This document shows, one piece after another, positions 1-64,000 of a stretch of 64,000 bases of DNA; positions within the stretch are counted from its first letter, which is position 1; each line of letters starts with the position of its first letter. Below the pieces are notes generated by a model. It saw only the letters and a list, made by a program, of their open reading frames with translations. It was not told the DNA's origin and searched no databases. A program made the translations under genes and the position numbers. This stretch comes from Coriobacteriaceae bacterium EMTCatB1 (GTDB lineage Bacteria > Actinomycetota > Coriobacteriia > Anaerosomatales > Anaerosomataceae), in NCBI GenBank assembly GCA_001950395.1, contig BDLO01000001.1:533979-597978 (forward strand). The letters are read 5' to 3'.

Positions 1-1
1 C

Positions 2-814
2 GCCTTCAAGGCGCTGCTGTTCCTAGCCGCGGGGAGCGTCATCCATGGCGCTGGCACGCAGGACATGCGCGAGATGGGCGGCCTTGCCAAGGCGATGCCT
101 GTCACTGCGGCGTGCTGGACGGCTGGCGCGCTCGCGCTTTCGGGCTGGTGGCCGCTGTCAGGCTTCTTCTCGAAGGACGCTATCGTGGCTGCCGTGGGCC
201 ACGTCTCGTCCGTGGCTTCGGCGGCCTTGATCCTCACGAGCGCGCTCACGGCCCTGTACGTGTGGCGTGCCACCGCGCTCGCGTTCCTGGGAAGCCGGCG
301 AAGCGATCAGCACGCGCACGAGTCGGGGATCGCCATGGCGGCCCCCCTCGCTGTGCTCGCGGTCCTCGCGGTGGGTCTCGGGTGGTTCGGACGCCCCTTC
401 TTCGAGCTGCTGAGCGCGGAGGAGGCGCATCCAGCGGCGGCCACCATCGCCCTGGCAGTGGTCGCTGTGGCTGCGGGCACTGCAGCGGCGTTCGCGTGGT
501 GGGCGCGAGGGAGGGAAGCGCCCGAGTCCGGCGTCTGCGGCTCGGCGTGGGACCGCGTACGGGCCGGGTTCGGGGTCGACGCTGCGCTTCAGGCGGTGAC
601 GGTGCGTCCGGTGCTCGCGCTCGCGCGCTGGCTAGACGACGTGGCTGACGAGCGCATCATCGACCGACTCGCGGAAGGCTCCGGGAAGCTCGCCGTTGCA
701 GCCGGTGGCGCGCTCGCGAAGCTGCAGAGCGGGGAGGCGGACGTGTACGCGTCCTTCGTCGCCGTCGGTTTCGTCGTGCTAGCTGCGATCGTGCTGTGGG
801 CAGGAGGGCGGTGA
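2..814 (+). CDS. nuoL: NADH-quinone oxidoreductase subunit L, C-terminal part (5' end outside window)
   Basis: The reading frame is open from base 2, so only about the last 270 residues of a family that usually has 600-650 are present. The first residues read FKALLFLAAGSVIHG, the classic NuoL motif in a discontinuous transmembrane helix of the antiporter-like channel. It is followed by further hydrophobic segments and the GxxPLSGFFSKD region. NuoL is the distal proton-pumping membrane subunit of respiratory complex I. The stop TGA overlaps the start region of nuoM, as expected for a translationally coupled nuo operon. The end of the operon continues as nuoM and nuoN. Confidence 0.95.
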   Translation, partial: AFKALLFLAAGSVIHGAGTQDMREMGGLAKAMPVTAACWTAGALALSGWWPLSGFFSKDAIVAAVGHVSSVASAALILTSALTALYVWRATALAFLGSRRSDQHAHESGIAMAAPLAVLAVLAVGLGWFGRPFFELLSAEEAHPAAATIALAVVAVAAGTAAAFAWWARGREAPESGVCGSAWDRVRAGFGVDAALQAVTVRPVLALARWLDDVADERIIDRLAEGSGKLAVAAGGALAKLQSGEADVYASFVAVGFVVLAAIVLWAGGR

Positions 815-816
815 CG

Positions 817-2262
817 GTGACGCTGCTCGCTTTGGTAGCTCTTCCGTTCGTCGGGGCGATCCTCGTGGCGCTCCTCGGCGAACGCCTCGCGCCGTCGCGC
901 TTCATCTCGCTCGCAGCGGCGCTCGCGGAAGCTGCGCTCGCTGGCGTCGCGATCGCCGACATGAGCGGACGCATCGTGCCGTCCTTGTCGTGGGCGCCGG
1001 GAGGGATCTTGGGCATGGTCCCGCTCTCGCTTGCACTCGACGGGTTGAGCGCGCCGCTCGTCGCTCTCACTGCGCTTCTGGCGGTCGTGGCGACGCTCGC
1101 GTCCTGGGGCATCGCCGACCGGCCGCGCGCTCATCACGCGTTGCTGCTCGCCCTCGAAGGCGCCGTGATGTGCGTGTTCCTGGCGGCCGACCTCGTGCTC
1201 TTCTACGTGGCGTGGGAGGCCGTCCTCATCCCGATGTACTTCCTGATCGGGCTGTGGGGCCACGAGAACCGGAAGCACGCCGCTACGAAGTTCTTCCTGT
1301 TCACCTTCGTGGGGTCGGCCTTCATGCTCATCGGCGTTTTGGCTGCCATCAGCGGCACGGGCGCGACGGTGCTGAGCGACGTGCCTCGCGTGCTGACGCC
1401 GTCGACGCAGCGCCTCGTGTTCTGGCTGATGGCAGCTGGCATGCTGGTGAAGCTGCCCGCGTTTCCGGTGCACACGTGGCTGCCTGAAGCGCACGTGGAG
1501 GCGCCGACAGCCGGTTCGATCATGCTCGCGGGCGTGCTGCTCAAGATGGGCGGCTACGGACTGATGCGCGTCGCCGCGCCGCTGTGTCCTGCGGCATTCG
1601 CTGAAGCGGCGCCGATCCTGTTCGCGTTGGGCGCGATCGGCACGGTGTACGGAGCCCTGGCAGCGCTCGCTCAGACGGACCTCAAGCGCCTCGTGGCGTA
1701 CTCGTCCGTAGCGCACATGGGGTTCGTGCTCGTGGCGCTCGCGACGGGCACGGCGATGGGGTTCGCCGCTGCCATGCTGGTAATGGTAAGCCACGGGCTG
1801 GTGGCCGGGTTAGCGTTCTTCCTCGTGGGCTCGCTTGCCGACCGCACGCACACGCGACACATCGCAGAGCTTCGAGGGCTGGGTGGATCCGTGCCCCGCT
1901 GGTCGACGCTGTTCGTGTTCACGTCGCTTGCAAGCCTCGGGCTTCCCGCGCTGTCTGGGTTCCCAGGTGAGCTTATGTCGGTTCTCGAGGCGTTCAAGGC
2001 GTTCGAGTGGTGGTCGGTCGCGGCAGTAGCGGGCGTCCTGTTGGCCGCGACGTACAACCTCCGTGCCGTTCGGGCGGTGGTGTACGGCGAGCCCGTCGAG
2101 CGCTGGGCGTCGCTCGCCGACGTGAGCGTGCGCGAGATGCTGGCAGCAGCGCCGCTGGTGCTCGGCATCGTAGTGCTTGGCGTCTGGCCTGGCGTGGTGA
2201 CCGCGATGACCGAGCCCGCCGTCGCCACCATCGTGCAGCTCGTGCAAGGAGGTGTCCGGTGA
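817..2262 (+). CDS. nuoM: NADH-quinone oxidoreductase subunit M
   Basis: Proton-pumping antiporter-like subunit of complex I, 481 residues, a typical length, with about 14 membrane helices. The key glutamate lies in AWEAVLIPMY (about E134, equivalent to E. coli E144). The pumping lysine is in MLVKLPAFPVHTWLPEAH (about K212). PTAGSIMLAGVLLKMGGYG is diagnostic for NuoM. GTG at 817 is preferred because AGGAGG at 802-807 lies nine bases upstream; GTG 811, overlapping the nuoL stop, is the alternative. It is coupled to nuoL upstream and nuoN downstream. Confidence 0.96.
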   Translation: MTLLALVALPFVGAILVALLGERLAPSRFISLAAALAEAALAGVAIADMSGRIVPSLSWAPGGILGMVPLSLALDGLSAPLVALTALLAVVATLASWGIADRPRAHHALLLALEGAVMCVFLAADLVLFYVAWEAVLIPMYFLIGLWGHENRKHAATKFFLFTFVGSAFMLIGVLAAISGTGATVLSDVPRVLTPSTQRLVFWLMAAGMLVKLPAFPVHTWLPEAHVEAPTAGSIMLAGVLLKMGGYGLMRVAAPLCPAAFAEAAPILFALGAIGTVYGALAALAQTDLKRLVAYSSVAHMGFVLVALATGTAMGFAAAMLVMVSHGLVAGLAFFLVGSLADRTHTRHIAELRGLGGSVPRWSTLFVFTSLASLGLPALSGFPGELMSVLEAFKAFEWWSVAAVAGVLLAATYNLRAVRAVVYGEPVERWASLADVSVREMLAAAPLVLGIVVLGVWPGVVTAMTEPAVATIVQLVQGGVR

Positions 2263-3719
2263 GCGTGCTCGGCGGTTGGGTGACCGATGCAGCCGGGCTG
2301 TTCTGGCTGCCAGGCGTGCTCGTGCTCAGCGCAGCGGCGATCGCGGTCTTGGTCGATGCGTTCGGGCGCACCGGTGCGGCTGTGCGGCTTGTCGCGCTCG
2401 CGTCCGTGCTCGCTGCCGGGCTGTCTGCCGTCGCGGCGTGGAGCACGCAGCTTCGCCCTGCGGTTCCCGGCGTGTACGGGGGCGGAGGGCTTGCGGGCTG
2501 CGCGGCGGTCGTCTACCTCGTTGCGGCTGCATCGCTCCTGTCGAGCTTGGATGGCATTGGCGAGAGCCGTCGAGGAGGCGTGGCTGCGCTCATCGGCCTT
2601 GGCGCCGTTGCGTGCCAGGTGCTCGCAGGTGCCGTCGACCTCGTCGTCATGGCAATCGCGCTCGAGACGGTCGCGGTGGTGAGCTACGGGCTCGTTGCCG
2701 CAGGCCGCGGCAACGTCTCTCGCGAGGTCGGCATGCGATACCTTATGCAGGGCTCGGTGGCCGCCGGGTTTCTCGTGTTCGCTCTTGCAGCCGTGGTCGG
2801 CCTCGGTGCCGGTCAGACCGGGTACGAGCGGCTCGTTGAAGTCGTTTCTGGGTCACCAGGCGCAGCCGCAAGCGTGACGGGCATCCTTGTGCTTGTTGCG
2901 TTGGCGTTCAAGGCTGGCGCGTTCCCGCTTCACTCCTGGGTGCCGGATGCGTATGAGGTGGTGGAGCCTGGAGCGGGCGTGTTCCTGGCCGGTGCTCCGA
3001 AGATCGCCGCCGTCCTCGCTGTGTGGGTGCTCTTCGCAAGGAGCGTCTGGGCGCAAGAGTCGTTCCAGAACCTTCGCGTGGCCCTCGCAGTCATGGCGGC
3101 CGCTTCCATCGTGTTCGGGAACTTTGCCGCGCTCAAGCAGCGTGACGTGGGCAGGATGCTCGGCTACTCGGCGATCGCGCAGGTCGGATACGCGCTTGTC
3201 GGCGTCGTCGCGGGCGCCGTCGGCACCCCGCTTCTGGTCGCCGCGTACGCGATCGCAGTCGCAGTCGCGTTCGGGTGTGTGGCTGCGCTGCAGGCCGGAA
3301 GGGCCAAGGGGCGTTCGCTCGACGACGTCAAAGGCATAGCGATGTCGCGGCCGGTGCTTGCCGCGGTGATGTCGGTAGCCATGCTCTCGCTGACCGGAAT
3401 ACCGCTGACGCTGGGCTTCCTCGGCAAGCTGTGGGTGTTCTACGCGGCGGTCAATGCGGGGTGGACGTGGCTTGCGCTCGTAGGCGCTATCGGATCGGTG
3501 GTCTCGTTCGGCTACTATGGCAAGGTCATCCAGGCGATGTACTTCTCAGAGCCCGAACAGCGCGCCGATGAAGTCGCAGCGCCGCAGCCAGCCGATGAAA
3601 TGGAAGGGCGACGCGGTCGCGTGTGGCCGTTCGCGCTGCTGGCTGCACTCCTTGTGGTGGCGGGCACGATACCGCTCGCGACTGGATTCGAGTGGGTGCT
3701 CCGCGTCTTGAGCGTGTGA
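2259..3719 (+). CDS. nuoN: NADH-quinone oxidoreductase subunit N
   Basis: Antiporter-like membrane subunit of complex I, 486 residues. The segment LAFKAGAFPLHSWVPDAYEV (lysine near residue 218) and the following GAPKIAAVL are characteristic of NuoN. GTG at 2259 overlaps the nuoM stop by four bases and has AAGGAGG at 2246-2252, six bases away. An internal polar stretch near the C-terminus, rich in Gln/Glu, forms a loop before the last helix. It is the last gene of the operon; the next gene is about 190 bases away. Confidence 0.95.
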   Translation: MSVLGGWVTDAAGLFWLPGVLVLSAAAIAVLVDAFGRTGAAVRLVALASVLAAGLSAVAAWSTQLRPAVPGVYGGGGLAGCAAVVYLVAAASLLSSLDGIGESRRGGVAALIGLGAVACQVLAGAVDLVVMAIALETVAVVSYGLVAAGRGNVSREVGMRYLMQGSVAAGFLVFALAAVVGLGAGQTGYERLVEVVSGSPGAAASVTGILVLVALAFKAGAFPLHSWVPDAYEVVEPGAGVFLAGAPKIAAVLAVWVLFARSVWAQESFQNLRVALAVMAAASIVFGNFAALKQRDVGRMLGYSAIAQVGYALVGVVAGAVGTPLLVAAYAIAVAVAFGCVAALQAGRAKGRSLDDVKGIAMSRPVLAAVMSVAMLSLTGIPLTLGFLGKLWVFYAAVNAGWTWLALVGAIGSVVSFGYYGKVIQAMYFSEPEQRADEVAAPQPADEMEGRRGRVWPFALLAALLVVAGTIPLATGFEWVLRVLSV

Positions 3720-3750
3720 CAGCCGCTCAGAACCCCGAACGAGCGGAGTA

Positions 3751-3779
3751 TTGCATTTCCTGAACGAGCGCGCTACGAT
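3751..3779 (+). promoter_or_regulatory. Sigma-70-type promoter for a short leader or small RNA
   Basis: TTGCAT at 3751-3756 and TACGAT at 3774-3779 are separated by exactly 17 bases. The expected start of transcription (about 3786) coincides with the first base of a UUCG hairpin. Confidence 0.6.
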
Positions 3780-3785
3780 GCGCTC

Positions 3786-3849
3786 GGTTGCTTCGGCAAC
3801 CCCCTTACCCCTGAGCCTCAAGGTGCCGGCCTTGGGGCTCCCCCTTTTT
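3786..3849 (+). ncRNA. Short two-hairpin RNA ending in an intrinsic terminator (attenuator leader or small RNA)
   Basis: Hairpin 1 is a perfect 6-bp stem with a TTCG loop (3786-3801). A C-rich linker follows. Hairpin 2 has an 11-bp stem with one GU pair, GAGCCTCAAGG against CCTTGGGGCTC (3813-3840), followed by CCCC and five T (3845-3849), a rho-independent terminator. Together with the promoter at 3751 this makes a complete 64-nt transcription unit. It may also end nuoN transcripts or control read-through into the FlgM-like gene. I do not recognise a riboswitch class in it. Confidence 0.5.
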
Positions 3850-3910
3850 CTGGGGTTTTCCCACCTTCTCTCTCAAGCGACGGCATCTCGATGCCGATAT
3901 ATCCCGCATC

Positions 3911-4168
3911 ATGATGATCTCCGACGAACAAGTGCGCCGCGCAGCAGAATACCTCCGGGCGCGCCCAGATCAGCAGGACTGCAGCGCACTTTCACCGTGT
4001 GTCGACGAGAGTCTCTTGGCGCGTGCCGTGCGTGCCGCGCTCTCAGCGCCCGAGATACGCATCGACCGCGTGCGACAGGCAGCGTACGTGGCCGACGGCT
4101 ACCTGCCAGATCCGGACACCGTCGCCGCGAAGTTGATCGGGCGGGTCATCTCCGACAGCATCCGGTGA
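3911..4168 (+). CDS. FlgM-like small protein (anti-sigma-28-like)
   Basis: An 85-residue protein. Its C-terminal half has the spacing of FlgM: a charged helix with RIDRVRQAAYVADGYLPD, then DTVAAKLIGRVI, matching the family pattern in which an R..V..LR segment is followed by a G-Y-x-V/P-D turn and a final A.KLL..L helix that binds sigma-28. The N-terminal half has no FlgM counterpart I can see. No flagellar gene or sigma factor lies nearby. The next clear gene encodes PilB, so it may act on another sigma factor or be a FlgM relative linked to pili. There is no clear ribosome-binding site; ATG 3914 is an alternative start. Family assignment is tentative. Confidence 0.55.
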   Translation: MMISDEQVRRAAEYLRARPDQQDCSALSPCVDESLLARAVRAALSAPEIRIDRVRQAAYVADGYLPDPDTVAAKLIGRVISDSIR

Positions 4169-4206
4169 CCGACCGCGGTCCCTGCTCGGTCGTGTCGCTC
4201 CTCCTC

Positions 4207-4215
4207 TGCTAGCAT
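4207..4215 (+). promoter_or_regulatory. Extended -10 promoter for the small membrane gene and pilB
   Basis: TGCTAGCAT fits the TGCTANNNT pattern seen at several other gene starts in this window. No good -35 is visible. It lies about 34 bases upstream of GTG 4249. Confidence 0.4.
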
Positions 4216-4248
4216 GGACGCTGAGGCGTTCTCGCGAAGGAGGCATAC

Positions 4249-4533
4249 GTGTCGAAACGGCTCGTGCGGCTCGGTCTCACCATCTGCATGGATCTGCTCG
4301 TGCTGGCGGCCATCGTTGCGACGGGCGGGCTGGTCATACGGTTCTTCGGAGCCTTGGCGTCGTCAACGGTAGGCGAGCTGCTGAGGCCAATCACGGACGC
4401 TGTGCGTCTTCCGCTCGGGCTCGGGGGTATCAAGACACCGTACGGCGGTGTGTTCGACCTGGATGCCGCGGCGACGGTCGCAGCGGCGCTGTTCGTCGAG
4501 TGGGTGCTCGCTGGCGTGCGTCGTCGCTCGTGA
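4249..4533 (+). CDS. Small membrane protein of unknown function
   Basis: 94 residues that I do not recognise. There is an N-terminal transmembrane segment (about residues 9-38), a short polar loop containing LPLGLGGIKTPYGGVFDLD, a second hydrophobic segment (about 72-90) and a basic RRRS tail. AAGGAGG at 4237-4243 sits five bases before GTG 4249. The gene is followed within 12 bases by pilB and is probably co-transcribed with it. A role near the pilus machinery is only an inference from position. Confidence 0.65.
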   Translation: MSKRLVRLGLTICMDLLVLAAIVATGGLVIRFFGALASSTVGELLRPITDAVRLPLGLGGIKTPYGGVFDLDAAATVAAALFVEWVLAGVRRRS

Positions 4534-4545
4534 CGGGAGGGTGTC

Positions 4546-6207
4546 GTGTCGTACACACGTGAGAGGCTTGGCGAGTTGCTCGTGCGTGCGGGGAAGATCA
4601 GCGAGGGCCAGCTCGCTTCAGCGCTCGCGGTCCAGGCCGCTGAGGGCGGCAAGCTCGGACAGGTGCTCGTTCGCCAGCTCGTCCTCGATGAAGACGAGAT
4701 CGCGCAGACCCTTGCCGATCAAAAAGGGCTGGAGTACGTCCGGCTCACGTCGTTCCCGATTGACCGCGACGCCGCGATACAGATACCAGAGCGGCTTGCA
4801 CGCAAGCGCTTGGTGATCCCGATCGCCTATCGCGGCGAATCGATTGTTCTTGCGATGGCAGACCCGCTCGACGTCGAAGCCATCGACGACGTGCAGCTTA
4901 CAACGCGCCGGCCCGTCATGCCTGTCGTGGCGACGCCCACGCAGATCCAGTACGCCATCGAGAAGTACCTCGCCTCTGCCGACGCGCTGCAAGACGTCGT
5001 GCAGACCGTCGCTCCTGAGGAAGAGGAGGCGGTGCAGGTCGAGGAGGACGCGCCTGTGGTGCGCCTCGTGAACCAGATCATCCGCGAGGCCGCCATGGAC
5101 CAGGCGAGCGACATCCACATCGAGCCCGGCGAGCATTCGGTGCGGGTGCGTTTCCGCGTCGACGGGGTGCTTCACGAGCGGATGCAGCTGCCGCTCTCAG
5201 CGCGACCGGGGCTGACCTCGCGCGTGAAGATTATGGCGGACATGGACATCTCGGAGCGGCGACGCCCTCAGGACGGGCGCATCGCCGTGACTGTGAACAA
5301 CCGGCCTGTGGACATCCGCGTCGCCACCCTGCCGACGCCAGCAGGCGAGTCGATCGTCTTGAGGATACTCAACCACGACGTGAGTCTGCGGACGCTCGAG
5401 GACCTCGGGATGGGGGCTGACCACCTCGAGACGATGCGGCGCTTCCTGGCCCGGCCGTGGGGAGCCGTCCTCGTGTCGGGCCCGACTGGCTCAGGCAAGA
5501 CGACCACGCTCTACGCGGGGCTCACGAGGATCAACGAGCCGACGCGCAAGATCATCACGATCGAGGACCCGATCGAGTACCGCATTCCCGGCATCACGCA
5601 GATGAGCGTGAATCCCGGCATCGGGCTCACGTTCGCTGCGCTGCTTCGCACGGTGTTGCGCGCGGACCCTGACGTGGTGTTGGTGGGGGAGATCCGCGAC
5701 CCGGAGACGGCAGAGATCGCCATCCGTGCGGCGCTGACGGGCCACCTCATGCTGTCTTCGATACACACGAACGACGCTCCGTCTGCCTTGACTCGGCTCG
5801 TGGACATGGAGGTCGAGCCGTACATCACGTCGTCGGCGCTCGTCGGAGTGGTCGCGCAGCGTCTGGCGCGCCGTCTGTGTCCGAAGTGCAAGAAGCGCTA
5901 CAAGGTCGCACCAGAGACCGCGCTTGCCGCGGGGTTCTCGGAAGAAGAGGTGGCTGGCGGGCTTCGGTTGTATCGTGCGGTGGGATGCGACGAGTGCTCA
6001 GGCACCGGATACCGGGGCAGGATCGGCCTGTTCGAGATCATGGAGATGAACGAGGAGACCCGGCGGTTGTTCCTGCGTGAAGCGCCTGCTGAGCAGCTCC
6101 GGGTCGCAGCTATCGAGGCGGGCATGCGGACGTTGCGCCGAGACGCGCTCGACAAGGTGAAGGCAGGGGTGACTTCGCTCGAAGAGGTTGCTCGCGTCGT
6201 CGTGTGA
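4546..6207 (+). CDS. pilB: Type IV pilus / type II secretion assembly ATPase
   Basis: 553 residues, the full length for PilB/GspE. The N-terminal MshEN-type domain (about 1-150) contains the usual LGQLLV..G.I...QL and DPLD elements. The ATPase core has Walker A GPTGSGKTT at about residue 312, the Asp box, Walker B with LRADPDVVLVGEIRDPETA and the His box HLMLSSIHTNDA. A tetracysteine zinc site (CPKC and CDEC) follows. The cytoplasmic hexamer powers pilin extrusion at the inner membrane. No pilin, pilC, pilT or pilM-Q gene is in the window, so this copy is an orphan here. GTG 4546 follows GGGAGG by five bases. Confidence 0.93.
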   Translation: MSYTRERLGELLVRAGKISEGQLASALAVQAAEGGKLGQVLVRQLVLDEDEIAQTLADQKGLEYVRLTSFPIDRDAAIQIPERLARKRLVIPIAYRGESIVLAMADPLDVEAIDDVQLTTRRPVMPVVATPTQIQYAIEKYLASADALQDVVQTVAPEEEEAVQVEEDAPVVRLVNQIIREAAMDQASDIHIEPGEHSVRVRFRVDGVLHERMQLPLSARPGLTSRVKIMADMDISERRRPQDGRIAVTVNNRPVDIRVATLPTPAGESIVLRILNHDVSLRTLEDLGMGADHLETMRRFLARPWGAVLVSGPTGSGKTTTLYAGLTRINEPTRKIITIEDPIEYRIPGITQMSVNPGIGLTFAALLRTVLRADPDVVLVGEIRDPETAEIAIRAALTGHLMLSSIHTNDAPSALTRLVDMEVEPYITSSALVGVVAQRLARRLCPKCKKRYKVAPETALAAGFSEEEVAGGLRLYRAVGCDECSGTGYRGRIGLFEIMEMNEETRRLFLREAPAEQLRVAAIEAGMRTLRRDALDKVKAGVTSLEEVARVVV

Positions 6208-6221
6208 GAGAAGGGTGCGAG

Positions 6222-7433
6222 ATGCCGACATCTGAGCGGGACACGCCGCGAGCGATCCTCATGGTGCTCGACAGCGTCGGCGCCGGTGCGCTGCCCGACG
6301 CTGCGGATTACGGCGACGAGGGCTCGAACACGCTCGCGAACACGGCTCGCGCCGTCGGCGGGCTCGCGCTTCCGAACCTGCAAAGGATGGGGCTCGGCAA
6401 CGTCACGGACATCCTCGGCGTGCCGCCGACGGACGCTCCGGAAGCGTCCTGGGGACGCTGCCGCGAGCGGTCCGCGGGGAAGGACACGACGACCGGTCAC
6501 TGGGAGATGATGGGGCTCGTCCTCGAGCGAGCCTTCCCGACGTATCCTGACGGCTTCCCGCCCGACGTGATCGAGGAGTTCGTGCGCCGCACCGGTGTCC
6601 CGGGCGTGCTCGGCAACAAGGCAGCCAGCGGCACCGTCATCATCCAGGAGTACGGCGACGAGCACGTGGAAACTGGCAAGCCGATCGTTTACACCTCGGC
6701 CGACTCGGTGTTCCAGGTTGCGGCTCACGAGGAAGCGTTCGGGCTGGACCGGCTCTACGAGGTGTGCGAGATCGCGCGTGGCATGCTCACGGGCGACCAC
6801 TGCGTAGGCCGCGTCATCGCGCGCCCGTTCGTCGGGCCGGACGAGTCGGGGCGGTACGTGAGGACCCACCGGCGTCGCGATTACGCCGTGAAGCCGTTCG
6901 AGAAGACGGTGCTCGACATCCTTCGGGACAACGGGCACGCAGTCTTCGGCGTCGGGAAGATCGGCGACATCTTCGCGTGGCAGGGGGTCGATTCGTCGCC
7001 GCACGTCACGGACAACATGGACGCCGTGAACAAGCTGCTCGACGAAATCCGCCGTCCCGAGGACGGCTTCGTCTTCGCGAATCTCGTCGACTTCGACATG
7101 CTGTGGGGGCACCGGAACGACGCGCAAGCGTACGCGCGCGGCCTCGAGGCCGTCGATGCTCGCATCCCGGAGATCCTCGACGCGATGGCGCCTGGCGACC
7201 TGCTGATCATCACGGCGGACCACGGGTGCGATCCCACGACGCCATCGACGGACCACAGCCGTGAGCACGCGCCGCTGATCGCGAAGATCAAGGGCGTGGA
7301 CTCTGGTCGCGACCTGGGAACCCGATCGACGTTCGCAGACGTGGGAGAGACGGTGCTCGACTTCTACGGCCTGGCGGGAGCGTGCGGCCGCGGAACCTCG
7401 TTCCTCGATGAGGTGAGAGGAGCTGCGTCATGA
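6222..7433 (+). CDS. deoB: Phosphopentomutase
   Basis: 403 residues, the usual size. It interconverts ribose/deoxyribose 1-phosphate and 5-phosphate in nucleoside salvage. The N-terminal metal-binding motif reads LMVLDSVGAGALPDAADYGD. The phosphorylated threonine lies in GKDTTTGHWEMMG, and the C-terminal metal ligands are in ITADHGCDPTTPSTDHSRE. ATG 6222 has GAAGGG a few bases upstream and is preferred over the in-frame GTG 6204. Its stop overlaps the start of the pyrimidine phosphorylase gene by four bases, so the phosphorylase product feeds directly into this enzyme. Confidence 0.95.
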   Translation: MPTSERDTPRAILMVLDSVGAGALPDAADYGDEGSNTLANTARAVGGLALPNLQRMGLGNVTDILGVPPTDAPEASWGRCRERSAGKDTTTGHWEMMGLVLERAFPTYPDGFPPDVIEEFVRRTGVPGVLGNKAASGTVIIQEYGDEHVETGKPIVYTSADSVFQVAAHEEAFGLDRLYEVCEIARGMLTGDHCVGRVIARPFVGPDESGRYVRTHRRRDYAVKPFEKTVLDILRDNGHAVFGVGKIGDIFAWQGVDSSPHVTDNMDAVNKLLDEIRRPEDGFVFANLVDFDMLWGHRNDAQAYARGLEAVDARIPEILDAMAPGDLLIITADHGCDPTTPSTDHSREHAPLIAKIKGVDSGRDLGTRSTFADVGETVLDFYGLAGACGRGTSFLDEVRGAAS

Positions 7434-8731
7434 AGAGCCTCGTGGAGCTCATCGAGTGGAAGCGCGACAGCAATCGGCACAGCGAGGACGAGATCGCGCG
7501 CATCGTGCAGGCCTTCACGTCTGGCGAGATGCCCGACTACCAGATGGCAGCGTGGCTGATGGCTGCGTTCCTCAGAGGCCTGGACGCGGACGAGACGGTA
7601 TGGCTCACCCGTGCGATGCGCGACTCCGGCCGCGTCGTGGACTTGAGCAGCGTCGAGGCGCCGGTGGTCGACAAGCACTCGACGGGAGGGGTGGGGGACA
7701 AGACGACGCTCGTCCTTGCTCCGCTGGTGGCGTCGTGCGGAGTCGCGGTCGCGAAGATGAGCGGGCGCGGCCTCGGGCACACGGGCGGGACGCTCGACAA
7801 GCTCGAATCGATCCCCGGATTCCGCGTGGAGATGGAAGTCGAGCAATTCGTCGAGCAGGTGCGCTCGGTGGGCATCGCGGTCATCGCGCAGAGTCCGGAG
7901 ATCTGCCCGGCCGACAAGAAGATGTACGCATTGCGCGACGTCACCGGCACGGTGCCGAGCGTCCCCCTGATCGTCAGCTCGATCCTCTCGAAGAAGGCGG
8001 CAGGCGGCGCGTCCGCGATCGTGCTGGATGTGAAGACCGGGTCCGGCGCTTTCATGAAGACCGAGGAGGAAGCCCGCACGCTTGCTCACGAGCTCCAGCG
8101 CGTGGGCCGCGCGCTGGGGTTGAAGGTGCAGTGCGTGGTGAGCGACATGGACCAGCCGCTCGGCCGCGCCGTCGGCAACGCGCTCGAAGTGTGCGAGGCG
8201 ATCCGCACCCTGCACGGAGACGGACCCGAGGACCTCACCGAGCTCTGCCTGCAGCTCGGCGCCCGGATGCTGCGGCTTGCAGGCGTGGTCGACGACGACG
8301 CCGCGGGGCTCGCGCGCGTGAAGCAGGCGCTTTCAGACGGCAGCGCGCTCGACACCTTCCTGCGGTGGGTGACCGCCCAAGGCGGCGATTCGCGCGTAGC
8401 GGACGACCCTGATCGTCTGCCGCGGTCTGAGTACTCCACCGTGCTTGCCGCGACAGAAGGTGGATTCGTGGCCGGATTCGACGCGGAAGCGGTGGGTCGC
8501 GCGGCTGTCGCGCTCGGCGCAGGCCGTGAGACGAAAGAACAGCCCGTCGACCGGGGGGCCGGCATCGTCCTTGCCGTCAAGCGGGGCGACCGTGTCGACC
8601 GCGGCGACCCCGTCGCGACTCTGTACGCGAGCAGCGTCGAGCGGCTCGAGGCAGGACTCGAGCGCTTGCGCGACGCCGTCCGCCTCTCCGCTGAGCCGCC
8701 TGCCCCGGCCGCGCTGTTCCACGAGGTGTGA
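7430..8731 (+). CDS. pdp: Pyrimidine-nucleoside / thymidine phosphorylase
   Basis: 433 residues. It releases the base from thymidine, uridine or deoxyuridine and forms (deoxy)ribose 1-phosphate. Visible family features are the N-terminal MKSLVELIEWKRDS...E..RI, the phosphate-binding KHSTGGVGDKTT and SGRGLGHTGGTLDKLESIPG, the latter close to a full family signature. The C-terminal PYNP domain contains the R.G.....GD.V..GDP.A..Y segment. The ATG overlaps the deoB stop. deoA is an equally valid name; I cannot separate thymidine-only from broad pyrimidine specificity by eye. Confidence 0.93.
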   Translation: MKSLVELIEWKRDSNRHSEDEIARIVQAFTSGEMPDYQMAAWLMAAFLRGLDADETVWLTRAMRDSGRVVDLSSVEAPVVDKHSTGGVGDKTTLVLAPLVASCGVAVAKMSGRGLGHTGGTLDKLESIPGFRVEMEVEQFVEQVRSVGIAVIAQSPEICPADKKMYALRDVTGTVPSVPLIVSSILSKKAAGGASAIVLDVKTGSGAFMKTEEEARTLAHELQRVGRALGLKVQCVVSDMDQPLGRAVGNALEVCEAIRTLHGDGPEDLTELCLQLGARMLRLAGVVDDDAAGLARVKQALSDGSALDTFLRWVTAQGGDSRVADDPDRLPRSEYSTVLAATEGGFVAGFDAEAVGRAAVALGAGRETKEQPVDRGAGIVLAVKRGDRVDRGDPVATLYASSVERLEAGLERLRDAVRLSAEPPAPAALFHEV

Positions 8732-8733
8732 CC

Positions 8734-11463
8734 GTGAGCCGGCGTCTCGCATCGGGCGGGAGCCGGATCCCGCACATCGTCGTGGGGCACGCGAACCCCG
8801 ATTTCGACGCCTACGGCGCGATGGTGGCCGCCACGAAGCTCTCGCCGGGTGCGAAAGCCGTGTTCCTAGGCAGCCAGAACCCCAACGTGCGGGAGTTCCA
8901 CAACCTGCACGCGGAGTTCTTGGAGTTCGTCGACCTCAAAGACGTGGATCTTGCTTCCGTGGAGCGCGTGACGATGGTGGACACACGCGACCCCTCACGG
9001 CTCGGCGAGCTGGAGCACGTGGTCAGGCGAGCCGGCATCGAGGTGGTGGTCTACGACCACCACCCGCCCGCCGAAGGCGACATCGCTGGTGCCGAGGAGC
9101 ACTGCATGCTGGTCGGCGCCACCACCTCCATCCTCGTGCACGAGATCCGCGACAGGGGGATTCCCGTCACTCCTCTCGAGGCGAGCGTGATGCTGCTCGG
9201 CATCCACGAAGACACCGGGTCGCTCACGTACGTAAGCGCCACTGCGTACGACGCCGACGCCGTGGCCTTCCTCATGGCCTCAGGCGGCGACCTGGAGGTC
9301 GTGAACCAGTTCCTGACGCGCACGCTCACCCCTGAGCAAAAGGCGCTGCTGTCGAAGCTCCTGGACACGCTCGAGGTGTGGGACGTCAACGGGCAGCCTG
9401 TGGCGGTGGGGTGGGCAGAGAGCGCCGAGTACGTGGACTCGGCAAGCGTCATCACGCACCACCTGTGCGACGATATGGGCTATCGCGTCGCGATGGCGGT
9501 CATCGCGATGCCGGACAGGGTCCACGTGGTGGCTCGATCGCGCATCAGCGAAGTCGACGTCGGGAGTGTGTTGGAGCGACTGGGTGGCGGCGGGCATCCG
9601 CTCGCCGCGTCGGCGGCCATCAAAGGTGCTGCCGTAGCAGACGTGCTCGCCAGACTCAAAGACGCGGCTTTCGAGGTGGTGCGGGCGCCCGTGACGGCTC
9701 GGACCGTGATGACGTCGCCAGTGCGCACCATCGCTCCCGATGCCACGATGGACGAGGCCGGCCGCGTGATGGAACGCTGGGGCCACGGGGCGCTTCCGGT
9801 GGCTGCCGATGGCCGACTGGTCGGCATGGTCACGCGTAAGGACGTGGACAAGGCTCGTCGGCACCGTCTCGGCCACGCGCCGGTGCGCGGGTTCATGTCC
9901 CGTGAGCCGCTCGTCGTGGGGCCGGATGCGACGCTCGACGCGCTCCAGAACCTTCTCGCGCAAACTGGCGTCGGGAGGGTGCCCGTCGTCGAGGACGGCC
10001 GCATCGTCGGCATCGTCACACGCAAGGACCTCTTGCGAGCGTTCCACGGCGAGCGGTACACCGACCGCAAGGCGACGATCGCGCGGTCGCAAGCGTCGGC
10101 ACGCTTCATGTCGTCATTCGAGAACGTCCTGCCCGAGAGGGTCCGCGACGTGGTCGTCCGCATCGGGCAGCTGGCTCTCGAGCGCGGGGTGCGCGCGCAC
10201 GTGGTCGGCGGGTTCGTGCGCGACATGCTGCTCGGGAGGCCGAACCTGGACGTGGACGTCGTGATCGAGGGCGACGGGCTCGCCTTCGCTGAGCACGTGG
10301 CGTCGGTCATGGGCTGGCGCATCAGGGTGCACAAGCGCTTCGGCACGGCCGTGCTCGTCGTCGACAGGGGGTTCCACGTGGACGTCACGAGCGCGCGAGC
10401 GGAGTACTACACCAGGCCTGGCGCGCTTCCGACAGTGGAGCGCTCGACGCTCAGGCAGGATCTGTTCCGGAGAGACTTCTCAATCAACGCGATGGCAGCG
10501 TCGATCACGCCGGACACGTTCGGTCAGATCGCAGACCCGTTCGGCGGGCTTGCGGACCTCGAGAGGCGCGTCGTCAGAGTGCTCCACTCGCTGTCGTTCG
10601 TCGAGGACCCCACGCGCGTGCTCAGGGCCGCGCGATTCGCTGTGAAGTTCGGCTTCCGGATAGATGCGTCCACGGAGGCCCTGCTCAAGCAGGCGGTGGA
10701 GATGGACATGCTGCGCGAGGTCTCCGGGGCGCGTCTGCGGGAGGAGATCCTCGACATCATCGACGAGGAGCGGGCGGGCGACGTGCTCTGGCTGCTGCAC
10801 GAGCTCGGAGCGCTCCCCGAGCTGCTGCCGGATGGCATGGCCGCAGAAGCGGCGCCGACCGCAGTTGCCGCAGCAGCGGCGGCTTACGACGTGCTTGCAC
10901 GGCGGTTCGTCCAGATGCCGCGTCGTCGCGTGACCCTCGTCGCCGCCCTGGTCTCCCGCGCGTCCAAGCAATCAGCGGAGCGGTGGCTCAAGCGCATGCG
11001 ATTCGGGAGAGAGTACTCCGTCCCAGCTCTCACCTTGCTCGAGAAGGCGGGCTCGACTCTTCGTGCGCTGCGCGACAGGCGTCCCATGCGCGACAGCAGG
11101 ATACACGCGCTGCTCTCGCCGCTGCCGCCGGAGGCGCTCGTGTGTCTCTGGGCGTCGGCTGACGAGGACGTGTCCCGTGAGCGCATCGAGCGCTACGTCG
11201 ACGTCATCAGCCGGATCCGTCCGGCCGTGTCCGGCGACGATCTCGTCGCCATGGGCTTCAAGCCGGGCCGCGGGTTCTCTGCTATCCTTGCGCAAGCCCT
11301 GGCCGACCGCCTTGACGGTAAAGCCGTCGGTCGTGAGGCGGAGATCAAGAACCTGGCCCACATCGCGCAGCGGTGGGCGAGGACGAATCCGGAGGAGCCC
11401 GATGGATCTGCTGTCGATCGTCGTGCGGTTCGCGCTCGTCGTGCCGGCGATCGTCTTCCATGA
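8734..11463 (+). CDS. DHH-CBS-tRNA nucleotidyltransferase (CCA- or A-adding) fusion
   Basis: 909 residues in four parts. (1) A DHH phosphoesterase domain like nano-RNases: GHANPDFDAYGAM near the start, DHH around residue 108 in YDHHPPAEG, and a DHHA1 GGGGHP motif near 285. (2) A CBS pair (about 320-440), each with an ITRKD/VTRKD end. (3) A class II nucleotidyltransferase head, VVGGFVRDMLLGRPNLDVDV near residue 490 and RRDFSINAMA near 579. (4) The RNA-binding tail. The enzyme repairs or adds the tRNA 3' CCA; the architecture is known in several phyla, with CBS thought to sense adenylates. GTG 8734 has better ribosome-binding-site spacing than GTG 8728. Confidence 0.9.
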   Translation: MSRRLASGGSRIPHIVVGHANPDFDAYGAMVAATKLSPGAKAVFLGSQNPNVREFHNLHAEFLEFVDLKDVDLASVERVTMVDTRDPSRLGELEHVVRRAGIEVVVYDHHPPAEGDIAGAEEHCMLVGATTSILVHEIRDRGIPVTPLEASVMLLGIHEDTGSLTYVSATAYDADAVAFLMASGGDLEVVNQFLTRTLTPEQKALLSKLLDTLEVWDVNGQPVAVGWAESAEYVDSASVITHHLCDDMGYRVAMAVIAMPDRVHVVARSRISEVDVGSVLERLGGGGHPLAASAAIKGAAVADVLARLKDAAFEVVRAPVTARTVMTSPVRTIAPDATMDEAGRVMERWGHGALPVAADGRLVGMVTRKDVDKARRHRLGHAPVRGFMSREPLVVGPDATLDALQNLLAQTGVGRVPVVEDGRIVGIVTRKDLLRAFHGERYTDRKATIARSQASARFMSSFENVLPERVRDVVVRIGQLALERGVRAHVVGGFVRDMLLGRPNLDVDVVIEGDGLAFAEHVASVMGWRIRVHKRFGTAVLVVDRGFHVDVTSARAEYYTRPGALPTVERSTLRQDLFRRDFSINAMAASITPDTFGQIADPFGGLADLERRVVRVLHSLSFVEDPTRVLRAARFAVKFGFRIDASTEALLKQAVEMDMLREVSGARLREEILDIIDEERAGDVLWLLHELGALPELLPDGMAAEAAPTAVAAAAAAYDVLARRFVQMPRRRVTLVAALVSRASKQSAERWLKRMRFGREYSVPALTLLEKAGSTLRALRDRRPMRDSRIHALLSPLPPEALVCLWASADEDVSRERIERYVDVISRIRPAVSGDDLVAMGFKPGRGFSAILAQALADRLDGKAVGREAEIKNLAHIAQRWARTNPEEPDGSAVDRRAVRARRAGDRLP

Positions 11464-12052
11464 GGTAGCGCACGGGTACGCTGCGCTTGCCCTCGGCGAC
11501 AGGACGGCCAAAGATTCCGGTCGTCTGAGCTTGAACCCGCTGAAGCACATCGATCCGTTCGGAACCGTGCTTCTGCCGCTGCTGATGACTGCGATGCTCG
11601 GCTTTGGGTTCGGGTACGCCAAGCCCGTGCCCGTCAACCCGTGGCGTTTCCGCGGGAACCGGCGGGTCGGCATGGCGATCACCGGCATCGCTGGCCCAGC
11701 GGCCAACATGGCCATGGCCCTCGTCGGCGCAGGGGTCGCGCGCCTGATGGGCTTCGCGTCGGGTGCCGTCGCGGAGGTGGTGTGGACGCTCGCGTACGCG
11801 TTCTGCGTCGTGAACCTCGCGCTGATGTTCTTCAACCTCGTCCCGATACCGCCGTTCGACGGGTCGCGGCTCTTGCTGCCGTTCCTGTCCAACCGCGGTC
11901 TGGCGATGTATCGGGACCTCGAGCGCTACGGCTTCGTCATCGTCATCGCGCTGCTCTGGCTGCCTCCGCAGCTCTTCCACGTCGACCTGCTCGGCGTGTA
12001 CCTGGACGCCACCGTCATGCCAGTCCTTCGGTTCCTGACGGGCGTGGCGTAG
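11402..12052 (+). CDS. Site-2 protease family zinc membrane peptidase (M50)
   Basis: 216 residues with about five or six membrane helices. The zinc motif HEVAH lies at about residues 20-24 in IVFHEVAHGYAA, and the second ligand is in NLVPIPPFDGSRLL, the NPDG-like motif. These short S2P homologues (often annotated RseP-like or YwhC-like) lack a PDZ domain and are intramembrane proteases of uncertain substrate. GGAGGAG upstream of ATG 11402 is well placed. The start lies 62 bases inside the end of the preceding gene, a long same-strand overlap. Confidence 0.9.
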   Translation: MDLLSIVVRFALVVPAIVFHEVAHGYAALALGDRTAKDSGRLSLNPLKHIDPFGTVLLPLLMTAMLGFGFGYAKPVPVNPWRFRGNRRVGMAITGIAGPAANMAMALVGAGVARLMGFASGAVAEVVWTLAYAFCVVNLALMFFNLVPIPPFDGSRLLLPFLSNRGLAMYRDLERYGFVIVIALLWLPPQLFHVDLLGVYLDATVMPVLRFLTGVA

Positions 12053-12106
12053 GCGTCGCTGCTGTATCATGTGCACGTCTTGGTCCCCGTCTTGAGGAAG
12101 GCGTCG

Positions 12107-13111
12107 ATGGCGAAACGTCGCGTGCTTACCGGCTACCGTCCCACTGGTCGGCTCACGCTCGGTCACTGGTTCGGCAACCTCCTGAACATGCGCGAGATGC
12201 AGGAGGAGTACGAGGCGTACTACTTCGTCGCCGACTGGCATGCTCTTACGAGCGACTGGCAAGACACCTCGGCGGTGCGCCGCTTCACCGAAGAGATGGT
12301 GCTCGACTGGCTCGCCGCTGGCATCGATCCGGAGAAGGCGACCATCTACCGGCAGTCCGACGTGCCCGAGGTCGCGGAGCTCACGCTCTACCTGTCGATG
12401 GTCACGCCGATGTCGTGGCTCGAGCGCGTGCCGAGCTACAAGGAGCAGCGTGAGCAGATAAGCGACAAGGACCTCGGCAACGTCGGCTTCTTCCTGTACC
12501 CGCTGATGCAAGCCGCCGACATCACGATCGTGAAGGCCGACCTCGTCCCCGTGGGGGAGGACCAGGCGCCGCACCTCGAGCTCACGCGCGAGATCGTGCG
12601 CCGCTTCAACGGCACCTACGGCGAGCTCCTCGTGGAGCCGCAGGCCGTCATCCCGAAGGAGGGCGCGCGAGTGCCCGGGACGGACGGGCGCAAGATGTCG
12701 AAGAGCTACGGCAACGCGATCTACCTCTCCGAGAGCGCAGAGGAGACGACCGCCAAAGTGCGCGGCATGGTCACCGACCCTGCGCGGAAGCTCAAGACCG
12801 ACCCTGGAAACCCGGACATCTGCCCCCTGCACCAGATCCACCGCCTCGTGGGCGACCCTGCCGTCGTGGCGGAGTTCGACCGGTGCTGCCGCGTCGCCGA
12901 GTGCGGGTGCGTGGCTCACAAGGTGAAGATGGCCGAGGACCTCAACGCCTACCTCGCCGAGTTCCGCGAGCGTCGTGCAGAGCTTGCTGCCCAGCGCAAC
13001 CTGGCGTGGGACGTGCTGCAGGCAGGGGCGGCTCGCATCAGGCCGGCCATCGACGAGCTCATGGGCGCGGTCCGCGAGGCGATGCACGTGGATGCGCCCG
13101 TCTTGCGATGA
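12107..13111 (+). CDS. trpS: Tryptophanyl-tRNA synthetase
   Basis: 334 residues, class I aminoacyl-tRNA synthetase. The HIGH-like motif is in YRPTGRLTLGHWFGN, and the KMSKS motif is exact in GRKMSKSYGNAI. The product charges tRNA-Trp. ATG 12107 follows GAGGAAGG at 12094-12101. A TATCAT at 12065-12070 could be a -10 element, so trpS may start a transcript that continues into scpA, whose ATG overlaps the trpS stop. No T-box leader is visible. Confidence 0.95.
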   Translation: MAKRRVLTGYRPTGRLTLGHWFGNLLNMREMQEEYEAYYFVADWHALTSDWQDTSAVRRFTEEMVLDWLAAGIDPEKATIYRQSDVPEVAELTLYLSMVTPMSWLERVPSYKEQREQISDKDLGNVGFFLYPLMQAADITIVKADLVPVGEDQAPHLELTREIVRRFNGTYGELLVEPQAVIPKEGARVPGTDGRKMSKSYGNAIYLSESAEETTAKVRGMVTDPARKLKTDPGNPDICPLHQIHRLVGDPAVVAEFDRCCRVAECGCVAHKVKMAEDLNAYLAEFRERRAELAAQRNLAWDVLQAGAARIRPAIDELMGAVREAMHVDAPVLR

Positions 13112-13857
13112 GCTACTCCGTCAAGACACGCACCTTCGAGGGGCCGTTCGACCTGTTGCTCTCACTGGTGGCGCGGCAGAAGGTCGACGTGCGCGAGCTG
13201 ACAATCGCCGAGATCGCCGACCAGTACCTCGCTCACATCCAGGAGATGCAGGAGCTCGACCTGGAAGTGGCGAGCGATTTCCTTCTGGTCGCGGCGACGC
13301 TTCTCGAACTCAAGGCGCTGTCGCTGCTTCCGCGCGAGACGCCCACGGAGGCCGGCACCGACGAGGATCTCTCGCCTGACGAGGCGCGAGAGCTCCTGGT
13401 CGCCCGTCTGCTCGCGTACAAGCAGTTCAAGAACGCGGCTGCCGAGCTCGCCGCACGGTTCGAGGCGGAGTCTCGCATGCACACCCGCGCGGCTGCGCTC
13501 GAGGAACCGTTCCTCGGGCTCATCCCTGACTACCTCGAAGGCGTCACGCTCCACACCCTCGCCGTCACGTGCGCAGACCTGCTCCATCGTCGCGAGGTGT
13601 TCCTGTTGGAGGCCGAGCACGTCGCAGCGGCGCCCATCCCCGTCGACACGCACGTAGAAGCCATCCGCAGGATCCTCGCGAAGCGCAAGCGCACGACCTT
13701 CCGCGAGGTGATCCCTGGCAGCGCTCGGCCGGAAGAGGTGGTGGTGGCCTTCTTGGCGATACTCGAACTGTACAAGCGTGACGAGGTGAGCCTCTTCCAG
13801 GAGGAGGTCTTCGGGGAGATCGTCATCGAGTCTGTGAGGAAGGGGCTGTTCTCATGA
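13108..13857 (+). CDS. scpA: Segregation and condensation protein A
   Basis: 249 residues. Kleisin subunit that bridges SMC heads and binds ScpB in the chromosome-organising SMC-ScpAB complex. The family opening FEGPFDLLLSLVARQKVDVRE is present, followed by ...ASDFLLVAATLLELKALSLLP. The C-terminal winged-helix region (FREVIPGSARPEEVVVAFLAILELYKR) matches too. ATG overlaps the trpS stop; scpB follows with a four-base overlap. Confidence 0.95.
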   Translation: MSYSVKTRTFEGPFDLLLSLVARQKVDVRELTIAEIADQYLAHIQEMQELDLEVASDFLLVAATLLELKALSLLPRETPTEAGTDEDLSPDEARELLVARLLAYKQFKNAAAELAARFEAESRMHTRAAALEEPFLGLIPDYLEGVTLHTLAVTCADLLHRREVFLLEAEHVAAAPIPVDTHVEAIRRILAKRKRTTFREVIPGSARPEEVVVAFLAILELYKRDEVSLFQEEVFGEIVIESVRKGLFS

Positions 13858-14483
13858 GGGAAAGCGAGGTCCTGAGAGGGCCGATCGAGGCGCTGCTGTT
13901 CGTCACGGACGAGCCGTTGAGCGTCTCGCGTTTGGCGAAAGCCCTGGAGGCCACCGAGCGCGACGTCGCCGAGACGCTGCGGCTTCTGCAGGAGGAGTAC
14001 GCGCGGGACGAGCGGGGGTTCCAGCTTCGAGAAGTGGCGGGCGGGTGGCGCTTGTGCACGCACCCGGCGTACCACGAGCACGTGGAGCGGCTGGTGCTTT
14101 CGTGGGACACGCGACGGCTTTCGCAGGCGGCCCTCGAGGCGCTCGCGGTGATCGCCTACCGCCAGCCGGTGAGCAGGCAAGGCGTCAACGCCATCCGAGG
14201 CGTGAACAGCGAGGCAGTCATCGCGTCGCTGATGGAGAAGGGGCTCGTCCGGGAGGTCGGACGCGACAAGGACGCTGGGAACGCCATCCTGTACGGAACG
14301 ACGCAGCGCTTCCTGGAGCGGTTCGGGCTCAAGGACCTCTCCGAGCTTCCGCCGCTCGAGGAATTCGCGCCGGACCCCTCCACGGAGCGGGCCATCCGCG
14401 AGCGCCTGTCTGCCATCGACGGCGCAGCGCTGTTCGAGGAAACGCACGAGGAAGATGACGAGACCCCGTCCGACGACGAGTGA
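13854..14483 (+). CDS. scpB: Segregation and condensation protein B
   Basis: 209 residues with two winged-helix domains. The opening IEALLFVTDEPLSVSRLAKAL and the core QAALEALAVIAYRQPVSRQGVNAIRGVNSEAVI (read in two halves) are typical of ScpB, which dimerises and regulates the SMC kleisin. The acidic tail (ETHEEDDETPSDDE) extends into the start of rluB. Coupled to scpA by ATGA. Confidence 0.95.
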   Translation: MRESEVLRGPIEALLFVTDEPLSVSRLAKALEATERDVAETLRLLQEEYARDERGFQLREVAGGWRLCTHPAYHEHVERLVLSWDTRRLSQAALEALAVIAYRQPVSRQGVNAIRGVNSEAVIASLMEKGLVREVGRDKDAGNAILYGTTQRFLERFGLKDLSELPPLEEFAPDPSTERAIRERLSAIDGAALFEETHEEDDETPSDDE

Positions 14484-15237
14484 GGAGCCGCTGGCGAGCG
14501 ACGCGCCGAAGCCCGAGCGGTTGCAGAAGTTCTTGGCGCGCGCCGGCGTCGCATCCCGGAGGCGTGCCGAGGAGCTGATCGCTGCCGGCAGGGTGCGCGT
14601 GAACGGCGAGACCGTCACCGCGATGGGCGTGAAGGTGGTGCCTGGCGTGGACGTAGTCGAGGTCGACGGTGTCAGCGTCGTCCCGCCCCAGCTCCACCTC
14701 TACCTCATGTTGAACAAGCCTGCGGGATACGTGACCACTCTCAAGGACCCGCTCGGCAGGCCGATCGTCGCGGATCTCATACCCGACACTGGGCGGAGGG
14801 TCTTTCCCGTCGGCCGCCTGGACGCCGACACTACCGGCCTGCTGCTTCTGACGGATGACGGCGAGTTCGCGCAGATGCTCATGCATCCGCGGTTTCACGT
14901 CCCGAAGACCTATCTGGCACGAGTCGAGGGACGACCCACGGAACGGGCGCTCCAGAGGCTGCGAGACGGCGTGGTGCTCTCCGACGGCCCGACGCAGCCC
15001 GCGCAGGCCGAGCTGGTCGACGCCGGCATCGGCAGCTCGCTCGTACGCATCACGATCCGCGAGGGCCGCAAGCGTCAGGTGCGGCGAATGCTCAAGCACG
15101 TCGGACACCCCGTGATCGAGCTCCACCGCGAGCGCATCGGCCCGCTCGCGCTTGGGGACCTTCCCGAGGGGGCGGTTCGAGAGCTGACGCCGGAGGAAGT
15201 GGCTGCCTTGCGGACGGCTGCGGAGAGGGGAGGGTGA
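14455..15237 (+). CDS. rluB: 23S rRNA pseudouridine synthase, RluB/RsuA family
   Basis: 260 residues. An S4 RNA-binding domain (ERLQKFLARAGVASRRRAEE) is followed by the RsuA/RluB catalytic domain with the aspartate in VGRLDADTTGLLLLT and the late motif EGRKRQVRRML. It makes pseudouridine in rRNA, most likely 23S helix 89 by analogy with RluB and by its constant location after scpAB. ATG 14455 lies 29 bases inside scpB; its nearest GAGG is only three bases away, so initiation probably depends on coupling. Confidence 0.9.
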   Translation: MTRPRPTTSEEPLASDAPKPERLQKFLARAGVASRRRAEELIAAGRVRVNGETVTAMGVKVVPGVDVVEVDGVSVVPPQLHLYLMLNKPAGYVTTLKDPLGRPIVADLIPDTGRRVFPVGRLDADTTGLLLLTDDGEFAQMLMHPRFHVPKTYLARVEGRPTERALQRLRDGVVLSDGPTQPAQAELVDAGIGSSLVRITIREGRKRQVRRMLKHVGHPVIELHRERIGPLALGDLPEGAVRELTPEEVAALRTAAERGG

Positions 15238-15822
15238 GTGGCGCTCACGGTCATCACGGGAGGCGTACGGAGCGGGAAGTCCGCCGCAGCTGCGGCGTTC
15301 GCGGAGGCGACACGACGGCCGGTCGTCGTCGTGGTCGCTGGCGTCGCTGAGGGCGACCCGGAGATGGCAGCCCGCATCGAGGCGCACCGACGCGCGCGGC
15401 CGGCTGAGTGGCGGGTCGTCGAGGCAGCCCAGATGACGCCGGAGCACTGGCTCTCGTCGGTGAGCGACAAGGAGTGCCTGCTCGTGGACTGCTTCGGGAC
15501 GCTGCTTGCGTCGCTGGTGTGGCCGCAGCACGGCCTGGACGTCGTCGACGTCGACGCCCGTGAGGTCACCGAGAGCGCCCTGGCGCTCGCTGATGCGATC
15601 ATCGCACGACGGGGCGAGACGATCGTGGTGACCAACGAGGTGGGCTGGGGCGTCGTGCCGGCATATCCCTCGGGCCGAGCATTCGCTGACGCCATAGGAA
15701 CTGCGAACCGGCGCCTCGTCGATGCGGCCGACCGGGCGTTTCTTGCAGTATGCGGGCGGCTCGTCGACCTGAGCCGCCTTCCTGCCGTCGCCAGAATGAA
15801 CAGCACCCGCGAAGAGGAGTGA
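15238..15822 (+). CDS. cobU: Adenosylcobinamide kinase / adenosylcobinamide-phosphate guanylyltransferase
   Basis: 194 residues. P-loop GGVRSGKS near the N-terminus, then RIEAHRRARPAEWRVVEA, which contains the histidine that becomes guanylylated. VVTNEVGWGVVP, followed by the ...R.....G..NR..A....A....V.G family tail, confirms CobU/CobP. It phosphorylates adenosylcobinamide and transfers GMP to give adenosyl-GDP-cobinamide. GTG 15238 is directly after the rluB stop. First gene of a four-gene nucleotide-loop assembly set (cobU, cobT, cobS, cobC). Confidence 0.94.
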   Translation: MALTVITGGVRSGKSAAAAAFAEATRRPVVVVVAGVAEGDPEMAARIEAHRRARPAEWRVVEAAQMTPEHWLSSVSDKECLLVDCFGTLLASLVWPQHGLDVVDVDAREVTESALALADAIIARRGETIVVTNEVGWGVVPAYPSGRAFADAIGTANRRLVDAADRAFLAVCGRLVDLSRLPAVARMNSTREEE

Positions 15823-15827
15823 CTCGC

Positions 15828-16904
15828 GTGGACAGAGAGACGTTGCTTTCCGAGATCTCGCTCATCGAGCCGCCAGACCGGTCGTGGGAAGATCGCGCCT
15901 GGGAGCGGCTGGATCAGCTCACGAAGCCGCCCAGGAGTCTCGGCCGTCTCGAATCGCTCGCGGCACAGCTGGCGTGCATCCAGAAGACGGTGACTCCATC
16001 TGCAAGGCCGGCGGCCGTTGCGGTCTTCGCTGGCGACCACGGCGTGACACGGCGGGGCGTGTCGGCCTATCCGCAAGAGGTCACAGCGCAGATGGTTCGC
16101 AACTTCGCGTCGGGTGGCGCTGCGATCAACCAGATCGCTCGCTCGGCAGGCGCCGACCTCGTCGTCTACGACGTCGGCGTGGTTTCGGCGCTGGACGAGG
16201 TTGCCGGCGTGGCACATTCGAAGGTCCGTGCAGGCACGGCCGACATGACCGAAGGCCCAGCCATGAGCGTGCATGAGGCCGTCGAGGCGCTCGGCGTCGG
16301 ATTCGGCGCGGTGCGAGACCTGGTCGAAAGCCAGGGGACGAGGGTCGTCGCCATCGGCGAGATGGGCATCGGCAACACGACGGCTGCGTCCGCCCTCGGC
16401 TGTGCGCTCGTTCCAGCCGCTGCCAGCGTGATGATCGGGCCAGGCACTGGGCTCGACGAGCGTGGCGTGGCTCGCAAGCGCGAGGTCGTCGAGCAAGCGC
16501 TTCGCGTGAACGCTGACCGCCTCGATGACCCCCTCGAAGCGCTCGCCGCCGTCGGAGGTCTCGAGATCGCGGCGATGGCCGGCGCGGTGCTCGGCTGCGC
16601 CCGGTTCGGCGCGGTGGCTCTGATCGACGGCTTCATCTCAACGGCAGCGGCGCTCGTCGCTGTCCGGCTGCGTCCCCAGTGCATCGGGAACGTGGTCGCC
16701 TCTCACCGCTCGCGGGAGAGAGGGCACGCCGTGCTTCTGGACGCCCTCGGAGTCCAGCCGCTGCTCGACCTCGACCTTCGTTTGGGCGAGGCCAGCGGCG
16801 CTGCGCTCGCGATCCCGCTCGTCGACGCTGCGTGCGCCGTCATCGGCGGCATGGCCACCTTCGCGGAGGCCGGCGTCAGCGGAGCTGAGGAGAGCTACGC
16901 GTGA
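15828..16904 (+). CDS. cobT: Nicotinate-nucleotide-dimethylbenzimidazole phosphoribosyltransferase
   Basis: 358 residues, the normal size. LDQLTKPPRSLGRLE, FAGDHGVTRRGVSAYPQEVT and IGEMGIGNTTAASAL are diagnostic. The catalytic glutamate region is near the C-terminus (LRLGEASGAALAIPL). It forms alpha-ribazole 5'-phosphate, the lower nucleotide of cobalamin. GTG 15828 has AAGAGGAG about eight bases upstream. No bluB or bza gene is nearby, so the lower base may be salvaged. Confidence 0.95.
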   Translation: MDRETLLSEISLIEPPDRSWEDRAWERLDQLTKPPRSLGRLESLAAQLACIQKTVTPSARPAAVAVFAGDHGVTRRGVSAYPQEVTAQMVRNFASGGAAINQIARSAGADLVVYDVGVVSALDEVAGVAHSKVRAGTADMTEGPAMSVHEAVEALGVGFGAVRDLVESQGTRVVAIGEMGIGNTTAASALGCALVPAAASVMIGPGTGLDERGVARKREVVEQALRVNADRLDDPLEALAAVGGLEIAAMAGAVLGCARFGAVALIDGFISTAAALVAVRLRPQCIGNVVASHRSRERGHAVLLDALGVQPLLDLDLRLGEASGAALAIPLVDAACAVIGGMATFAEAGVSGAEESYA

Positions 16905-17632
16905 TCCCAGGGCTTCGAGAAGCCTTCGGCTGGCTGACGCTCTTGCCGGTGCGCGCAGACGGCTCCGCCGACCCCGTGCCGTGGTTCTCGTGGGTCGGTG
17001 CAGGTCTCGGCGCGGCGGCGGCCGGCGCCGCCTACGGCGTCGCGAGGGCTGTGCCGGGCGACCTCGGGGCGCTGCTGGCAGGAGTGGTCGTGCTGTTCGT
17101 GTGGGCAGTGCTCACCGGCATGCTCCACTTCGACGGGCTCGCCGACACCGCCGACGCTCTCGGCTCGCGTGGTGACCGCGAACGTCGTCTTGCCGTCCTT
17201 CGCGACAGCCGGATCGGGGCGTTCGGGGCATCCGCCGTCGTGCTCGCGTCGCTGCTCCTCGTCTCGGCTGGGGCTGTCGTCATCTCGCACCACAGGTGGT
17301 GGGTGATCGCCTGGGCGCCCGTCGTCGCGCGCTGGGGAAGCTCGATAGCGCTCAGCACGCTTGGCTCCGCTCGTTCGGACGGTCTCGCTGCGACGCTTGC
17401 TCGCAGTCGGTCGTTCGCGACTCTCATGGCGGCTGCTGTGCCGGTCGCGCTCGCCGTCCCGTTCCTGCTTCACGAAAGCCCCGGAGCGCTCGTCGCAGGG
17501 CTCGTCGTGACCGTTTTGGCGCCTCGTGCGCTGGCTCGGTCCTTCGGCGGCATGACGGGCGACCTCATCGGCGCTGCTATCATCCTCACTGAAACGACGG
17601 TGCTCGTTGCTGGTGCGCTGTCAGGACGGTAG
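16901..17632 (+). CDS. cobS: Adenosylcobinamide-GDP ribazoletransferase (cobalamin synthase)
   Basis: 243 residues, integral membrane protein with about six helices. The family signature LTGMLHFDGLADTADALGSR, with the conserved aspartates, is complete. It joins alpha-ribazole(-phosphate) to adenosyl-GDP-cobinamide in the membrane. GTG overlaps the cobT stop by four bases, so translation is coupled. Confidence 0.94.
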   Translation: MIPGLREAFGWLTLLPVRADGSADPVPWFSWVGAGLGAAAAGAAYGVARAVPGDLGALLAGVVVLFVWAVLTGMLHFDGLADTADALGSRGDRERRLAVLRDSRIGAFGASAVVLASLLLVSAGAVVISHHRWWVIAWAPVVARWGSSIALSTLGSARSDGLAATLARSRSFATLMAAAVPVALAVPFLLHESPGALVAGLVVTVLAPRALARSFGGMTGDLIGAAIILTETTVLVAGALSGR

Positions 17633-17640
17633 GAGAGCCC

Positions 17641-18267
17641 GTGCCTCGGATCTTCGTCATACGCCATCCAGAGACCGAAGCGAACGTCGAACGGCGTTAC
17701 GTCGGGCGCACTGACTCGCAGTGGACTGAGCGCGGACGCGAGCAGGCCAAAGCGATCCATGCGTTCGTGCACGGCCTGGATCCAGACGTCGTGCTCAGCT
17801 CGCCTTCGCAGCGGGCGCTCAAGGCCGCCCACGTGGCTACGCCCTGCGCGGTGCCGCTGCGCGTCGTCGAGGAGCTGCGCGAGATCGACTTCGGCGCGGC
17901 AGAGGGGCTCACGTTCGACGAAGCTCGCGTCTTGGGTCTCGCGATGCGGTACCTGCCCTCGACGCCGCAGAAGGGAGCTGCTGCTCCGCTGCCAGATGCG
18001 TCCGGAGAGATCGCTCCTGGAGGCGAGACGTGGAGCGAGTTCATCGCTCGCATCGATTTCGTGCGGCGCGAGCTGCTTGGGATCGACGGGACGGTGTGCG
18101 CCTTCACCCACGGAGGCGCCGGCAGGGCGCTCGTCGCCGCGTTGCTGTCGTTGCCGCCAGAGGCGATGTGGTCGTTCGCGCTGCCCACGGGCGGGGTCGC
18201 TGAGATCGTCGCAGACGACGAACGCGCAACGCTCGTCCGGCTATTCTCGCCGCTGCAAGAAGAGTGA
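17641..18267 (+). CDS. cobC: Histidine phosphatase family protein, probable alpha-ribazole phosphatase
   Basis: 208 residues of the phosphoglycerate mutase-like fold. The opening is FVIRHPETEANVERRYVGRTDS. The acceptor-histidine motif is RHP instead of the usual RHG. The second histidine is in FTHGGAGRALVAALL, and E(I)DFGAAEGLTF, the CobC/GpmB-like turn, is present. The position after cobS supports removal of the ribazole 5'-phosphate. Family membership is certain; the substrate is inferred from context. Confidence 0.85.
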   Translation: MPRIFVIRHPETEANVERRYVGRTDSQWTERGREQAKAIHAFVHGLDPDVVLSSPSQRALKAAHVATPCAVPLRVVEELREIDFGAAEGLTFDEARVLGLAMRYLPSTPQKGAAAPLPDASGEIAPGGETWSEFIARIDFVRRELLGIDGTVCAFTHGGAGRALVAALLSLPPEAMWSFALPTGGVAEIVADDERATLVRLFSPLQEE

Positions 18268-18331
18268 CTCGGCTTGCGCGCGGGTGCAGGGTAGGGGACA
18301 ATCTCACGCAATCTCCAGGCGAGGAGCGGGT

Positions 18332-19432
18332 GTGGGCGTCGACGACATCATCAGGCCTGACCTTGAGCCGCTCGTCCCGTACGCGCCGGGCCTGCGCGCG
18401 AGCCAGGTCCGCGAGCGGACGGGCGTCGAGAAGGTGCTCAAGCTCTCGAGCAACGAGCACCCGTGCGGTCCGGTGCCAGCCGCGATCGCCGCGATGCGCG
18501 CAGTCCTCCCGCGCTTGAATCGCTACCCCGACGGTGCGTGCTCAGCCCTCAAGGAGAAGCTCACGGCACGGCTTGGCGTCGACAGATCGAACCTCGTCGT
18601 CTCGAGCGGCAGCAACGAGGCGCTCCGGTTGATCGCGCAAGCCGTCCTCCGTCCGGGCGACGAGGTCGTCTTCGCGTGGCCTTCGTTCGTCGTGTACCCC
18701 ATGGTGACCGCGATATTCGGAGCGGTTCCCGTGAAGGTGCCGCTCGCCGAGGGAGACGTCCACGATCTCGACGCCATCCGTGCGGCCATAACGCCGCGCA
18801 CGAGGATCGTGTTCCTGTGCAACCCGAACAATCCGACCGGCACCATCTACGGCCGCGACGCCTTCGCGGGGTTCATGGAGGCGGTGCCAGAGCACGTGCT
18901 CGTAGTCGTGGACGAGGCGTACTTCGAGTTCGTCACCTCGCCCGAGTACCCTGACGCGCTCGAATGGTTCGACGGCGAGAGGCCGCTTGCGGTGTGCAGG
19001 ACGTTCTCGAAGATGTACTCGCTCGCAGGGCTTCGCGTCGGTTACGCCGTGGTTCCGGCTGCTCTTGCGCGTGCCGTCGACAAGGTCCGCGAGCCGTTCA
19101 ACGTCAACACCGTGGCTCAGATCGCAGCGTACTACTCGCTGGACGACCAAGCCGAGGTGCGCCGGCGTCGTGCCGAGAACCAGGAACAGAAGACCTACCT
19201 CTATTCGTGCTTCGACCGGCTCGGGATAACGTACGCGCAGTCGGAGACGAACTTCGTGTACGTCCACACCTCCCGCCCGGTCGAAGCGTTCCAAGCACTG
19301 CTTGCTGAAGGCGTGATCGTGCGCGACTTCGGGACGAGCCCGGCGCTGCGCGTGACGATAGGGACACCCGAGGACACCGCGCGCACCATCGAAGCCTTCG
19401 AAGCAGCGGCAGCCAAGCTCGGCAGCTTCTGA
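18332..19432 (+). CDS. hisC: Histidinol-phosphate aminotransferase family (HisC; possible aromatic aminotransferase)
   Basis: 366 residues, class I/II PLP aminotransferase. VLKLSSNEHPCGP and RYPDGACSALKEKLA-type openings are HisC-like, NPNNPTG is the PLP-aspartate region and the Schiff-base lysine is about K227 in RTFSKMYSLAGLRVGYA. No other his gene is adjacent; the downstream genes make prephenate and tyrosine precursors. This enzyme may therefore also transaminate aromatic keto acids, as HisC does in some bacteria. CobD is a relative, and the cob genes end just upstream, but the HisC signatures fit better. GTG 18332 follows GAGGAG by five bases. Confidence 0.87.
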   Translation: MGVDDIIRPDLEPLVPYAPGLRASQVRERTGVEKVLKLSSNEHPCGPVPAAIAAMRAVLPRLNRYPDGACSALKEKLTARLGVDRSNLVVSSGSNEALRLIAQAVLRPGDEVVFAWPSFVVYPMVTAIFGAVPVKVPLAEGDVHDLDAIRAAITPRTRIVFLCNPNNPTGTIYGRDAFAGFMEAVPEHVLVVVDEAYFEFVTSPEYPDALEWFDGERPLAVCRTFSKMYSLAGLRVGYAVVPAALARAVDKVREPFNVNTVAQIAAYYSLDDQAEVRRRRAENQEQKTYLYSCFDRLGITYAQSETNFVYVHTSRPVEAFQALLAEGVIVRDFGTSPALRVTIGTPEDTARTIEAFEAAAAKLGSF

Positions 19433-19481
19433 GCTCGCGTTTTCGGGTTCTCTGGAACAGCGCACGAAGGGGTGAGGTCAC

Positions 19482-20507
19482 GTGCTTATCGTCATGCGAG
19501 ACCATGCGACGTCAGAGGAGATCGACCACGTCGTCGCGCTTCTGAAAGAGGCCGGCGCCGAGGCGCACCTCTCGCGGGGCGAGGTCAAGACGATCATCGG
19601 CGTCATCGGCGACCGGGAGGTCATGTACTCCCTTGAGCTCGAAGGTCTCCCGGGAGTCGAGCAGGTCATCCGCGTCCTGAAGCCCTACAAGCTCGTCTCC
19701 CGTGATTTCCAGCCAGAAGACACGGTCGTCCGCGTTGGCTCCGCTGCCATCGGCGGCCCGTCGTTCGCTGTGATCGCAGGGCCGTGCTCCGTCGAGAGCG
19801 AGGAGCAGGTGCTCGCCACGGCCCGGGCCGTCAAAGCGGCTGGCGCCACGATGCTGCGCGGCGGGGCGTTCAAGCCGCGGACGAGCCCGTACGCGTTCCA
19901 GGGGCTCGGGGTGGAAGGGCTGAGGTTGCTCCGCGAGGCCGCTGACGAAGTCGGCCTGCCCTTCGTGACCGAGGTCCTCGACGTTCGCGATGCGGAGACC
20001 GTCGCGGAGTACGCAGACATGCTCCAGGTCGGCGCCCGCAACATGCAGAACTTCATGATGCTCGACGAGCTCGGGAAGCTGAGGAAGCCGATCCTGCTGA
20101 AACGCGGGCTGTCCGCGACGATTGAAGAGGTCCTCTCGGCTGCGGAGTACGTGCTGAAGGGCGGCAATCGCGACGTGGTCATCTGCGAGCGAGGCATCCG
20201 GACCTTCGAGACGTACACGCGCAACACGCTCGATCTCGCCGCGGTGGCGGCGCTGAAGACGCTCACGCACCTGCCCGTCATCGCCGACCCCTCGCACGGC
20301 ACCGGACGCCGTGACCTCGTGCGACCGATGTGCCGCGCCGCTCTCGCGGCGGGCGCCGACGGAGTCATGGTCGAGGTGCACGTCGACCCCGAGCACGCGC
20401 GCTGCGACGGCCCGCAGTCGCTCACGCCGGAGATGTTCGCGGGATTGATGAACGACTTGAGGCCATTCGCGGCTCTTGAGGGCCGTCGGATCGGGTCGGA
20501 GGGCTGA
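19482..20507 (+). CDS. aroF: 3-deoxy-7-phosphoheptulonate synthase, type I-beta with ferredoxin-like N-terminal domain
   Basis: 341 residues. The N-terminal 80-90 residues (MLIVMRDHATSEEIDHVV..., ending in KPYKLVSRDF) form the ferredoxin-like regulatory domain known from the Thermotoga enzyme. The catalytic barrel then shows IAGPCSVESEEQ, GGAFKPRTSPYAFQGLG and DPSHGTGRRDLV. It condenses PEP and erythrose 4-phosphate at the entry of the shikimate pathway. The N-terminal domain is the site of tyrosine feedback in the Thermotoga enzyme. tyrA and aroA follow directly. Confidence 0.94.
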   Translation: MLIVMRDHATSEEIDHVVALLKEAGAEAHLSRGEVKTIIGVIGDREVMYSLELEGLPGVEQVIRVLKPYKLVSRDFQPEDTVVRVGSAAIGGPSFAVIAGPCSVESEEQVLATARAVKAAGATMLRGGAFKPRTSPYAFQGLGVEGLRLLREAADEVGLPFVTEVLDVRDAETVAEYADMLQVGARNMQNFMMLDELGKLRKPILLKRGLSATIEEVLSAAEYVLKGGNRDVVICERGIRTFETYTRNTLDLAAVAALKTLTHLPVIADPSHGTGRRDLVRPMCRAALAAGADGVMVEVHVDPEHARCDGPQSLTPEMFAGLMNDLRPFAALEGRRIGSEG

Positions 20508-20508
20508 G

Positions 20509-21627
20509 GTGGTCGAGCGCGTCGCGATCGTCGGGCTCGGGCTGATAGGCGGTTCGATCGCGGCGGCCGCCCGTCGAGCCGAACGCCCGCCGGTCCTTGT
20601 CGGCGTCGATCGAGACCCTGAGACCTGCCGGTTCGCGCTCGAACAGGGGCTGGTCGACGAGTCCGTCGTAGCCGACGAAGCCGTGGCGTCGTTGCTGTTC
20701 GCCCCTGGGTCGTTCGACCTCGTGGTGATCGCGACTCCCGTCGACGCGGCCATCCAGTGGCTGGACGTGTTCAAAGACGCGGGCTTCGATGGCATCGTGA
20801 CTGACGCGTGCTCCACTAAGTCCGCGATCGTCAGCCAAGCAGCGAGCCTCGATGCGCCGTTCACGTTCATCGGCGGCCATCCGATGGCCGGGTCTGAGCG
20901 GAGCGGCATCGAGGCGGCGTCGCCGGCCCTGTTCGACGGAGCGTACTGGGTGCTCACGCCGACCGGCGGCACGGCGACCGAGGCGTACCGAGCGGTGCAC
21001 GAGTTCGTCGCCACGCTCGGCGCTCGTCCGATCGCGATCGCCCCTGAGGCCCACGACGAGGCCGTCGCGCTCATCAGCCACGTCCCGCACGTCGCTGCTG
21101 CGGCGCTCGTGGCGCTCGTAGCCGACCAGCCGGCTGGCGACGAAGCGCTGCGCCTGGCTGCCGGCGGCTTCAAAGACATGACCCGCATCGCCGCCGGCAG
21201 CCCCGATCTGTGGACGGGCATCTGCACGGAGAACGCTGAGCGGATCGCGGATGGGCTCGCACGGCTCGAGTCGGTGATCGCGCGCTTTCGTGAGGCCGTG
21301 CGTGGGCGCGACTCACGTCGCATTCGCGAGCTGCTGGCGACGGCTGCGGACGTGAGACGATCGCTGCCGGCTCGGTGGGTGCCTGAGAGCTCTGCGCTCT
21401 ACGAGCTCTCGATACCGATGCGGGACCGCCCCGGCGTCATCAGCGAGATCACCACGCTCGTCGGTCGTGCGGGCTGCAACATCGAGGACGTCGAGATCGA
21501 CCACGTCTCGGAGGACAGCGCGGTCCTCCGCCTCGTGCTCACTGACGAGGGGGACCGCGACCGCTTGCTGGCGGACCTGGTGCGCGTCGGTTACGAGCCG
21601 ACGCTGCGGCTGCTGGGGGAGGGCTAG
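20509..21627 (+). CDS. tyrA: Prephenate dehydrogenase with C-terminal ACT domain
   Basis: 372 residues. The NAD-binding motif IVGLGLIGGSIAA starts the protein. TDACSTKSAIV, IGGHPMAGSERSGI and LISHVPHVAAAAL are typical of TyrA. From about residue 300 an ACT domain (SIPMRDRPGVISEITTLVGRAG) is present, suggesting amino acid control of activity. It converts prephenate to 4-hydroxyphenylpyruvate. GTG 20509 follows GGAGGG by five bases, one base after the aroF stop. Confidence 0.94.
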   Translation: MVERVAIVGLGLIGGSIAAAARRAERPPVLVGVDRDPETCRFALEQGLVDESVVADEAVASLLFAPGSFDLVVIATPVDAAIQWLDVFKDAGFDGIVTDACSTKSAIVSQAASLDAPFTFIGGHPMAGSERSGIEAASPALFDGAYWVLTPTGGTATEAYRAVHEFVATLGARPIAIAPEAHDEAVALISHVPHVAAAALVALVADQPAGDEALRLAAGGFKDMTRIAAGSPDLWTGICTENAERIADGLARLESVIARFREAVRGRDSRRIRELLATAADVRRSLPARWVPESSALYELSIPMRDRPGVISEITTLVGRAGCNIEDVEIDHVSEDSAVLRLVLTDEGDRDRLLADLVRVGYEPTLRLLGEG

Positions 21628-21628
21628 C

Positions 21629-22933
21629 GTGCAAGCGACGATAGAACCGGCTTCCGGACCGCTGCGCGGATCCGTCCGCGTGCCGAGCGACAAGTCGATA
21701 TCGCACCGCGCGGTGCTCTTCTCCGCGCTTGCTGAAGGGACGAGCTCGCTTCGCGCCGTCCTCGACGCGCACGACGTGCGCTCGACCATCGCTGCGGTTC
21801 AGGCGCTGGGGGCCCGCTTGGACGTCAGTCCTGGCGCTGAAGGGCTCACGCTTGCAGTGCATGGGTGGGGAGAGCGCGGCCCGATTGCTCCAGGCACGCC
21901 GATCGACTGCGGCAACAGCGGCACGACCGCGCGGCTCCTCATGGGGGTGCTCGCAGGGTATCCCGTCCGCTGCACGCTCGTCGGCGACGAATCGCTCAGC
22001 AGACGGCCCATGCGTCGCGTCACCGAGCCGCTCTCTCGCATGGGGGCGCGCTTCGAGCTCAGCGGATTGGGGACTCTTCCCGCTGTGGTCACGGGCGGCG
22101 GCCTCGTCGGGTGCGAACATGTGCTGCCAGTCGCGAGCGCGCAGGTGAAGAGCGCACTCCTTCTTGCCGGGCTTCGTGCCCACGGCACGACGCGGGTGAC
22201 CGAGCCGGCCCCCAGCCGCGACCACACCGAGCGGATGCTGCCAGCGTTCGGAGCCGCAGTGACGCGGGAGCCCCCGGTGACCGTCAGCGTGCTCGGACCG
22301 CAGTCTCTGAGCGCTGCTCAAGTCACCGTCCCCGCGGATCCGTCGTCTGCCGCGTTCTTGGTCGTGGCGGCACTCCTTGTTCCTGGCAGCGAGATCGTGC
22401 TTCGCGACGTGAGCCTCAATCCCACGCGCACCGGGTTCCTCGCCGTTCTCGAACGCATGGGCGCCGACTTCGAAGTCTGCGACGTTCGAGCAAGCGGCGC
22501 AGAAGAGGTGGGCGACCTGGTGGTCCGCTACACAGAACGCCTGTGCGGCACCGAAGTGACGCCGGACGAGGTTCCTGCCCTCATCGACGAGGTGCCGATC
22601 CTTGCGATCGCGGCAGCAACGGCAGAGGGCGTCACGCGCTTCCGCGCGGTAGGGGAGCTGCGAGTCAAGGAGTCCGACCGCTTCGACGCGATCGTGACGT
22701 CGCTCGCCGCGATGGGCGCCGACGCGCACGCCGACGACGACGACCTCGTCGTGGAAGGTCCCTCGCGGCTGCAACCGGCGTTGCTCTCATCGCGCGGCGA
22801 CCATCGTCTGGCGATGGCCTTCGCGGTTGCCGGCCTCGTGGCCGAGGGGCCGGTTCGCATTGATGGATTCGAGTCGGTGGGCGTGTCGTACCCGGGCTTC
22901 CTGGACGACGTGCGTGCCCTCCTCAGCGGATGA
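21629..22933 (+). CDS. aroA: 3-phosphoshikimate 1-carboxyvinyltransferase (EPSP synthase)
   Basis: 434 residues. VPSDKSISHRAVLFSALAEG and GNSGTTARLLMGVLAG (PEP/glyphosate-region motif) are full family signatures. LRVKESDR is present near the C-terminus, and the final segment carries DHRLAMAFAVAGL. It adds enolpyruvyl to shikimate 3-phosphate. GTG 21629 begins one base after the tyrA stop, with GGGGGAGGG upstream. Last gene of the aromatic set; cmk begins a new transcript. Confidence 0.95.
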   Translation: MQATIEPASGPLRGSVRVPSDKSISHRAVLFSALAEGTSSLRAVLDAHDVRSTIAAVQALGARLDVSPGAEGLTLAVHGWGERGPIAPGTPIDCGNSGTTARLLMGVLAGYPVRCTLVGDESLSRRPMRRVTEPLSRMGARFELSGLGTLPAVVTGGGLVGCEHVLPVASAQVKSALLLAGLRAHGTTRVTEPAPSRDHTERMLPAFGAAVTREPPVTVSVLGPQSLSAAQVTVPADPSSAAFLVVAALLVPGSEIVLRDVSLNPTRTGFLAVLERMGADFEVCDVRASGAEEVGDLVVRYTERLCGTEVTPDEVPALIDEVPILAIAAATAEGVTRFRAVGELRVKESDRFDAIVTSLAAMGADAHADDDDLVVEGPSRLQPALLSSRGDHRLAMAFAVAGLVAEGPVRIDGFESVGVSYPGFLDDVRALLSG

Positions 22934-22948
22934 GGCCACGTCGCGCCG

Positions 22949-22957
22949 TGCTAGAAT
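22949..22957 (+). promoter_or_regulatory. Extended -10 promoter of cmk
   Basis: TGCTAGAAT fits the TGCTANNNT pattern. GTG 22964 lies six bases after it, at the likely transcription start, so a leaderless start eight codons upstream of the SD-led ATG 22988 is possible. Confidence 0.45.
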
Positions 22958-22987
22958 CCTTCGGTGGCACAACCCCGAAGGAGCTCG

Positions 22988-23659
22988 ATGATCGTCGCCA
23001 TCGACGGACCCGCTGCATCCGGGAAATCCACGGTCGCCCGCGCTCTGGCGCGTCGACTGAGATTCCGGTACCTCGACACAGGAGCGATGTACCGGGCCGT
23101 CGCAGAGGAAGCGCTCCGGCTCGGCATCGCGCTAGACGACGCGCCTCGGCTGGCGCGGCTCGCGCACGACGCAGAGATTTCCTTCGAGTACGACGGGGAC
23201 GACCCGGTCTACCGCCGCATCACCGTGCTGGGCCGTGACGTGACCTCGGCGATCCGGTCGCCGGAGGTCGACGCGGCCGTAAGCGCGGTTGCACGCGTTC
23301 CGGAAGTGCGCGCTGCCATGGTCGCTGAGCAGCGACGGTGCGCGGAGGGCGTCGACGTGGTGGTCGAGGGCCGTGACATCGGCACTGTGGTGTTCCCCGA
23401 CGCTGAGGTGAAGGTCTTCCTCACCGCCTCGCCGAGCGAACGCGCGCTACGTCGCTTGAAGGACCGCACGGGAGCCGGCTACCAGGCCGAGCTCGAGGAG
23501 GTCGTTTCCGACATCCTGCGGCGCGACGAGGCAGACTCCACGCGCGAGGCCAGCCCGCTCGTCGCAGCAGAGGATGCGACCCCAGTGGACACCACAGGCC
23601 TTACGGTCGACGAGGTCGTCGACGTCGTCGAGCGTCTCGTGAGGTCTCGGAGGCCATGA
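22988..23659 (+). CDS. cmk: Cytidylate kinase
   Basis: 223 residues. P-loop IDGPAASGKSTVARALARRL, RYLDTGAMYRAVAEEAL and the CMP-binding EGRDIGTVVFPDAEVKVFL identify the enzyme, which phosphorylates CMP and dCMP. ATG 22988 follows AAGGAG by four bases; an in-frame GTG at 22964 would add eight residues (leaderless alternative). Heads a run cmk-plsC-ispH-DUF512-der with overlaps, an order frequent in Clostridia and Coriobacteriia, where cmk, plsC and ispH travel together. Confidence 0.95.
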   Translation: MIVAIDGPAASGKSTVARALARRLRFRYLDTGAMYRAVAEEALRLGIALDDAPRLARLAHDAEISFEYDGDDPVYRRITVLGRDVTSAIRSPEVDAAVSAVARVPEVRAAMVAEQRRCAEGVDVVVEGRDIGTVVFPDAEVKVFLTASPSERALRRLKDRTGAGYQAELEEVVSDILRRDEADSTREASPLVAAEDATPVDTTGLTVDEVVDVVERLVRSRRP

Positions 23660-24300
23660 TGTGGCTCGGGCGGGTGCTTCGGTTCATCGGACGACCGCTG
23701 GTGCGCACGGCGTTCAGGGTCCACGACTTCCGCCGTGAGAACGTCCCTCGATGGGGCGGGGCCGTGCTTGCCGGCAACCATAGGTCGTACATGGATCCCG
23801 TCATCTTGTGGTGCATCGCCCCTCGCCACGTCCACTTCATGGCGAAGAAGGAGCTCTTCCACGGTCTACTGGGATGGGCGCTGCCGCGCCTCTGGGCGTT
23901 TCCGGTGGATCGCTCCGGCGCAGATCGTGCCGCGCTCACAAAGGCTGCCGAGCTTCTGGCAGACGGCGAGTTGGTCGGGATCTTCCCGGAGGGCACGCGC
24001 CAAGACTCTGACGAGCTCGGATCGGCTCGCGGAGGGGTCGCGTTCGTGGCGCTGCGCTCGAACGTTCCGATCGTACCCATCGGCATCGTCGGGACAGGCC
24101 ACGTGTGGCCACGCGGCCAACGCCTCCCGAAGCTCAGACGGGTGACCGTCGTGTACGGCGAGCCGATAGCAGTGCACGAGTTCCCCAAGGAAGGGTCGCG
24201 GCGAGAGCAGGTCGACGCGCTGACGGGGCTGATCATGGAGCGCATCGCAGCATGTGTCGACCGTGCCAAGGAGGTGCACGGTGAGAGTCGTCGTCGCTGA
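23656..24300 (+). CDS. plsC: 1-acyl-sn-glycerol-3-phosphate acyltransferase
   Basis: 214 residues. The catalytic NHRSYMDPV (H-x4-D) and substrate motif FPEGTRQ are intact. VPIVPIGIVGT completes the family pattern. It makes phosphatidic acid from lysophosphatidic acid at the membrane. ATG overlaps the cmk stop by four bases. It pairs functionally with PlsY (27736), which supplies the lysophosphatidate, and GpsA, which supplies glycerol 3-phosphate. Confidence 0.92.
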   Translation: MMWLGRVLRFIGRPLVRTAFRVHDFRRENVPRWGGAVLAGNHRSYMDPVILWCIAPRHVHFMAKKELFHGLLGWALPRLWAFPVDRSGADRAALTKAAELLADGELVGIFPEGTRQDSDELGSARGGVAFVALRSNVPIVPIGIVGTGHVWPRGQRLPKLRRVTVVYGEPIAVHEFPKEGSRREQVDALTGLIMERIAACVDRAKEVHGESRRR

Positions 24301-25120
24301 GCACGCAGGCGTCTGCTACGGTGTCGAACGCGCGCTTCGCCTGACGAGCGAGGCGGCTGCTGCCGGCGGCCCGGTGCACACCTTGGGCCCGCTCATCCAC
24401 AACCCACAGGTCGTCGAGGAGCTCCGCTCGTCTGGCGTGGAGGTCGCCGACGACCTCAGCGCCGTGGACGGCGGGACGGTCGTCGTGCGGTCGCACGGCG
24501 TGGACCCTGCCGTCATCGCCGACGCAGAGGTGCGAGGGCTTGCGGTGGTCGACGCAACCTGTCCGTTCGTGTCGACGGCCCAGCGGCACGCTGCAGACCT
24601 CGCAGAGCTCGGCTACACCGTCGTGATCGTCGGCGAGGCGGACCATCCCGAGGTCGAGGGGATCGTCGCTCACGCGAAGGGCTCCGCGATCGTCGTGCAA
24701 GACGCAGCTTCGCTCCCGGACCGGCTGCCGTCCAAACGTGTCGGCGTCGTGGTCCAAACGACCCAGACCGCGCAGCGGCTCCAAGAGGTGGTCGACGCGT
24801 TGCTGCCGCGCACGTCTGAGCTGCGCGTCTTCAACACGATCTGCAGCGCGACCGCGAAACGACAGAAGGCGGCGCGCGAGCTCGCTCGGTCCGTCGACGC
24901 GATGATCGTCGTCGGCGGCCACAATTCCGGCAACACCACGCGGCTTGCGGAGATCTGCCGCGAGGAGAACCCCAACGTCCACCACATCGAGACGCCGGAG
25001 GAGATCGACCCGCGCTGGTTCGTCGGCGTCGAGGTCGTCGGAGTGACCGCGGGAGCATCGACTCCAAGCGACCAGATCGAGCGCGTGGTCGAGGCCATCG
25101 AGCGGATCGGCGATGGCTGA
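24281..25120 (+). CDS. ispH: 4-hydroxy-3-methylbut-2-enyl diphosphate reductase
   Basis: 279 residues, last enzyme of the MEP isoprenoid pathway. The three [4Fe-4S] cysteines are visible in AGVCYGVERAL, DATCPFVSTAQ and NTICSATAKRQ. The substrate-binding histidines are in GPLIHNPQVV and VVRSHGV. GTG 24281 has AAGGAGG six bases upstream and lies 20 bases inside plsC; the DUF512 gene overlaps its end by eight bases. Confidence 0.95.
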   Translation: MRVVVAEHAGVCYGVERALRLTSEAAAAGGPVHTLGPLIHNPQVVEELRSSGVEVADDLSAVDGGTVVVRSHGVDPAVIADAEVRGLAVVDATCPFVSTAQRHAADLAELGYTVVIVGEADHPEVEGIVAHAKGSAIVVQDAASLPDRLPSKRVGVVVQTTQTAQRLQEVVDALLPRTSELRVFNTICSATAKRQKAARELARSVDAMIVVGGHNSGNTTRLAEICREENPNVHHIETPEEIDPRWFVGVEVVGVTAGASTPSDQIERVVEAIERIGDG

Positions 25121-26417
25121 TCGCCGATACGGCGAGCCCGAGCCAGTCGGCGGCACGGTGGCCCGCGTGCGCTTCGGGAGCCCCGCGTGGCGCGCCGGCA
25201 TGCGCCGGGGGGATCGCGTGCTTGCGGTGGATGGGCGACCGCTGCGCGACGTCCTCGACTGGCAGTGGAGGACCTCCGGCGAGTCGTTCGAGGTCGAGGT
25301 GTCCCGCGGTGGACGGCGGCGCGTCCTCTCAGTCGACGCTCGTCGCGGTCCCGCCGGGGTGGAGTTCGACGGCGTGCTCTTCGACGGGGTGCGCCGCTGC
25401 CACAACGCCTGCTCGTTTTGCTTCGTGGCGCAGCTTCCCAAAGGGCTCAGGCCGTCGCTGTACGTCAGGGACGACGATTACCGCCTGTCCTTCTTGCACG
25501 GCAACTTCATCACGCTCACGAACCTCAGCGACGAGGACGTCGAGCGCATCCTCGAGGAGCGCCTGTCGCCCTTGCACGTGTCGTTGCACGCCGTCGACCC
25601 GGAGGTGCGACGCCGCCTGATCGCCCCGCGAGGCGAGGACCGCGCGCTCGAGGTGATGGATCGCTTGCTCGCAGGCGGGATAGCGGTGCACGTGCAGATC
25701 GTGGCCGTCCCCGGCGTCAATGACGGAGCGGTGCTGCGCGAGACGCTCGAATACCTCGTGCAGCGGGCTGGTGTCGAGTCAGTCGGGATCGTCCCGCTCG
25801 GCTTCACGAAGCACCAGCGGAGGTTCTCCTCCTCGTACGACCGCGACTCAGCTTCCGAGATCATCGCGCTCGTTTCAGAGTTCCAAGCGAAAGCCCGCGC
25901 CTCTCGCGGAGTGTCCTGGGTGTACGCCGCCGATGAGTTCTACCTGCTCGCGGGGATCCCGTTCCCGCCAGGGGAGGAGTACGACGGCTATCCCCAGTAC
26001 GAGAACGGGATCGGTCTCGTGCGAAGCTTCGTCGACGAATTCGAGGCCGCCATCCCCGCGGTCGCGCCACGCGGGCGGCGTATCGTCCTCGTGACCGGCG
26101 AGATGTTCGCCCCCGTGCTTTCCGGCCTCGTGCGACTCATTCCCGGCACGGAGCGCCTGTCGGTCCTGCCGGTGCCGAACACGCTTCTGGGCGGCAACGT
26201 GGCCGTCACGGGCCTGCTCGCGGGGGAAGACATCGCCCGCGCCATCGCCGCTGACGGCGCTCAGGGTACATACCTCGTGCCTGACATCGTGCTAAACTCC
26301 GACGCGCTCACCTTGGACGACATGACCGCGCGCGACATCCAGCGCCAGGCGGCTGCACGCATCCGCGTGATCGGATCGACTGCCGCCGACCTGTGCGCCG
26401 AGCTCGCGCGCCTTTGA
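25113..26417 (+). CDS. DUF512 family protein (PDZ plus radical-SAM-like cysteine motif)
   Basis: 434 residues. A degenerate PDZ domain (about 12-75, GSPAWRAGMRRGDRVLAVDG) is followed by a CHNACSFC motif (C96, C100, C103) of the Cx3Cx2C radical SAM type. A barrel-like region and the DUF512 C-terminal domain follow (LVTGEMFAPVL, VPNTLLGGNVAVTGLLAGEDI). The function is unknown in the family. It is almost always next to der, as here, ten bases upstream, which suggests a link with ribosome assembly or RNA modification, but that is inference. Confidence 0.88.
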   Translation: MADRRYGEPEPVGGTVARVRFGSPAWRAGMRRGDRVLAVDGRPLRDVLDWQWRTSGESFEVEVSRGGRRRVLSVDARRGPAGVEFDGVLFDGVRRCHNACSFCFVAQLPKGLRPSLYVRDDDYRLSFLHGNFITLTNLSDEDVERILEERLSPLHVSLHAVDPEVRRRLIAPRGEDRALEVMDRLLAGGIAVHVQIVAVPGVNDGAVLRETLEYLVQRAGVESVGIVPLGFTKHQRRFSSSYDRDSASEIIALVSEFQAKARASRGVSWVYAADEFYLLAGIPFPPGEEYDGYPQYENGIGLVRSFVDEFEAAIPAVAPRGRRIVLVTGEMFAPVLSGLVRLIPGTERLSVLPVPNTLLGGNVAVTGLLAGEDIARAIAADGAQGTYLVPDIVLNSDALTLDDMTARDIQRQAAARIRVIGSTAADLCAELARL

Positions 26418-26426
26418 GGAGGATCC

Positions 26427-27734
26427 ATGGCTCTGCCGCTCGTGGCCGTCGTCGGCCGCCCGAACGTCGGCAAGTCGACGTTCGTGAACCGCATAGCGCA
26501 GCGCCAAGACGCCATCGTCCATGCTCAGAGCGGCGTCACGCGCGACAGGAGCTACCACCGGGCCGACTGGAACGGCACGGAGTTCATGCTCATCGACACG
26601 GGCGGGATCGAGCTTCAGACCGACGATGCCTTCGGGCCCTCGATCCGTGCGCAGGCGGTCCGCGCCGCAAGCGAGGCGGACGTCGTCGTGTTCCTCGTCG
26701 ACGGGAAGACAGGGCTCGCTCCAGGCGACGAGGACGTGGCGCACCTGCTTCGACGCGGCGACAAACCGGTGTTCCTCGTCGTCAACAAGGTGGACGACCC
26801 CGGTCGCGAGGAAGCCGTCCACGAGTTCTGGGCGCTCGGACTCGGCCAGCCGTGGCCCGTGTCAGCGCTGCACGGCCACGGGACCGGTGACCTGCTCGAC
26901 GCCATCGTCGAGGCGCTGCCGCCCGCGCACGTCGCAGAAGAGGTCGACGCGATCGACGTCGCCATCATCGGCAGGCCGAACGCCGGCAAGTCGTCGCTGT
27001 ACAACCGGCTTGTCGGCGCCGAGCGCGCGATCGTCTCGGACGTCGCTGGCACCACGCGCGACGCCATCGACACCGTCGTCGAGCGCGACGGTCTCACGCT
27101 GCGTCTCATCGACACCGCCGGACTGCGTCGGAAGTCCCAGATCGACGACTCCGTGGAGTACTACGGCTTCGTGCGCGCGATGCGCGCCATCGACAGGGCG
27201 CAGGTCGCGCTTCTCGTGATCGACTCCACGCTGGGTGTCACTGACCAGGATCAGCGGGTCGCCCGCTTCGCGGAGGAGCGGGGTTGCGGGATGGTCGTGC
27301 TCCTCAACAAGTGGGACGCCGTTGCGGGGCCGGAGCGCAAGAGCGAGGTCGCTGAGCAGGCGGGGGAGAAGCTTTCGTTCGTCTCGTACGCGCCTGTCCT
27401 GCGCGTGAGCGCCCTCACTGGGGCTGGCACGACGAGGATCTTCGACGCCGTCGCCGCCGTGTCGCAGGCGTACTCGCAGCACATCCCGACGAGCCAGCTC
27501 AACCGTCTCCTGACCGACATCAAAGCCACGGGTCACACGGTGAGCAAGGGCAAGCGCCACCTCAAGCTGGCGTACGTGACCCAGACGCGTTCGGAGCCTC
27601 CGGAGTTCACGTTCTTCGTCAACCACCCAGACCTCGTGGAGCCGTCGTACGAGCGGTACCTCGAGAACCGCCTGCGCCAGACCTTCGATCTCACGGGCAC
27701 GCCGATCCGATTGGCGTTCCGGAAGAAGGCGTGA
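26427..27734 (+). CDS. der: Ribosome biogenesis GTPase Der (EngA)
   Basis: 435 residues with two tandem GTPase domains, the hallmark of Der: first P-loop GRPNVGKST near the start and second GRPNAGKSS near residue 185, with NKVD and NKWD G4 motifs. A C-terminal KH-like domain (from about 350) contains SKGKRHLKLAYVTQ. It acts in 50S subunit maturation. Preceded by AGGAGG; plsY starts one base after its stop. Confidence 0.96.
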   Translation: MALPLVAVVGRPNVGKSTFVNRIAQRQDAIVHAQSGVTRDRSYHRADWNGTEFMLIDTGGIELQTDDAFGPSIRAQAVRAASEADVVVFLVDGKTGLAPGDEDVAHLLRRGDKPVFLVVNKVDDPGREEAVHEFWALGLGQPWPVSALHGHGTGDLLDAIVEALPPAHVAEEVDAIDVAIIGRPNAGKSSLYNRLVGAERAIVSDVAGTTRDAIDTVVERDGLTLRLIDTAGLRRKSQIDDSVEYYGFVRAMRAIDRAQVALLVIDSTLGVTDQDQRVARFAEERGCGMVVLLNKWDAVAGPERKSEVAEQAGEKLSFVSYAPVLRVSALTGAGTTRIFDAVAAVSQAYSQHIPTSQLNRLLTDIKATGHTVSKGKRHLKLAYVTQTRSEPPEFTFFVNHPDLVEPSYERYLENRLRQTFDLTGTPIRLAFRKKA

Positions 27735-27735
27735 C

Positions 27736-28374
27736 GTGGACGTCTGGCTGAGCATAGCTGAGGTCGTCGCCGTCGGCCTGGTGCTTGGCAGCCTGCCCTT
27801 TGCGGTCATCGTGAGCCGCATCTTCTTCAAGACCGACATCCGCGAGCACGGAAGCGGCAACCCTGGCGCGACGAACGTCTTCAGGACCTTCGGGCCGGCA
27901 GCCGGCATCGCGGTCTTGGTCCTCGACGTCGCGAAGGGTGCGGCCGCCGTCGCCATCGCTCGTGCGCTCCTCGCAGGTCTCCCCGAGCGTCCTCACGACT
28001 GGGGGCTCGTCGTATGCGCGCTTGCCGCCATCGCGGGGCACTCGTTCTCGCCGTTCATCGGTTTTCGAGGCGGCAAGGGCGTCGCTACCGCTGCCGGCGC
28101 CGTCACCGTCATCATGCCGACCGGCGCGCTCGTGCTGCTCATCACTTTCCTGAGCGTGCTGGCCGTCGGGCGCATGGTCTCGCTCGCATCGATCGTCCTG
28201 TCTCTCGAGTTTCCCATGCTCGTCGTCATCCTGTACGGCGACAGGACCGCGCTCGTGCTGCTGGGTTTCGCCACCGGCGCGCTCGTGTTTTGGCGCCACC
28301 ATTCCAATATCCGCCGTATCATGCGCGGCGAGGAGCCGCGATTGGGTCGTATGCGGGAGGCCGTGAATCCGTGA
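27736..28374 (+). CDS. plsY: Acyl-phosphate:glycerol-3-phosphate acyltransferase
   Basis: 212 residues, polytopic membrane protein. The family loops are present: GSLPFAVIVSR, HGSGNPGATNVFRTFG and GHSFSPFIGFRGGKGVAT. It uses acyl-phosphate to acylate glycerol 3-phosphate, the first step of phospholipid synthesis. GTG start directly after der. The next gene, gpsA, overlaps by four bases and makes its substrate. No plsX is in the window. Confidence 0.94.
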   Translation: MDVWLSIAEVVAVGLVLGSLPFAVIVSRIFFKTDIREHGSGNPGATNVFRTFGPAAGIAVLVLDVAKGAAAVAIARALLAGLPERPHDWGLVVCALAAIAGHSFSPFIGFRGGKGVATAAGAVTVIMPTGALVLLITFLSVLAVGRMVSLASIVLSLEFPMLVVILYGDRTALVLLGFATGALVFWRHHSNIRRIMRGEEPRLGRMREAVNP

Positions 28375-29390
28375 CGCGCGTCGCTATCATCGGTGCGGGA
28401 TCGTGGGGAACCGCGATGGCCGCCTTGCTGGGCGGCAAGGGTCTCGACGTGGCTTTGTGGGCCCGCGACCCCGAGGCTGCGACGACGATCACGACCGAGC
28501 ACCGCAACCCACGTCACCTCACCGACGTCGTTCTGCCGAGACGCGTGACCGCCACATCAGACGTGCGTGCCGCGATAGATGGCGCCGAAGTCGTGCTGAT
28601 CGCCACTCCCTCCCACGCCGTCAGGGCCGCCGCAGAAGCGATGCGTGGCGCGCTCGCGCCGACGACCCCGGTCGTCTCGCTCGCCAAGGGGCTCGAGCGC
28701 GGCACGCTCATGCGGATGACGGAGGTGCTGGGCGAGGTGCTCGGCAATCGCGAGCGCATCGCAGCGCTGTCAGGGCCGAACCACGCCGAGGAGGTGAGCG
28801 TCGGCATCCCCTCAGCGTCTGTCGTCGCCGCGTACGACGAGGCACTCGGCCTCCGGTTGCGCGAGGTGTTCTCGGCTGCGACCTTCCGCGTGTACACGAA
28901 TCCAGACGTCGTCGGCGTGGAGATCGCCGCTGCGACGAAGAACGTCATAGCTGTTGCGGCCGGAATGTCCGACGGGCTGGGGTTCGGCGACAACACCAAG
29001 GCGACGCTCATGACCCGGGGGCTCGCCGAGATGGCTCGGCTCGGAACACGCCTCGGCGCGAACCCGCTCACCTACATGGGGCTGGCTGGCGTCGGGGATC
29101 TCATCGCGACCTGCACGTCGCGGCACAGCCGCAACCGCGCCTTGGGCGAGCACGTCGCGCGCGGCGGCACCGTCGAGAGCTTCGCCGAGCAGACGCACAT
29201 GGTCGCCGAGGGCGCGTTCGCGTGCGTCGCTGTCGACGAGCTCGGGAAGCGCCACGGGGTGGAGATGCCCATCACGCACCAGGTGCGCGGTATCCTGTAC
29301 GATGGTGCATCCGTGTCCAGCGCAGCCGACGCGCTCATGGGGCGCGAAGCAAGAGATGAGCTTCACGGCATGGGGCTCGTAGACGACTAG
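28371..29390 (+). CDS. gpsA: Glycerol-3-phosphate dehydrogenase [NAD(P)+]
   Basis: 339 residues. The Rossmann motif IIGAGSWGTAMAALL opens the protein; LSGPNHAEEV, AATKNVIAVAAGMSDGLGFGDN (catalytic lysine) and GLAGVGDLIATCTSRHSRNR are typical. It supplies sn-glycerol 3-phosphate for PlsY. GTG 28371 overlaps the plsY stop. Confidence 0.95.
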   Translation: MTRVAIIGAGSWGTAMAALLGGKGLDVALWARDPEAATTITTEHRNPRHLTDVVLPRRVTATSDVRAAIDGAEVVLIATPSHAVRAAAEAMRGALAPTTPVVSLAKGLERGTLMRMTEVLGEVLGNRERIAALSGPNHAEEVSVGIPSASVVAAYDEALGLRLREVFSAATFRVYTNPDVVGVEIAAATKNVIAVAAGMSDGLGFGDNTKATLMTRGLAEMARLGTRLGANPLTYMGLAGVGDLIATCTSRHSRNRALGEHVARGGTVESFAEQTHMVAEGAFACVAVDELGKRHGVEMPITHQVRGILYDGASVSSAADALMGREARDELHGMGLVDD

Positions 29391-29399
29391 GAGGCAGAG

Positions 29400-30071
29400 G
29401 TGTCGAACGTCCTCATCGCGCCGTCGATCCTGTCTGCAGACTTCGCGAACCTCGGGTCCGCAGTGGAAGCGGTCGAGCGCGCCGGCGCAGATCTCATACA
29501 CGTCGACGTAATGGACGGCCACTACGTGCCCAACCTCACCATCGGGCCGCCAGTGGTGAAAGCCCTCAAGCGCATCGCTCACGTCCCACTGGACGTGCAC
29601 CTGATGATCGACAACCCCGACGACACGGTGAGCTGGTACCTCGAAGCAGGCGCAGACGTCGTCGTGGTGCACGTCGAGTCCTGTCGGCACGTCCATCGCG
29701 TCGTCCATGCGATCCGGCAAGCCGGAAGGGCGGCCGGCGTCTCGCTCAACCCGGGGACGCCGCTATCGTCGGTGGAGCCGGTGCTCGCGGACGTGGACCA
29801 GGTCCTCGTCATGAGCGTCAACCCCGGGTTCGGTGGGCAGGCCTTCATCCCTTCCGCGGTAGACAGGATCCGCGAGCTTGCATCGATGATCGCCGAAAGC
29901 GGAAGCGCCGCCCGGATCGCCGTCGACGGCGGCATCGACGTCAGCACGGCACGGCCGGTCGTCGATGCGGGAGCGAGCATCCTGGTGGCGGGAAACGCGA
30001 TCTTCGGCTCGGACGACCCTGCTCAGGCGCTGGCTGATCTGCGCGCTGCTGCGATGACGGCCGTTTGCTGA
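29400..30071 (+). CDS. rpe: Ribulose-phosphate 3-epimerase
   Basis: 223 residues, TIM barrel. APSILSADFANLG, HVDVMDGHYVPNLTIGPPVV and VHLMIDNPD are full family signatures. MSVNPGFGGQAFIP and the DGGID phosphate-binding loop close the barrel. Pentose phosphate pathway; its product ribulose 5-phosphate is also a substrate of RibBA encoded downstream. AGGAGG is well placed before GTG 29400. The -35 of the rib promoter lies inside its last codons. Confidence 0.94.
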   Translation: MSNVLIAPSILSADFANLGSAVEAVERAGADLIHVDVMDGHYVPNLTIGPPVVKALKRIAHVPLDVHLMIDNPDDTVSWYLEAGADVVVVHVESCRHVHRVVHAIRQAGRAAGVSLNPGTPLSSVEPVLADVDQVLVMSVNPGFGGQAFIPSAVDRIRELASMIAESGSAARIAVDGGIDVSTARPVVDAGASILVAGNAIFGSDDPAQALADLRAAAMTAVC

Positions 30072-30093
30072 GCTTTCCTGCGGATGCTACGAT
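30065..30093 (+). promoter_or_regulatory. Promoter of the riboflavin operon
   Basis: TTGCTG (30065-30070), 17-base spacer, TACGAT (30088-30093), with TGC directly before the -10. Transcription should start near 30100, at the 5' edge of the FMN aptamer. Confidence 0.65.
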
Positions 30094-30100
30094 ACGGCTG

Positions 30101-30218
30101 CTTTCTTCAGGGCGGGGTGCAAGTCCCCACCGGCGGTGACAGCCCGCGAACCCCGAGAGGGGCCGAACCGGTGAAATCCCGGTGCCGACGGTAAGAGTCC
30201 GGATGGGAGAAGGAAGGT
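30101..30218 (+). promoter_or_regulatory. FMN riboswitch (RFN element)
   Basis: The conserved blocks of the RFN aptamer are present in order: AGGGCGGGGTGCAAGTCCCC, ACCGGCGGTGACAGCCCGCGA, a variable arm, CCGGTGAAATCCCGGTGCCG, ACGGTAAGAGTCCGGATGGG and AGAAGGAA. The 5' TTTCTTC and 3' GAGAAGGA strands form P1. P1's 3' strand also holds the purine-rich ribosome-binding site of ribD, and there is no terminator between aptamer and gene. FMN binding should therefore block translation rather than transcription. Confidence 0.93.
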
Positions 30219-30228
30219 CGAACGAGGC

Positions 30229-31368
30229 GTGAGCCTGTTCTCTAGCGACGCGCACCGCATCGAAGACCCGTTCATGCGCCGCGCGTACGAGCTCGCCGAG
30301 CGCGGGCGTGGATCTGTGAGCCCGAATCCCGTCGTCGGTTGCGTGCTGGTGCGCGACGGCGTGATCGTCGGAGAGGGCTATCACGTGCGCGCAGGCGAGG
30401 ACCACGCCGAAGTCGTCGCTCTGAAGGCGGCCGGACAGATGGCCGAAGGAGCCACTGCGTACGTCACGCTCGAGCCCTGCAACCACTTCGGCAAGACGCC
30501 CCCGTGCGCTCCCGCGCTCGTCCGCACGGGCGTCCGCGAGGTCGTCATCGGGATGCGCGACCCAGACCCCACGGTCACCGGCAACGGGGCAGAGGCGCTC
30601 CGTGAAGCTGGGCTCACGGTGCGTTTCGCTGAAGATCCGACGCCCTTCGAGCGGCAGAACGAGGCGTGGCTTCACCGGATGGGTACGGGGCGACCCTTCG
30701 TGACCGTCAAGATCGCGCTCTCGCTCGACGGCAAGCCCGCGTTGCACGTCGACAAGCGCGCTCGCATCACTGGCGGCGGTGGCGCGAAGGTCACGATGCA
30801 GCTGCGTTCGCGCTCGACGGCGGTGGCCGTCGGAGCGTCGACGGCCTCGATCGACGACCCGTTGCTCACCGTACGGGACGACGACGGCGCGCTTGTCGGA
30901 CGGCAACCGCAGCGCGTGATCCTTGCGCGCACGTCCGTGCCGAGCCCACGGCTCGCGATGCTTGCGGACAAAGCCGCGCCCGTGACGCTGGTCGTATCCG
31001 AGCGAGCTGACCCCGCGGCTCTCGCTGCCTTCGAGCGCGCGGGCGGGGCCGTTGTCGTCTACGACTACGTCTCTGGGATCGTCGGCGCGCTTCGTGCGAT
31101 CGCTGCGCACGGCATCGACGACGTCCTCGTGGAAGCCGGACCGTCGCTTCTCACCGCCTTGCACCGAGCCCGCCTCGTCGACCGCTTGGTGGTGATCACG
31201 GGCGGTGGCTTTGCTGGCAACGCTGCACCCCCCGCATACCTTGGCCCTGCTGACGCCGCTGGGCCTGATCTCGACCGTCCGTACCGTGCCGAGGAGTGCG
31301 CGACGTTCGACGAGGACGTCGCCGTGGTGTGGGCTCCTCGCGTCCACGACCAGGAAGGGAGCTTGTGA
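30229..31368 (+). CDS. ribD: Bifunctional diaminohydroxyphosphoribosylaminopyrimidine deaminase / reductase
   Basis: 379 residues. The N-terminal zinc deaminase domain has [19 protein letters not shown] (zinc histidine and catalytic glutamate) and [13 protein letters not shown]. The C-terminal reductase domain has [32 protein letters not shown] and the late [14 protein letters not shown]. It catalyses steps two and three of riboflavin synthesis. GTG 30229 sits just after the FMN riboswitch. The stop overlaps the ribE start. Confidence 0.95.
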
Positions 31369-32033
31369 TGTTCACTGGCCTTGTCGAGTGCGAAGGCGTG
31401 GTGACTCGCGCCGAGCGGATCGGCGGGAGCATGCGCCTGGAGGTGTACGCCCCGGAGTTCGGTCGCGATATGGCGATCGGCGACTCCGTCGCCGTCGACG
31501 GCGTGTGCCTCACGATCGTCAAGTTCATCCGCGGCGCCTTCCTGACGGACGTGAGCGGCGAGACGCTCGAGCGGACGACGCTCGGCACGCTCGTCCAGGG
31601 GTCCAAGGTCAACCTCGAGCGGGCGCTCCGCATGTCAGACCGCTTGGGCGGTCACATCGTGACCGGGCACGTCGACGGCGTCGGCCGGCTGGAGCTCAAG
31701 CAGCCTGCGGGCGGTTACACGGTCTACCAGTTCGGGGCCCCTCCCTCCGTGATGGAGTACGTGGTGGAGAAGGGATCGATCGCGGTCGACGGCATCTCGC
31801 TCACCGTGGCGCGCGTGGGGGAGCGGGGGTTCACGGCTGCCGTCATCCCACAGACAGAGCAGGTCACGACGCTCAAAGACAAACCGATCGGCGCCCCGGT
31901 GAACCTGGAGGCCGACGTGCTCGGCAAGTACGTGAAACGCTTCGTGGACGCATACCTCGGCCGTCCCGAATCCGCGTCCGAGCCGAAGCGCGGACTTGCG
32001 GACCTCCTCCGCGAGCTTGCCGAGGGTCGATGA
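31368..32033 (+). CDS. ribE: Riboflavin synthase alpha subunit
   Basis: 221 residues made of two similar lumazine-binding domains (each with a MFTG-/GHV.G... beginning). [22 protein letters not shown] and [13 protein letters not shown] are the standard motifs; the second repeat shows [14 protein letters not shown]. It dismutates lumazine to riboflavin. Overlaps the ribD stop by one base, with GGAAGGGA upstream. Confidence 0.95.
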
Positions 32034-32056
32034 CGACAGGGATCCGAGGAGGGACC

Positions 32057-33289
32057 GTGGCTGCTCCGTTCGCGAGCATAGAAGAGGCGCTGGGCGACAT
32101 CCGCGCTGGCAAGATGGTGATTGTCGTCGACGACGAGGACCGCGAGAACGAAGGCGACTTCGTCATGGCGGCCGAGAAGGTCACGCCGGAAGCGATCAAC
32201 TTCATGGCGCAGCACGGTCGTGGCCTGATCTGCCTGCCTCTGACCGGAGAGCGCCTCGACGAGCTCAAGATCCCGCCGATGACGAACGTGAACACCTCGG
32301 CGCAGCAGACCGCGTTCCACGTCTCCATCGGAGCGAAGGGCCGCATCACGACGGGGATATCGGCGGCTGATCGCGCCGCGACCATCCTCGCGGCGATCGA
32401 CCCTGCAACGCGTCCAGAAGACATCTCCATGCCCGGCCACGTGTTCCCGCTCAGGGCACGGCCTGGCGGAGTGCTCGAGCGAGCCGGCCACACCGAGGCC
32501 GCAGTCGACCTCGCGCGGCTCGCGGGGCTGTATCCAGCGGGAGTCATCTGCGAGATCTTGAACCCGGACGGCACCATGGCTCGGCGCCCGCAGCTGGAAG
32601 AGGTCGCGCGGCGATTCGGGCTGAAGATGATCACCGTCGCCGACCTCATCCGGTACCGGCGGCGCACCGAGCGGCTCGTCGAGCGGATCGCGACCGTCCA
32701 CCTCCCCACGCGCTACGGAGATTTCGTCGCGTACGGCTACCGCTCGCTGGTGGACGACTCGACGCACGTGGCGCTGGTATGCGGCGAGGTCGCTGACCAG
32801 AAGGACGTCTTGGTCCGCGTCCACTCGGAGTGTCTCACCGGAGACGTGTTCCACTCGCTGCGGTGCGACTGCGGTGCCCAGCTCGAAGAGGCCATGCGCC
32901 GCATCCAGGAAGAGGGCCGGGGCGTGCTGCTGTACATCGTGGGCCACGAAGGAAGAGGCATCGGGCTCGCAGAGAAGCTTCGGGCGTACGAGCTTCAGGA
33001 ACGCGGCATGGACACGGTCGAGGCCAACGAGGCCCTCGGCTACCCGGCCGACTTGCGTGACTACGGCATCGGGGCGCAGATACTGGCCGATCTCGGCTTG
33101 TCGTCCATGCGCCTCATGACCAACAACCCGACGAAGATCGTCGGGTTGGAGGCCTACGGGTTGACGGTGACGGAGGCCGTGCCGCTGCAAGTCGGCTGCA
33201 CGCCCCACAACGTGCGGTATCTCCAGACGAAGAAGGACAAGATGTCGCACCGGCTCGACGTGCCGGTCGACGGGATGGAAGGGGAGTGA
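32057..33289 (+). CDS. ribBA: Bifunctional 3,4-dihydroxy-2-butanone 4-phosphate synthase / GTP cyclohydrolase II
   Basis: 410 residues. The N-terminal half is RibB, with [16 protein letters not shown], the metal/substrate site, and [16 protein letters not shown]. The C-terminal half is RibA, with [20 protein letters not shown] (zinc cysteines) and [10 protein letters not shown]. It supplies both starting branches of riboflavin synthesis. GTG 32057 follows AGGAGG by four bases; ATG 32030, overlapping ribE, is the alternative start. Confidence 0.95.
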
Positions 33290-33291
33290 CC

Positions 33292-33753
33292 ATGGCGGTC
33301 TTCGAAGGCGATCTCATCGGTCAGGGGCTCAAAGTCGGCATCGTGGTGAGCCGCTTCAACGAGCTGCTGTCCTCCAAGTTGCTCTCGGGCGCGATGGATG
33401 CCCTCACACGGCACGGCGTGGCCGAAAAGGACGTCGACGTGGCGTGGGTACCGGGGGCGTTCGAGATCCCGCTCGTGGCGAAGCGCATGGCGGGAAGCGG
33501 CCGCTACGATGCGGTGCTTGCGCTCGGGGTCGTCATCAGAGGCGGCACTCCGCACTTCGAGTACGTCGCTGCGGAGGTGTCCAAAGGGGTGGCCAAGGCC
33601 TCGCTCGACACAGGCGTCCCCGTGATCTTCGGCGTCGTCACGGCCGACACGATCGAGCAAGCCGTCGAGCGATCCGGCACGAAGGCTGGCAACAAGGGTT
33701 GGGACGCTGCGCTGGCGGGCATCGAGATGGCGAAGCTTCTGGCTGCGGTGTAA
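33292..33753 (+). CDS. ribH: 6,7-dimethyl-8-ribityllumazine synthase
   Basis: 153 residues. [28 protein letters not shown] and [15 protein letters not shown] (catalytic histidine) identify it; [11 protein letters not shown] and GNKGWDAAL complete the pattern. It joins the two pathway branches. AAGGGGAG precedes ATG 33292 by six bases. It ends the rib operon and is followed by a strong hairpin. Confidence 0.96.
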
Positions 33754-33766
33754 ACCCTGTGACGTG

Positions 33767-33800
33767 CGAGAGGCCCGACGGCGGACCATCGGGCCTCTCG
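33767..33800 (+). terminator. Hairpin ending the riboflavin operon
   Basis: Perfect 12-bp inverted repeat CGAGAGGCCCGA / TCGGGCCTCTCG around a 10-base loop, 14 bases after ribH. No T-run follows, as is common in GC-rich actinobacteria. Confidence 0.7.
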
Positions 33801-34090
33801 ATGAGCAGTCCAGCGGGTTCTCGCCACCCTGTGGCTGTCAACCATGGACGCTTGCTCCCTCGGGGAAGATGCACGATAGCAGCATCGCGCGGACGACACA
33901 AGCGAAGGTCTGTTCGTTTCGACGAACGGTTCTGTAGTCGCGTCGGATGGCGGGCTTCGGCCGACGGGCGTACGTGACGCAGAGCTGATTAGAAGCTGAA
34001 GCCGCCATGCCCGCGAGCACGACGGCTGCACGCCGTGCCTTTGGTGTAATCTGTGGGCGTGAGCCGGTGCAAGGACGGGAGGATCGCACG
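33801..34090 (+). other. Intergenic stretch without a recognisable gene
   Basis: No convincing coding potential or RNA family is visible. A 6-bp hairpin with a TTCG loop (GTTCGT-TTCG-ACGAAC, 33912-33927) is the only clear structure. A GGGAGG at 34077-34082 is the ribosome-binding site of the next gene. Confidence 0.5.
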
Positions 34091-34807
34091 ATGAGCCGCG
34101 ATGACGCAGCCAACGAGCCCAACGAGCAGCGCCACACGGTCCTGAACGTCTTCGGGTTGACCCTCGAAGTCAGCAACCCTCGCCTCGCAGAACTGCTGAC
34201 GATGGACGCGCGCGAAGCTCTCGCTGCCGACGTCAAGGACCTCTTCGGCGGGAGCGGGCAGTCCGCTGCCGCCGCAGCTCTCGACACCGACCTCGTCGAC
34301 GTCCTCCCGCAACCTGACGCGCGCACAGCTTACGAGGAGGCCGCTCGCAAGGAGTTCCGCGACCGGGTCGTTGCCATCGGCGAACGGCTCGGCTTTTCTG
34401 TCCGACAGGACGGGTCGTGGGTCTCGCCGACCGGCATCGTCGTGTTGGTGCGAGACCTCGCAGGGAGCACCACTCTTGCCGCCGCGGCACACTTCGTCGA
34501 GCAGCTCCAGGAGGTCTTGGCCCACGACGCACAACCGGACCGCTCTTCGGTGCTGTTCGTTACGCGTAACCACGACGCAGCCGAGGTCCTCACCGTCGCG
34601 ATCCGCCAGGCGCGCGCCTACAGCACGATGAGAGTGGCGTGCCTCGACGACTTGGAAGACCTCGCGCGCATGGTCGCACTCGGGAGAGCGCACCACGAGC
34701 AGGCCCTCGCCGTGGTCGCGCCCATCGCGGCGATCGACGTCGCGGAGATCGTCGCGGTGCTGCGAGCGGCCGAAGCAGGCGCGCACGCAGAGCGGACAGA
34801 TCAGTGA
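34091..34807 (+). CDS. Protein of unknown function
   Basis: 238 residues that I do not recognise. There is no signal peptide or membrane segment. The protein looks like a soluble alpha/beta fold: a polar N-terminus with NEQRHTVLNVFGLTLEV, a helical middle with AYEEAARKEFRDRVVAIGERLGF, then strands TGIVVLVRDL and SSVLFVTRN, each followed by helices. GGGAGG lies eight bases before ATG 34091; a longer in-frame start at 34007 lacks support. It stands between the rib operon and the PHP phosphatase gene, 40 bases upstream of the latter. Confidence 0.7.
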   Translation: MSRDDAANEPNEQRHTVLNVFGLTLEVSNPRLAELLTMDAREALAADVKDLFGGSGQSAAAAALDTDLVDVLPQPDARTAYEEAARKEFRDRVVAIGERLGFSVRQDGSWVSPTGIVVLVRDLAGSTTLAAAAHFVEQLQEVLAHDAQPDRSSVLFVTRNHDAAEVLTVAIRQARAYSTMRVACLDDLEDLARMVALGRAHHEQALAVVAPIAAIDVAEIVAVLRAAEAGAHAERTDQ

Positions 34808-34847
34808 GCCGTGCGCGCGCCCGCGGCTGCGGAGTCTCGGAGACGCC

Positions 34848-35660
34848 GTGATCGACACGCACGTACACACCTGGAGGTGTAGGCATGCGACCGGCACTGC
34901 AGCCGAATACGTCGCGGCTGCCGCTGCCCGCGGAGTGCGGATGCTGGGGTTCGCGGAGCACCTTCCTCTTCCGCGCGATCTTCTCGCCGAGGATCCTCAC
35001 GCGGCGTCGTACGCGATGCCCGAAAGCGAGTTGCCGCAGTACCTTTCCGAAGTGCGCGAGGCCGCAGATGGCGCCGATGCTGACGGGGTGCGCGTCTTGG
35101 CGGGGGTCGAGGCGGACCTGCACCCTGGAAACGAGGCCCACGTACGCAGTCTTCTCACCGGTCTCGAGGTCGACTTCGTGATGGGAAGCGTGCACTACGT
35201 GGACGGTTGGGCGTTCGACGACCCCGACAGGCAGGCCGGTTACGAGCGGTGGAGCGCGGACGACCTCTGGGAGCGGTACTTCCGCGACCTGACGGTCGCG
35301 GCCAGGAGCGGGATCGCAGACGTTATGGCGCATCCAGACTTGGTCAAGAAGTTCCGGTGTTGGCCGAAGCGAGATCCTCGTGAGCTGTTCGCGGCGTTCG
35401 CCGACGCGGCTGCGGCAGCCGGCGTCGCAGTCGAAGTCAGCACGGCAGGGCTTCGAAAGCCGTGCGCCGAGATATACCCCGGCGACGAGCTCTTGCGCAT
35501 GCTCCGCAGCCGCGACGTCCCCGTGACCGTCGGATCCGACGCTCACCGTCCCGAGGAGATCGCCTACGCCTACGAACAGGCCGTCGAAGCGCTTTCTCGC
35601 GCAGGGTATCGCTCTGCCGTGGTATTCGTGCGCAGACGCATGGAGGAGGTGGGGCTGTGA
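34848..35660 (+). CDS. hisJ: PHP-domain histidinol-phosphatase (HisJ/HisK family)
   Basis: 270 residues. The metal-binding PHP motifs DTHVHT, LGFAEHLPLP, GVEADL, GSVHYVDGW, AHPDL and GSDAHRPEEI occur in the expected order. The family removes phosphate from histidinol phosphate. The gene is far from hisC (18332), and no other his gene is near, so histidine synthesis is the family-based prediction, not proven by context. Its stop overlaps the nif3 start. Confidence 0.85.
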   Translation: MIDTHVHTWRCRHATGTAAEYVAAAAARGVRMLGFAEHLPLPRDLLAEDPHAASYAMPESELPQYLSEVREAADGADADGVRVLAGVEADLHPGNEAHVRSLLTGLEVDFVMGSVHYVDGWAFDDPDRQAGYERWSADDLWERYFRDLTVAARSGIADVMAHPDLVKKFRCWPKRDPRELFAAFADAAAAAGVAVEVSTAGLRKPCAEIYPGDELLRMLRSRDVPVTVGSDAHRPEEIAYAYEQAVEALSRAGYRSAVVFVRRRMEEVGL

Positions 35661-36751
35661 CTGTCCGGGTCCGCGACGTCGCTGAGTTGCTCGAACACAG
35701 ATTCCCATCGTCCTGGGCCGAGCCCTGGGACAGAGTCGGTCTGCGCATTGGCGATCCGGAACGGAGCGTCGAGCGCCTGTACGTCGCTTTAGACGCCACT
35801 GTCGCCTCCATCCGCCAGGCTGCGGCCCGCGGCTGCCAGGTGCTCGTGACCCACCATCCGCCGTTCCTCGGCGACCTTCGCTCAGTGACTGCTGACGGCG
35901 GGGCCGGGTCGATCGTCGTCGAAGCGCTCTCGCTCGGCGTGGCTGTCATCTCCGAGCACACCAACCTCGACCGCTCGCCTGAAGGCTGGAAGGCGTTGGC
36001 TGCCCGCTGCGGATTCGAGTCGGTCCGCCCCCTGGAACGCTCCTTGGAAGACGTCGACCTGGTGACGGTGTACGCGCCTGAAGGCGCGGAGGACCGTCTC
36101 ATCGACGCCATGGCACGCGCAGGCGCGGGCCGGATCGGCTCGTACGAAAGGTGCGCGTTCGCCGCACCTGGCGTCGGGACGTTCACGCCGCTCCCAGGAT
36201 CTGCACCCGCGTACGGAGAAGGCGGACGGACGTCGGTGCCCGAGCTTCGCATCGAGATGGTGGCACCGCTGGGAGACGGCGAGCGGGTCGCTCGCGCCGC
36301 CCGTGAGGCCCACCCGTACGAGGAGCCCCTCATCACAGTCGCACGCATGAGCCGTCCGCGAGCGCAAGCGTCGCTCGGCGCCGTCGCGGACACGGCACGG
36401 ATGACGCTCGACGAGCTCGCCGCGACGGTCTCTCAGCGGCTTGAGGTCCCCGTGCGCGTGTGGGGACCGCCTGACACGGAGCTCAGCCGCATCGCGTTCG
36501 CCAACGGATCCGGCGGCTCGCTGATACCCGCTGCTCGCGCCGCCGGTGCCGACGCCATCGTCCTGGGCGAAGTACGGTATCATGACGCGTTGACCGCCCT
36601 TGAAGCGGGGCTGACGATCGTTGAAGCCGGCCACGATGCGACTGAGCTCCCGCTCGTCGACGTCCTCGCAGGCGTCCTCACCGAATCGTTGGGCTCCGAC
36701 GCGGTCGTCCAACAGCCCCGATCCCCGATGTGGTGGGTGACGCGAGAGTGA
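35657..36751 (+). CDS. Nif3-like dinuclear metal centre protein, long (YqfO-type) form
   Basis: 364 residues. Metal ligands are in VTHHPPFLG, SEHTNLDRS and EAGHDATE. A middle insert (about 115-235, with VTVYAPEGAEDRLIDAMARAG and EAHPYEEP) is the PII/CutA-like domain of the long form. The biochemical role is uncertain (GTP cyclohydrolase I type 2 annotation is common). It is followed by the coiled-coil zinc-ribbon gene and rnhA, an arrangement also known in Mycobacterium. Confidence 0.9.
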   Translation: MTVRVRDVAELLEHRFPSSWAEPWDRVGLRIGDPERSVERLYVALDATVASIRQAAARGCQVLVTHHPPFLGDLRSVTADGGAGSIVVEALSLGVAVISEHTNLDRSPEGWKALAARCGFESVRPLERSLEDVDLVTVYAPEGAEDRLIDAMARAGAGRIGSYERCAFAAPGVGTFTPLPGSAPAYGEGGRTSVPELRIEMVAPLGDGERVARAAREAHPYEEPLITVARMSRPRAQASLGAVADTARMTLDELAATVSQRLEVPVRVWGPPDTELSRIAFANGSGGSLIPAARAAGADAIVLGEVRYHDALTALEAGLTIVEAGHDATELPLVDVLAGVLTESLGSDAVVQQPRSPMWWVTRE

Positions 36752-37473
36752 ACGACGCCGAGCAGGCCGCACGGCTGTACGAGCTAGGTGAGACCGACCT
36801 GTTGATCGGCCGGCTCTCCAAAGAGCTCGACGAGCTGCCCGTCAAGACAGAGCTTCTCCAGCTCCGCAGAAAGGAAAAGGAGCTCGAAGCCCTCCTAGAG
36901 AAAGCAGACGCGTACGTCTCGTCTGCGGCACGCGACGTCAAGCGCCTGGAGGACGAGCTCGCGCAGATCGAGGCACGGATCGCCGCGGCCAAGAAGCAGG
37001 CCCAAGCAGCAACGGGGAACCACAAAGAGATCCAGAACCTGCTCATGGAAGCCGAGGCCCTTTCTCGCCAGAAGGACAAGAAGGAAGGCGAGCTCCTCGA
37101 AGCCATGGAGCGCTCGGAGGCCGGCCAGGCCAAGCGCGCGGAGATAGAGGCCCTCTTGGCGAAAGCGCAGGAGAAGGAGGCCCGGCTCGTCGAGCGTTAT
37201 CGAGCGGAGGGCGGCGACCTGCAGCAGCGGATCGCGGCGGCCGAAGCGCGCAGGCGAGCATTGGCGGCGTCGCTCGACCCTGCGCTGTTGCGCCGCTACG
37301 AGGATCTGCGTCAGGCGAAGCACGGGATAGGAGTCGGCAGGTTCGAGGATGGAAGGTGCTCGGTCTGCCGTATCGACCTGCCCGCAGACAAGGTCGAAGC
37401 GCTTGTCTCCGGCGGGCCGATCGGCCAGTGCCCGAACTGCCATCGCTTGCTCGTCGTGGAGATCGTCGAATGA
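36748..37473 (+). CDS. Coiled-coil C4-type zinc-ribbon protein
   Basis: 241 residues. Residues 20-165 are almost entirely heptad-like coiled coil rich in Glu, Lys, Ala and Leu. The C-terminus is a zinc ribbon: CSVC in GRCSVCRIDLP and CPNC in IGQCPNCHRLLVVE. The family is conserved in actinobacteria and chlamydiae (CT398-like) but its job is unknown; a scaffold or nucleic-acid-linked role is often suggested. Coupled to nif3 by GTGA and to rnhA by ATGA. Confidence 0.88.
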   Translation: MNDAEQAARLYELGETDLLIGRLSKELDELPVKTELLQLRRKEKELEALLEKADAYVSSAARDVKRLEDELAQIEARIAAAKKQAQAATGNHKEIQNLLMEAEALSRQKDKKEGELLEAMERSEAGQAKRAEIEALLAKAQEKEARLVERYRAEGGDLQQRIAAAEARRRALAASLDPALLRRYEDLRQAKHGIGVGRFEDGRCSVCRIDLPADKVEALVSGGPIGQCPNCHRLLVVEIVE

Positions 37474-37925
37474 GCACACGAGGCGTCCTTCACGCAGACG
37501 GCGCTGCTCGCGGCAACCCTGGACCGGCAGCTATCGGCGTGGTGCTGCTCGGAGAGGACGGCAGCGAAGTGGCGGCATTCGGCCGCTGCATCGGCCAGGC
37601 CACGAACAACGTGGCCGAGTACCAGGCCCTCATAGAAGGGCTCCACGCGGCGGCTGCGCACGGGTTCGAGGATCTCGTCGTGCGGCTCGACAGCGAGCTC
37701 CTCGTCCGGCAGATGACTGGCGCGTACCGAGTGAAGAGCCCGCACCTCAAGCCCCTTCACGAGCGCGCACGCATGCTGGCGTCCCGTTTCCCAAGCATCC
37801 GGTTCGAGCACGTGCCGCGCGCCATGAACCGGCGGGCTGACGAGCTGTGCAACCGCGCGCTTGACGGAGCTTCCGAAGCAGGCGCGAGCCCGGATGCCGA
37901 GGACGCGGCTCCGCGGTTGTTCTAG
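37470..37925 (+). CDS. rnhA: Ribonuclease HI family protein
   Basis: 151 residues. The four catalytic acids are visible: D10 in LHADGAARGNPGPA, the glutamate in NNVAEYQALIEGL, the aspartate in VVRLDSELLVRQM and the last aspartate in NRRADELCNRAL. It degrades RNA in RNA-DNA hybrids. It lacks the basic protrusion of E. coli RNase HI and resembles the actinobacterial form that in mycobacteria is fused to a CobC phosphatase; here it stands alone. Confidence 0.92.
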   Translation: MSTRGVLHADGAARGNPGPAAIGVVLLGEDGSEVAAFGRCIGQATNNVAEYQALIEGLHAAAAHGFEDLVVRLDSELLVRQMTGAYRVKSPHLKPLHERARMLASRFPSIRFEHVPRAMNRRADELCNRALDGASEAGASPDAEDAAPRLF

Positions 37926-37933
37926 GAGGATCG

Positions 37934-38311
37934 ATGTACACGCTCTCTGTGCGATACCACTTCGATGCGGCGCACGCGCTCCGGTCGTACGAAGGCGAGT
38001 GCCGCAACCTGCACGGTCACACGTGGGACGTCGAGGTGACGGTCGTCGGGGACGAGCTGGATGCTCGGGACATCCTGTACGACTTCAAGGACCTCAAAGC
38101 AGACCTCGTTGAAGTCCTCTCCGCATTCGACCACACGTACCTCAACGAGGTTCCGCCGTTCGATCGCGTGAGCCCCACAGCAGAGAACCTGGCTCGTGTC
38201 GTGTTCGAGCGGATGGAAGACCGGGTCGCGAGCGCCACCGCCGGGCGAGTGCGCCTGTCTGAAGTCGCGGTCTGGGAGTCTCCGGTCGCGCGCGTCGCGT
38301 ACACGCGATAG
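37934..38311 (+). CDS. queD: 6-carboxytetrahydropterin synthase family protein
   Basis: 125 residues. Zinc histidines H14 (AAHALRSYEG) and H27/H29 in the CRNLHGHTW motif are present, with C23 as catalytic residue (CxxxHGH, the QueD type). FDHTYLNEV and the C-terminal glutamate region ESPVARVAY complete the pattern. The likely role is conversion of dihydroneopterin triphosphate in queuosine synthesis. No queC or queE is nearby. AGGAGG precedes ATG 37934 by five bases. Confidence 0.92.
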   Translation: MYTLSVRYHFDAAHALRSYEGECRNLHGHTWDVEVTVVGDELDARDILYDFKDLKADLVEVLSAFDHTYLNEVPPFDRVSPTAENLARVVFERMEDRVASATAGRVRLSEVAVWESPVARVAYTR

Positions 38312-38316
38312 AGCCG

Positions 38317-38489
38317 AGAAAAGAGGCGTCCCGAGAAATCTCGCCTGAGCACCCGCTCCGCGGCTTCCCGTTTCTTGCCTTCGACGACCTGGGGATCCGG
38401 CTGCTCACGCGGCCCTTCACGCCCAGACCCTCTCCGGCAGCAGCTGGTACACCGCCTCGCCGGTCCTCGAGGTCTGACCTCTCGGGACG
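38317..38489 (-). ncRNA. Structured stable RNA with own promoter and terminator (possibly 6S-like)
   Basis: No protein fits this stretch, but a whole RNA gene does. The predicted first bases, CGTCCCGAG at 38489-38481, pair perfectly with CTCGGGACG at 38335-38327, closing an RNA of about 165 nt. Inside, shorter paired blocks follow (for example CCTCGAG with CTCAGG, and GCTGCT with AGCAGC), separated by internal loops, giving a rod-like shape. GCCTCTTTT follows the closing stem as a terminator tail. A consensus promoter stands exactly one helix turn upstream. Length, paired ends and internal loops recall 6S RNA. I cannot confirm the class; it is not SRP RNA or tmRNA by their conserved motifs. 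Confidence 0.65.
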
Positions 38490-38495
38490 AGACGG

Positions 38496-38524
38496 ATGCT
38501 ACGGCACTAAGACACCGGCGTCAA
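38496..38524 (-). promoter_or_regulatory. Promoter of the structured RNA
   Basis: On the minus strand TTGACG (38524-38519), a 17-base spacer and TAGCAT (38501-38496). The tRNA-Gln promoter near 50.9 kb has the same layout and the same -10. Confidence 0.7.
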
Positions 38525-38650
38525 CAGGTTCGGGGAGGGTTTTCGCCATATTGCGACGAGCGGCCGTCAAGGCGCGCCGTACGGTAGACCTTGTGTGGCG
38601 AACGGGCTTCTGCCGCGTGAGCGGCGTTCCGCCGCTCCGTGCGAGTCTGG

Positions 38651-38689
38651 CTGAGTATGTGCTACCGTTTCCGGGTAGGGCATGCTCAG
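38651..38689 (+). promoter_or_regulatory. Palindromic operator over the promoter of the DtxR-family gene
   Basis: Two 16-base arms, CTGAGTATGTGCTACC (38651-38666) and GGTAGGGCATGCTCAG (38674-38689), match at 13 of 16 positions around a 7-base centre. The extended -10 TGCTACCGT (38660-38668) lies inside it, 22 bases before the start codon region. This is the expected place for an autoregulatory metal-repressor site. Confidence 0.6.
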
Positions 38690-38710
38690 TGATCGTCGGA
38701 AGGCCCAGAC

Positions 38711-39376
38711 GTGCCGAGCCACACCATCGAGGAGTACCTCGAAGCGATCTACAAGCTGTCGAAGGACGGCCCGGTCCGCCCCGTGCGGATCGCCGAGGCG
38801 CTCGGCGTGTCGGGCCCGACGGTCACCGCGACGCTGCAGCGCCTCGACCGCGACGGCTACGTGAGCCGACCCCGCGGCCGCGTGGAGCTCACTGACGAGG
38901 GGAAGAGGGCGGCGCTCGACGTCATTCGACGGCACCGTATCGCCGAACGGTTCTTGGCAGACGTGCTCGGGCTCCCGTGGGAGGACGTCCACGATGAGGC
39001 GTGCGTGCTGGAGCACGCGTTGTCGCCGAAGGTCCTGGCGGCCCTCGAGTCCTTCCTCGACAACCCCGCCACGTGTCCGCACGGCCATCCGATACCGGAC
39101 GTGGACGGAGAGGTGCGGCAGTCTCCTGGCGTCACGCTCGCTGAAGCGAGTCCAGGCGTCGAGACGACCGTGGTGAGGGTCGAGGAAGACCAAGAAGGGT
39201 TGCTGGAGCACCTCGCTTCTTTGGGCCTGTTCCCCGGGACCCGCGTCGTCGTGCGCGACGTGTCGGCGTTCGACGGGGCGCTTCTCGTCGAGACCGAGTC
39301 GACGCGGTTCGCGCTGAGCAAAGAGGTCGCGTCGCGGATCGTCGTCCGACCTGTTGCGAGCGAAGAAGCCAGCTAG
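38711..39376 (+). CDS. DtxR-family metal-dependent transcriptional regulator with FeoA-like C-terminal domain
   Basis: 221 residues. Winged helix at about 1-65 (IAEALGVSGPTVTATLQRLDRDGYV). The metal-binding and dimerisation helices contain HDEACVLEHALSP. Ligand positions read E8, C98, E101, H102: a cysteine as in DtxR/IdeR rather than the glutamate of MntR, so iron sensing is somewhat favoured. The last 75 residues are an SH3/FeoA-like domain (LASLGLFPGTRVVVRD). GTG 38711 has GGAAGG about seven bases upstream. No feo or mnt transporter is adjacent. Confidence 0.88.
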   Translation: MPSHTIEEYLEAIYKLSKDGPVRPVRIAEALGVSGPTVTATLQRLDRDGYVSRPRGRVELTDEGKRAALDVIRRHRIAERFLADVLGLPWEDVHDEACVLEHALSPKVLAALESFLDNPATCPHGHPIPDVDGEVRQSPGVTLAEASPGVETTVVRVEEDQEGLLEHLASLGLFPGTRVVVRDVSAFDGALLVETESTRFALSKEVASRIVVRPVASEEAS

Positions 39377-39412
39377 CCCGTCTCGCGGCCCATCTGTCCT
39401 GTCAGACCTCCC

Positions 39413-39441
39413 TTGTATATCGAACATGTGTTCGATATACT
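39413..39441 (+). promoter_or_regulatory. SOS promoter with LexA box between -35 and -10
   Basis: TTGTAT (39413-39418), 17-base spacer, TATACT (39436-39441). The spacer contains CGAACATGTGTTCG (39421-39434), an exact CGAAC-N4-GTTCG box of the Gram-positive/actinobacterial LexA type. The dyad extends to 39416-39439. LexA bound there would block polymerase directly. Confidence 0.88.
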
Positions 39442-39509
39442 GGCGTTGCCGGACGCAGACCCCTCATGGCTCCTTCTGCGTCCGGCGCATCATCCCAGGG
39501 AGGCGTGCT

Positions 39510-39926
39510 GTGGGACGGCATCGTGCGATCAAGCAGTACCGGCCAGCCGACCGCGCCGGGCAGCCGCTCGACCTCTTCACCGGGCGCGCGACGAGGACTC
39601 CGGTCATCCTCGAGCTCTTGAGAAGCCCGTGGATCGTCCGGGGCTCGCAGCTTGTGAGCGGCCCGCTCGGGTCCGGGAAGCGTCGCGAAGAGCCCATCGA
39701 GGTGGTCTGGGACGGCTCGAAGCGCGCACCGGCCGCATTCGAATGGAACGGCACGCGCTACCGCGTCGACGCGCTCGTGCAGACGTGGTCCGTGGAGCGG
39801 GCGTGGTGGGACCCGCGTGCGCGCATGAGCAGGCGCTGCTTCCGCGTCTTGGCGCGAGGCGGCCTGTACGACCTCGCCTTCGACCGCCACGAGGGCCGCT
39901 GGCTGCTCGTGGGGGTCGTCGACTGA
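39510..39926 (+). CDS. DUF6504-like protein with a beta-clamp-binding-like motif
   Basis: 138 residues. The C-terminal part matches DUF6504 as I remember it: a REEPIEVVWDG opening, PAAFEWNGTRYRVDALVQTW, WW, then RRCFRVLARGGLYDLAFD and GRWLLVGVVD. Such proteins neighbour DnaE2 and Y-family polymerase genes in actinobacteria. Near the N-terminus, residues 18-23 read QPLDLF, close to the QL(S/D)LF sliding-clamp motif. GTG 39510 has GGAGG six bases upstream. It is the first gene behind the LexA-controlled promoter and 11 bases before dnaE2. A clamp-adaptor role is inferred. Confidence 0.75.
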   Translation: MGRHRAIKQYRPADRAGQPLDLFTGRATRTPVILELLRSPWIVRGSQLVSGPLGSGKRREEPIEVVWDGSKRAPAAFEWNGTRYRVDALVQTWSVERAWWDPRARMSRRCFRVLARGGLYDLAFDRHEGRWLLVGVVD

Positions 39927-39936
39927 ACGCACGGCG

Positions 39937-42900
39937 ATGTCCGGCTTCGTACACCTCCACGTCCACTCGAGCTTCAGCTTCATGGACGGCGCCGCCGACG
40001 TCGGCGCGCTCGTCGAGAGGGCAGCAGCGTACGGCATGCCTGCGCTCGCGCTCACCGACCACCAAGGTCTCTCCGGCGCTGTCCGTTTCTACCGGGCCGC
40101 CAAGAAGGCCGGCATACGCCCGATCGTGGGCGCCGAGATCGTCGTCGAGCCGGTCGGCTGCGTGGGCGACGAAGGGGATGCGCCGCCCACGGCCCGGCTC
40201 CCGCTTCCACCGCTCGCTGGTTTCGGCAGAGCAGCCGGCCAGGGCTTCCACCTCACGCTCCTCGCGAAGGACCGCACCGGGTACGCGAACCTGTGCGCGC
40301 TCATCACGCGCATGCACCTCGGCAAGACCCAGCGGCCGTCGGTGGCCGGGCTCGAGGACCTCGCACGGTTCTCAGAGGGGCTCATCGGGCTTTCGGGGTG
40401 CCCGTACGGGGAAGCGGGCGCCGCCGTCCTTGCGGGGCAAGCGAGCAGAGCCGAGCGGGCCCTCGCTGCGCTCGCGCGCTGCTTCGCGCCCGGGGACTTC
40501 TACGTGGAGCTCATGAACCTGCTCGTGCCCGAGAGCCCTCGGTACGTAGCGACGCTCGTCGGCATCGCTGAGCGTCTCGGGCTTCCTATCGTCGCCACCA
40601 ACGACGTGCACTACGTCGAGAAGCGAGAGTTCCGGCTTCACGACGTGCTCGCAGCAGCGGGCGCTCGCACCGGGCTTCCCGGTCCTTACGAGCGCCAGAA
40701 CGCCGAGCTCTGGCTGAAGCCTGCGTCCGAGATGCGCCGTCTGTTCGCGGGCGTCCCCGGCGCGTGCGACGCGACGCTTGCGATCGCCGAGCGATGCGAC
40801 CTCGACCTGGGGCTCGGGACGCTGCACTTCCCGAGCGTCGAGGTCCCTCGCGGCGAGACGCCGTATTCGACGCTCGCGAAGGCCGCGTGGGACGGGCTCG
40901 GGAAGCGGTACCGGCCGCTCACCCCAGAGGCGGTCGCCCGGCTGGAACGCGAGCTTGCCGCCATCCAGCAGCTCGGGTTCGCCGAATACTTCTTGGTGGT
41001 GAAAGACATCGTGGACTTCGCGCGCTCGCGCCAGATACGCGCGACGGGCCGCGGGAGCGCGGGCGACAGCATCGTGGCATACGCGCTCGGCATCACGGAC
41101 GCGGACCCGATACAGCACGACCTTCTCTTCGAGCGGTTCTTGAATCCCGCACGCCGGCAGATGCCCGACATCGACGTCGACTTCGACTCGCGCAGGCGCG
41201 ACGAGGTGGTGGCGTACATCTATAAGAGGTTCGGCGAGGACCACGTGGCGATGGTCGCCACGATCCAGACGATGGGCGCTCGCGGCGCTGTGCGCACGGC
41301 GGCTCGGGCGCTCGGATTCCCGCCGCGCGAGATCGACGCGCTCTCGCGGAACCTGCCGTGGACGAGCGCGCGCCGACTGCGCGAGGTGCTCGCTGCCTAT
41401 CCCGAATGCAGGAACCATCCGCTGCACGACCAGGAGCGCTACGGCCTCGTGATCGAGCTCGCAGAGGAGCTCGCGGGCTTCCCCATGCACCTCGGGACCC
41501 ACCTGGGCGGATTCCTCATCACGAAAGAGCCGGTGTGGACGTGGGCGCCGTTGCAGATCGCCGGCAAAGGCGTCGCCGTCGCGCAGTACGACAAAGACGA
41601 CGTCGAAGCGCTCGGCCTCGTGAAGATGGACATCTTGGGGCTTCGCATGCACTCGGCCATCAGCGACGCGGTCGAGCTGGCACGAGCGCGCGTAGGAGAG
41701 GACGCCGTCCCCGAGCCGTTCGACCTCGCACCGGACGACCCCGAGGTCTTCGCGATGATCGCGCGCGCAGACACGGTGGGCGTCTTCCAGCTCGAGTCGA
41801 GCGGGCAGCGCAACCTCGCCACGCGGCTCAAGCCGCGCACCTTCGGCGACATCATCGCGGCGATCTCGCTGTTCCGGCCCGGCCCGCTCGAAGCCGAGAT
41901 GATCACGCCGTTCATCCGCAGACGGCACGGCATCGAGCCCGTCTCGGTCCCGCATCCCGCGATGGCAGAGGTGCTCCGTGACAGCTACGGCGTCATCCTG
42001 TACCAGGAGCAGGTCCTGCGCGTCGCGCACGCAGTCGCCGGCTTCTCGCTTGCAGAAGCCGACCTGCTCAGGCGCGCTATGACCAAGGACCGCTCGCGGG
42101 CAGAGATGGAGGCGATACGGGAGCGGTTCGTCGAGCACGCGGTCGAGCGCGGCGTCGATCGGAGCGCGGCCGAGGAGGCGTTCCGGCAGATCGAAGGGTT
42201 CGCGGCGTACGGGTTCTGCAAAGCGCACGCGGCGTGCTTCGCGGTGATCTCGTACGCGAGCGCGTGGCTCAAGCGGTACTTCCCAGCCGAGTTCGCCTGC
42301 GCGATCCTCAACAACGAGCCGATGGGGTTCTACACGCCGCGAGCGGTGCTGAACGACGCCAGACGCCACGGCATCGAGGTGCTGCCCCCGCACGTGAACC
42401 GCTCAGACGCCGAGCACACCGTCGAAGCGGACGGACGGGCGATCCGGGTCGGCCTCAAAGACGTGTGCGGCATCACGCAACGGACGCTCGCCGCCATCGC
42501 CCGCGAGCGGGCACGTCGGCCGTTCCTCGACCTCGCGGACTTCCTGCGACGGACGGGCGCCGAGACGCCGGAAGCGGAGAGCCTCATCCGCGTCGGAGCG
42601 CTCGACGGCCTCGGGCTCACCGACGCCGGCCGCCCGCCGACCCGAGACGAGATGCTCGCCATGCTGCCGGAGCTCAAGGCCGTGATAGCGCGAGAGGGCG
42701 TTGCGGGCGACGACGTGCTCCTCATCGCGCCAGGCAAGGCGCGGACGCCCGAGTGCCCGCAGCATCCGTCCGGATGGTCGCTTCTGCGCCGCGTGTCTGC
42801 CGAGCTCGAGATCCTGGGGCTTTCGATCAGCTGCCATCCGCTCGAGCTCGCGGACGACGACCTCGACCGTTGCGGCGTGACGCGCGCACGCGAGCTTCAA

Positions 42901-43299
42901 GCGCTCGACGACCGCACGCGCGTGCGGGTCGTGGGCGTCCGCGAGCGGGCGCAGACGCCGCCGACGCGTTCGGGCAAACGGACGTGCTTCCTCACGCTCG
43001 AAGACGCCACCGGGCTGCTCGACGTCGTCGTGTTCGAAGACGTGCTGCAGCGCACGGGCGACGTCATCGTCTCGAACCGCGCCTACCTCGTGGAAGGGAC
43101 GCTGCAGAACAATCCTGAGCGAGGTCTCGTGATCGTGGCGGAGCGCATCGAACCGTACGTCGTGCGAGCGCGCGACGGCGCGCCGGTGCGGCTCAGGCGA
43201 GCCGTGCCGTCAGGACCCCTCGGACCGCAGCGCGGCTTAGCGGGCGCGCCTGAAGACGAGCAGGACCCCGCGTGCTCCGCCTGCGTTCAGGACCCCTGA
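39937..43299 (+). CDS. dnaE2: Error-prone DNA polymerase III alpha subunit (DnaE2/ImuC type)
   Basis: 1120 residues. PHP domain at the start (FVHLHVHSSFSFMDGAA). The polymerase aspartates are about D411 and D413 in PDIDVDFDSRRRDEV, and D565 in VKMDILGL. HLGTHLGGFLIT, PMGFYTPRAVLNDARRHGIEV and VNRSDAEH are DnaE2-like rather than replicative. The C-terminus ends after an OB fold (RTCFLTLEDATGLLDVVVF) with no tau-binding tail, and I see no clear clamp motif. Placed behind the SOS promoter with the DUF6504 gene, it should perform damage-induced translesion synthesis. ATG 39937 has no strong ribosome-binding site. Its end overlaps dinB by 13 bases. Confidence 0.9.
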   Translation: MSGFVHLHVHSSFSFMDGAADVGALVERAAAYGMPALALTDHQGLSGAVRFYRAAKKAGIRPIVGAEIVVEPVGCVGDEGDAPPTARLPLPPLAGFGRAAGQGFHLTLLAKDRTGYANLCALITRMHLGKTQRPSVAGLEDLARFSEGLIGLSGCPYGEAGAAVLAGQASRAERALAALARCFAPGDFYVELMNLLVPESPRYVATLVGIAERLGLPIVATNDVHYVEKREFRLHDVLAAAGARTGLPGPYERQNAELWLKPASEMRRLFAGVPGACDATLAIAERCDLDLGLGTLHFPSVEVPRGETPYSTLAKAAWDGLGKRYRPLTPEAVARLERELAAIQQLGFAEYFLVVKDIVDFARSRQIRATGRGSAGDSIVAYALGITDADPIQHDLLFERFLNPARRQMPDIDVDFDSRRRDEVVAYIYKRFGEDHVAMVATIQTMGARGAVRTAARALGFPPREIDALSRNLPWTSARRLREVLAAYPECRNHPLHDQERYGLVIELAEELAGFPMHLGTHLGGFLITKEPVWTWAPLQIAGKGVAVAQYDKDDVEALGLVKMDILGLRMHSAISDAVELARARVGEDAVPEPFDLAPDDPEVFAMIARADTVGVFQLESSGQRNLATRLKPRTFGDIIAAISLFRPGPLEAEMITPFIRRRHGIEPVSVPHPAMAEVLRDSYGVILYQEQVLRVAHAVAGFSLAEADLLRRAMTKDRSRAEMEAIRERFVEHAVERGVDRSAAEEAFRQIEGFAAYGFCKAHAACFAVISYASAWLKRYFPAEFACAILNNEPMGFYTPRAVLNDARRHGIEVLPPHVNRSDAEHTVEADGRAIRVGLKDVCGITQRTLAAIARERARRPFLDLADFLRRTGAETPEAESLIRVGALDGLGLTDAGRPPTRDEMLAMLPELKAVIAREGVAGDDVLLIAPGKARTPECPQHPSGWSLLRRVSAELEILGLSISCHPLELADDDLDRCGVTRARELQALDDRTRVRVVGVRERAQTPPTRSGKRTCFLTLEDATGLLDVVVFEDVLQRTGDVIVSNRAYLVEGTLQNNPERGLVIVAERIEPYVVRARDGAPVRLRRAVPSGPLGPQRGLAGAPEDEQDPACSACVQDP

Positions 43300-44492
43300 C
43301 GCGGCTCGTCATCGCCGCGCAGTCCGCGACGCACGGCGTTCGGGCCGAACCGCCTCCTGATCTCGTCCAGATTCTTCGCAAGAGCGGTCGAGCGCTCCCG
43401 CTCGGCGGACGCCTCCGTCTCGCCGAACAGCTCCAGCTGCTCCATCGGCTCGGTGAGCGCAGAAACGCCGAAGCCGAGCAACCGGACGCGCGTGCCGGGC
43501 GGGGCGAGGGACGCCAACAGCTCCCGCGCCGCCGGAAGCATCTCCTGCTCGAGGTAGGCAGGCTGCGAAAGCGTGGCCTGGGCGCTTCTGGTCGTCATGT
43601 CCGGATACCGCACCTTCACGGCCAGGGTGCGCCCCGCCAAACGGCGCGCGCGAAGCCGCGACGCCACCTTCTCGACCAGCCGTTCGAGACGCATCGCGGC
43701 CTCGTCGGGCGTGAGGTCGACCGGGAACGTGACCTCGTTCGAGAGGCTCTTCACCGGCCGCTCCGTCGCTACAGGCCGCGGATCGACCCCGCGTGCCCGA
43801 AGCACCGCCACGGGTCCGAACGATCCCAATGCCGCTACCGCGCGCTCCTCGTCCAGCGTGGCGAGCTCGCCGAGCGTCTTGACGCCGAAGCGAGCCAGCC
43901 GCTTCTGCGCAGCCGGGCCGATGCCAGGCAGCACGCTCACGGCAAGCGGCGCCAAGAACGCGGACTCCTCGCCTGGGCGCACGACAACTAGCCCGCCCGG
44001 CTTCTCCCGATCGGACGCGATCTTCGCGACCGTCTTCGAGGTGGCGACGCCGATCGAGCACGAGAGCCCCATGGCGCGCACCTTCTCCGCGATCGATCGA
44101 GCCACCTGCACAGGGTCTTCGCCGCTCTGGCCGGGCGTCACATCCAGGTACGCCTCGTCGATCGAGGCGACTTCCACGAGCGGCGTGACGTCGAAGAAGA
44201 TCTCTCTCACGCGTTGGGCGACTTCTCGGTAGCGGTCGAACCTCGGCCGCACCCACACCGCATCCGGGCACAGGCGGGCTGCCGCCGACGAGGCCATCGC
44301 CGAACGGACCCCGTGCGTGCGCGCTTCGTAGGATGCCGTCGCCACGACGCCGCGCGACTTCGGATCGCCGCCTACGACTACCGGCTTTCCGCGCAGCTCG
44401 GGCCTGTCCAGCTGCTCGACCGCGGCGAAGAACGCGTCCATGTCCACGTGGAGGATCGCCCGCGCCGCCCACGGTGTCGGTTCAACGCTCAT
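43287..44492 (-). CDS. dinB: DNA polymerase IV (Y family)
   Basis: 401 residues. Catalytic acids are intact: D17 and D19 in HVDMDAFFAAVEQ, D112 and E113 in ASIDEAYLDVT, so this is an active polymerase, unlike ImuB. The helix-hairpin-helix and little-finger regions follow (LPGIGPAAQKRLARFGVKTLGEL). Near the C-terminus, QLELF (352-356) is a typical clamp-binding motif. It converges on dnaE2 with a 13-base overlap of the 3' ends and diverges from nfo across 50 bases. I see no LexA box in that 50-base region. Confidence 0.94.
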   Translation of the reverse strand: MSVEPTPWAARAILHVDMDAFFAAVEQLDRPELRGKPVVVGGDPKSRGVVATASYEARTHGVRSAMASSAAARLCPDAVWVRPRFDRYREVAQRVREIFFDVTPLVEVASIDEAYLDVTPGQSGEDPVQVARSIAEKVRAMGLSCSIGVATSKTVAKIASDREKPGGLVVVRPGEESAFLAPLAVSVLPGIGPAAQKRLARFGVKTLGELATLDEERAVAALGSFGPVAVLRARGVDPRPVATERPVKSLSNEVTFPVDLTPDEAAMRLERLVEKVASRLRARRLAGRTLAVKVRYPDMTTRSAQATLSQPAYLEQEMLPAARELLASLAPPGTRVRLLGFGVSALTEPMEQLELFGETEASAERERSTALAKNLDEIRRRFGPNAVRRGLRGDDEPRQGS

Positions 44493-44542
44493 GGAAGAAG
44501 TGTAATGCTATCCACGACACCCACCGACTACGAAGGGCGGCC

Positions 44543-45385
44543 ATGCGGATCGGAGCACACGTACGCACGTCGAAGGGTCTCGTCGACGCCGTCACGTACG
44601 CGCGTTCAGTGGGATGCGAGACGATGCAGATCTTCGCGAAGACGCCGCTGCAGTGGCACGCGCCTGAGCGCGACGAACGCGATCTGTCGGCCTTCCGCAG
44701 CGCGCTCGCGGAGCACGGCATGACGCTCGCCGCCACCCACGGCGCGTACCTCGTGAACCTTGCGAGCCTCGATGAAGAGCTGTGGCTGCGCTCCATCGAT
44801 GCGCTTGCCGACGAGATCGTGCGAGCGGCGGATTTGGGAGCACCGGCGGTCGTGACCCACCTCGGAAGCGCTCCTGGCTCCCGCGAACATGCTTGCCTGC
44901 GCGTCGCTGCGGCGGCGACCCGCGCCCTCCAGATGACCGACGGATGCGCAGCGGGCGTGTTCCTCGAGAACTCGTCTGGCTCGGGCAGAACCCTTGGCTC
45001 GAGCTCCGAGGAGATCATCGCTGTGTTCGACGCGATCCCCGCGAGTCTCAAGACGCGCGTCGCAGTCTGCGTCGATACCTGCCACGCGCACGTCGCCGGC
45101 TACGACCTGTCGACGCCCTCGGGTTGGCGGACCCTACTGTCGCCGTTCGCGCGCGCGGAAGCTCGCGTCGCGCTCGTCCACGCGAACGACGCGCTCTACG
45201 GCTGCGGATCGCGTCGCGACCGGCACGCCTGGGTGGGAGAGGGCACCATCGGCGAGGCCGGCTTCGCCTTGCTGTTCGAGCAGGAGCAGCTGCACAACGC
45301 GGACGTCGTCGTAGAGATGCCGGGAGCGCCGCCTACGAAGGACGCCCTGAATGTGGCGCGATTGAAGGAGCTTCGCGACGGCTGA
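44543..45385 (+). CDS. nfo: Endonuclease IV (AP endonuclease)
   Basis: 280 residues, three-zinc TIM barrel. MRIGAHVRTSKGL opens the protein; THLGSAPGS, FLENSSGSGRTLGSSSEE, VDTCHAHVAGYDL, HANDALYGCGSRRDRHAWVGEGTIG and VVEMPG carry the metal-binding His, Glu and Asp residues. It cleaves abasic sites in base excision repair. Divergent from dinB. Its last 53 bases overlap the end of the convergent DnaQ-UvrC gene. Confidence 0.95.
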   Translation: MRIGAHVRTSKGLVDAVTYARSVGCETMQIFAKTPLQWHAPERDERDLSAFRSALAEHGMTLAATHGAYLVNLASLDEELWLRSIDALADEIVRAADLGAPAVVTHLGSAPGSREHACLRVAAAATRALQMTDGCAAGVFLENSSGSGRTLGSSSEEIIAVFDAIPASLKTRVAVCVDTCHAHVAGYDLSTPSGWRTLLSPFARAEARVALVHANDALYGCGSRRDRHAWVGEGTIGEAGFALLFEQEQLHNADVVVEMPGAPPTKDALNVARLKELRDG

Positions 45386-47057
45386 TCTCCGGAGCCTCGC
45401 CGAGGTCGACGCGCAAGAGCGCGATCACCGCTTGGACCAGCTCGTCCGGACCGCTTTCGAGCCAGACCTCCGCTGGCCGCGCGTGGCGACGATACGCGTC
45501 TACGATGAACAGCTCTCGAAGCTGCCTGGCCGTGAGGTTGCGGGGATCCTCGGCCATCCTGTCCGGGGAGAACGCCCGACGAGCGGCCAGTGTGAGCTTG
45601 TCGACGAATCGGCGGGCATCGTCGTCCTCGAGGCGCCCGCGGACCACAGAGGCGACGCGGCCATGCCTGATGAGCAGCACCGTCGCTTCGTTATCGTGCC
45701 TTTCGACGATGGCCGAGCCGCGATGAGATGTCGCAGACCGCACGACGTCGAGTGCAGACACGCACCTGTCCAGCGCTTTCAGCGTGTCGCGGTACACGAT
45801 GGCGTCCTCGTAGCGCATGTCCATGGCAGCGCGTTCCCTGAGCGCCTGGAGCGTGGCACGGAAGCGCGCGTGGCCACCGTCGAACACGGACAAGGCGGCC
45901 GTCACGCGCGCCCCGTACTCGTCAGGCTCGATGGCGCCGATGCAGGGGCGTGGACAGGACGATGCGCTCCGGTGGACGCACTCCACAAGACAAGCAGCGC
46001 CGTTCAGACGACGTCCGCACATGCGCAACCCGAACTGCTCTTTGAGCGCCGTCACGACGCGACGGACAGCCCACACGTTCGTGAACGGACCGATCGCCGT
46101 GCCGCTCCGAGGGCGACGAGTCATCACGGTCAACGCGGGATATGCCTGTTTGGTGTCGACCCGGATGTACACCATGCGCCGGCCACGCTCGCAGTCGGCG
46201 TTGAACGGTGGCGCGTACCGCGCCTTGAGCCGGCTTTCCAGCAGCTGGGCATGCAGCGCCGTCGAGCACTTCAACGCACGAACCTTCGCTGTCGAGGCGA
46301 CCGCGCTTCCAGCGGAGTCGTCCGGCGACCTGTAGAAGAAGCTTCGCACCCTGGATCGGATGCGCCGCGCTCGAGCCACGTACAGCACACGGCCGCGCTC
46401 GTCCATAAGCGCGAAGACCCCAGGTCCGTCAGACAGGTCGGTCGTGAGCGCCAGCTTCCGAGCCAGGTCGCCGCGAGCGGGAAGCCCGCAGATGCGAGCG
46501 ACGTCCGCCGCGTCCGTCAGCCCCATGCTCGTGAGCTCGCCCAGCATCGCGGAGAAGACCTCAGCGGTCGCGAGGGCATCCGCCAGAGCGCGGTGCGTCG
46601 GGGCGCCCGACGTGCCGTACCGTGCGGACACGTCACGGAGGTTGTGACGGCGCTCCGTCGGATGCAAGCGCCGCGAGAGGATCAGCGTGTCCAAGACGGG
46701 ACGCGGGATGGGCTCGCATCCGGTGCGCTCCGACTCGTAGTCCAGGAACCCCATGTCAAAGCGATGGTTGTGCGCCACGAGCACCGCGCCCTGCGCGAAC
46801 GCCCTGAACGCGCACACGGCCTCCGCGACTGACGGAGCGTCGCGCACCATGTCATCCGTGATCCCAGTCAACTCGACGATGGCTGGCGGGATCGGAGAGG
46901 AAGGGCGAACGAGAGTCTCGAAGTACCCGACGATCGCGCCCTTGCTTACCCGCACTGCGCCGATCTCGATGATGGAGTCGTGCCCCGGGACGGGTCCCGT
47001 GGTCTCGATGTCGACGGTCACGAAGTCGCCGTCGGTGAGTGTCGTCGCGCCTAGCAT
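45333..47057 (-). CDS. DEDDh exonuclease / UvrC-like (Cho-like) nuclease fusion
   Basis: 574 residues. N-terminal DnaQ-type exonuclease: D16/E18 in FVTVDIETTG, HNHRFDMGFLD, and the late HRALADALAT. From about residue 190 comes a GIY-YIG domain like UvrC, GPGVFALMDERGRVLYVARA, with the glutamate in LLESRLKARY. Later comes a UVR-like helix pair (MRYEDAIVYRDTLKALD). The first GIY tyrosine is Phe here. Such fusions are typical of actinobacteria and act in repair. ATG 47057 is chosen because the extended -10 at 47092-47084 leaves a 20-base leader; an upstream ATG at 47138 would precede that promoter. Confidence 0.87.
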   Translation of the reverse strand: MLGATTLTDGDFVTVDIETTGPVPGHDSIIEIGAVRVSKGAIVGYFETLVRPSSPIPPAIVELTGITDDMVRDAPSVAEAVCAFRAFAQGAVLVAHNHRFDMGFLDYESERTGCEPIPRPVLDTLILSRRLHPTERRHNLRDVSARYGTSGAPTHRALADALATAEVFSAMLGELTSMGLTDAADVARICGLPARGDLARKLALTTDLSDGPGVFALMDERGRVLYVARARRIRSRVRSFFYRSPDDSAGSAVASTAKVRALKCSTALHAQLLESRLKARYAPPFNADCERGRRMVYIRVDTKQAYPALTVMTRRPRSGTAIGPFTNVWAVRRVVTALKEQFGLRMCGRRLNGAACLVECVHRSASSCPRPCIGAIEPDEYGARVTAALSVFDGGHARFRATLQALRERAAMDMRYEDAIVYRDTLKALDRCVSALDVVRSATSHRGSAIVERHDNEATVLLIRHGRVASVVRGRLEDDDARRFVDKLTLAARRAFSPDRMAEDPRNLTARQLRELFIVDAYRRHARPAEVWLESGPDELVQAVIALLRVDLGEAPEISRREAPSIAPHSGRPS

Positions 47058-47083
47058 CGAACCTGCCGTGTCGTGGTGAGAGA

Positions 47084-47092
47084 ATCCTAGCA
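47084..47092 (-). promoter_or_regulatory. Extended -10 promoter of the DnaQ-UvrC gene
   Basis: Minus strand TGCTAGGAT, same TGCTANNNT form as at other genes in the window, about 27 bases before ATG 47057. It decides the start chosen for that gene. Confidence 0.45.
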
Positions 47093-47184
47093 CAACGGCT
47101 GCTGTCGTGTTGTCCGTCACAGTCTGCCGGCGTAGCATTGGTGTAGGATTGCTCAGGAGTGCCCGGCGTCGTCAGGAGCATGAG

Positions 47185-48207
47185 ATGAGACTGGTGATCA
47201 TCGGCGTCGACCCAGCGACGGGAGCCGCCACTGCAATCGTCGAGTCGGTCTTCTCCAGCCGGGAGGAGGCGTTGTCTGCTCTAGCCAGCGCTGCGTCGTC
47301 GGAGGAAACGTGGCTGGAAGGATACGACCTTCACCTGGTCGACCTCGACAGCGCAACGCCGGTCCTGCTGCTCCGCATACCCTCGGTGGCGCTTCCCGCG
47401 GAACCGGCCATCGCCAGCGAACCGAGCGAGCACGACGCTGGAATGCAGCCCGAAGAGCAGGGCGTGCCTGCCGTCGTGAGCGAGCCGGAGCAACCGCTCG
47501 GCGAACCCGATCTCACGTACGTCGAAACTGCGGTCACGTCCGCAGCGCAGCTGCCAGAGCCACTGGCTGCAGAGGCCTCTCCAGCGGAGGCGGTCCTCGA
47601 CGAGGATGCCTTCGCGGTGCCTTCGGAGGCAGCGCCCGTCGAAGCGGCGAGCAGCGTCGACGACTTGGCTGCCGCGCTGGCCTCGTTCGAGCCCGCGCCC
47701 GCGATCGAGCCGGGACCGACGACGCCGGAAGCAGAGGAGTCGGAGCCCTCAGACGACGCCTTGCTCGAGGCGCTCAGGCGCGCGGCGGACACCCTCGTGC
47801 AGCAAGGCATCGAAGTGCCCGAGCCTCCGGCCGTCGAGACAGAGACCGCGGCAGCCGACCTCGAGCCCATCGTGGTGGAGACCGAGCCGCTCGCGACGGC
47901 AGAGCCGGTTCCGGATGTCCCCGTCTCTGAGCCCCTTGGGGTCGTCGAGGCAGAGCCGGTTGTCAGCGCCGAGGCCCAGCCGCCGGTCGACCTCGAACCG
48001 GTGCGTCCGGTCATCATGGGCGAGTACCCTGAGGAGATCTCGGCAGACGAGCCCACGCAGGTCGCCGAGACGAAACCATACGAGCCCTCTGGCGAGCTCG
48101 AGATCGGGGCGTACACCTGCAAGGACTGCGTGTACTTCAGCACCTGTCCCAAGGCAGGGGAGAGCACACCGGCGGAGTGCGGCACGTTCCAGTGGCGTTC
48201 CTTCTGA
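47185..48207 (+). CDS. Unknown protein: small N-terminal domain, long acidic Pro/Ala/Glu linker, C-terminal cysteine motif
   Basis: 340 residues, not recognised. About 75 residues at the N-terminus look globular (RLVIIGVDPATGAATAIVES, then a helix and LHLVDLDSATPVLLLRIP). Residues 80-305 are a low-complexity linker full of Pro, Ala, Glu and Val. The C-terminus is ordered again: CKDCVYFSTCPKAGE followed by AECGTF, a CX2CX5CX10C pattern that could bind zinc or an Fe-S cluster. There is no signal peptide or membrane helix. AGGAG lies seven bases before ATG 47185. It is divergent from the DnaQ-UvrC gene. Confidence 0.75.
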   Translation: MRLVIIGVDPATGAATAIVESVFSSREEALSALASAASSEETWLEGYDLHLVDLDSATPVLLLRIPSVALPAEPAIASEPSEHDAGMQPEEQGVPAVVSEPEQPLGEPDLTYVETAVTSAAQLPEPLAAEASPAEAVLDEDAFAVPSEAAPVEAASSVDDLAAALASFEPAPAIEPGPTTPEAEESEPSDDALLEALRRAADTLVQQGIEVPEPPAVETETAAADLEPIVVETEPLATAEPVPDVPVSEPLGVVEAEPVVSAEAQPPVDLEPVRPVIMGEYPEEISADEPTQVAETKPYEPSGELEIGAYTCKDCVYFSTCPKAGESTPAECGTFQWRSF

Positions 48208-48221
48208 GCCACAAAATATCG

Positions 48222-48262
48222 TTGGCACAGATGGCCCGGCTACAATATACTGTAGCCGGGCC
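48222..48262 (+). promoter_or_regulatory. Promoter centred in a perfect 30-bp palindrome (putative operator) upstream of the chelatase gene
   Basis: TTGGCA (48222-48227), 18-base spacer, TATACT (48246-48251). The arms GGCCCGGCTACA (48233-48244) and TGTAGCCGGGCC (48251-48262) are perfect inverted repeats around ATATAC, so the -10 lies at the centre of the dyad. It may be a repressor site. As RNA it would also be a 12-bp hairpin able to end the upstream transcript, though only a weak T-rich stretch follows. Confidence 0.6.
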
Positions 48263-48287
48263 GTTCTCTTGACGGGAGAAGCACGAC

Positions 48288-50258
48288 GTGTCGCGGAAGC
48301 GATTCCCCTTCTCGGCCATCGTTGGGCAGGAGGCGCTGAAGACGGCGCTCGTGATCAACGCCGTCGACCCGAGGATCGGCGGCGTGCTGATCAGGGGCCA
48401 CAAGGGCACCGCCAAGTCCACGGCTGTCCGCGCGCTCGCTTCCGTGCTCCCGCCCATCGAGGTCGTCGACGGATGCCGGTACGGTTGCGACCCGAACGAC
48501 ATCTCCTCTCTGTGCTCCGAATGTCTCGCCCGGGCGAAGGACGGACCGCTCCCTCGAGCCAGACGCCCAGTGCGAGTCGTGGACCTTCCCGTCTCCGCCA
48601 CTGAAGACCGCCTCGTCGGCACGCTCGACATCGAGCACGCGCTCAAACACGGCGAGCGCGCGTTCGAGCCGGGGCTGCTCGCTGAGGCGAACCGTGGCAT
48701 CCTCTACGTCGACGAGGTCAACCTCCTCGACGACCACCTCGTCGACGCACTCTTGGACGCCGCAGCCAGCGGCGTGAACGTCGTCGAACGCGAGGGAGTG
48801 CGGCACGAGCATCCTGCACGGTTCATCCTGGTCGGCACCATGAACCCAGAAGAAGGGGAGCTGCGTCCCCAGCTGCTCGATCGCTTCGGGCTGTGCGTCG
48901 ATGTCGAGACGATCGCCGATCCAGCGCAGCGCGTCGAAGTCATGCGGCGGCGGCGCGCTTTCGAGGACGATCCGGCGTCCTTTGCACGCGAGTGGGCGTC
49001 AGCCGACGATGCGCTTCAGCGCTCCATCATCGAGGCCAGGCGGCTCCTCGACGACGTCGAGTTGGACGACGACCTCCTGTTCCTGATCGCCTCGATCTGC
49101 GCCTCCTTGGGCGTGGAAGGCCATCGAGCCGATCTCGTCATGGCCAGAGCAGCCACCGCCTTCGCGCTGATATCCGGCGATCACGAGGTGCGCCCAGCGC
49201 ACGTGAAGGCCGTCGCTCCGCTGGTTCTCGCGCATCGGATGCGGAAGACGCCGTTCGAAGATCGAGAGCACCCAGGCGACCGACTGCAGCAGGCGCTTGC
49301 GCAGGCCGACGGCCACGAGCAGCCCGACAACGACGTGCGCCAGCTCGTCCCGGCTGAAGCCGGTTCGGCGTCGGAGCCGGAGCGCGAACGCGCTGCGCGC
49401 GTCCGGCTTCGTGAGGCGGGCGCGCCTGACGGAGACGCGCCGCTGCTCCACCTCGACGAGGACCTTGACCGCATCCGGCGGTCCGTGGCCGGACGCACAC
49501 AGAGGAGCACGTCGCACGACGGCACCGGCAGGTACACCAGGTCCGAGCCGGTTCGGCCCGGGTCCCGCATCGACATCGCCTTCGATGCGACGATCCGCGC
49601 GGCGGCCTCCCATCAGTCCGAGCGCGAGGGGGAGCTCGCTATCAAGCTCGAGCCGTCCGACCTCCGCAACAAAATCCGCACGCGGCGTGTCGGCGCTTCC
49701 ATCGTCTTTTGCGTCGATGCCAGCGGATCCATGGGCGCATCGAACCGCATGGAGGCCGCCAAGGCCGCCGTGCTCGAGCTCCTCGTCGGCGCCTACCAGC
49801 GCAGGGACAGGGTGGGGCTGGTCGCGTTCCGCGGAGAGGGGGCTGATGTCCTGCTCGCGCCCACAGCAAGCGTCGAGCTCGCACAGCTCAAGCTTCGATC
49901 CCTGCCGGTCGGAGGAGCTACTCCGCTCGCTCACGGCCTCATCCGCTCGCTCGAGGTCCTCGAGTCGGAGCGGAAGCGGAACCACGAGGTGGTGCCGTGG
50001 CTCGTCTTGGTGACCGACGGTCGCGCCAACGTCGGAGTGAACGGCGGCCTCGGGTCTGAGGACGCCCGGGCGGCGGCCCAGCAGATCCGTGAGCGCGACA
50101 TCCGCACGATCGTGATCGACACCACCGCCGTGCCTGGCGGGGGATCGGCCGCGCGTGAGATCGCTCGCGTCGCCGGCGCTGACTACGTGCGGCTCACCAC
50201 GGTCGACAGCGACTCGCTCCTCGGGATCGTGAAGACCCGAGTGGGGCTCGCCGGCTAG
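48288..50258 (+). CDS. Mg/Co-chelatase-type protein, ChlI-ChlD fusion
   Basis: 656 residues. AAA+ domain first: P-loop GHKGTAKST, a cysteine cluster (CRYGCDP...CSEC) typical of putative cobaltochelatase partners, and Walker [14 protein letters not shown]. An acidic/basic linker follows (about 340-440), then a VWA domain from about 460 with MIDAS motif [16 protein letters not shown] and GGATPL. Such fusions drive metal insertion with a large CobN/ChlH subunit, which is not in the window. The cob genes at 15-18 kb make cobalt chelation a reasonable guess. GTG 48288 has GGGAGAAG seven bases upstream. Confidence 0.88.
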
Positions 50259-50273
50259 CCAGGACAGGAGCGC

Positions 50274-50615
50274 GAGGAGCGGGCCTGTAAGCCGGATTCT
50301 GTCGAGGACGGCCATCTATCTGGGACCGCCGTTGCCGACGGCCTCGAGCGGGCATACCCGAGCGACGGCCGGGCCAGCCTTGACCGCTCCTATTCGCCCT
50401 TGCTCCGGGTGGGGTTTGCCAAGCCGCCACGTCACCGTGACGCTGGTGCGCTCTTGCCGCACCGTTTCAGCTTTTCTCCCGCGTGCGCGGGGGAGTTTTC
50501 TTTTCTGTGGCACTTTCCGTCGGGTCGCCCCGCCAGGCTGTTAGCCTGCACCCTGCCCTGTGGAGTCCGGACTTTCCTCACGCGTGAACGCGCGCGGCCG
50601 TCTAGCCCGCTCCTC
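50274..50615 (-). ncRNA. rnpB: RNase P RNA, bacterial type A
   Basis: Minus-strand RNA of about 342 nt. The outer helix is formed by GAGGAGCGGGC at the 5' end (50615-50605) and GCCCGCTCCTC at the 3' end. Conserved parts are seen in order: GAGGAAAGTCCGGACTCC, CAGGGCAGGGTGC, ...GGCTAACAGCCTGGCGGGGCGACC..., CGGAAAGTGCCACAGAAAA, and near the 3' end ACAGAATCCGGCTTACAGG. It is the catalytic RNA for tRNA 5' maturation. Its promoter lies just upstream, and the two tRNA genes are directly before it on the same strand. Confidence 0.96.
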
Positions 50616-50622
50616 ATAACCT

Positions 50623-50631
50623 AGTCTAGCA
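50623..50631 (-). promoter_or_regulatory. Extended -10 promoter of rnpB
   Basis: Minus strand TGCTAGACT. The expected start, six to seven bases later, coincides with the first base of the RNase P RNA. Confidence 0.55.
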
Positions 50632-50644
50632 CCCGAGGGCTCCC

Positions 50645-50673
50645 AAAAGCGAACGACCGCCCGGAGGCGGTCG
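50645..50673 (-). terminator. Terminator of the tRNA-Gln/tRNA-Glu transcript
   Basis: Perfect 8-bp stem CGACCGCC / GGCGGTCG with a 4-base loop (50654-50673), followed on the minus strand by TTCGCTTTT. Confidence 0.65.
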
Positions 50674-50681
50674 GTTGTGCT

Positions 50682-50758
50682 TGGTAGCCCGTACGGGATT
50701 CGAACCCGTGATCTCCGCCTTGAGAGGGCGGTGTCCTAGTCCACTAGACGAACGGGCC
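50682..50758 (-). tRNA. tRNA-Glu(CTC)
   Basis: Cloverleaf on the minus strand: acceptor GGCCCGT...ACGGGCT with one G-U end pair, anticodon stem CCGCC/GGCGG with loop CTCTCAA (anticodon CTC), T-arm ACGGG-TTCGAAT-CCCGT and an encoded CCA. Second gene of the tRNA pair. Confidence 0.95.
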
Positions 50759-50776
50759 ATATTCGCTTACGTCGCC

Positions 50777-50850
50777 TGGCTGGGGCGGGAGGAGTCGAAC
50801 CCCCACATACGGAACCAGAATCCGCTGTCCTGCCATTAGACGACGCCCCA
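50777..50850 (-). tRNA. tRNA-Gln(CTG)
   Basis: Minus-strand cloverleaf beginning TGGGGCG and ending CGCCCCA-G-CCA. The U1-A72 pair is typical of tRNA-Gln. The anticodon loop TTCTGGT gives anticodon CTG. T-loop GTTCGACTC is present and CCA is encoded. It is 18 bases upstream of tRNA-Glu. Confidence 0.95.
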
Positions 50851-50891
50851 GTAGCGACATCCTGCGGCCGCCCTGCCGGGCGCGAGAAGGT

Positions 50892-50920
50892 ATGCTACCC
50901 AGCGCCTCTCGCGGTGTCAA
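50892..50920 (-). promoter_or_regulatory. Consensus promoter of the tRNA-Gln/tRNA-Glu unit
   Basis: Minus strand TTGACA (50920-50915), 17-base spacer, TAGCAT (50897-50892), about 42 bases before tRNA-Gln. Confidence 0.75.
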
Positions 50921-50938
50921 GCACCGACGCCGGTCTCG

Positions 50939-52405
50939 TCACTCTGCGGCCAGCGGCTGCGCGGCTTCGATGCGGGCGAGCGAGCGCTCGCGTCCGAGCA
51001 GCTCCAGGCTCTCGAACAGAGGCGGGCTCACCGTAGTCCCAGTGACCGCCACGCGCAAGGCCTGGAACACGGCCTTTGGTTTCATGCCAAGGCGCTCAGG
51101 AAGCGGGCGGAGCGCTGCTTCGATCGACGGTGCGTCCCACGACGCCACACCGGAGAGCGCCTCGCGCGCTGCCGCAAGCGCAGTCGCGGCCCCCGGCTTG
51201 GCGAGCACCGCCTCGCGCGCGCGGTCGTCGATCGCGACGTCCTCGAACAGGAAGCGCACCATCGCCACGATCTCGTCCAGTCGCTTGATGCGCTCTGAGA
51301 CGAGCGGCGCCAGCGCGAGCAGCCACTCGCGACGAGCCGCGACCTCTTCGGCGCGCAACAGGCCGGCCTCGACGAGCACCGGGACCATGCGCTCGACGAA
51401 CTCCTCGGCAGACATCTGGCGGATGTAGACGCCGTTCAACCACTCGAGCTTCTCCGCGTCGAAGATCGCCGGGTTCCGGGAGACGCGCTCCAGACTGAAG
51501 TTCGCCACGAGCGTGTCCCTGTCGATGACCGTCGTCTCGCCGTCGAGCGACCAGCCGAGCAGCGCCAGGTAGTTCAGCAGCGCCACCGGGAGGTAGCCCA
51601 TCTCACGGTACGCCTCCACGGACGTGGCGCCGTGCCGCTTCGAGAGCCGCTTGCCGTCAGGGCCCCAGATCATCGAGAGGTGCGCGAACTCTGGCGGCTC
51701 GAGCCCCAGGGCCTCGTAGATGAGGATCTGCTTCGGCGTGTTGGAGATGTGGTCGTCGCCGCGGATCACGTGGGTGATGCGCATCGTCGCGTCGTCTACG
51801 GCCACAGCGAAGTTGTACGTCGGGGTGCCGTCCGAGCGCACGACGATGAGGTCGTCGATGGCCGAGATAGGGAAGCGCATCTCCCCGCGAACGAGATCGT
51901 CGAACACGACGTCGCCGCGCTCAAGCGGAACCTTCAGCCGCCACGTGTGGGGCTCTCCAGACTCGATCCGACGCTGCGCCTCCTCCTGCGGGATCAAGCG
52001 ACACGTGCGGTCGTATCCGGCGAATCCGCCACGCGCCCTCGCTTCCTCGCGCTTGCGCTCAAGTTCCTCAGGCGTGCAGAAGCACGGGTACACCGAGCCG
52101 CGTTCCTTCAGCCGCTCCAACGCGTCTGCGTAGAGGTGCGCACGCTCGGTCTGGCGGTACGGACCGTACGGCCCGCCGACGTCTGGCCCTTCGTCGTGGT
52201 CGAGCCCGAGCCACTCCATGGCGCGAAGGATCGCCTGCGTGTTCTCCTCAGTCGAGCGCTCCGGATCGGTGTCCTCGATGCGCAGCACGAACGTGCCGCC
52301 GTGGCGTCGTGCGAACGCCCAGTTGTAGACGGCTGTGCGCGCGCCGCCGATGTGCAGGTGGCCCGTGGGGCTGGGCGCGAAACGAACGCGGACGTGCTCA
52401 GTCAC
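50939..52405 (-). CDS. gltX: Glutamyl-tRNA synthetase
   Basis: 488 residues, class I synthetase. FAPSPTGHLHIGGARTAVYNW carries the HIGH motif (read here in overlapping parts) and KRLSKRHGATS the KMSKS motif. LRIEDTDPERS and HVIRGDDHISNTPKQ are typical. GTG 52405 has GGAGG seven bases upstream; ATG 52411 is in frame but only one base from the same site. Genes for tRNA-Gln and tRNA-Glu follow on the same strand, which fits a non-discriminating enzyme, though this cannot be proven by eye. Confidence 0.95.
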   Translation of the reverse strand: MTEHVRVRFAPSPTGHLHIGGARTAVYNWAFARRHGGTFVLRIEDTDPERSTEENTQAILRAMEWLGLDHDEGPDVGGPYGPYRQTERAHLYADALERLKERGSVYPCFCTPEELERKREEARARGGFAGYDRTCRLIPQEEAQRRIESGEPHTWRLKVPLERGDVVFDDLVRGEMRFPISAIDDLIVVRSDGTPTYNFAVAVDDATMRITHVIRGDDHISNTPKQILIYEALGLEPPEFAHLSMIWGPDGKRLSKRHGATSVEAYREMGYLPVALLNYLALLGWSLDGETTVIDRDTLVANFSLERVSRNPAIFDAEKLEWLNGVYIRQMSAEEFVERMVPVLVEAGLLRAEEVAARREWLLALAPLVSERIKRLDEIVAMVRFLFEDVAIDDRAREAVLAKPGAATALAAAREALSGVASWDAPSIEAALRPLPERLGMKPKAVFQALRVAVTGTTVSPPLFESLELLGRERSLARIEAAQPLAAE

Positions 52406-52443
52406 TGACATACCTCCGTGCTCCGTGGTCGAGGACTCGGGCG

Positions 52444-52875
52444 CTACTTCTCGTGGGCGGTGCCGATCTCGCACACGCCCGATTTCCGCAAGAGGAACCA
52501 CGTCAGGCCGATGGCGAGGATGAGAATGCCAAGGGACACGGACTTCAGGAGCACGTAGCTCGCGTCAGATCCCGTTTCGAAGACGACGAGCTTGCGGACG
52601 ACGGCCACGAGGCCGGCCTCCATCACCGTCGCGATGATGTTCCGTTTCTCCAGGTACGCCAGCGCGATGCTGAAAAGCTCTATGACGACGAACACCACCA
52701 GCACGGAGTCGAGAACACGCAGGACGGTCTGCGGAGTCAGATACCCCTTCTCGCTGACGGCTCCGACAAGCTCGACGATGAGGTCGACGGCTCCGAGCGC
52801 CGCGATGACGACGAGCAGCCCAGCGACGACGAACTCGATGAAGTGGACAGCGCTATCCAGCAGCTTGGTGACCAC
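52444..52875 (-). CDS. PsiE-like membrane protein
   Basis: 143 residues with four membrane helices: about 8-34, 50-75, 82-104 and 112-135. The order LLDSAVHFIEFVVAGLLVVIAALG..., VLRVLDSVLVVFVVIELF and NIIATVMEAGLVAVVRKLVV resembles the phosphate-starvation-inducible PsiE family, whose function is unknown. GTG 52875 has GGAGG at good spacing; an ATG nine codons upstream has none. It lies 38 bases upstream of gltX on the same strand. Confidence 0.75.
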   Translation of the reverse strand: MVTKLLDSAVHFIEFVVAGLLVVIAALGAVDLIVELVGAVSEKGYLTPQTVLRVLDSVLVVFVVIELFSIALAYLEKRNIIATVMEAGLVAVVRKLVVFETGSDASYVLLKSVSLGILILAIGLTWFLLRKSGVCEIGTAHEK

Positions 52876-52936
52876 GATGCCTCCAATCAGTGCTCGCCAC
52901 ATGATAACCCACTCGCGGCACCGGCAGCGCGGTCGC

Positions 52937-52965
52937 TTGCACCTCACGCCTGCGGATGCTACCCT
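52937..52965 (+). promoter_or_regulatory. Promoter of the SAM riboswitch-metK transcript
   Basis: TTGCAC (52937-52942), 17-base spacer, TACCCT (52960-52965), with TGC before the -10. It shares the 14-mer CCTGCGGATGCTAC with the rib operon promoter. Confidence 0.6.
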
Positions 52966-52973
52966 AGTCGGGA

Positions 52974-53100
52974 CTCATCACGAGGCAGCGGGGAACCGCT
53001 GCAGAGGGCGTAGGGACCGCACCCGAAGAGGCCCCGGCAACCGAGCTCGAAAACGTGCAACGGTGCCACATTGCGGCAGGCAGGATGCCTGGAAGATGAG
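52974..53100 (+). promoter_or_regulatory. SAM-I riboswitch (S box)
   Basis: P1 is formed by CTCATC (52974) and GATGAG (ending 53100). Conserved blocks are seen in order: ATCACGAGG, GCAGAGGGC, a GACCGCACCCGAAGAGG region, CCCCGGCAACCG, ACGGTGCCACATTGCGGCAGG and GGAAGATGAG. A terminator hairpin follows, so SAM should cause premature termination before metK. Confidence 0.9.
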
Positions 53101-53125
53101 GGAATAGCGGAACGCGTCGCGACGT

Positions 53126-53156
53126 CCCTTGTCTTGTGCAGGCAAGGGGCTTTTTT
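53126..53156 (+). terminator. Intrinsic terminator of the SAM-I riboswitch
   Basis: CCCTTGTC / GGCAAGGG stem (8 bp with one TG pair), 7-base loop, then GC and six T (53151-53156). It lies between the aptamer and metK as the expression platform. Confidence 0.85.
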
Positions 53157-53198
53157 CTGCCGCCGAAGGTCGGTCGCGCCATAGGAGAAGGAGATGCC

Positions 53199-54443
<1,245 letters not shown>

Positions 54444-54458
54444 CGATTCCCGAAGCGC

Positions 54459-54491
54459 GACGGGTCGCCTGCCTCGTGTCGGCGGCCCGTC
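54459..54491 (+). terminator. Hairpin after metK
   Basis: GACGGGTCGCC and GGCGGCCCGTC form an 11-bp stem with one GT pair around an 11-base loop. There is no T-run. Confidence 0.5.
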
Positions 54492-54525
54492 GTATGCTGT
54501 ACGCGATGCACCACGAGGGAGCGAG

Positions 54526-56748
54526 ATGACGGCTGCGGCACAAGTGCTGCTCGACGTAAGCCCGCGATCGCTTGCGCGACCGCTCGACTACGCCGTGCCC
54601 AGCCACCTTGCGGGCAGGGTCGCCGTCGGGACGCCCGTCCTCGTGCCGCTCGGATCCCGCATCGCAGTCGGGTACGTCGTCTCGCTCGGCCCGCCATCGG
54701 TGGACGAGGGGCTCCGTGACCTCGTCGAGGTCCTCGGCGAGCCGCTCTTCGATGGTGTGCGCTGGTCGTCGGCGCAGTGGATAGCAGACGAGTACGCATG
54801 CCGACCTATCGAAGCGCTGCGCCTCTTCCTGCCGCCCGGATCGACGCCAAAGGCGGTCAAAGAGGGCGATGCGTGGCGTCTCAAGCGGCCAACGGTTTCC
54901 GCCGCCACCGAACGGATCGTCGAGCTTGTGCTGCACGATTTCCAACCTCCAGCGAACGCTCACCGTCAGCGTGCGGTCGTCGCCGCGCTGCAGAACGGCC
55001 CGCTCCGCGTCGCGGAGCTTCGCGCCGCGATCGGTGACGTAGACGCAGCCATCCGCGCCCTGCAGCGCCATGGCGTCGTCGTGGTCACAGAGCGGCGCCG
55101 CTGGCGCTCCGCATCCGCCGGCCTTGTCCGCGAGGATCGCCTCCACGAGCTCACCGAAGCCCAACAAGCGGCGGTAGCGGCGATCCGCGACGCTGCACCC
55201 GGGTCGGTCGTCTTGCTTGATGGCGTGACGGGCTCAGGCAAGACCGAGGTCTACATGCGAGCGGTGGATGCGGTCCTGCGCGAGGGCAAGCAGGCGATCG
55301 TGCTCGTCCCTGAGATCTCCCTGACGCCGCAGACAGTCGGCCGATTCCGCGCTCGCTTCGGACCGCGACTGGCCGTGCTGCACAGCCGTCTCAGCGATGG
55401 GGAGCGCTACGATCAGTGGCAGATGGTGGCCTCAGGTGAGGCACGGCTCGTGATCGGCGCTCGCTCGGCGCTGTTTGCGCCCGTGCAAGACCTCGGACTG
55501 ATCGTCATCGACGAGGAGCACGAGCCCTCGTACAAGCAAAGCTCGGAGCCGCGCTACCACGCCCGCGATGTCGCCCGCCGTATCGCAGAACGCCACGGCG
55601 CGGTGCTCGTCTTAGGTTCTGCGACACCCTCAATCGAGAGCTTGCATGCCGCAGAGGCGGGGGAGTCCACCGTCGTCGTTCTACCCGAGCGCGCCACCGG
55701 AGCGGCGATGCCAGCAGTGAACGTCGTCGACATGACCCGCGAATTCGCTGACGGCAACCGATCGATGTTCTCCCGCGCGCTTCAAAGCGCCCTCGACGAC
55801 GTGCTCGGTCGACGCGGCAAAGCAGTGCTCTTCATCAACCGGCGCGGGTTCGCGTCGTTCGTCCTGTGTCGCGAGTGCGGGTTCGTGCCGCACTGCCCGT
55901 CCTGCTCCGTGTCGCTCACGTACCACGAAGACCGCGGCTCTCTGGTGTGCCACCACTGCGGGCATTCAGAAGCGCTTCCGTCGCTGTGCCCTCGCTGCCG
56001 AAGCCCGTACCTCCGCCGGTTCGGCACCGGCACTCAGCGCGTTGAAGCGGAGATCTCGGCGCGTTGGCCGGATGCGCCCGTGATCCGCATGGACGCCGAC
56101 ACTACCGCACGGAAGGACGGCCATGAGAGCGTCCTTCGGCGATTCGAGGAGTCTCCGTACGGCGTCTTGGTGGGGACGCAGATGATCGCCAAGGGGCTCG
56201 ACTACCCTGAGGTCGAGCTCGTAGGCGTGGTCGACGCGGACACCGGGATGCACCTCCCTGACTTCCGCGCAACCGAGCGCACCTATCAGCTGCTCATGCA
56301 GGTCTCGGGCCGAGCCGGCCGCGGCTCGCGCCCTGGGATGGTGGTGGTGCAGACCTATTGGCCGGATCATCCCGCTATCCGCGCCGTCGTCAGCGGCGAT
56401 CGCTCTGAGCTCGTCGCTCGCGAGCTCGAACAGCGTCGCGAGCTCGGCTACCCGCCGTTCGGGCGCCTGGCTCGCGTGCTCGTCGCGTCTCCTTCGCGGA
56501 CGACGGCAGAGTCAGCGGCTGCCGACATCGCCGCGGATCTCACCGCCGTCATTCCCGCGGACTGGCTCCTCTTGGGTCCCACAGAACCCGCGATCGCGCG
56601 GCTCAAAGGGCTGTTCCGGCGCCACATCGTGCTCAAGGCGCCGCCCCGCGCCCCGCTCGGCCGGGTCATCTGGACGCTCCTGGCCGAGCGCACGCCCCCT
56701 GATGGAACCAGGATCGCCGTGGACGTCGATCCGCTCGAGATGCTGTGA
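54526..56748 (+). CDS. priA: Primosomal protein N' (replication restart helicase)
   Basis: 740 residues. The N-terminal DNA-binding domain (RPLDYAVPSHL..GVPVLVPLGSR-like) is followed by the helicase: Walker A GVTGSGKTEVY near residue 236, DEEH box VIDEEHEPSYKQ near 328, and GSATPSIES. Eight zinc cysteines occur between about 448 and 492 (CRECGFVPHCPSCSV, CHHCGHSEALPSLCPRCRS). GTQMIAKGLDYPEVELVGVV and GRAGRGSRPG complete it. It reloads the replisome at stalled forks. It is the first gene before def-fmt-rsmB. Confidence 0.95.
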   Translation: MTAAAQVLLDVSPRSLARPLDYAVPSHLAGRVAVGTPVLVPLGSRIAVGYVVSLGPPSVDEGLRDLVEVLGEPLFDGVRWSSAQWIADEYACRPIEALRLFLPPGSTPKAVKEGDAWRLKRPTVSAATERIVELVLHDFQPPANAHRQRAVVAALQNGPLRVAELRAAIGDVDAAIRALQRHGVVVVTERRRWRSASAGLVREDRLHELTEAQQAAVAAIRDAAPGSVVLLDGVTGSGKTEVYMRAVDAVLREGKQAIVLVPEISLTPQTVGRFRARFGPRLAVLHSRLSDGERYDQWQMVASGEARLVIGARSALFAPVQDLGLIVIDEEHEPSYKQSSEPRYHARDVARRIAERHGAVLVLGSATPSIESLHAAEAGESTVVVLPERATGAAMPAVNVVDMTREFADGNRSMFSRALQSALDDVLGRRGKAVLFINRRGFASFVLCRECGFVPHCPSCSVSLTYHEDRGSLVCHHCGHSEALPSLCPRCRSPYLRRFGTGTQRVEAEISARWPDAPVIRMDADTTARKDGHESVLRRFEESPYGVLVGTQMIAKGLDYPEVELVGVVDADTGMHLPDFRATERTYQLLMQVSGRAGRGSRPGMVVVQTYWPDHPAIRAVVSGDRSELVARELEQRRELGYPPFGRLARVLVASPSRTTAESAAADIAADLTAVIPADWLLLGPTEPAIARLKGLFRRHIVLKAPPRAPLGRVIWTLLAERTPPDGTRIAVDVDPLEML

Positions 56749-56806
56749 CCAGGTGGTATGATTCTCGCTGCACATGTCGTTCGAATCCAGCCACGAGAGG
56801 CCGTTG

Positions 56807-57298
56807 ATGCGCATCCTCACCTATCCAGACCCAGGGCTGAAGCAGCGTGCAGAGGAAGTCGATCCCTCCTCCGACAGCACGCTGCGCGACCTCGTCGCGA
56901 GGATGGCTCGCGCCATGTACGACGCCGAGGGCATCGGCCTTGCCGCCACCCAGGTCGGCGTGCTCAAGCGCGTCATCGTCTACGACCTCGAGGACGGGCT
57001 GCACGCTCTGTGCAACCCACGGATCGTCGACTGCTCCGAGCAGACCGAGGTAGGCGAGGAGGGCTGCTTGTCGGTGCCGGGGATCTCAGCCCCCGTCGAA
57101 CGCGCTGCGTCGGTGGTTTGCGAAGGGGTCTCGCTGGACGGAAAGCGGGTCGTGGTGCACGCTGAAGGGCTGCTGGCGCGGCTCTTCCAGCACGAAATCG
57201 ACCACCTCGACGGCTACGTGTTCCTCGACCGGCTGTCGCCTGAGGAGCGCAAGGCCGCGCTGCGAGCGTATCGAGAGGCGCACAGCCAGACCGTCTGA
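56807..57298 (+). CDS. def: Peptide deformylase
   Basis: 163 residues. The three metal motifs are intact: GIGLAATQVG, EEGCLSVPG and QHEIDHLDG. It removes formyl from nascent proteins. ATG 56807 follows GAGAGG by six bases; a longer in-frame ATG at 56774 lacks a site. A TGGTATGAT extended -10 lies at 56754-56762. fmt, which adds the formyl group to initiator tRNA, follows 13 bases later. Confidence 0.95.
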   Translation: MRILTYPDPGLKQRAEEVDPSSDSTLRDLVARMARAMYDAEGIGLAATQVGVLKRVIVYDLEDGLHALCNPRIVDCSEQTEVGEEGCLSVPGISAPVERAASVVCEGVSLDGKRVVVHAEGLLARLFQHEIDHLDGYVFLDRLSPEERKAALRAYREAHSQTV

Positions 57299-57311
57299 GG
57301 GGAGGACGGCC

Positions 57312-58235
57312 GTGAGGATCGTCTTCATGGGCACCCCAGCGTTCTCTGTGCCCGCGCTGCGCTCCGTCGCTTCCAGGCATGAAGTGGTCGCCGTGGTCAC
57401 ACGGCCGGACGCTGTGTCGAAGCGTGGCTCCGCGCCATCTCCCTCGCCGGTCAAGACCGCCGCGACCGAGCTCGGCCTCCCAGTGATAGAAGCGGCGTCC
57501 CTCCGGCAGCCCGACACCATCGCCGCCGTCCGAGCGCTCTGTCCAGACGCGATCTGCGTGGTCGCTTATGGCGCCATCCTTCCTCGTGAGGTGCTCGACA
57601 TACCTCCGTACGGATGCATCAACGCTCACGCATCGCTCTTGCCACGCCATCGTGGTGCCGCGCCCATCGAGCGCGCCATACTCGAGGGCGACGAGGTGAC
57701 GGGCGTGAGCATCATGCGGATGGAGGAGGGTCTCGACACCGGTCCCGTGTGCCTTCGGGTGGCGGTCGAAATCGCATCGTCGAGCGCAGCGACGCTCGCT
57801 TCTCGCCTGTCGCTCGTCGCGGCAGATGCGCTCGTCGCCGCGCTCGGCGACGTCGCGCACGGCCGGGCTCGTTGGGAGGCGCAGGACGCGTCGCGGGCGA
57901 CCTACGCGCACAAGATGACCCGAGACGACGTGCGGCTCACACCCGACCTCGACGTCGCATCGGCGCTTCGTCGGGTCAGAGCGTCGTCCGAGCGCGCGAC
58001 CGTCCGAGTGCGGCTGGCAGACAGCGTCGACGTCGTCATCGCCGACGCGGAAGCATCCGGCGAGCGCATCGCTCCAGGCCACGCGCGTCTGACCCGAAGC
58101 CGTCTCCTCCTTGGATTCCGTGACGCTTCGCTGGAGGTCACCCGTTTGAGACCGACAGGGAGACGTGAGATGTCGGCTGCGGAGTTCGCGTGCGGGACGC
58201 GCATTCCTGGGACGTTCGCGTGGAGCCCTCTGTGA
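57312..58235 (+). CDS. fmt: Methionyl-tRNA formyltransferase
   Basis: 307 residues. IVFMGTPAFSVPALR, the catalytic region INAHASLLPRHRGAAPIERAI, and the aspartate loop MEEGLDTGPV are present. The C-terminal OB-like domain is shorter in conserved motifs but of normal length. It formylates Met-tRNAfMet. GTG 57312, GGGGAGG upstream. Its stop overlaps the rsmB start. Confidence 0.95.
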   Translation: MRIVFMGTPAFSVPALRSVASRHEVVAVVTRPDAVSKRGSAPSPSPVKTAATELGLPVIEAASLRQPDTIAAVRALCPDAICVVAYGAILPREVLDIPPYGCINAHASLLPRHRGAAPIERAILEGDEVTGVSIMRMEEGLDTGPVCLRVAVEIASSSAATLASRLSLVAADALVAALGDVAHGRARWEAQDASRATYAHKMTRDDVRLTPDLDVASALRRVRASSERATVRVRLADSVDVVIADAEASGERIAPGHARLTRSRLLLGFRDASLEVTRLRPTGRREMSAAEFACGTRIPGTFAWSPL

Positions 58236-59587
58236 CATCACCCGCGCGGCTTGCAGCACTCGACGCTCTCGCGCAGGCCCGCAGGCGTGACGAATACGTC
58301 GCTCCGCTCGTGGAGCGTGCAGCCAGGCAGCGCTCGCTCCAAGAGTCGGATCACGCTCTCGCAGTGCTGCTGGCAAAGGGGGTCGTACGCACACGCGGGA
58401 CCCTCGACGAAGCCATCGCCCGCTTCACCCGCATCGAGCGCCTCGAGCCTCAGATCCTCGACGTGCTCCGCCTTGCGGCATTCGAGCTGCTGTTTCTGGG
58501 CACCCCCGCGCACGCAGCAGTCGACGAAGCCGTCTCAGCCGCCAAGCGCACGCGGCCGCAAGCCGCGTCGCTCGTCAACGCGGTCTTGAGACGCGTGGCA
58601 GCCAATGCGGCCGGATTCCCCTGGGGCGATTCGTCGACCGATCGCGACGCGCTCGCTCGCATGGCCGGTTGCCCGCGTTGGCTCGTCGATGCGCTCTTCG
58701 CCGACCTCGGGGAGGCGCCCGCTCGCGAAGCGCTGTCTGCGCTTGCCGCCGAGCCCCCGGTGTACGGTCGCGTCAACACGCTGCTCGCCAATCGTGACGA
58801 CGCTCTGGCTGCGCTTTCGGCCGAGGGGATCGCCGTCGAGCCGTCGCCTCCCGACGACTGCGCGTTTCGCGCTCTGGAGCCCCACGCGTTCGCGCGTAGC
58901 GACGCTCTTGGCCGCGATCTGGCCTTCGCCTGCGACGCTGCCGCGCAGTACGTAGCGCTTCAGCTCACGGCGAGCGCACCTCAGCTGCTCGTGGAGGTGG
59001 GCGCTGGACGCGGCACGAAGACACTCGTCGCTCTCGGCCGCCTCGCATCGCGGGGCGTCGCGCCCCGACTGGTCGCCATCGAGCCGAACGAGTGGCGCGC
59101 TCGGACCCTCGAACAACGGCTCGCGCATTCCGGTGTCGACGCCGTCGACGTCATCGTCGCAGACGTTCGCGACGCAGGCGCACGCGGGCTCAAGCCCGGA
59201 TCCGCCGACGCAGTGCTCGTCGACGCGCCCTGCACGGGGACCGGCACGCTCCGCAGGCACCCTGAGGCCGTATGGCGCCTCACGCCCGAGGACGTGACGC
59301 GCCTGTCCTCGCTCCAACGCGAGATCTTGGAAGCCGCCTCCGTGTTCGTGCGAGAAGGAGGCATCCTGGTGTACTCTACCTGCAGCGTTCTTGTGGCGGA
59401 GAACGAGGACGTGGTGAACGGCTTCCTCGGTTCGGCCCCTGGTGCGACCTTCGCGCCAGCGCCGCTGGACCCTCAGCCTCCGGCCGAATGGCAGCGATTC
59501 GCCACGCACGACGGGTTCTTCCGCTCGTGGCCGTCGACCGACGGGCCTGACGGTCACTTCGTAGCACGCTTGACAAGGTCCGGCTGA
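58232..59587 (+). CDS. rsmB: 16S rRNA (cytosine(967)-C(5))-methyltransferase
   Basis: 451 residues. A NusB-like RNA-binding domain at the N-terminus (RLAALDALAQARRRDEY, ELLFLGTPAHAAVDEAVSAAKR) is followed by the SAM domain: VEVGAGRGTKTLVAL, VDAPCTGTGTLRRHPEAVWR (PC motif) and STCSVLVAENEDVV (TCS catalytic cysteine). GTG 58232 overlaps the fmt stop. def-fmt-rsmB is a common order. Confidence 0.94.
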   Translation: MTSPARLAALDALAQARRRDEYVAPLVERAARQRSLQESDHALAVLLAKGVVRTRGTLDEAIARFTRIERLEPQILDVLRLAAFELLFLGTPAHAAVDEAVSAAKRTRPQAASLVNAVLRRVAANAAGFPWGDSSTDRDALARMAGCPRWLVDALFADLGEAPAREALSALAAEPPVYGRVNTLLANRDDALAALSAEGIAVEPSPPDDCAFRALEPHAFARSDALGRDLAFACDAAAQYVALQLTASAPQLLVEVGAGRGTKTLVALGRLASRGVAPRLVAIEPNEWRARTLEQRLAHSGVDAVDVIVADVRDAGARGLKPGSADAVLVDAPCTGTGTLRRHPEAVWRLTPEDVTRLSSLQREILEAASVFVREGGILVYSTCSVLVAENEDVVNGFLGSAPGATFAPAPLDPQPPAEWQRFATHDGFFRSWPSTDGPDGHFVARLTRSG

Positions 59588-59620
59588 TCGGCTTCGGCCG
59601 AACGAGGAAGGGGAGGGCTG

Positions 59621-60586
59621 ATGCTCACCACGCGTATCGTCGAGATGCTCGAAGTCACCGAGGCCGCCGCTCTGGCCGCGGCTCGGTGGATGGGGAAGGG
59701 CGACAAGCGCGCTGCCGACCAGGCCGCCGTCGAGGCGATGCGGACGGCGTTCGACAAGGTGCCCATCTCCGGCGAGGTCGTGATCGGCGAGGGCGAGCGC
59801 GACGAGGCGCCGATGCTCTACATCGGCGAGCACGTCGGCGCAGGAGGCGAGGAGGTCGACATCGCCGTCGACCCGCTCGAGGGCACCAATCTCACCGCGT
59901 ACGGTCAGCCGAACTCGCTCGCGGTGCTCGCGTTCGCTCCGAAAGGCACGCTGCTGAACGCGCCGGACACGTACATGTGGAAGATCGCCACCGGCCCCGA
60001 GGCGGCAGATGCAGTTCACATCGACGCTACTCCCACTGAGAACGTTCGCAACGTCGCGAAGGCGCTTGGACGCGACGTCGAAGACATCGTGGTGTGCATC
60101 CTCGACCGCGACAGGCACGCCGACCTCATCCGCGAGGTCAGGGAGGCGGGCGCGCGCATCCGTCTCATCAGCGACGGTGACGTCTTCGGGGCGGTCGCGA
60201 CCGCTATCGAGGGGACCGGCATCCACCTGTACATGGGTGCAGGCGGAGCCCCCGAGGGCGTTCTCGCCGCAGCGGCGATGCGCTGCATCGGCGGCTGCTT
60301 CATGGGACGCTTCAGCTTCCGGAGCGAGGAGGAACGCGCGCGTGCCGAGAAGATGGCCAAGTGCGACATCGACAGCGTGCTCACGATGGATTGCCTCGTG
60401 AACACCGACGAGGTCGCCTTCATCGCCACGGGGGTGACGGACGGTGAGCTCCTTCGGGGCGTGAAGTTCTTCGGCAAAGGCGCACGGACTCACTCGATCG
60501 CCATGGACAACAAGACCGGCACGGTGCGGTTCGTCGAGACGGTGCACCGTACCGGCAGCGAGCGTTTCTGGGTGCGCCGGGACTAG
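59621..60586 (+). CDS. glpX: Fructose-1,6-bisphosphatase, class II
   Basis: 321 residues. EGERDEAPMLYIGE, DPLEGTNLTAYGQPN, ISDGDVFGAVATAIEGTGIH and GAGGAPEGVLAAAAM are the family motifs, including the Li-sensitive metal site. Gluconeogenesis enzyme. Preceded by AGGAAGGGGAGGG. The stop TAG at 60584-60586 shares the CTAG with the stop of the convergent FmdB-like gene. Confidence 0.94.
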   Translation: MLTTRIVEMLEVTEAAALAAARWMGKGDKRAADQAAVEAMRTAFDKVPISGEVVIGEGERDEAPMLYIGEHVGAGGEEVDIAVDPLEGTNLTAYGQPNSLAVLAFAPKGTLLNAPDTYMWKIATGPEAADAVHIDATPTENVRNVAKALGRDVEDIVVCILDRDRHADLIREVREAGARIRLISDGDVFGAVATAIEGTGIHLYMGAGGAPEGVLAAAAMRCIGGCFMGRFSFRSEEERARAEKMAKCDIDSVLTMDCLVNTDEVAFIATGVTDGELLRGVKFFGKGARTHSIAMDNKTGTVRFVETVHRTGSERFWVRRD

Positions 60587-60867
60587 GAGCCTACGGCGGG
60601 GCAGGAACCGCAGCTGGACGAGGCGGCAGGGCACGCGCCGGACGTGGAGGGCTCTGAGCTGGCCTTGCTCGAGCCCTCTTCCTTCGGTCGCGGCTTGTAG
60701 TCGGTGTTGTGGAAGCCGCTCCCCTTGAACACGATACCAACAGGAGAGAAGACCCGCTTGGACCCTCCGCCACACTCCGGACAGCGCTCAGGCGACGCGT
60801 CGCCGATCGACCGGGCCACCTCGAAGACAGTTCCACACGTCTCGCACTTGTAGTCGTACTTCGGCAT
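60583..60867 (-). CDS. FmdB family zinc-ribbon regulatory protein
   Basis: 94 residues. MPKYDYKCETCGTVFEV and RCPECGGGSKRVFSP form the FmdB/CxxC zinc ribbon, followed by VGIVFKGSGFHNTDY, typical of the family. A Ser/Ala/Cys-rich tail (CPAASSSCGSCPAVGS) follows. Its role is not well known. ATG 60867 has GGAGG at good spacing. Ends tail-to-tail with glpX. Confidence 0.9.
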   Translation of the reverse strand: MPKYDYKCETCGTVFEVARSIGDASPERCPECGGGSKRVFSPVGIVFKGSGFHNTDYKPRPKEEGSSKASSEPSTSGACPAASSSCGSCPAVGS

Positions 60868-60961
60868 CGCCACCTCCATCCGTCGCGTCGATTCGTGCTC
60901 CAGACGCAACGGCGAAGGATACCGCGTCTGATGGCACGTGCACAAGGAGGTGGTGGTCGCC

Positions 60962-60970
60962 TGCTATAAT
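60962..60970 (+). promoter_or_regulatory. Extended -10 promoter giving a probable leaderless mRNA
   Basis: TGCTATAAT at 60962-60970 ends seven bases before ATG 60978, so transcription should begin at or within a base or two of the start codon. No ribosome-binding site is present. Confidence 0.6.
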
Positions 60971-60977
60971 CCACCGC

Positions 60978-62051
60978 ATGAGATCACGCCCGCCACGCCC
61001 GCCGCTCATTCCGCGGTGGGTCGTCATAGCAAGCGTCGTGTTCGTGCTCGCCTCGATCGTCGCCGTCGTCGGCGTGTCGATAGCAGCGCGTGCATCGCGC
61101 GTCGTCGTGCCTGCAGTCGTCGGACTCCCCGAGCCCGACGCGGTGAACCGCCTCCAACAGGCGGGCCTCGTCGCCGAAGACGCCGGCACTCTCTTCTCCG
61201 ACGAAGTTCCGCGGGGCAGGGTGATCTCACAAGAGCCTGCTGCGGGCAGCACCGTCGATCGGGGCACGAGCGTGCGCCTCGTCGTGTCTGCCGGCAGCGA
61301 GACGTTCACGATGCCGGACGTCATCGGCCGGTCCGCAGACGAGGCCACACGAGAGCTTCAGAGTCTCGGTCTCACGGTGAGCACGCAGATCGTCGAGTCG
61401 CAGCTTGCATCCGGGACCGTGCTGGAGTCGTTCCCTGCCCCCGGGTCCGAGGTGCGAGCCGGTACGCCCGTGCGGTTGTCGATCGCCGGCCAGCCGCCGT
61501 CCGCGAGCGGGATCGCGCAGTTCTCGTTCACGGGTGTGACGGTCTTGATAGACCCCGTCCCTCGCGGAACAACCCCTGATATCACCTACGAAGTGGCTCG
61601 CCGGCTTCGCGCCCTCATCGAGGCGTCGGGTGGCACGGTCGTCGTGACCAGGTCGGCGTCCGCGACTTCGTCTGCGCTCGCTGACCGCGTGAACGCTGCC
61701 CGCGCGGCAACCGCCAGCGTCTCCGTGGTGCTCGACGCCGCCTCTTCAGGCCCGGCCGGTTTGACCGTGTCCGTCGACCCATCGAAGACCGCTGCAGCCG
61801 CGACGGCGTCGAGCGCGATCGCTTCCGCGACTGCAGAGGCCCTCGCAACAGCCAGTCTTGCCGTACGCGATGGCGGTTCGATTCGGGACCCCATCCTTTC
61901 GGTCGTCGCAGGTCCTGGGATACGGGTGCTTCTTGGCAGCCTTGCGGACGCAGCCGATATGGCTCGTTTCGGCGACCCTGATTGGGCCGACACCGTCGCC
62001 CGGGCAGTGTACAGGGGGCTCGGGATCGGCCTGGGAAGGAGCCGGCCGTGA
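60978..62051 (+). CDS. Membrane-anchored PASTA protein with degenerate amidase-like domain
   Basis: 357 residues. A basic N-terminus and one membrane helix (about 13-37) are followed by two PASTA repeats (about 44-105 and 106-170, for example MPDVIGRSADEATRELQSLG). From about 180 the protein follows the Amidase_3 pattern: VTVLIDPVPRG, EVARRLRALIEASGGTVVVTR, LADRVNAARAA. The zinc/catalytic residues are absent: IDPGHGG has become IDPVPRG and the SIHAN segment reads VVLDAA. It is likely a non-catalytic peptidoglycan-binding protein outside the membrane. Coupled to the M23 gene, probably a regulator or partner of it. Confidence 0.8.
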   Translation: MRSRPPRPPLIPRWVVIASVVFVLASIVAVVGVSIAARASRVVVPAVVGLPEPDAVNRLQQAGLVAEDAGTLFSDEVPRGRVISQEPAAGSTVDRGTSVRLVVSAGSETFTMPDVIGRSADEATRELQSLGLTVSTQIVESQLASGTVLESFPAPGSEVRAGTPVRLSIAGQPPSASGIAQFSFTGVTVLIDPVPRGTTPDITYEVARRLRALIEASGGTVVVTRSASATSSALADRVNAARAATASVSVVLDAASSGPAGLTVSVDPSKTAAAATASSAIASATAEALATASLAVRDGGSIRDPILSVVAGPGIRVLLGSLADAADMARFGDPDWADTVARAVYRGLGIGLGRSRP

Positions 62052-63109
62052 CGCGCGCACCCGGCATGGCCACAGCGCGGGTCCTCCGCAGGTTCGGCAC
62101 GAACCCAGCGAGGCTGCGTTCCGCAGTGATCGTCGCTGTGATCGCCCTATCGCTCTTGTGGGCTTCGCCCGGCTTCGGTGCGAAATCCCAGGTCGAGCAG
62201 CTCCGCGCACAGCTCGCCGAAATCAACAGGGAAGCCAAGCGCGTCGGCGATGCGTACTCGAAGGCCTACTGGCAGCTCGAGAAGACGAATGCCGAGCTAG
62301 CGAAGACCACGCGAGAACTCAAGAAGACCGAGGCGGAGCTTGCGCGGGCCTCTGGCCGGCTTTCTGTGCACCTTGCCGAGCTGTATCGCCAGGGCAACGT
62401 CAACTACCTCGAGCTGCTCTTCACGAGCGAGACGCTCGACGACATGCTGATGCGCGTGGAGTACGCACAACGGCTCGGCATGCTGGACGCGCAGACAGTC
62501 GAACAGACCAAGCGCTTGAGAGACGAGCTCAAGGCCCGCCAGATGGCGGTCGCTGAACTGAAGGCGCGCCAAGCCAAGGACGCGAGCGCGCTCAAGAAGA
62601 GAGCTGAGGCGCTTCAAAAGAAGCTGAAATCGCTTCAAAGCCAGTACGAAGCCGTACAGCGCAAACTCGCCAGAGCGACAGGGGGCAGCAGCTCGAGCCG
62701 CAGGTATCCGCCCGGCCCCAATGGCATGGTGTTCCCGGTCGCAGGACCCTGCTACTACGCAGACACCTGGGGGGCCGCCCGCTCCGGCGGTCGAACCCAC
62801 AAGGGGACCGACATCATGGCTGCCCGGGGTACGCCATGCGTCGCGGTCCTTTCCGGGACGGTCAGAGCTCGCTACAACTCGCTCGGTGGCAAGACGATCT
62901 GGCTCACCGCGGACAACGGCTGGGCGTTCTACTACGCCCATCTTGACAGCTACGTGAGGACGTCTGGCCGGGTGGCGGCCGGTGAAGTGATAGGCAGGGT
63001 CGGGAGCACCGGAAACGCGCGCGGCGGCTCGCCCCATCTGCACTTCGAGATCCATCCCAACGGCGGAGCGGCCGTCAACCCCTACCCATACCTTCGCCAG
63101 ATGCAGTAG
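62048..63109 (+). CDS. M23 (LytM) family peptidase with coiled coil, EnvC/PcsB-like
   Basis: 353 residues. A signal-peptide-like segment (about 20-42, ending SPGFGA) is followed by a long coiled coil (about 48-215). The C-terminal LytM domain has H251 and D255 in RTHKGTDIMAA, and H330/H332 in GGSPHLHFEIHPNGG, so the zinc site is intact. It should cut peptidoglycan cross-links, with the coiled coil controlling access, as in division hydrolases. GTG 62048 overlaps the PASTA gene stop and has AAGGAG upstream. Confidence 0.9.
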   Translation: MTRAPGMATARVLRRFGTNPARLRSAVIVAVIALSLLWASPGFGAKSQVEQLRAQLAEINREAKRVGDAYSKAYWQLEKTNAELAKTTRELKKTEAELARASGRLSVHLAELYRQGNVNYLELLFTSETLDDMLMRVEYAQRLGMLDAQTVEQTKRLRDELKARQMAVAELKARQAKDASALKKRAEALQKKLKSLQSQYEAVQRKLARATGGSSSSRRYPPGPNGMVFPVAGPCYYADTWGAARSGGRTHKGTDIMAARGTPCVAVLSGTVRARYNSLGGKTIWLTADNGWAFYYAHLDSYVRTSGRVAAGEVIGRVGSTGNARGGSPHLHFEIHPNGGAAVNPYPYLRQMQ

Positions 63110-63128
63110 AATCCTCGTGTACTGTCAA

Positions 63129-63215
63129 CCGTGTCGGGAGCTGCGTGTGCGGCTGAGAGGCGGTCGAACGACCGCGACCGAACGACCGTTCCGGTAATGC
63201 GGAGCGGCAAAACGG
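63129..63215 (+). promoter_or_regulatory. TPP riboswitch (THI element)
   Basis: TCGGGAGCTGCGTGTGCGGCTGAGAGG, with GGCTGAGA as the conserved pyrimidine-sensing loop (given in two overlapping parts: TCGGGAGCTGCG and GCGGCTGAGAGG), is followed by a short arm, then GACCGTTCCGGTAATGCGG, the conserved 3' half. A downstream hairpin and the thiT ribosome-binding site suggest translational or mixed control. Confidence 0.85.
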
Positions 63216-63216
63216 G

Positions 63217-63234
63217 AGGCGCCCGGCGGCGCCT
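63217..63234 (+). promoter_or_regulatory. Hairpin in the TPP riboswitch expression platform
   Basis: AGGCGCC / GGCGCCT perfect 7-bp stem with loop CGGC, directly after the aptamer. No T-run follows. A later CTCCT (63246-63250) can pair with the AGGAG of thiT. Confidence 0.5.
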
Positions 63235-63295
63235 ATCAGTCCCATGCTCCTCCCCGGAAGCGCGCGACGTCGCGCTCTCGCGGAAAGGAGACGCC

Positions 63296-63859
63296 ATGAA
63301 CTCGTCCTCGTCTCGGCTCAGGCTGCTGGTGGAGATCGCGCTCGTGCTGGCGCTGGCTGCGGTCTTGAACTCCATCAAGCTCTGGCGCATGCCGCAAGGA
63401 GGCACGTTCTCGCTCGGGATGTTGCCTCTGTTCGTGTTGGCCCTTCGCCGTGGGCCGGCGGTCGGGATCCTCGCGGGCGGGCTTTATGGAATCGTCGACT
63501 TCTTCGTGGACCCGTACCCGCCCGTGCACTGGGTGCAGTTCGCGCTGGACTACCCGATCGCTTACGCAGGTGTCGGGCTCGCGGGCTTTCTCGCTGCACC
63601 GGTGCACGATGCCCTGGCTCGAAAGTCCAAGTCCTGGCTGCTCCCGCTCGGTGGTGCTTTCGCGCTCGGCGGCGCAGCCCGCTACGCCGCCCACGTGGTT
63701 TCGGGCGTCGTGTTCTTCGCTCAGTACGCCAAAGGACCTGTGCTGCTGTACTCGCTCCTGTACAACCTGTACGTGCCCGTGTCCGCGGCTGCCTGCTTCA
63801 CCGCTGCGATCGCGCTTATGCCGCTCCTTGCTGTACCTCCTGCGGAGGCGTCCTCGTGA
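63296..63859 (+). CDS. thiT: Thiamine transporter substrate-binding component (ECF type)
   Basis: 187 residues, six membrane helices. The ThiT pattern is clear: ALAAVLNSIKLWRMPQGGTFSLGMLPLF (seen in parts, with the thiamine-contacting G-G-T-F-S), then GLYGIVDFFVDPYPPVHWVQFALDYPIAY. It works with EcfA/EcfT energy-coupling subunits, not in this window. AAAGGAG lies five bases before ATG 63296. The upstream TPP riboswitch matches the function. Confidence 0.92.
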   Translation: MNSSSSRLRLLVEIALVLALAAVLNSIKLWRMPQGGTFSLGMLPLFVLALRRGPAVGILAGGLYGIVDFFVDPYPPVHWVQFALDYPIAYAGVGLAGFLAAPVHDALARKSKSWLLPLGGAFALGGAARYAAHVVSGVVFFAQYAKGPVLLYSLLYNLYVPVSAAACFTAAIALMPLLAVPPAEASS

Positions 63860-64000
63860 CCAGGCAGGCGCTCATCGTCGGGGCAGCTCCGCGACCCGAC
63901 GCCGGAGGGTTCTACCGGGATCTTCTGACGAGATTCGACGTGGTCCTTGCGTGCGACGGCGCCGCCGAGTGGGCCGTCGCACGCGGGCGCGTGCCTGACT
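63856..64000 (+). CDS. thiN: Thiamine pyrophosphokinase, N-terminal part (3' end outside window)
   Basis: Only 48 residues are visible: ALIVGAAPRPDAGGFYRDLL, then VVLACDGAAEWAVARGRVPD. This is the N-terminal substrate-binding pattern of thiamine pyrophosphokinase (DG(A/G)A...G..PD). GTG 63856 overlaps the thiT stop. The pair would import thiamine and convert it to TPP under the same riboswitch. Confidence 0.8.
   Translation, partial: MTRQALIVGAAPRPDAGGFYRDLLTRFDVVLACDGAAEWAVARGRVPD

Follow-up and report, generated by a model that had tools for sequence, protein, structure and literature searches.

How does an error-prone DnaE2 polymerase reach the sliding clamp when no ImuB is encoded beside it? 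The question is raised by a two-gene operon within a 64,000-nucleotide stretch of the genome of Coriobacteriaceae bacterium EMTCatB1 (the window), in which a small DUF6504-like protein with a motif resembling a clamp-binding peptide is encoded just ahead of dnaE2. The original prediction was that this protein could be a stripped-down clamp adaptor replacing both ImuB and ImuA'. Here we compare the locus across its order and phylum, and favour as the probable arrangement a LexA-controlled two-protein mutasome of catalytic DnaE2 and a stand-alone ImuB C-terminal domain (ImuB-C) bearing a putative clamp-binding arm. The features of the locus are as follows.

39413..39441, + strand: sigma-70-like promoter TTGTAT-17-TATACT, seen in the sequence; layout common to most loci of the order
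39421..39434, no strand assigned: LexA box CGAACATGTGTTCG within the 17-base promoter spacer; conserved across the order
39448..39486, + strand: 5' leader hairpin of 12 bp, arms 39448-39459 and 39475-39486
39510..39926, + strand: stand-alone ImuB-C (DUF6504) protein with N-terminal arm, 138 aa (Pfam, hhalign)
39561..39578, + strand: clamp-binding-like motif QPLDLF, residues 18-23 (column statistics, 56 sequences)
39600..39641, + strand: PVILELLRSPWIVR, a conserved segment (residues 31-44) that separates the motif from the beta domain; equivalent in Rubrobacterales and L202
39690..39920, + strand: ImuB-C beta domain, residues 61-137, the best-confidence part of the AlphaFold2 model
39937..43299, + strand: dnaE2, error-prone C-family polymerase, 1120 aa (Pfam/NCBIfam, catalytic Asp, DnaE2 tree)
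42709..42729, + strand: decayed DnaE2 clamp site DDVLLIA, Gln lost; 0/47 in the order match the hexapeptide
43287..44492, - strand: dinB (Pol IV), convergent neighbour outside the operon; its product has the clamp motif QLELF plus a RecA-NT-like tail

The box lies in the promoter spacer as first described, between TTGTAT (39413-39418) and TATACT (39436-39441) as read directly from the sequence, and overlaps the operon promoter; it is the only exact occurrence in the window. Genome-wide there are eight exact boxes, a number rejected as evidence since a reversed control pattern also gives eight. We regard the boxes as LexA boxes not because of their count but because of their places, upstream of lexA, recA, a uvrD-like gene and the DUF6504-dnaE2 operon, together with their conservation. 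Leaving truncated loci aside, almost every locus of the order has the box ahead of its version of the gene; in G461 an inserted gene separates the two, and the box is about 1.25 kb upstream. The two open reading frames are 10 nt apart here and sit close together in almost every locus of the order; in G452, G453 and G454, where additional DNA comes between them, dnaE2 has a LexA box of its own. The leader hairpin has a predicted fold of -31.8 kcal/mol, and in 16 relatives 192/192 cells are paired, with four pairs changed on both sides. An Rfam search of the operon gave nothing beyond one chance-level match.

The first gene, which has a GTG start, encodes the expected 138-residue protein with QPLDLF at residues 18-23, and its product scores 42.7 bits against Pfam DUF6504 (PF20114; cut-off 24.2). 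The same domain is found C-terminally in alphaproteobacterial ImuB, at residues 399 to 504, and hhalign aligns residues 63-137 of the window protein with the ImuB C-terminus (E 4.7e-5). These sequence comparisons identify the DUF6504 protein as a free-standing version of the ImuB C-terminal domain. The proposed adaptor role is supported by comparison, but the protein is ImuB-C itself and not an unrelated stand-in for ImuB. A helix is predicted for residues 30-38, and a PDB fold search for ImuB-C gave no credible match. In a plasmid search for DUF6504 the window protein had no match, and one Nonomuraea match was to an ImuB-C protein of the short class discussed below. The literature was not found to use the name DUF6504, using ImuB-C instead. 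Stand-alone ImuB-C next to DnaE2 has been on record since 2013 (PMC3765255) and is an established arrangement (PMC12926913), so the module is of a known kind; no published biochemical function was found for the stand-alone domain.

Searches of the complete genome for imuA and imuB found neither, as had been supposed for imuB, and dinB is the sole Y-family gene. A single ImuA model gave no match above its cut-off, with recA and one weak match below it; the ImuA-model match at 671183 was discarded as recA itself. That the small protein takes the place of ImuB is compatible with these searches, but replacement of ImuA' is unsupported, as no evident RecA-NT motif was seen in it. The neighbouring dinB gene, which went unmentioned in the original prediction, encodes a protein that keeps the SIDEAY catalytic motif and is thus not an inactive ImuB; a search upstream of the gene gave no LexA box. 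No genome among the 69 of the order carries a second Y-family gene.

The second gene encodes a DnaE2 with, as first described, intact catalytic aspartates (D411, D413 and D565). Its NCBIfam scores fall below both specific cut-offs; the DnaE2 tree, the presence of two DnaE genes in the genome and an identity of only 35-38% to DnaE1-type matches in sister genomes distinguish it from the genome's own replicative DnaE1. The lack of an obvious clamp motif also held, as none is present at the canonical DnaE2 site, where the same-genome DnaE1 has QVSMF. A 'QISLF' string in 12 DnaE2s was rejected as a clamp site, being taken by eye as part of the catalytic-core 'ISLFRPGP'.

The arm of the small protein offers a candidate for the missing clamp contact. 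D/E-L-F preceded by a Gln agrees with known beta-binding peptides, and of all positions the Gln is the one most characteristic of clamp motifs. Across the order the arm motif [Q]xLDLF keeps L22 and F/L23 in 56/56 sequences and D/E21 in 53/56, and G17 is conserved in 54/56; the motif flanks are variable, and conserved segments lie on either side. Measured against motifs of the QLxLF/QxxSLF kind, the LF core and acidic residue are conserved, whereas the Gln is kept in only 35/56 and replaced in 21/56, three genomes having RADDLF at this position. Conservation of QPLDLF among homologues beside dnaE2 holds for the core but only in part for the Gln. The arm segment with the motif is predicted as unstructured (AlphaFold2 pLDDT about 55, low confidence). 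The same spacing occurs in E. coli delta, whose 69-QAMSLF-74 binds the beta pocket (PMC2705854), and the mycobacterial ImuB clamp motif 352-QLPLWG-357 is essential (PMC10421592). The delta of the window genome was rejected as a local example: no QxxSLF is evident in it, so the spacing lacks a second example in this genome.

Of the 69 genomes of the order, 58 have DUF6504, and seven have neither it nor DnaE2. Four have DnaE2 without a DUF6504 match; there dnaE2 is fragmented or at contig ends, and in one of them (G421) a DUF6504 tail is visible. In the rest of the phylum most stand-alone ImuB-C proteins have no arm, and in this short-ImuB-C class a clamp-like hexapeptide (Q..[LMFI].[LIVFM]) occurs in 25/26 DnaE2s, versus 0/47 in the order. 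Rubrobacterales have EEPLF-type arms on ImuB-C plus QEELPL/QAELPL on DnaE2. The arm-bearing class, Rubrobacterales included, forms one DnaE2 clade (SH-aLRT 98), and the reciprocal motif pattern is therefore a single evolutionary contrast, not many.

What the sequences themselves show is the operon, its box, the conservation of both, the joint loss of the two genes and the complementary distribution of the motifs. A clamp-adaptor role is the best reading of the small protein, supported by comparison, because neither imuB nor imuA was found, the motif core is kept, its segment is predicted unstructured and the DnaE2 hexapeptide has been lost. Given the distribution of the hexapeptide and the two motifs of Rubrobacterales, the clamp tether has apparently passed from the polymerase to the small protein; as DnaE2s of other Actinobacteria keep their own clamp-like motif, the pattern suggests relocation from DnaE2 rather than an ImuB stripped down. 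The evidence is about evenly balanced on a wider proposal: that the move occurred in one DnaE2 clade, comprising the order, one further actinobacterial lineage and Rubrobacterales, that the latter are an intermediate, and that DnaE2 with the 138-residue armed ImuB-C is the smallest complete DnaE2 mutasome, requiring neither a Y-family protein nor ImuA.

According to the favoured model, DNA damage would lead to LexA cleavage and expression of the operon. The ImuB-C beta domain would then bind DnaE2, a contact we infer from published work; the PHP domain is the probable site, by analogy with a model of M. tuberculosis ImuB, and complex models from 2026 likewise place ImuB-C on the DnaE2 PHP domain (PMC12926913). 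By entering the hydrophobic pocket on the beta clamp, the flexible arm would bring DnaE2 to the stalled primer. That the arm binds the clamp, that damage induces the operon and that the outcome is mutagenic are all presumed from the sequence features. The tether would have passed from related DnaE2s that own the motif, through the early-branching Rubrobacterales that have both, to the order, where ImuB-C alone would carry it.

The main rival, which we consider rather unlikely, is a three-part mutasome, with ImuB-C as the link from DnaE2 to the DinB encoded next door and with DinB making the contacts to clamp and RecA, like the DnaE2-[ImuB-C]-PolY-RecA type already published. Gene order lends it some weight: dinB adjoins convergently in 41/43 assessable loci of the order (same-strand in none) and keeps QLDLF- and RecA-NT-like motifs across it, while in 19/23 assessable short-class loci dnaE2 is followed by a same-strand PolY that mostly has a clamp-like motif and a RecA-NT-like tail. 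However, dinB here lies on the other strand without a detected LexA box upstream, five genomes lacking DUF6504 and DnaE2 retain a Y-family gene, and DinB as tether would leave the conserved ImuB-C motif without an evident job.

Somewhat less likely again is that the arm serves to dock on DnaE2 or to fold ImuB-C, and that its LF has come to resemble a clamp motif by convergence. Replacement of the Gln, the position of the motif between conserved segments and the co-occurrence of the arm with the DnaE2 clade would all fit, but the match to known beta-binding peptides, the lost DnaE2 hexapeptide and the predicted lack of stable structure count against it. It is very improbable that ImuB-C serves as a damaged-DNA sensor that recruits DnaE2 without tethering it. 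This published hypothesis (Aravind et al. 2013; PMC3765255) accords with stand-alone ImuB-C genes that adjoin PolY with no DnaE2 in the stretch; however, it leaves the conserved arm unexplained, and the 2026 complex models have ImuB-C on the DnaE2 PHP domain (PMC12926913).

The two-protein mutasome bears on the job of ImuB-C and on the minimal parts that DnaE2 needs at a stalled fork. Only two proteins are involved, and the prediction is clear: the arm should bind the clamp and the beta domain DnaE2. Natural controls exist among relatives, which carry the motif on DnaE2, on ImuB-C alone or on both. If the model is true, a clamp tether can pass from a polymerase to its partner, and DnaE2 mutagenesis could be reconstituted in a simple system.

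Among known systems, E. coli delta shares with the window protein the Q-x-x-[SD]-L-F spacing, although the proteins are unrelated and the likeness is limited to this short motif. The ImuA-ImuB-DnaE2 mutasome of Mycobacterium, Caulobacter and Pseudomonas likewise has SOS-controlled DnaE2 and an ImuB-C domain, and in its ImuB, too, a clamp-like motif lies N-terminal to ImuB-C in the same polypeptide; the window differs in lacking ImuA, the Y-family core and an evident RecA-NT motif in the small protein. Deinococcus has a stand-alone ImuB-C in an SOS-controlled dnaE2 operon without imuA, but its ImuB-C has 80 residues and the operon includes an inactive PolY (ImuY). The DnaE2-[ImuB-C]-PolY-RecA arrangement, exemplified by Tessaracoccus lapidicaptus, resembles the window in that a stand-alone ImuB-C and DnaE2 are encoded close to an active PolY whose tail is RecA-NT-like; in the window, however, dinB is convergent, lacks a LexA box and is outside the operon, and in the order the Y-family gene persists where DnaE2 and ImuB-C are lost. 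Closest is the DnaE2-[ImuB-C] module, reported from Actinobacteria only, for example Arthrobacter alpinus (NAR 2026, PMC12926913), in which DnaE2 is linked solely to stand-alone ImuB-C without ImuA or ImuB; the main text of that paper describes no clamp motif on ImuB-C, and we found no earlier report of a clamp-like arm on a stand-alone ImuB-C. Unlike the window, the short-class ImuB-C proteins examined elsewhere in the phylum are armless and their DnaE2 keeps Q..L.L. The module is already known; the clamp-like arm on its small protein appears to be the new part.

The operon was found in the sequence as the original prediction had described it, with a LexA box inside the promoter, a DUF6504 protein carrying QPLDLF and a dnaE2 gene with intact catalytic aspartates:

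Upstream of the DUF6504 gene: promoter TTGTAT-17-TATACT, with the LexA box CGAACATGTGTTCG within the spacer
39448-39486: 12-bp hairpin in the operon 5' leader, directly downstream of the -10
39510-39926: DUF6504 gene, 138 residues, QPLDLF at residues 18-23
39937-43299: dnaE2, with catalytic aspartates D411, D413 and D565 kept
43287-44492, minus strand: dinB, with a QLDLF-type clamp motif and the RecA-NT-like tail LDEIRRRFGPNAVRRG

The surrounding genome is complete (1.84 Mb); the closest relatives that bear a name are MAGs, filed under Coriobacteriia, Anaerosomatales or simply Actinobacteria. Across the order Anaerosomatales nearly all loci have an exact LexA box upstream of the DUF6504 gene, mostly within the spacer of a TTGTAT/TATACT-like promoter, and the operon is probably SOS-induced. 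Elsewhere in the EMTCatB1 genome two exact boxes stand before lexA, one before recA and two before a uvrD-like helicase gene, and one lies within rnpA; the raw genome-wide count is no higher than the control. A further exact, LexA-type box stands upstream of an M23 peptidase gene (locus L136, 3270). The hairpin gives this putative SOS operon a structured leader: 192 of 192 cells are paired across 16 relatives, both partners are altered in four of the pairs, and different inverted repeats stand at this position in several more distant loci. It has no match in Rfam.

The claim that the module lacks ImuB is borne out, the sole Y-family gene of the complete genome being dinB; no ImuA-class gene there exceeds the model's cut-off, and two Y-family genes occur together in none of the 69 genomes of the order. 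The DUF6504 protein is present in 58 of these, its gene separated from dnaE2 by 1-32 nt in nearly all loci, and both proteins are missing from seven. Four genomes have DnaE2 and no DUF6504 match, and in each dnaE2 is either fragmented or placed at the end of a contig; in one (G421) the DUF6504 tail is readable as far as the contig end. Three genomes (G452, G453 and G454) have extra DNA between the two genes, each of which has its own LexA box. The insert in G454 (L146, 4240-8100 in DUF6504 orientation), across which both boxes are kept, is a toxin-antitoxin-like block with, by eye, RES-domain-like, antitoxin-like and nucleotidyltransferase-like genes. In G461 a gene that by eye is YhcG/DUF1016-like lies between LexA box and DUF6504 gene (L191, 4305-5432); its product begins MGRNSAIK, identical to the first residues of the DUF6504 protein, whose motif is here degenerate (HQLGLL).

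The small protein corresponds to the C-terminal domain of ImuB. Pfam family PF20114 matches ImuB C-termini (residues 399 to 504 range) from Mesorhizobium and Novosphingobium above the cut-off and from Paracoccus and Roseomonas just below it, and two such ImuBs are named 'DUF6504 family protein' in NCBI annotation. When profiles of 52 small proteins and 8 ImuBs were compared, residues 63-137 aligned with the ImuB C-terminus (E 4.7e-5, probability 68%). QPLDLF lies on an N-terminal arm outside this region. Among 56 sequences its columns are G17 in 54, Q18 in 35, L20 in 39, D/E21 in 53 and L22 and F/L23 in all 56; the flanking linker is far more variable, mean entropy being 1.08 bits in the six-residue window against about 1.8-2.2 on each side. 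A buried motif, which had been named as telling against the prediction, is not seen in the AlphaFold2 model, though confidence is low: the motif falls in a coil modelled with low confidence, flanked by short helices at 3-9 and 30-38, with a beta domain at 61-137.

The comparison covered stand-alone DUF6504 proteins and their neighbourhoods at some 60 additional loci from the phylum. The majority are short proteins that lack the arm and begin near MTKRYDEPVEV. Among the loci covered, LF-motif arms were confined to the order, Rubrobacterales (EEPLF-type; L096, L097, L218, L226, L228) and one other lineage (L202, DPVLF), which has a LexA box of its own. In a quick DnaE2 tree the loci that have both the arm and a full-length DnaE2 group as one clade (SH-aLRT 98). 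Near the clamp site, where the replicative DnaE1 of EMTCatB1 has QVSMF, short-class DnaE2s carry Q-x-x-[LMFI]-x-[LIVFM] in 25/26 cases (QLALDL, QLTLTI, QATLPL and others); this pattern occurs in 0/47 DnaE2s of the order, which have DDVLLIAP and similar instead. Rubrobacterales DnaE2 retains QEELPL, QAELPL and a weaker QEEIPP. The simplest reading is that the arm was gained in the common ancestor and that DnaE2's own motif was probably lost later in this order. Since these classes correspond to clades, the reciprocal pattern counts as one evolutionary contrast, not many independent cases. At eight loci (L201, L207, L208, L209, L213, L214, L219, L220) a same-strand PolY comes after a short stand-alone ImuB-C and the stretch contains no dnaE2, an arrangement of the PolY-[ImuB-C] type.

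The strongest rival is that DinB is a third mutasome subunit. In the short class a same-strand PolY directly follows dnaE2 in 19 of 23 assessable loci, and most of the complete PolYs have clamp-like and RecA-NT-like tails. The arm class has a same-strand PolY there in 0/46 loci (41 convergent, 5 none). No RecA-NT motif is evident in the small protein; DinB has one. A DinB subunit would explain the conserved neighbourhood, dinB being convergent with dnaE2 in 41/43 assessable loci, but it leaves the arm unexplained, as it does the lack of a LexA box, none having been found upstream of dinB, and the survival of a Y-family gene in genomes that lack the module. Such a gene persists in five genomes from which DUF6504 and DnaE2 are absent, and is thus independent of the module. 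It is also possible that the arm docks on DnaE2.

As a clamp adaptor the arm would bind DnaN and deliver DnaE2. The operon, its box, their conservation, the co-loss and the reciprocal motifs are established at the level of sequence. The proposal that the DUF6504 protein serves DnaE2 as a clamp adaptor in place of ImuB is supported in part: it gains from the absence of ImuB, the conserved motif and the loss of DnaE2's own, and loses in that the protein is the known ImuB-C domain. Aravind et al. (2013; PMC3765255) named this domain and reported stand-alone copies beside DnaE2, with inactive DinB present or absent, and the DnaE2 plus ImuB-C module is therefore of a known kind. In published models ImuB-C contacts the PHP domain of DnaE2, a domain mostly inactivated in DnaE2s (PMC12926913), so that an intact PHP site is unusual in an error-prone polymerase; in the window's DnaE2 nine of nine aligned metal-site residues (HHDHEHCDH) are the same as in DnaE1, and they are intact in 18 other DnaE2s of the order, 28 having N in place of D at one position. 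Published experiments found ImuB's clamp motif to be essential in mycobacteria (PMC10421592). The arm motif differs in spacing by one residue from the QLDLF form of DinB, and its Q-x-x-[SD]-L-F spacing is shared with the motif by which E. coli delta binds the clamp pocket, 69-QAMSLF-74 (PMC2705854).

Follow-up and report, generated by a model that had tools for sequence, protein, structure and literature searches.

The regulator NrdR senses ATP and dATP, as described in the passages of PMC9110341 on which we draw, which also describe residues D15, R17 and R26-R29 for DNA binding and place the key G-C pairs of the S. coelicolor NrdR-DNA complex at positions 9/18 and 40/49. The NrdR proteins tested bind boxes with spacers of 14-17 bp and also of 24-27 bp, according to the relevant part of PMC12051234. 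A known NrdR target that is not a reductase gene is topA of Pseudomonas aeruginosa (passages of PMC4409342). As to chelatase-like genes, a 2022 paper calls unknown what chlD does in genomes that lack a large subunit, and in the passages concerned reads such genes as living fossils (PMC9227772). None of the matches listed in the open-access literature describes NrdR as controlling a chelatase gene; in PMC7662524, NrdR and chelatase appear only as unrelated table rows.

We have analyzed here a 64,000-nucleotide stretch of the genome of Coriobacteriaceae bacterium EMTCatB1 (the window), in which two NrdR-like boxes overlie the promoter of a gene for a ChlID-like protein. The genome encodes an NrdR in which the Zn-ribbon and ATP-cone are present and D15, R17 and R26-R29 are kept. 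We think it likely, from the sequence comparisons set out below, that a tandem NrdR operator over the -35 and -10 elements represses this orphan ChlID gene, and that the promoter sits within the terminator of the upstream gene.

Layout of the promoter and its two palindromes

The dyad that drew attention to this region lies between the TGA stop codon (48205-48207) of the upstream gene and the GTG start codon (48288) of the chelatase-like gene. The features of the region are as follows.

47107..48207, + strand: co-directional upstream gene, which the hairpin would terminate (open reading frame)
48209..48224, + strand: NrdR-like box 1, CCACAAAATATCGTTG, ending in the -35; matrix score 3.6, single-box rank 22, C at position 4 and G at position 13
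48222..48227, + strand: -35 hexamer TTGGCA (promoter scan, spacer 18)
48233..48262, + strand: dyad or RNA stem-loop with 12-bp arms, a hairpin that probably terminates the upstream gene (sequence, covariation with control, fold)
48240..48255, + strand: NrdR-like box 2, CTACAATATACTGTAG, the 16-bp core of the dyad, holding the -10; matrix score 9.5
48246..48251, + strand: -10 hexamer TATACT, within box 2 (promoter scan)
48263..48271, + strand: T-rich stretch 3' of the stem, GTTCTCTTG; T excess across orthologues
48274..48279, + strand: likely ribosome-binding site GGGAGA, 8 nt ahead of the GTG start (sequence)
48288..50258, + strand: orphan ChlID-like AAA+/VWA protein of 656 aa, the putative regulated gene (Pfam Mg_chelatase, AAA_lid_2, VWA_2)

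The first-pass annotation had reported a perfect dyad with 12-base arms, and this is confirmed: the arms GGCCCGGCTACA (48233-48244) and TGTAGCCGGGCC (48251-48262) are perfect complements flanking ATATAC. The DNA in the hairpin loop is the centre of box 2, and the 30-mer folds as RNA with -25.2 kcal/mol (z -6.7). A perfect dyad with arms of at least 12 and a loop of 3-10 occurs in 2 of 20 order-1 Markov windows, and a chance origin of the bare dyad is only moderately unlikely. The dyad is overlapped by a sigma-70-like promoter, TTGGCA-18-TATACT (48222-48251), which agrees at 10/12 positions and is the sole match in a promoter scan of 47000-49500 (shuffle mean 0.0). Its -10 had been described as beginning at the centre of the dyad; TATACT does span the centre, but it starts two bases earlier.

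The distance from the start of box 1 to the start of box 2 is exactly 31 bp, leaving a spacer of 15 bp, and the C and G conserved at positions 4 and 13 of each box fall at 48212 and 48221 in box 1 and at 48243 and 48252 in box 2.

Neither Pfam nor NCBIfam gives a match for the product of the upstream gene at E 0.001. By eye, the end of this protein, CxDCVYxxTCPK...CGxFQW, is seen again directly 5' of ChlID in many members of the order, even in some that have no dyad. Just downstream of the ChlID gene lies an RNase P RNA of the bacterial class A (50272-50613, - strand), adjoined by tRNA-Glu, tRNA-Gln and a glutamyl-tRNA synthetase gene; elsewhere in the window, an FMN riboswitch at 30099-30218 (+ strand) scores over its gathering threshold.

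The tandem boxes in the genome, the order and the phylum

The scoring matrix was trained only on the nrdJ and nrdR promoters of the order, with the chelatase promoters left out of training. Of 40 nrd loci 35 were kept, the remaining five having no pair above the training cut-off; the NrdR consensus by which training sites were picked was checked against the geometry given in the passages of PMC9110341. When the window is scanned at 31 bp the chelatase pair ranks first with 13.1 bits (runner-up -1.7), and it is still first when spacings of 30-33 bp are allowed (13.1 versus 10.7). The runner-up in the latter scan, a pair at 33205-33250 spaced at 30 bp, is probably a chance occurrence. Box 2 is the best single box in the window by the narrowest of leads (9.5, with the next at 9.4) and box 1 is only 22nd, so it is the pair that carries the signal. 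The training pairs score 27.9-39.8, and by this measure the chelatase site is clearly weaker, its boxes not matching the quality of those at the nrd promoters. Box 2 may score low because its sequence has to accommodate the -10 as well, and binding would presumably be weaker than at nrdJ.

The genome's own operators have the form GCCCAAGATATTGGGC-N15-GCGCTAGATGTTGTAT at nrdJ and ACGCAATATGTTGTGT-N15-GGCCTAGATGTGGGGG at nrdR. A search of the 1.84-Mb genome with the tandem core CWANATNTWG-N21-CWANATNTWG, allowing up to 2 mismatches, returns just three matches, at nrdJ (943512), nrdR (685412) and the chelatase promoter (582190), and none for the reversed control. The genome's two related tandem sites are thus those of nrdJ and nrdR and do not stand near cob or hem genes, where the first-pass annotation had proposed to look for the half-site. 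The repressor site that it had placed over the -10 gains support; core and upstream box match NrdR operators. The same three tandem-core sites are found in three other genomes (G001, G002 and G010). Across the 27 genomes scanned the chelatase site passes in 10, in part because the pattern fixes the distance at 31 bp, and the reversed pattern also has matches in some genomes (3 in G008 and 6 in G032, for example). One further genome (G013, locus L243) has an extra NrdR-like tandem pair at C16:55774-55814, beside ORFs with no assigned function, which may be a regulon member or a chance match.

Conservation of the site was followed in 61 genomes of the order, which gave 55 ChlID matches. The 47 orthologous genes with usable upstream DNA were kept; those left out are the G003 orthologue (cut at its start), partial matches in G019 (C15), G026 and G036, and two additional ChlID copies in each of G016 and G035, which lie on the CobN contigs of these genomes and of which one each was examined and has no NrdR pair. 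The earlier annotation had asked whether the dyad is unique and not conserved: the 30-mer does occur only once in the genome, even with up to 3 mismatches allowed, but the core is kept in the order, the pattern CT[A/C]CnnTATAnTGT[A/G][G/C], which itself requires TATAnT, being found upstream of 39/47 orthologues. The other eight (families f2, f6, f12 and f15) are without the element, and scans of their loci gave no strong pair; in several of them, judged by eye, the stop codon of the upstream gene is near the ChlID start.

The second palindrome, upstream of box 2, is likewise conserved in the order. When offsets of 17-59 bp from box 2 are scanned, an upstream box scores above zero at 31 bp in 22 of the 39 sites and at 32 bp in 12, with the only other positive offsets at 30 (2 cases) and 50 (1 case). 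At 31 or 32 bp, 34/39 sites score at least 9.1 and five are weak (-2.3 to 5.6). The spacer is often 16 bp in sister families, and the spacings at the chelatase gene and at nrdJ differ in G006, G029, G030 and G032. At positions 5, 6 or 11, box 2 does not follow the NrdR consensus in many orthologues, as a -10 would require.

We then turn to the phylum, for which 158 Actinomycetota genomes were drawn evenly; 41 have a ChlID gene at E 1e-100 and 35 have CobN. With G000 (the genome of the window) and G001 left out, the test comprised 12 genes from CobN-less and 27 from CobN-containing genomes. In line with a prediction set down before scanning, a pair scoring at least 15 lies upstream of ChlID in 9/12 CobN-less and 0/27 CobN-containing genomes (Fisher p 1e-6, the 12 genes stemming from five families and so not being fully independent). 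The 12 scores are 37.2, 35.3, 33.6, 32.7, 32.7, 30.1, 29.6, 21.0, 15.4, 8.2, 7.1 and -4.1. Seven of these genes, at 29.6-37.2, thus reach the range of the nrd training pairs, and three are doubtful, namely those at 8.2 and 7.1 (shuffle maxima 7.7 and 4.6) and that at -4.1. The best ChlID upstream region in the 27 CobN-containing genomes scores 3.3. Because ChlID often stands behind CobN, so that the operon promoter could lie there, the regions upstream of CobN in these 27 genomes were scanned as a control and gave no clear pair (best 1.7). The scans covered 700 nt per ChlID; in G131, G203, G153 and G098 the match begins near residue 96, which leaves less reach past the gene start. The distance from the end of the pair to the matched start is 26-107 nt in the nine clear cases. 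Several sites, viewed by eye, have a -35 at the end of box 1 and TATATT within box 2, an arrangement like that in the window.

In a tree of 38 ChlID proteins the orphans of the window's order fall into one group and the remaining orphans into another (two label changes), and a single origin of orphan ChlIDs appears in 34% of bootstrap trees. In a wider search beyond Actinomycetota, a strong pair was found at 3 of the 79 loci that had sufficient upstream sequence (80 kept of 579), all three in Actinomycetota (L136, L151 and L155) and identical to G017, G103 and G188, hence not independent of the genome sample. CobN is present in the flanks of 45 of the 80 loci, none of which has a pair scoring at least 10; the other 35 are weakly classed, no CobN having been found in flanks of at most 6 kb with partial CobN queries.

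The ChlID-like gene and the outer arms of the dyad

The protein encoded at 48288-50258 is a ChlI-like AAA+ module fused to a VWA module, and has the Walker A, Walker B and MIDAS motifs. It matches TIGR02442, the NCBIfam model for a putative cobaltochelatase, with 755.3 bits, under the cut-off of 779.45. CobN/ChlH (PF02514) has no match in G000 and was found in 3/61 genomes of the order (G016, G028 and G035), and CbiC (PF02570), the sole corrin-pathway marker searched, has no match in G000 and is found in 2/61. With no CobN or CbiC match, the 'chelatase' is left without a visible corrin pathway to serve. For these reasons and the TIGR02442 score we rejected the assignment as a B12-pathway cobaltochelatase, and the gene is probably not one. 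The window-type orthologues of the three CobN-bearing genomes of the order score 21.9 (G028), 23.7 (G035) and -2.3 (G016), and the strong pairs in the former two indicate that the presence of CobN does not exclude the site.

The genome's nrdJ codes for a B12-dependent ribonucleotide reductase (NF006417, above cut-off), and the ChlID-like protein looks like an orphan ChlID in an apparent B12 user that lacks corrin synthesis, as judged from two markers. Likely control in common with nrdJ suggests that the ChlID gene works in DNA-precursor supply rather than in the making of vitamin B12, and a part for its product in the assembly, loading or reactivation of the B12-dependent reductase merits testing. 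Such a role cannot be strictly required everywhere, since one 96%-complete genome (G037) has nrdJ and no ChlID match at E 1e-60. At one locus (L067), nrdJ is closely preceded on its own strand by 5S and 23S rRNA genes, at 3795-4410 (- strand).

The MIDAS motif reads DASAS in all 12 CobN-less ChlIDs of other families (L288-L299), and also in a protein from Dormibacterota (L154). It reads DASGS in the six proteins checked from the window's order, and among eight CobN-linked proteins of the phylum it reads DASGS in six and DASSS in one, with no match in the last. DASAS is a possible mark of a separate ChlID subfamily.

The outer arms of the dyad behave differently from its core. In the seven positions on either side of the 16-bp core, 204/217 cells are paired among 31 distinct sequences (183 Watson-Crick and 21 G-T), whereas re-dealt arms give a mean of 162.5 and a maximum of 179 (5000 shuffles, relatedness uncontrolled). 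The sequences vary while the pairing stays, which is stem-like. At the same outer positions of 70 nrdJ and nrdR boxes only 35% are paired, so NrdR binding does not require long arms; within the order, too, the boxes of G030 and G038 have poor outer arms, and pairs in other families occur without long arms. G-T pairs outnumber A-C cells by 21 to 6, which favors an RNA of the + strand, with p of only 0.08 when compared to the shuffle ratio.

A stable G+C-rich stem-loop, as expected of a terminator, does lie downstream of the upstream gene, and it is followed by an excess of T: at positions 8-15 past the core T makes up 43% in the 39 orthologues versus 19% in 250-nt upstreams. Five or more T among the 8 nucleotides after the stem are found in 11/39 orthologues, and the site of the window misses the T-run rule of the terminator scanner. 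Transcription from the -10 should begin inside the right arm, in which case the whole stem would be carried only by the RNA of the upstream gene. The arms covary as a stem, have T-rich sequence after them and are not seen at nrd boxes, which makes termination of the upstream gene their probable function; a terminator or insulator of that gene is the simplest reading of them. The suggestion in the first-pass annotation that the dyad might terminate the upstream gene as RNA is thereby supported, if less firmly than the repressor. The tail in the window is not a strong T run.

Proposed regulation, rival readings and known systems

How far can the site be explained without NrdR? A terminator and a promoter, with the -10 in the loop by chance and no repressor involved, would account for covarying arms, T-rich tail, strong fold and co-directional upstream gene. 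This reading leaves unexplained the upstream palindrome at 31/32 bp, the match to the nrd sites and the pairs of other families that have no long arms, and within the order, too, G030 and G038 have boxes with poor outer arms; we regard it as improbable. A different dimeric repressor, sensing a metal, a tetrapyrrole or cobalamin, was in part the proposal of the first-pass annotation, and a palindrome over the -10 ahead of a chelatase-like gene is a usual spot for one. Such a repressor would require a second box 31/32 bp away in the register of NrdR, while the related tandem sites of the genome are those of nrdJ and nrdR and no CobN or CbiC match is found. The metal or tetrapyrrole signal finds no support, the boxes matching those of NrdR, a sensor of ATP and dATP in the passages of PMC9110341. 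The genome-wide half-site search that had been proposed likewise speaks against it: the exact half-site occurs nowhere in the genome except in the dyad's own two arms, and with at most 1 mismatch it occurs at 14 places (both arms included), fewer than the 34 of the reversed control. In the window, too, the half-site is not enriched (7 places at up to 2 mismatches, with 6.1 expected). We rejected a metal or tetrapyrrole repressor on this evidence, and consider a repressor of this general kind very improbable.

Control at the level of RNA, with the hairpin as a riboswitch or stability element in ChlID's own 5' leader, is the least probable of the readings that we weighed. A strong stem does lie close to the start codon, but the inferred transcription start is ~7 nt past the -10, in the right arm, so that the gene's own transcript would be without the left arm. 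Its leader has no fold stability beyond that of shuffled sequences (z +1.87), and no Rfam family matches at the site, for which reason a riboswitch or other known RNA was rejected; a weak Glutamine-II match nearby (49068-49129) is below the gathering score.

The tandem NrdR operator would work as follows. When dATP is plentiful, an NrdR tetramer holding dATP and ATP would bind both boxes and kink the DNA, and the bound protein would keep RNA polymerase away from the ChlID promoter; when dATP drops, expression of ChlID would set in along with that of nrdJ and nrdR. The long arms around box 2 are an addition of this order: RNA reading through from the upstream gene would form the stem-loop, most likely terminating or insulating that transcript, which would leave the ChlID gene to answer to its own promoter.

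As to what the protein does, we suggest only tentatively, and with considerable doubt, that the ChlID of CobN-less genomes is an NrdR-controlled AAA+/VWA machine that loads, assembles or reactivates the B12-dependent reductase or its cofactor. If so, a ChlID machine for the reductase would be the missing function of the 'orphan' chlD genes. A conserved candidate NrdR operator stands before orphan chlD in at least several families of Actinomycetota; it points to the supply of DNA precursors, with NrdJ as a possible partner. If the proposed control is real, the NrdR regulon would extend past the reductases and topA, and the locus would be an example of a promoter and operator housed in the loop of a terminator.

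Set against described systems, the gene is closest in build to CobNST and its ChlID substitutes (TIGR02442), which have the same fusion of a ChlI-like AAA+ part with a VWA/MIDAS part; it differs in that its genome has no CobN or CbiC match. Like the orphan chlD genes of PMC9227772, it stands without a chlorophyll or B12 pathway; the passages of that paper on which we draw mention no regulator for them, whereas the gene of the window has a candidate NrdR operator. The viral cobST clusters described in part of PMC8651126 resemble it in having AAA+ and VWA parts without CobN and in being discussed under nucleotide biosynthesis, although they are viral, consist of two genes and are taken in that paper to use the CobN of their host. 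Like the putative target in the window, topA of P. aeruginosa is a case in which NrdR acts outside the nrd set, but topA carries only one box, at which NrdR activates it (passages of PMC4409342), whereas the tandem pair over the promoter in the window suggests repression.

In its operator the site is most like those of the nrd genes. The S. coelicolor nrdRJ operators have the same C4/G13 geometry and the same 31-bp distance as the boxes of the window (passages of PMC9110341), and nrdRJ and nrd operators in general share with it a pair of 16-bp palindromes spaced by about three helical turns, and the overlap with a promoter (passages of PMC9110341 and PMC12051234). Unlike them, the site in the window has as its target a gene that is not a ribonucleotide reductase gene, both of its boxes are weaker, and its box 2, which lies in the loop of a hairpin resembling a terminator, is merged with the -10.
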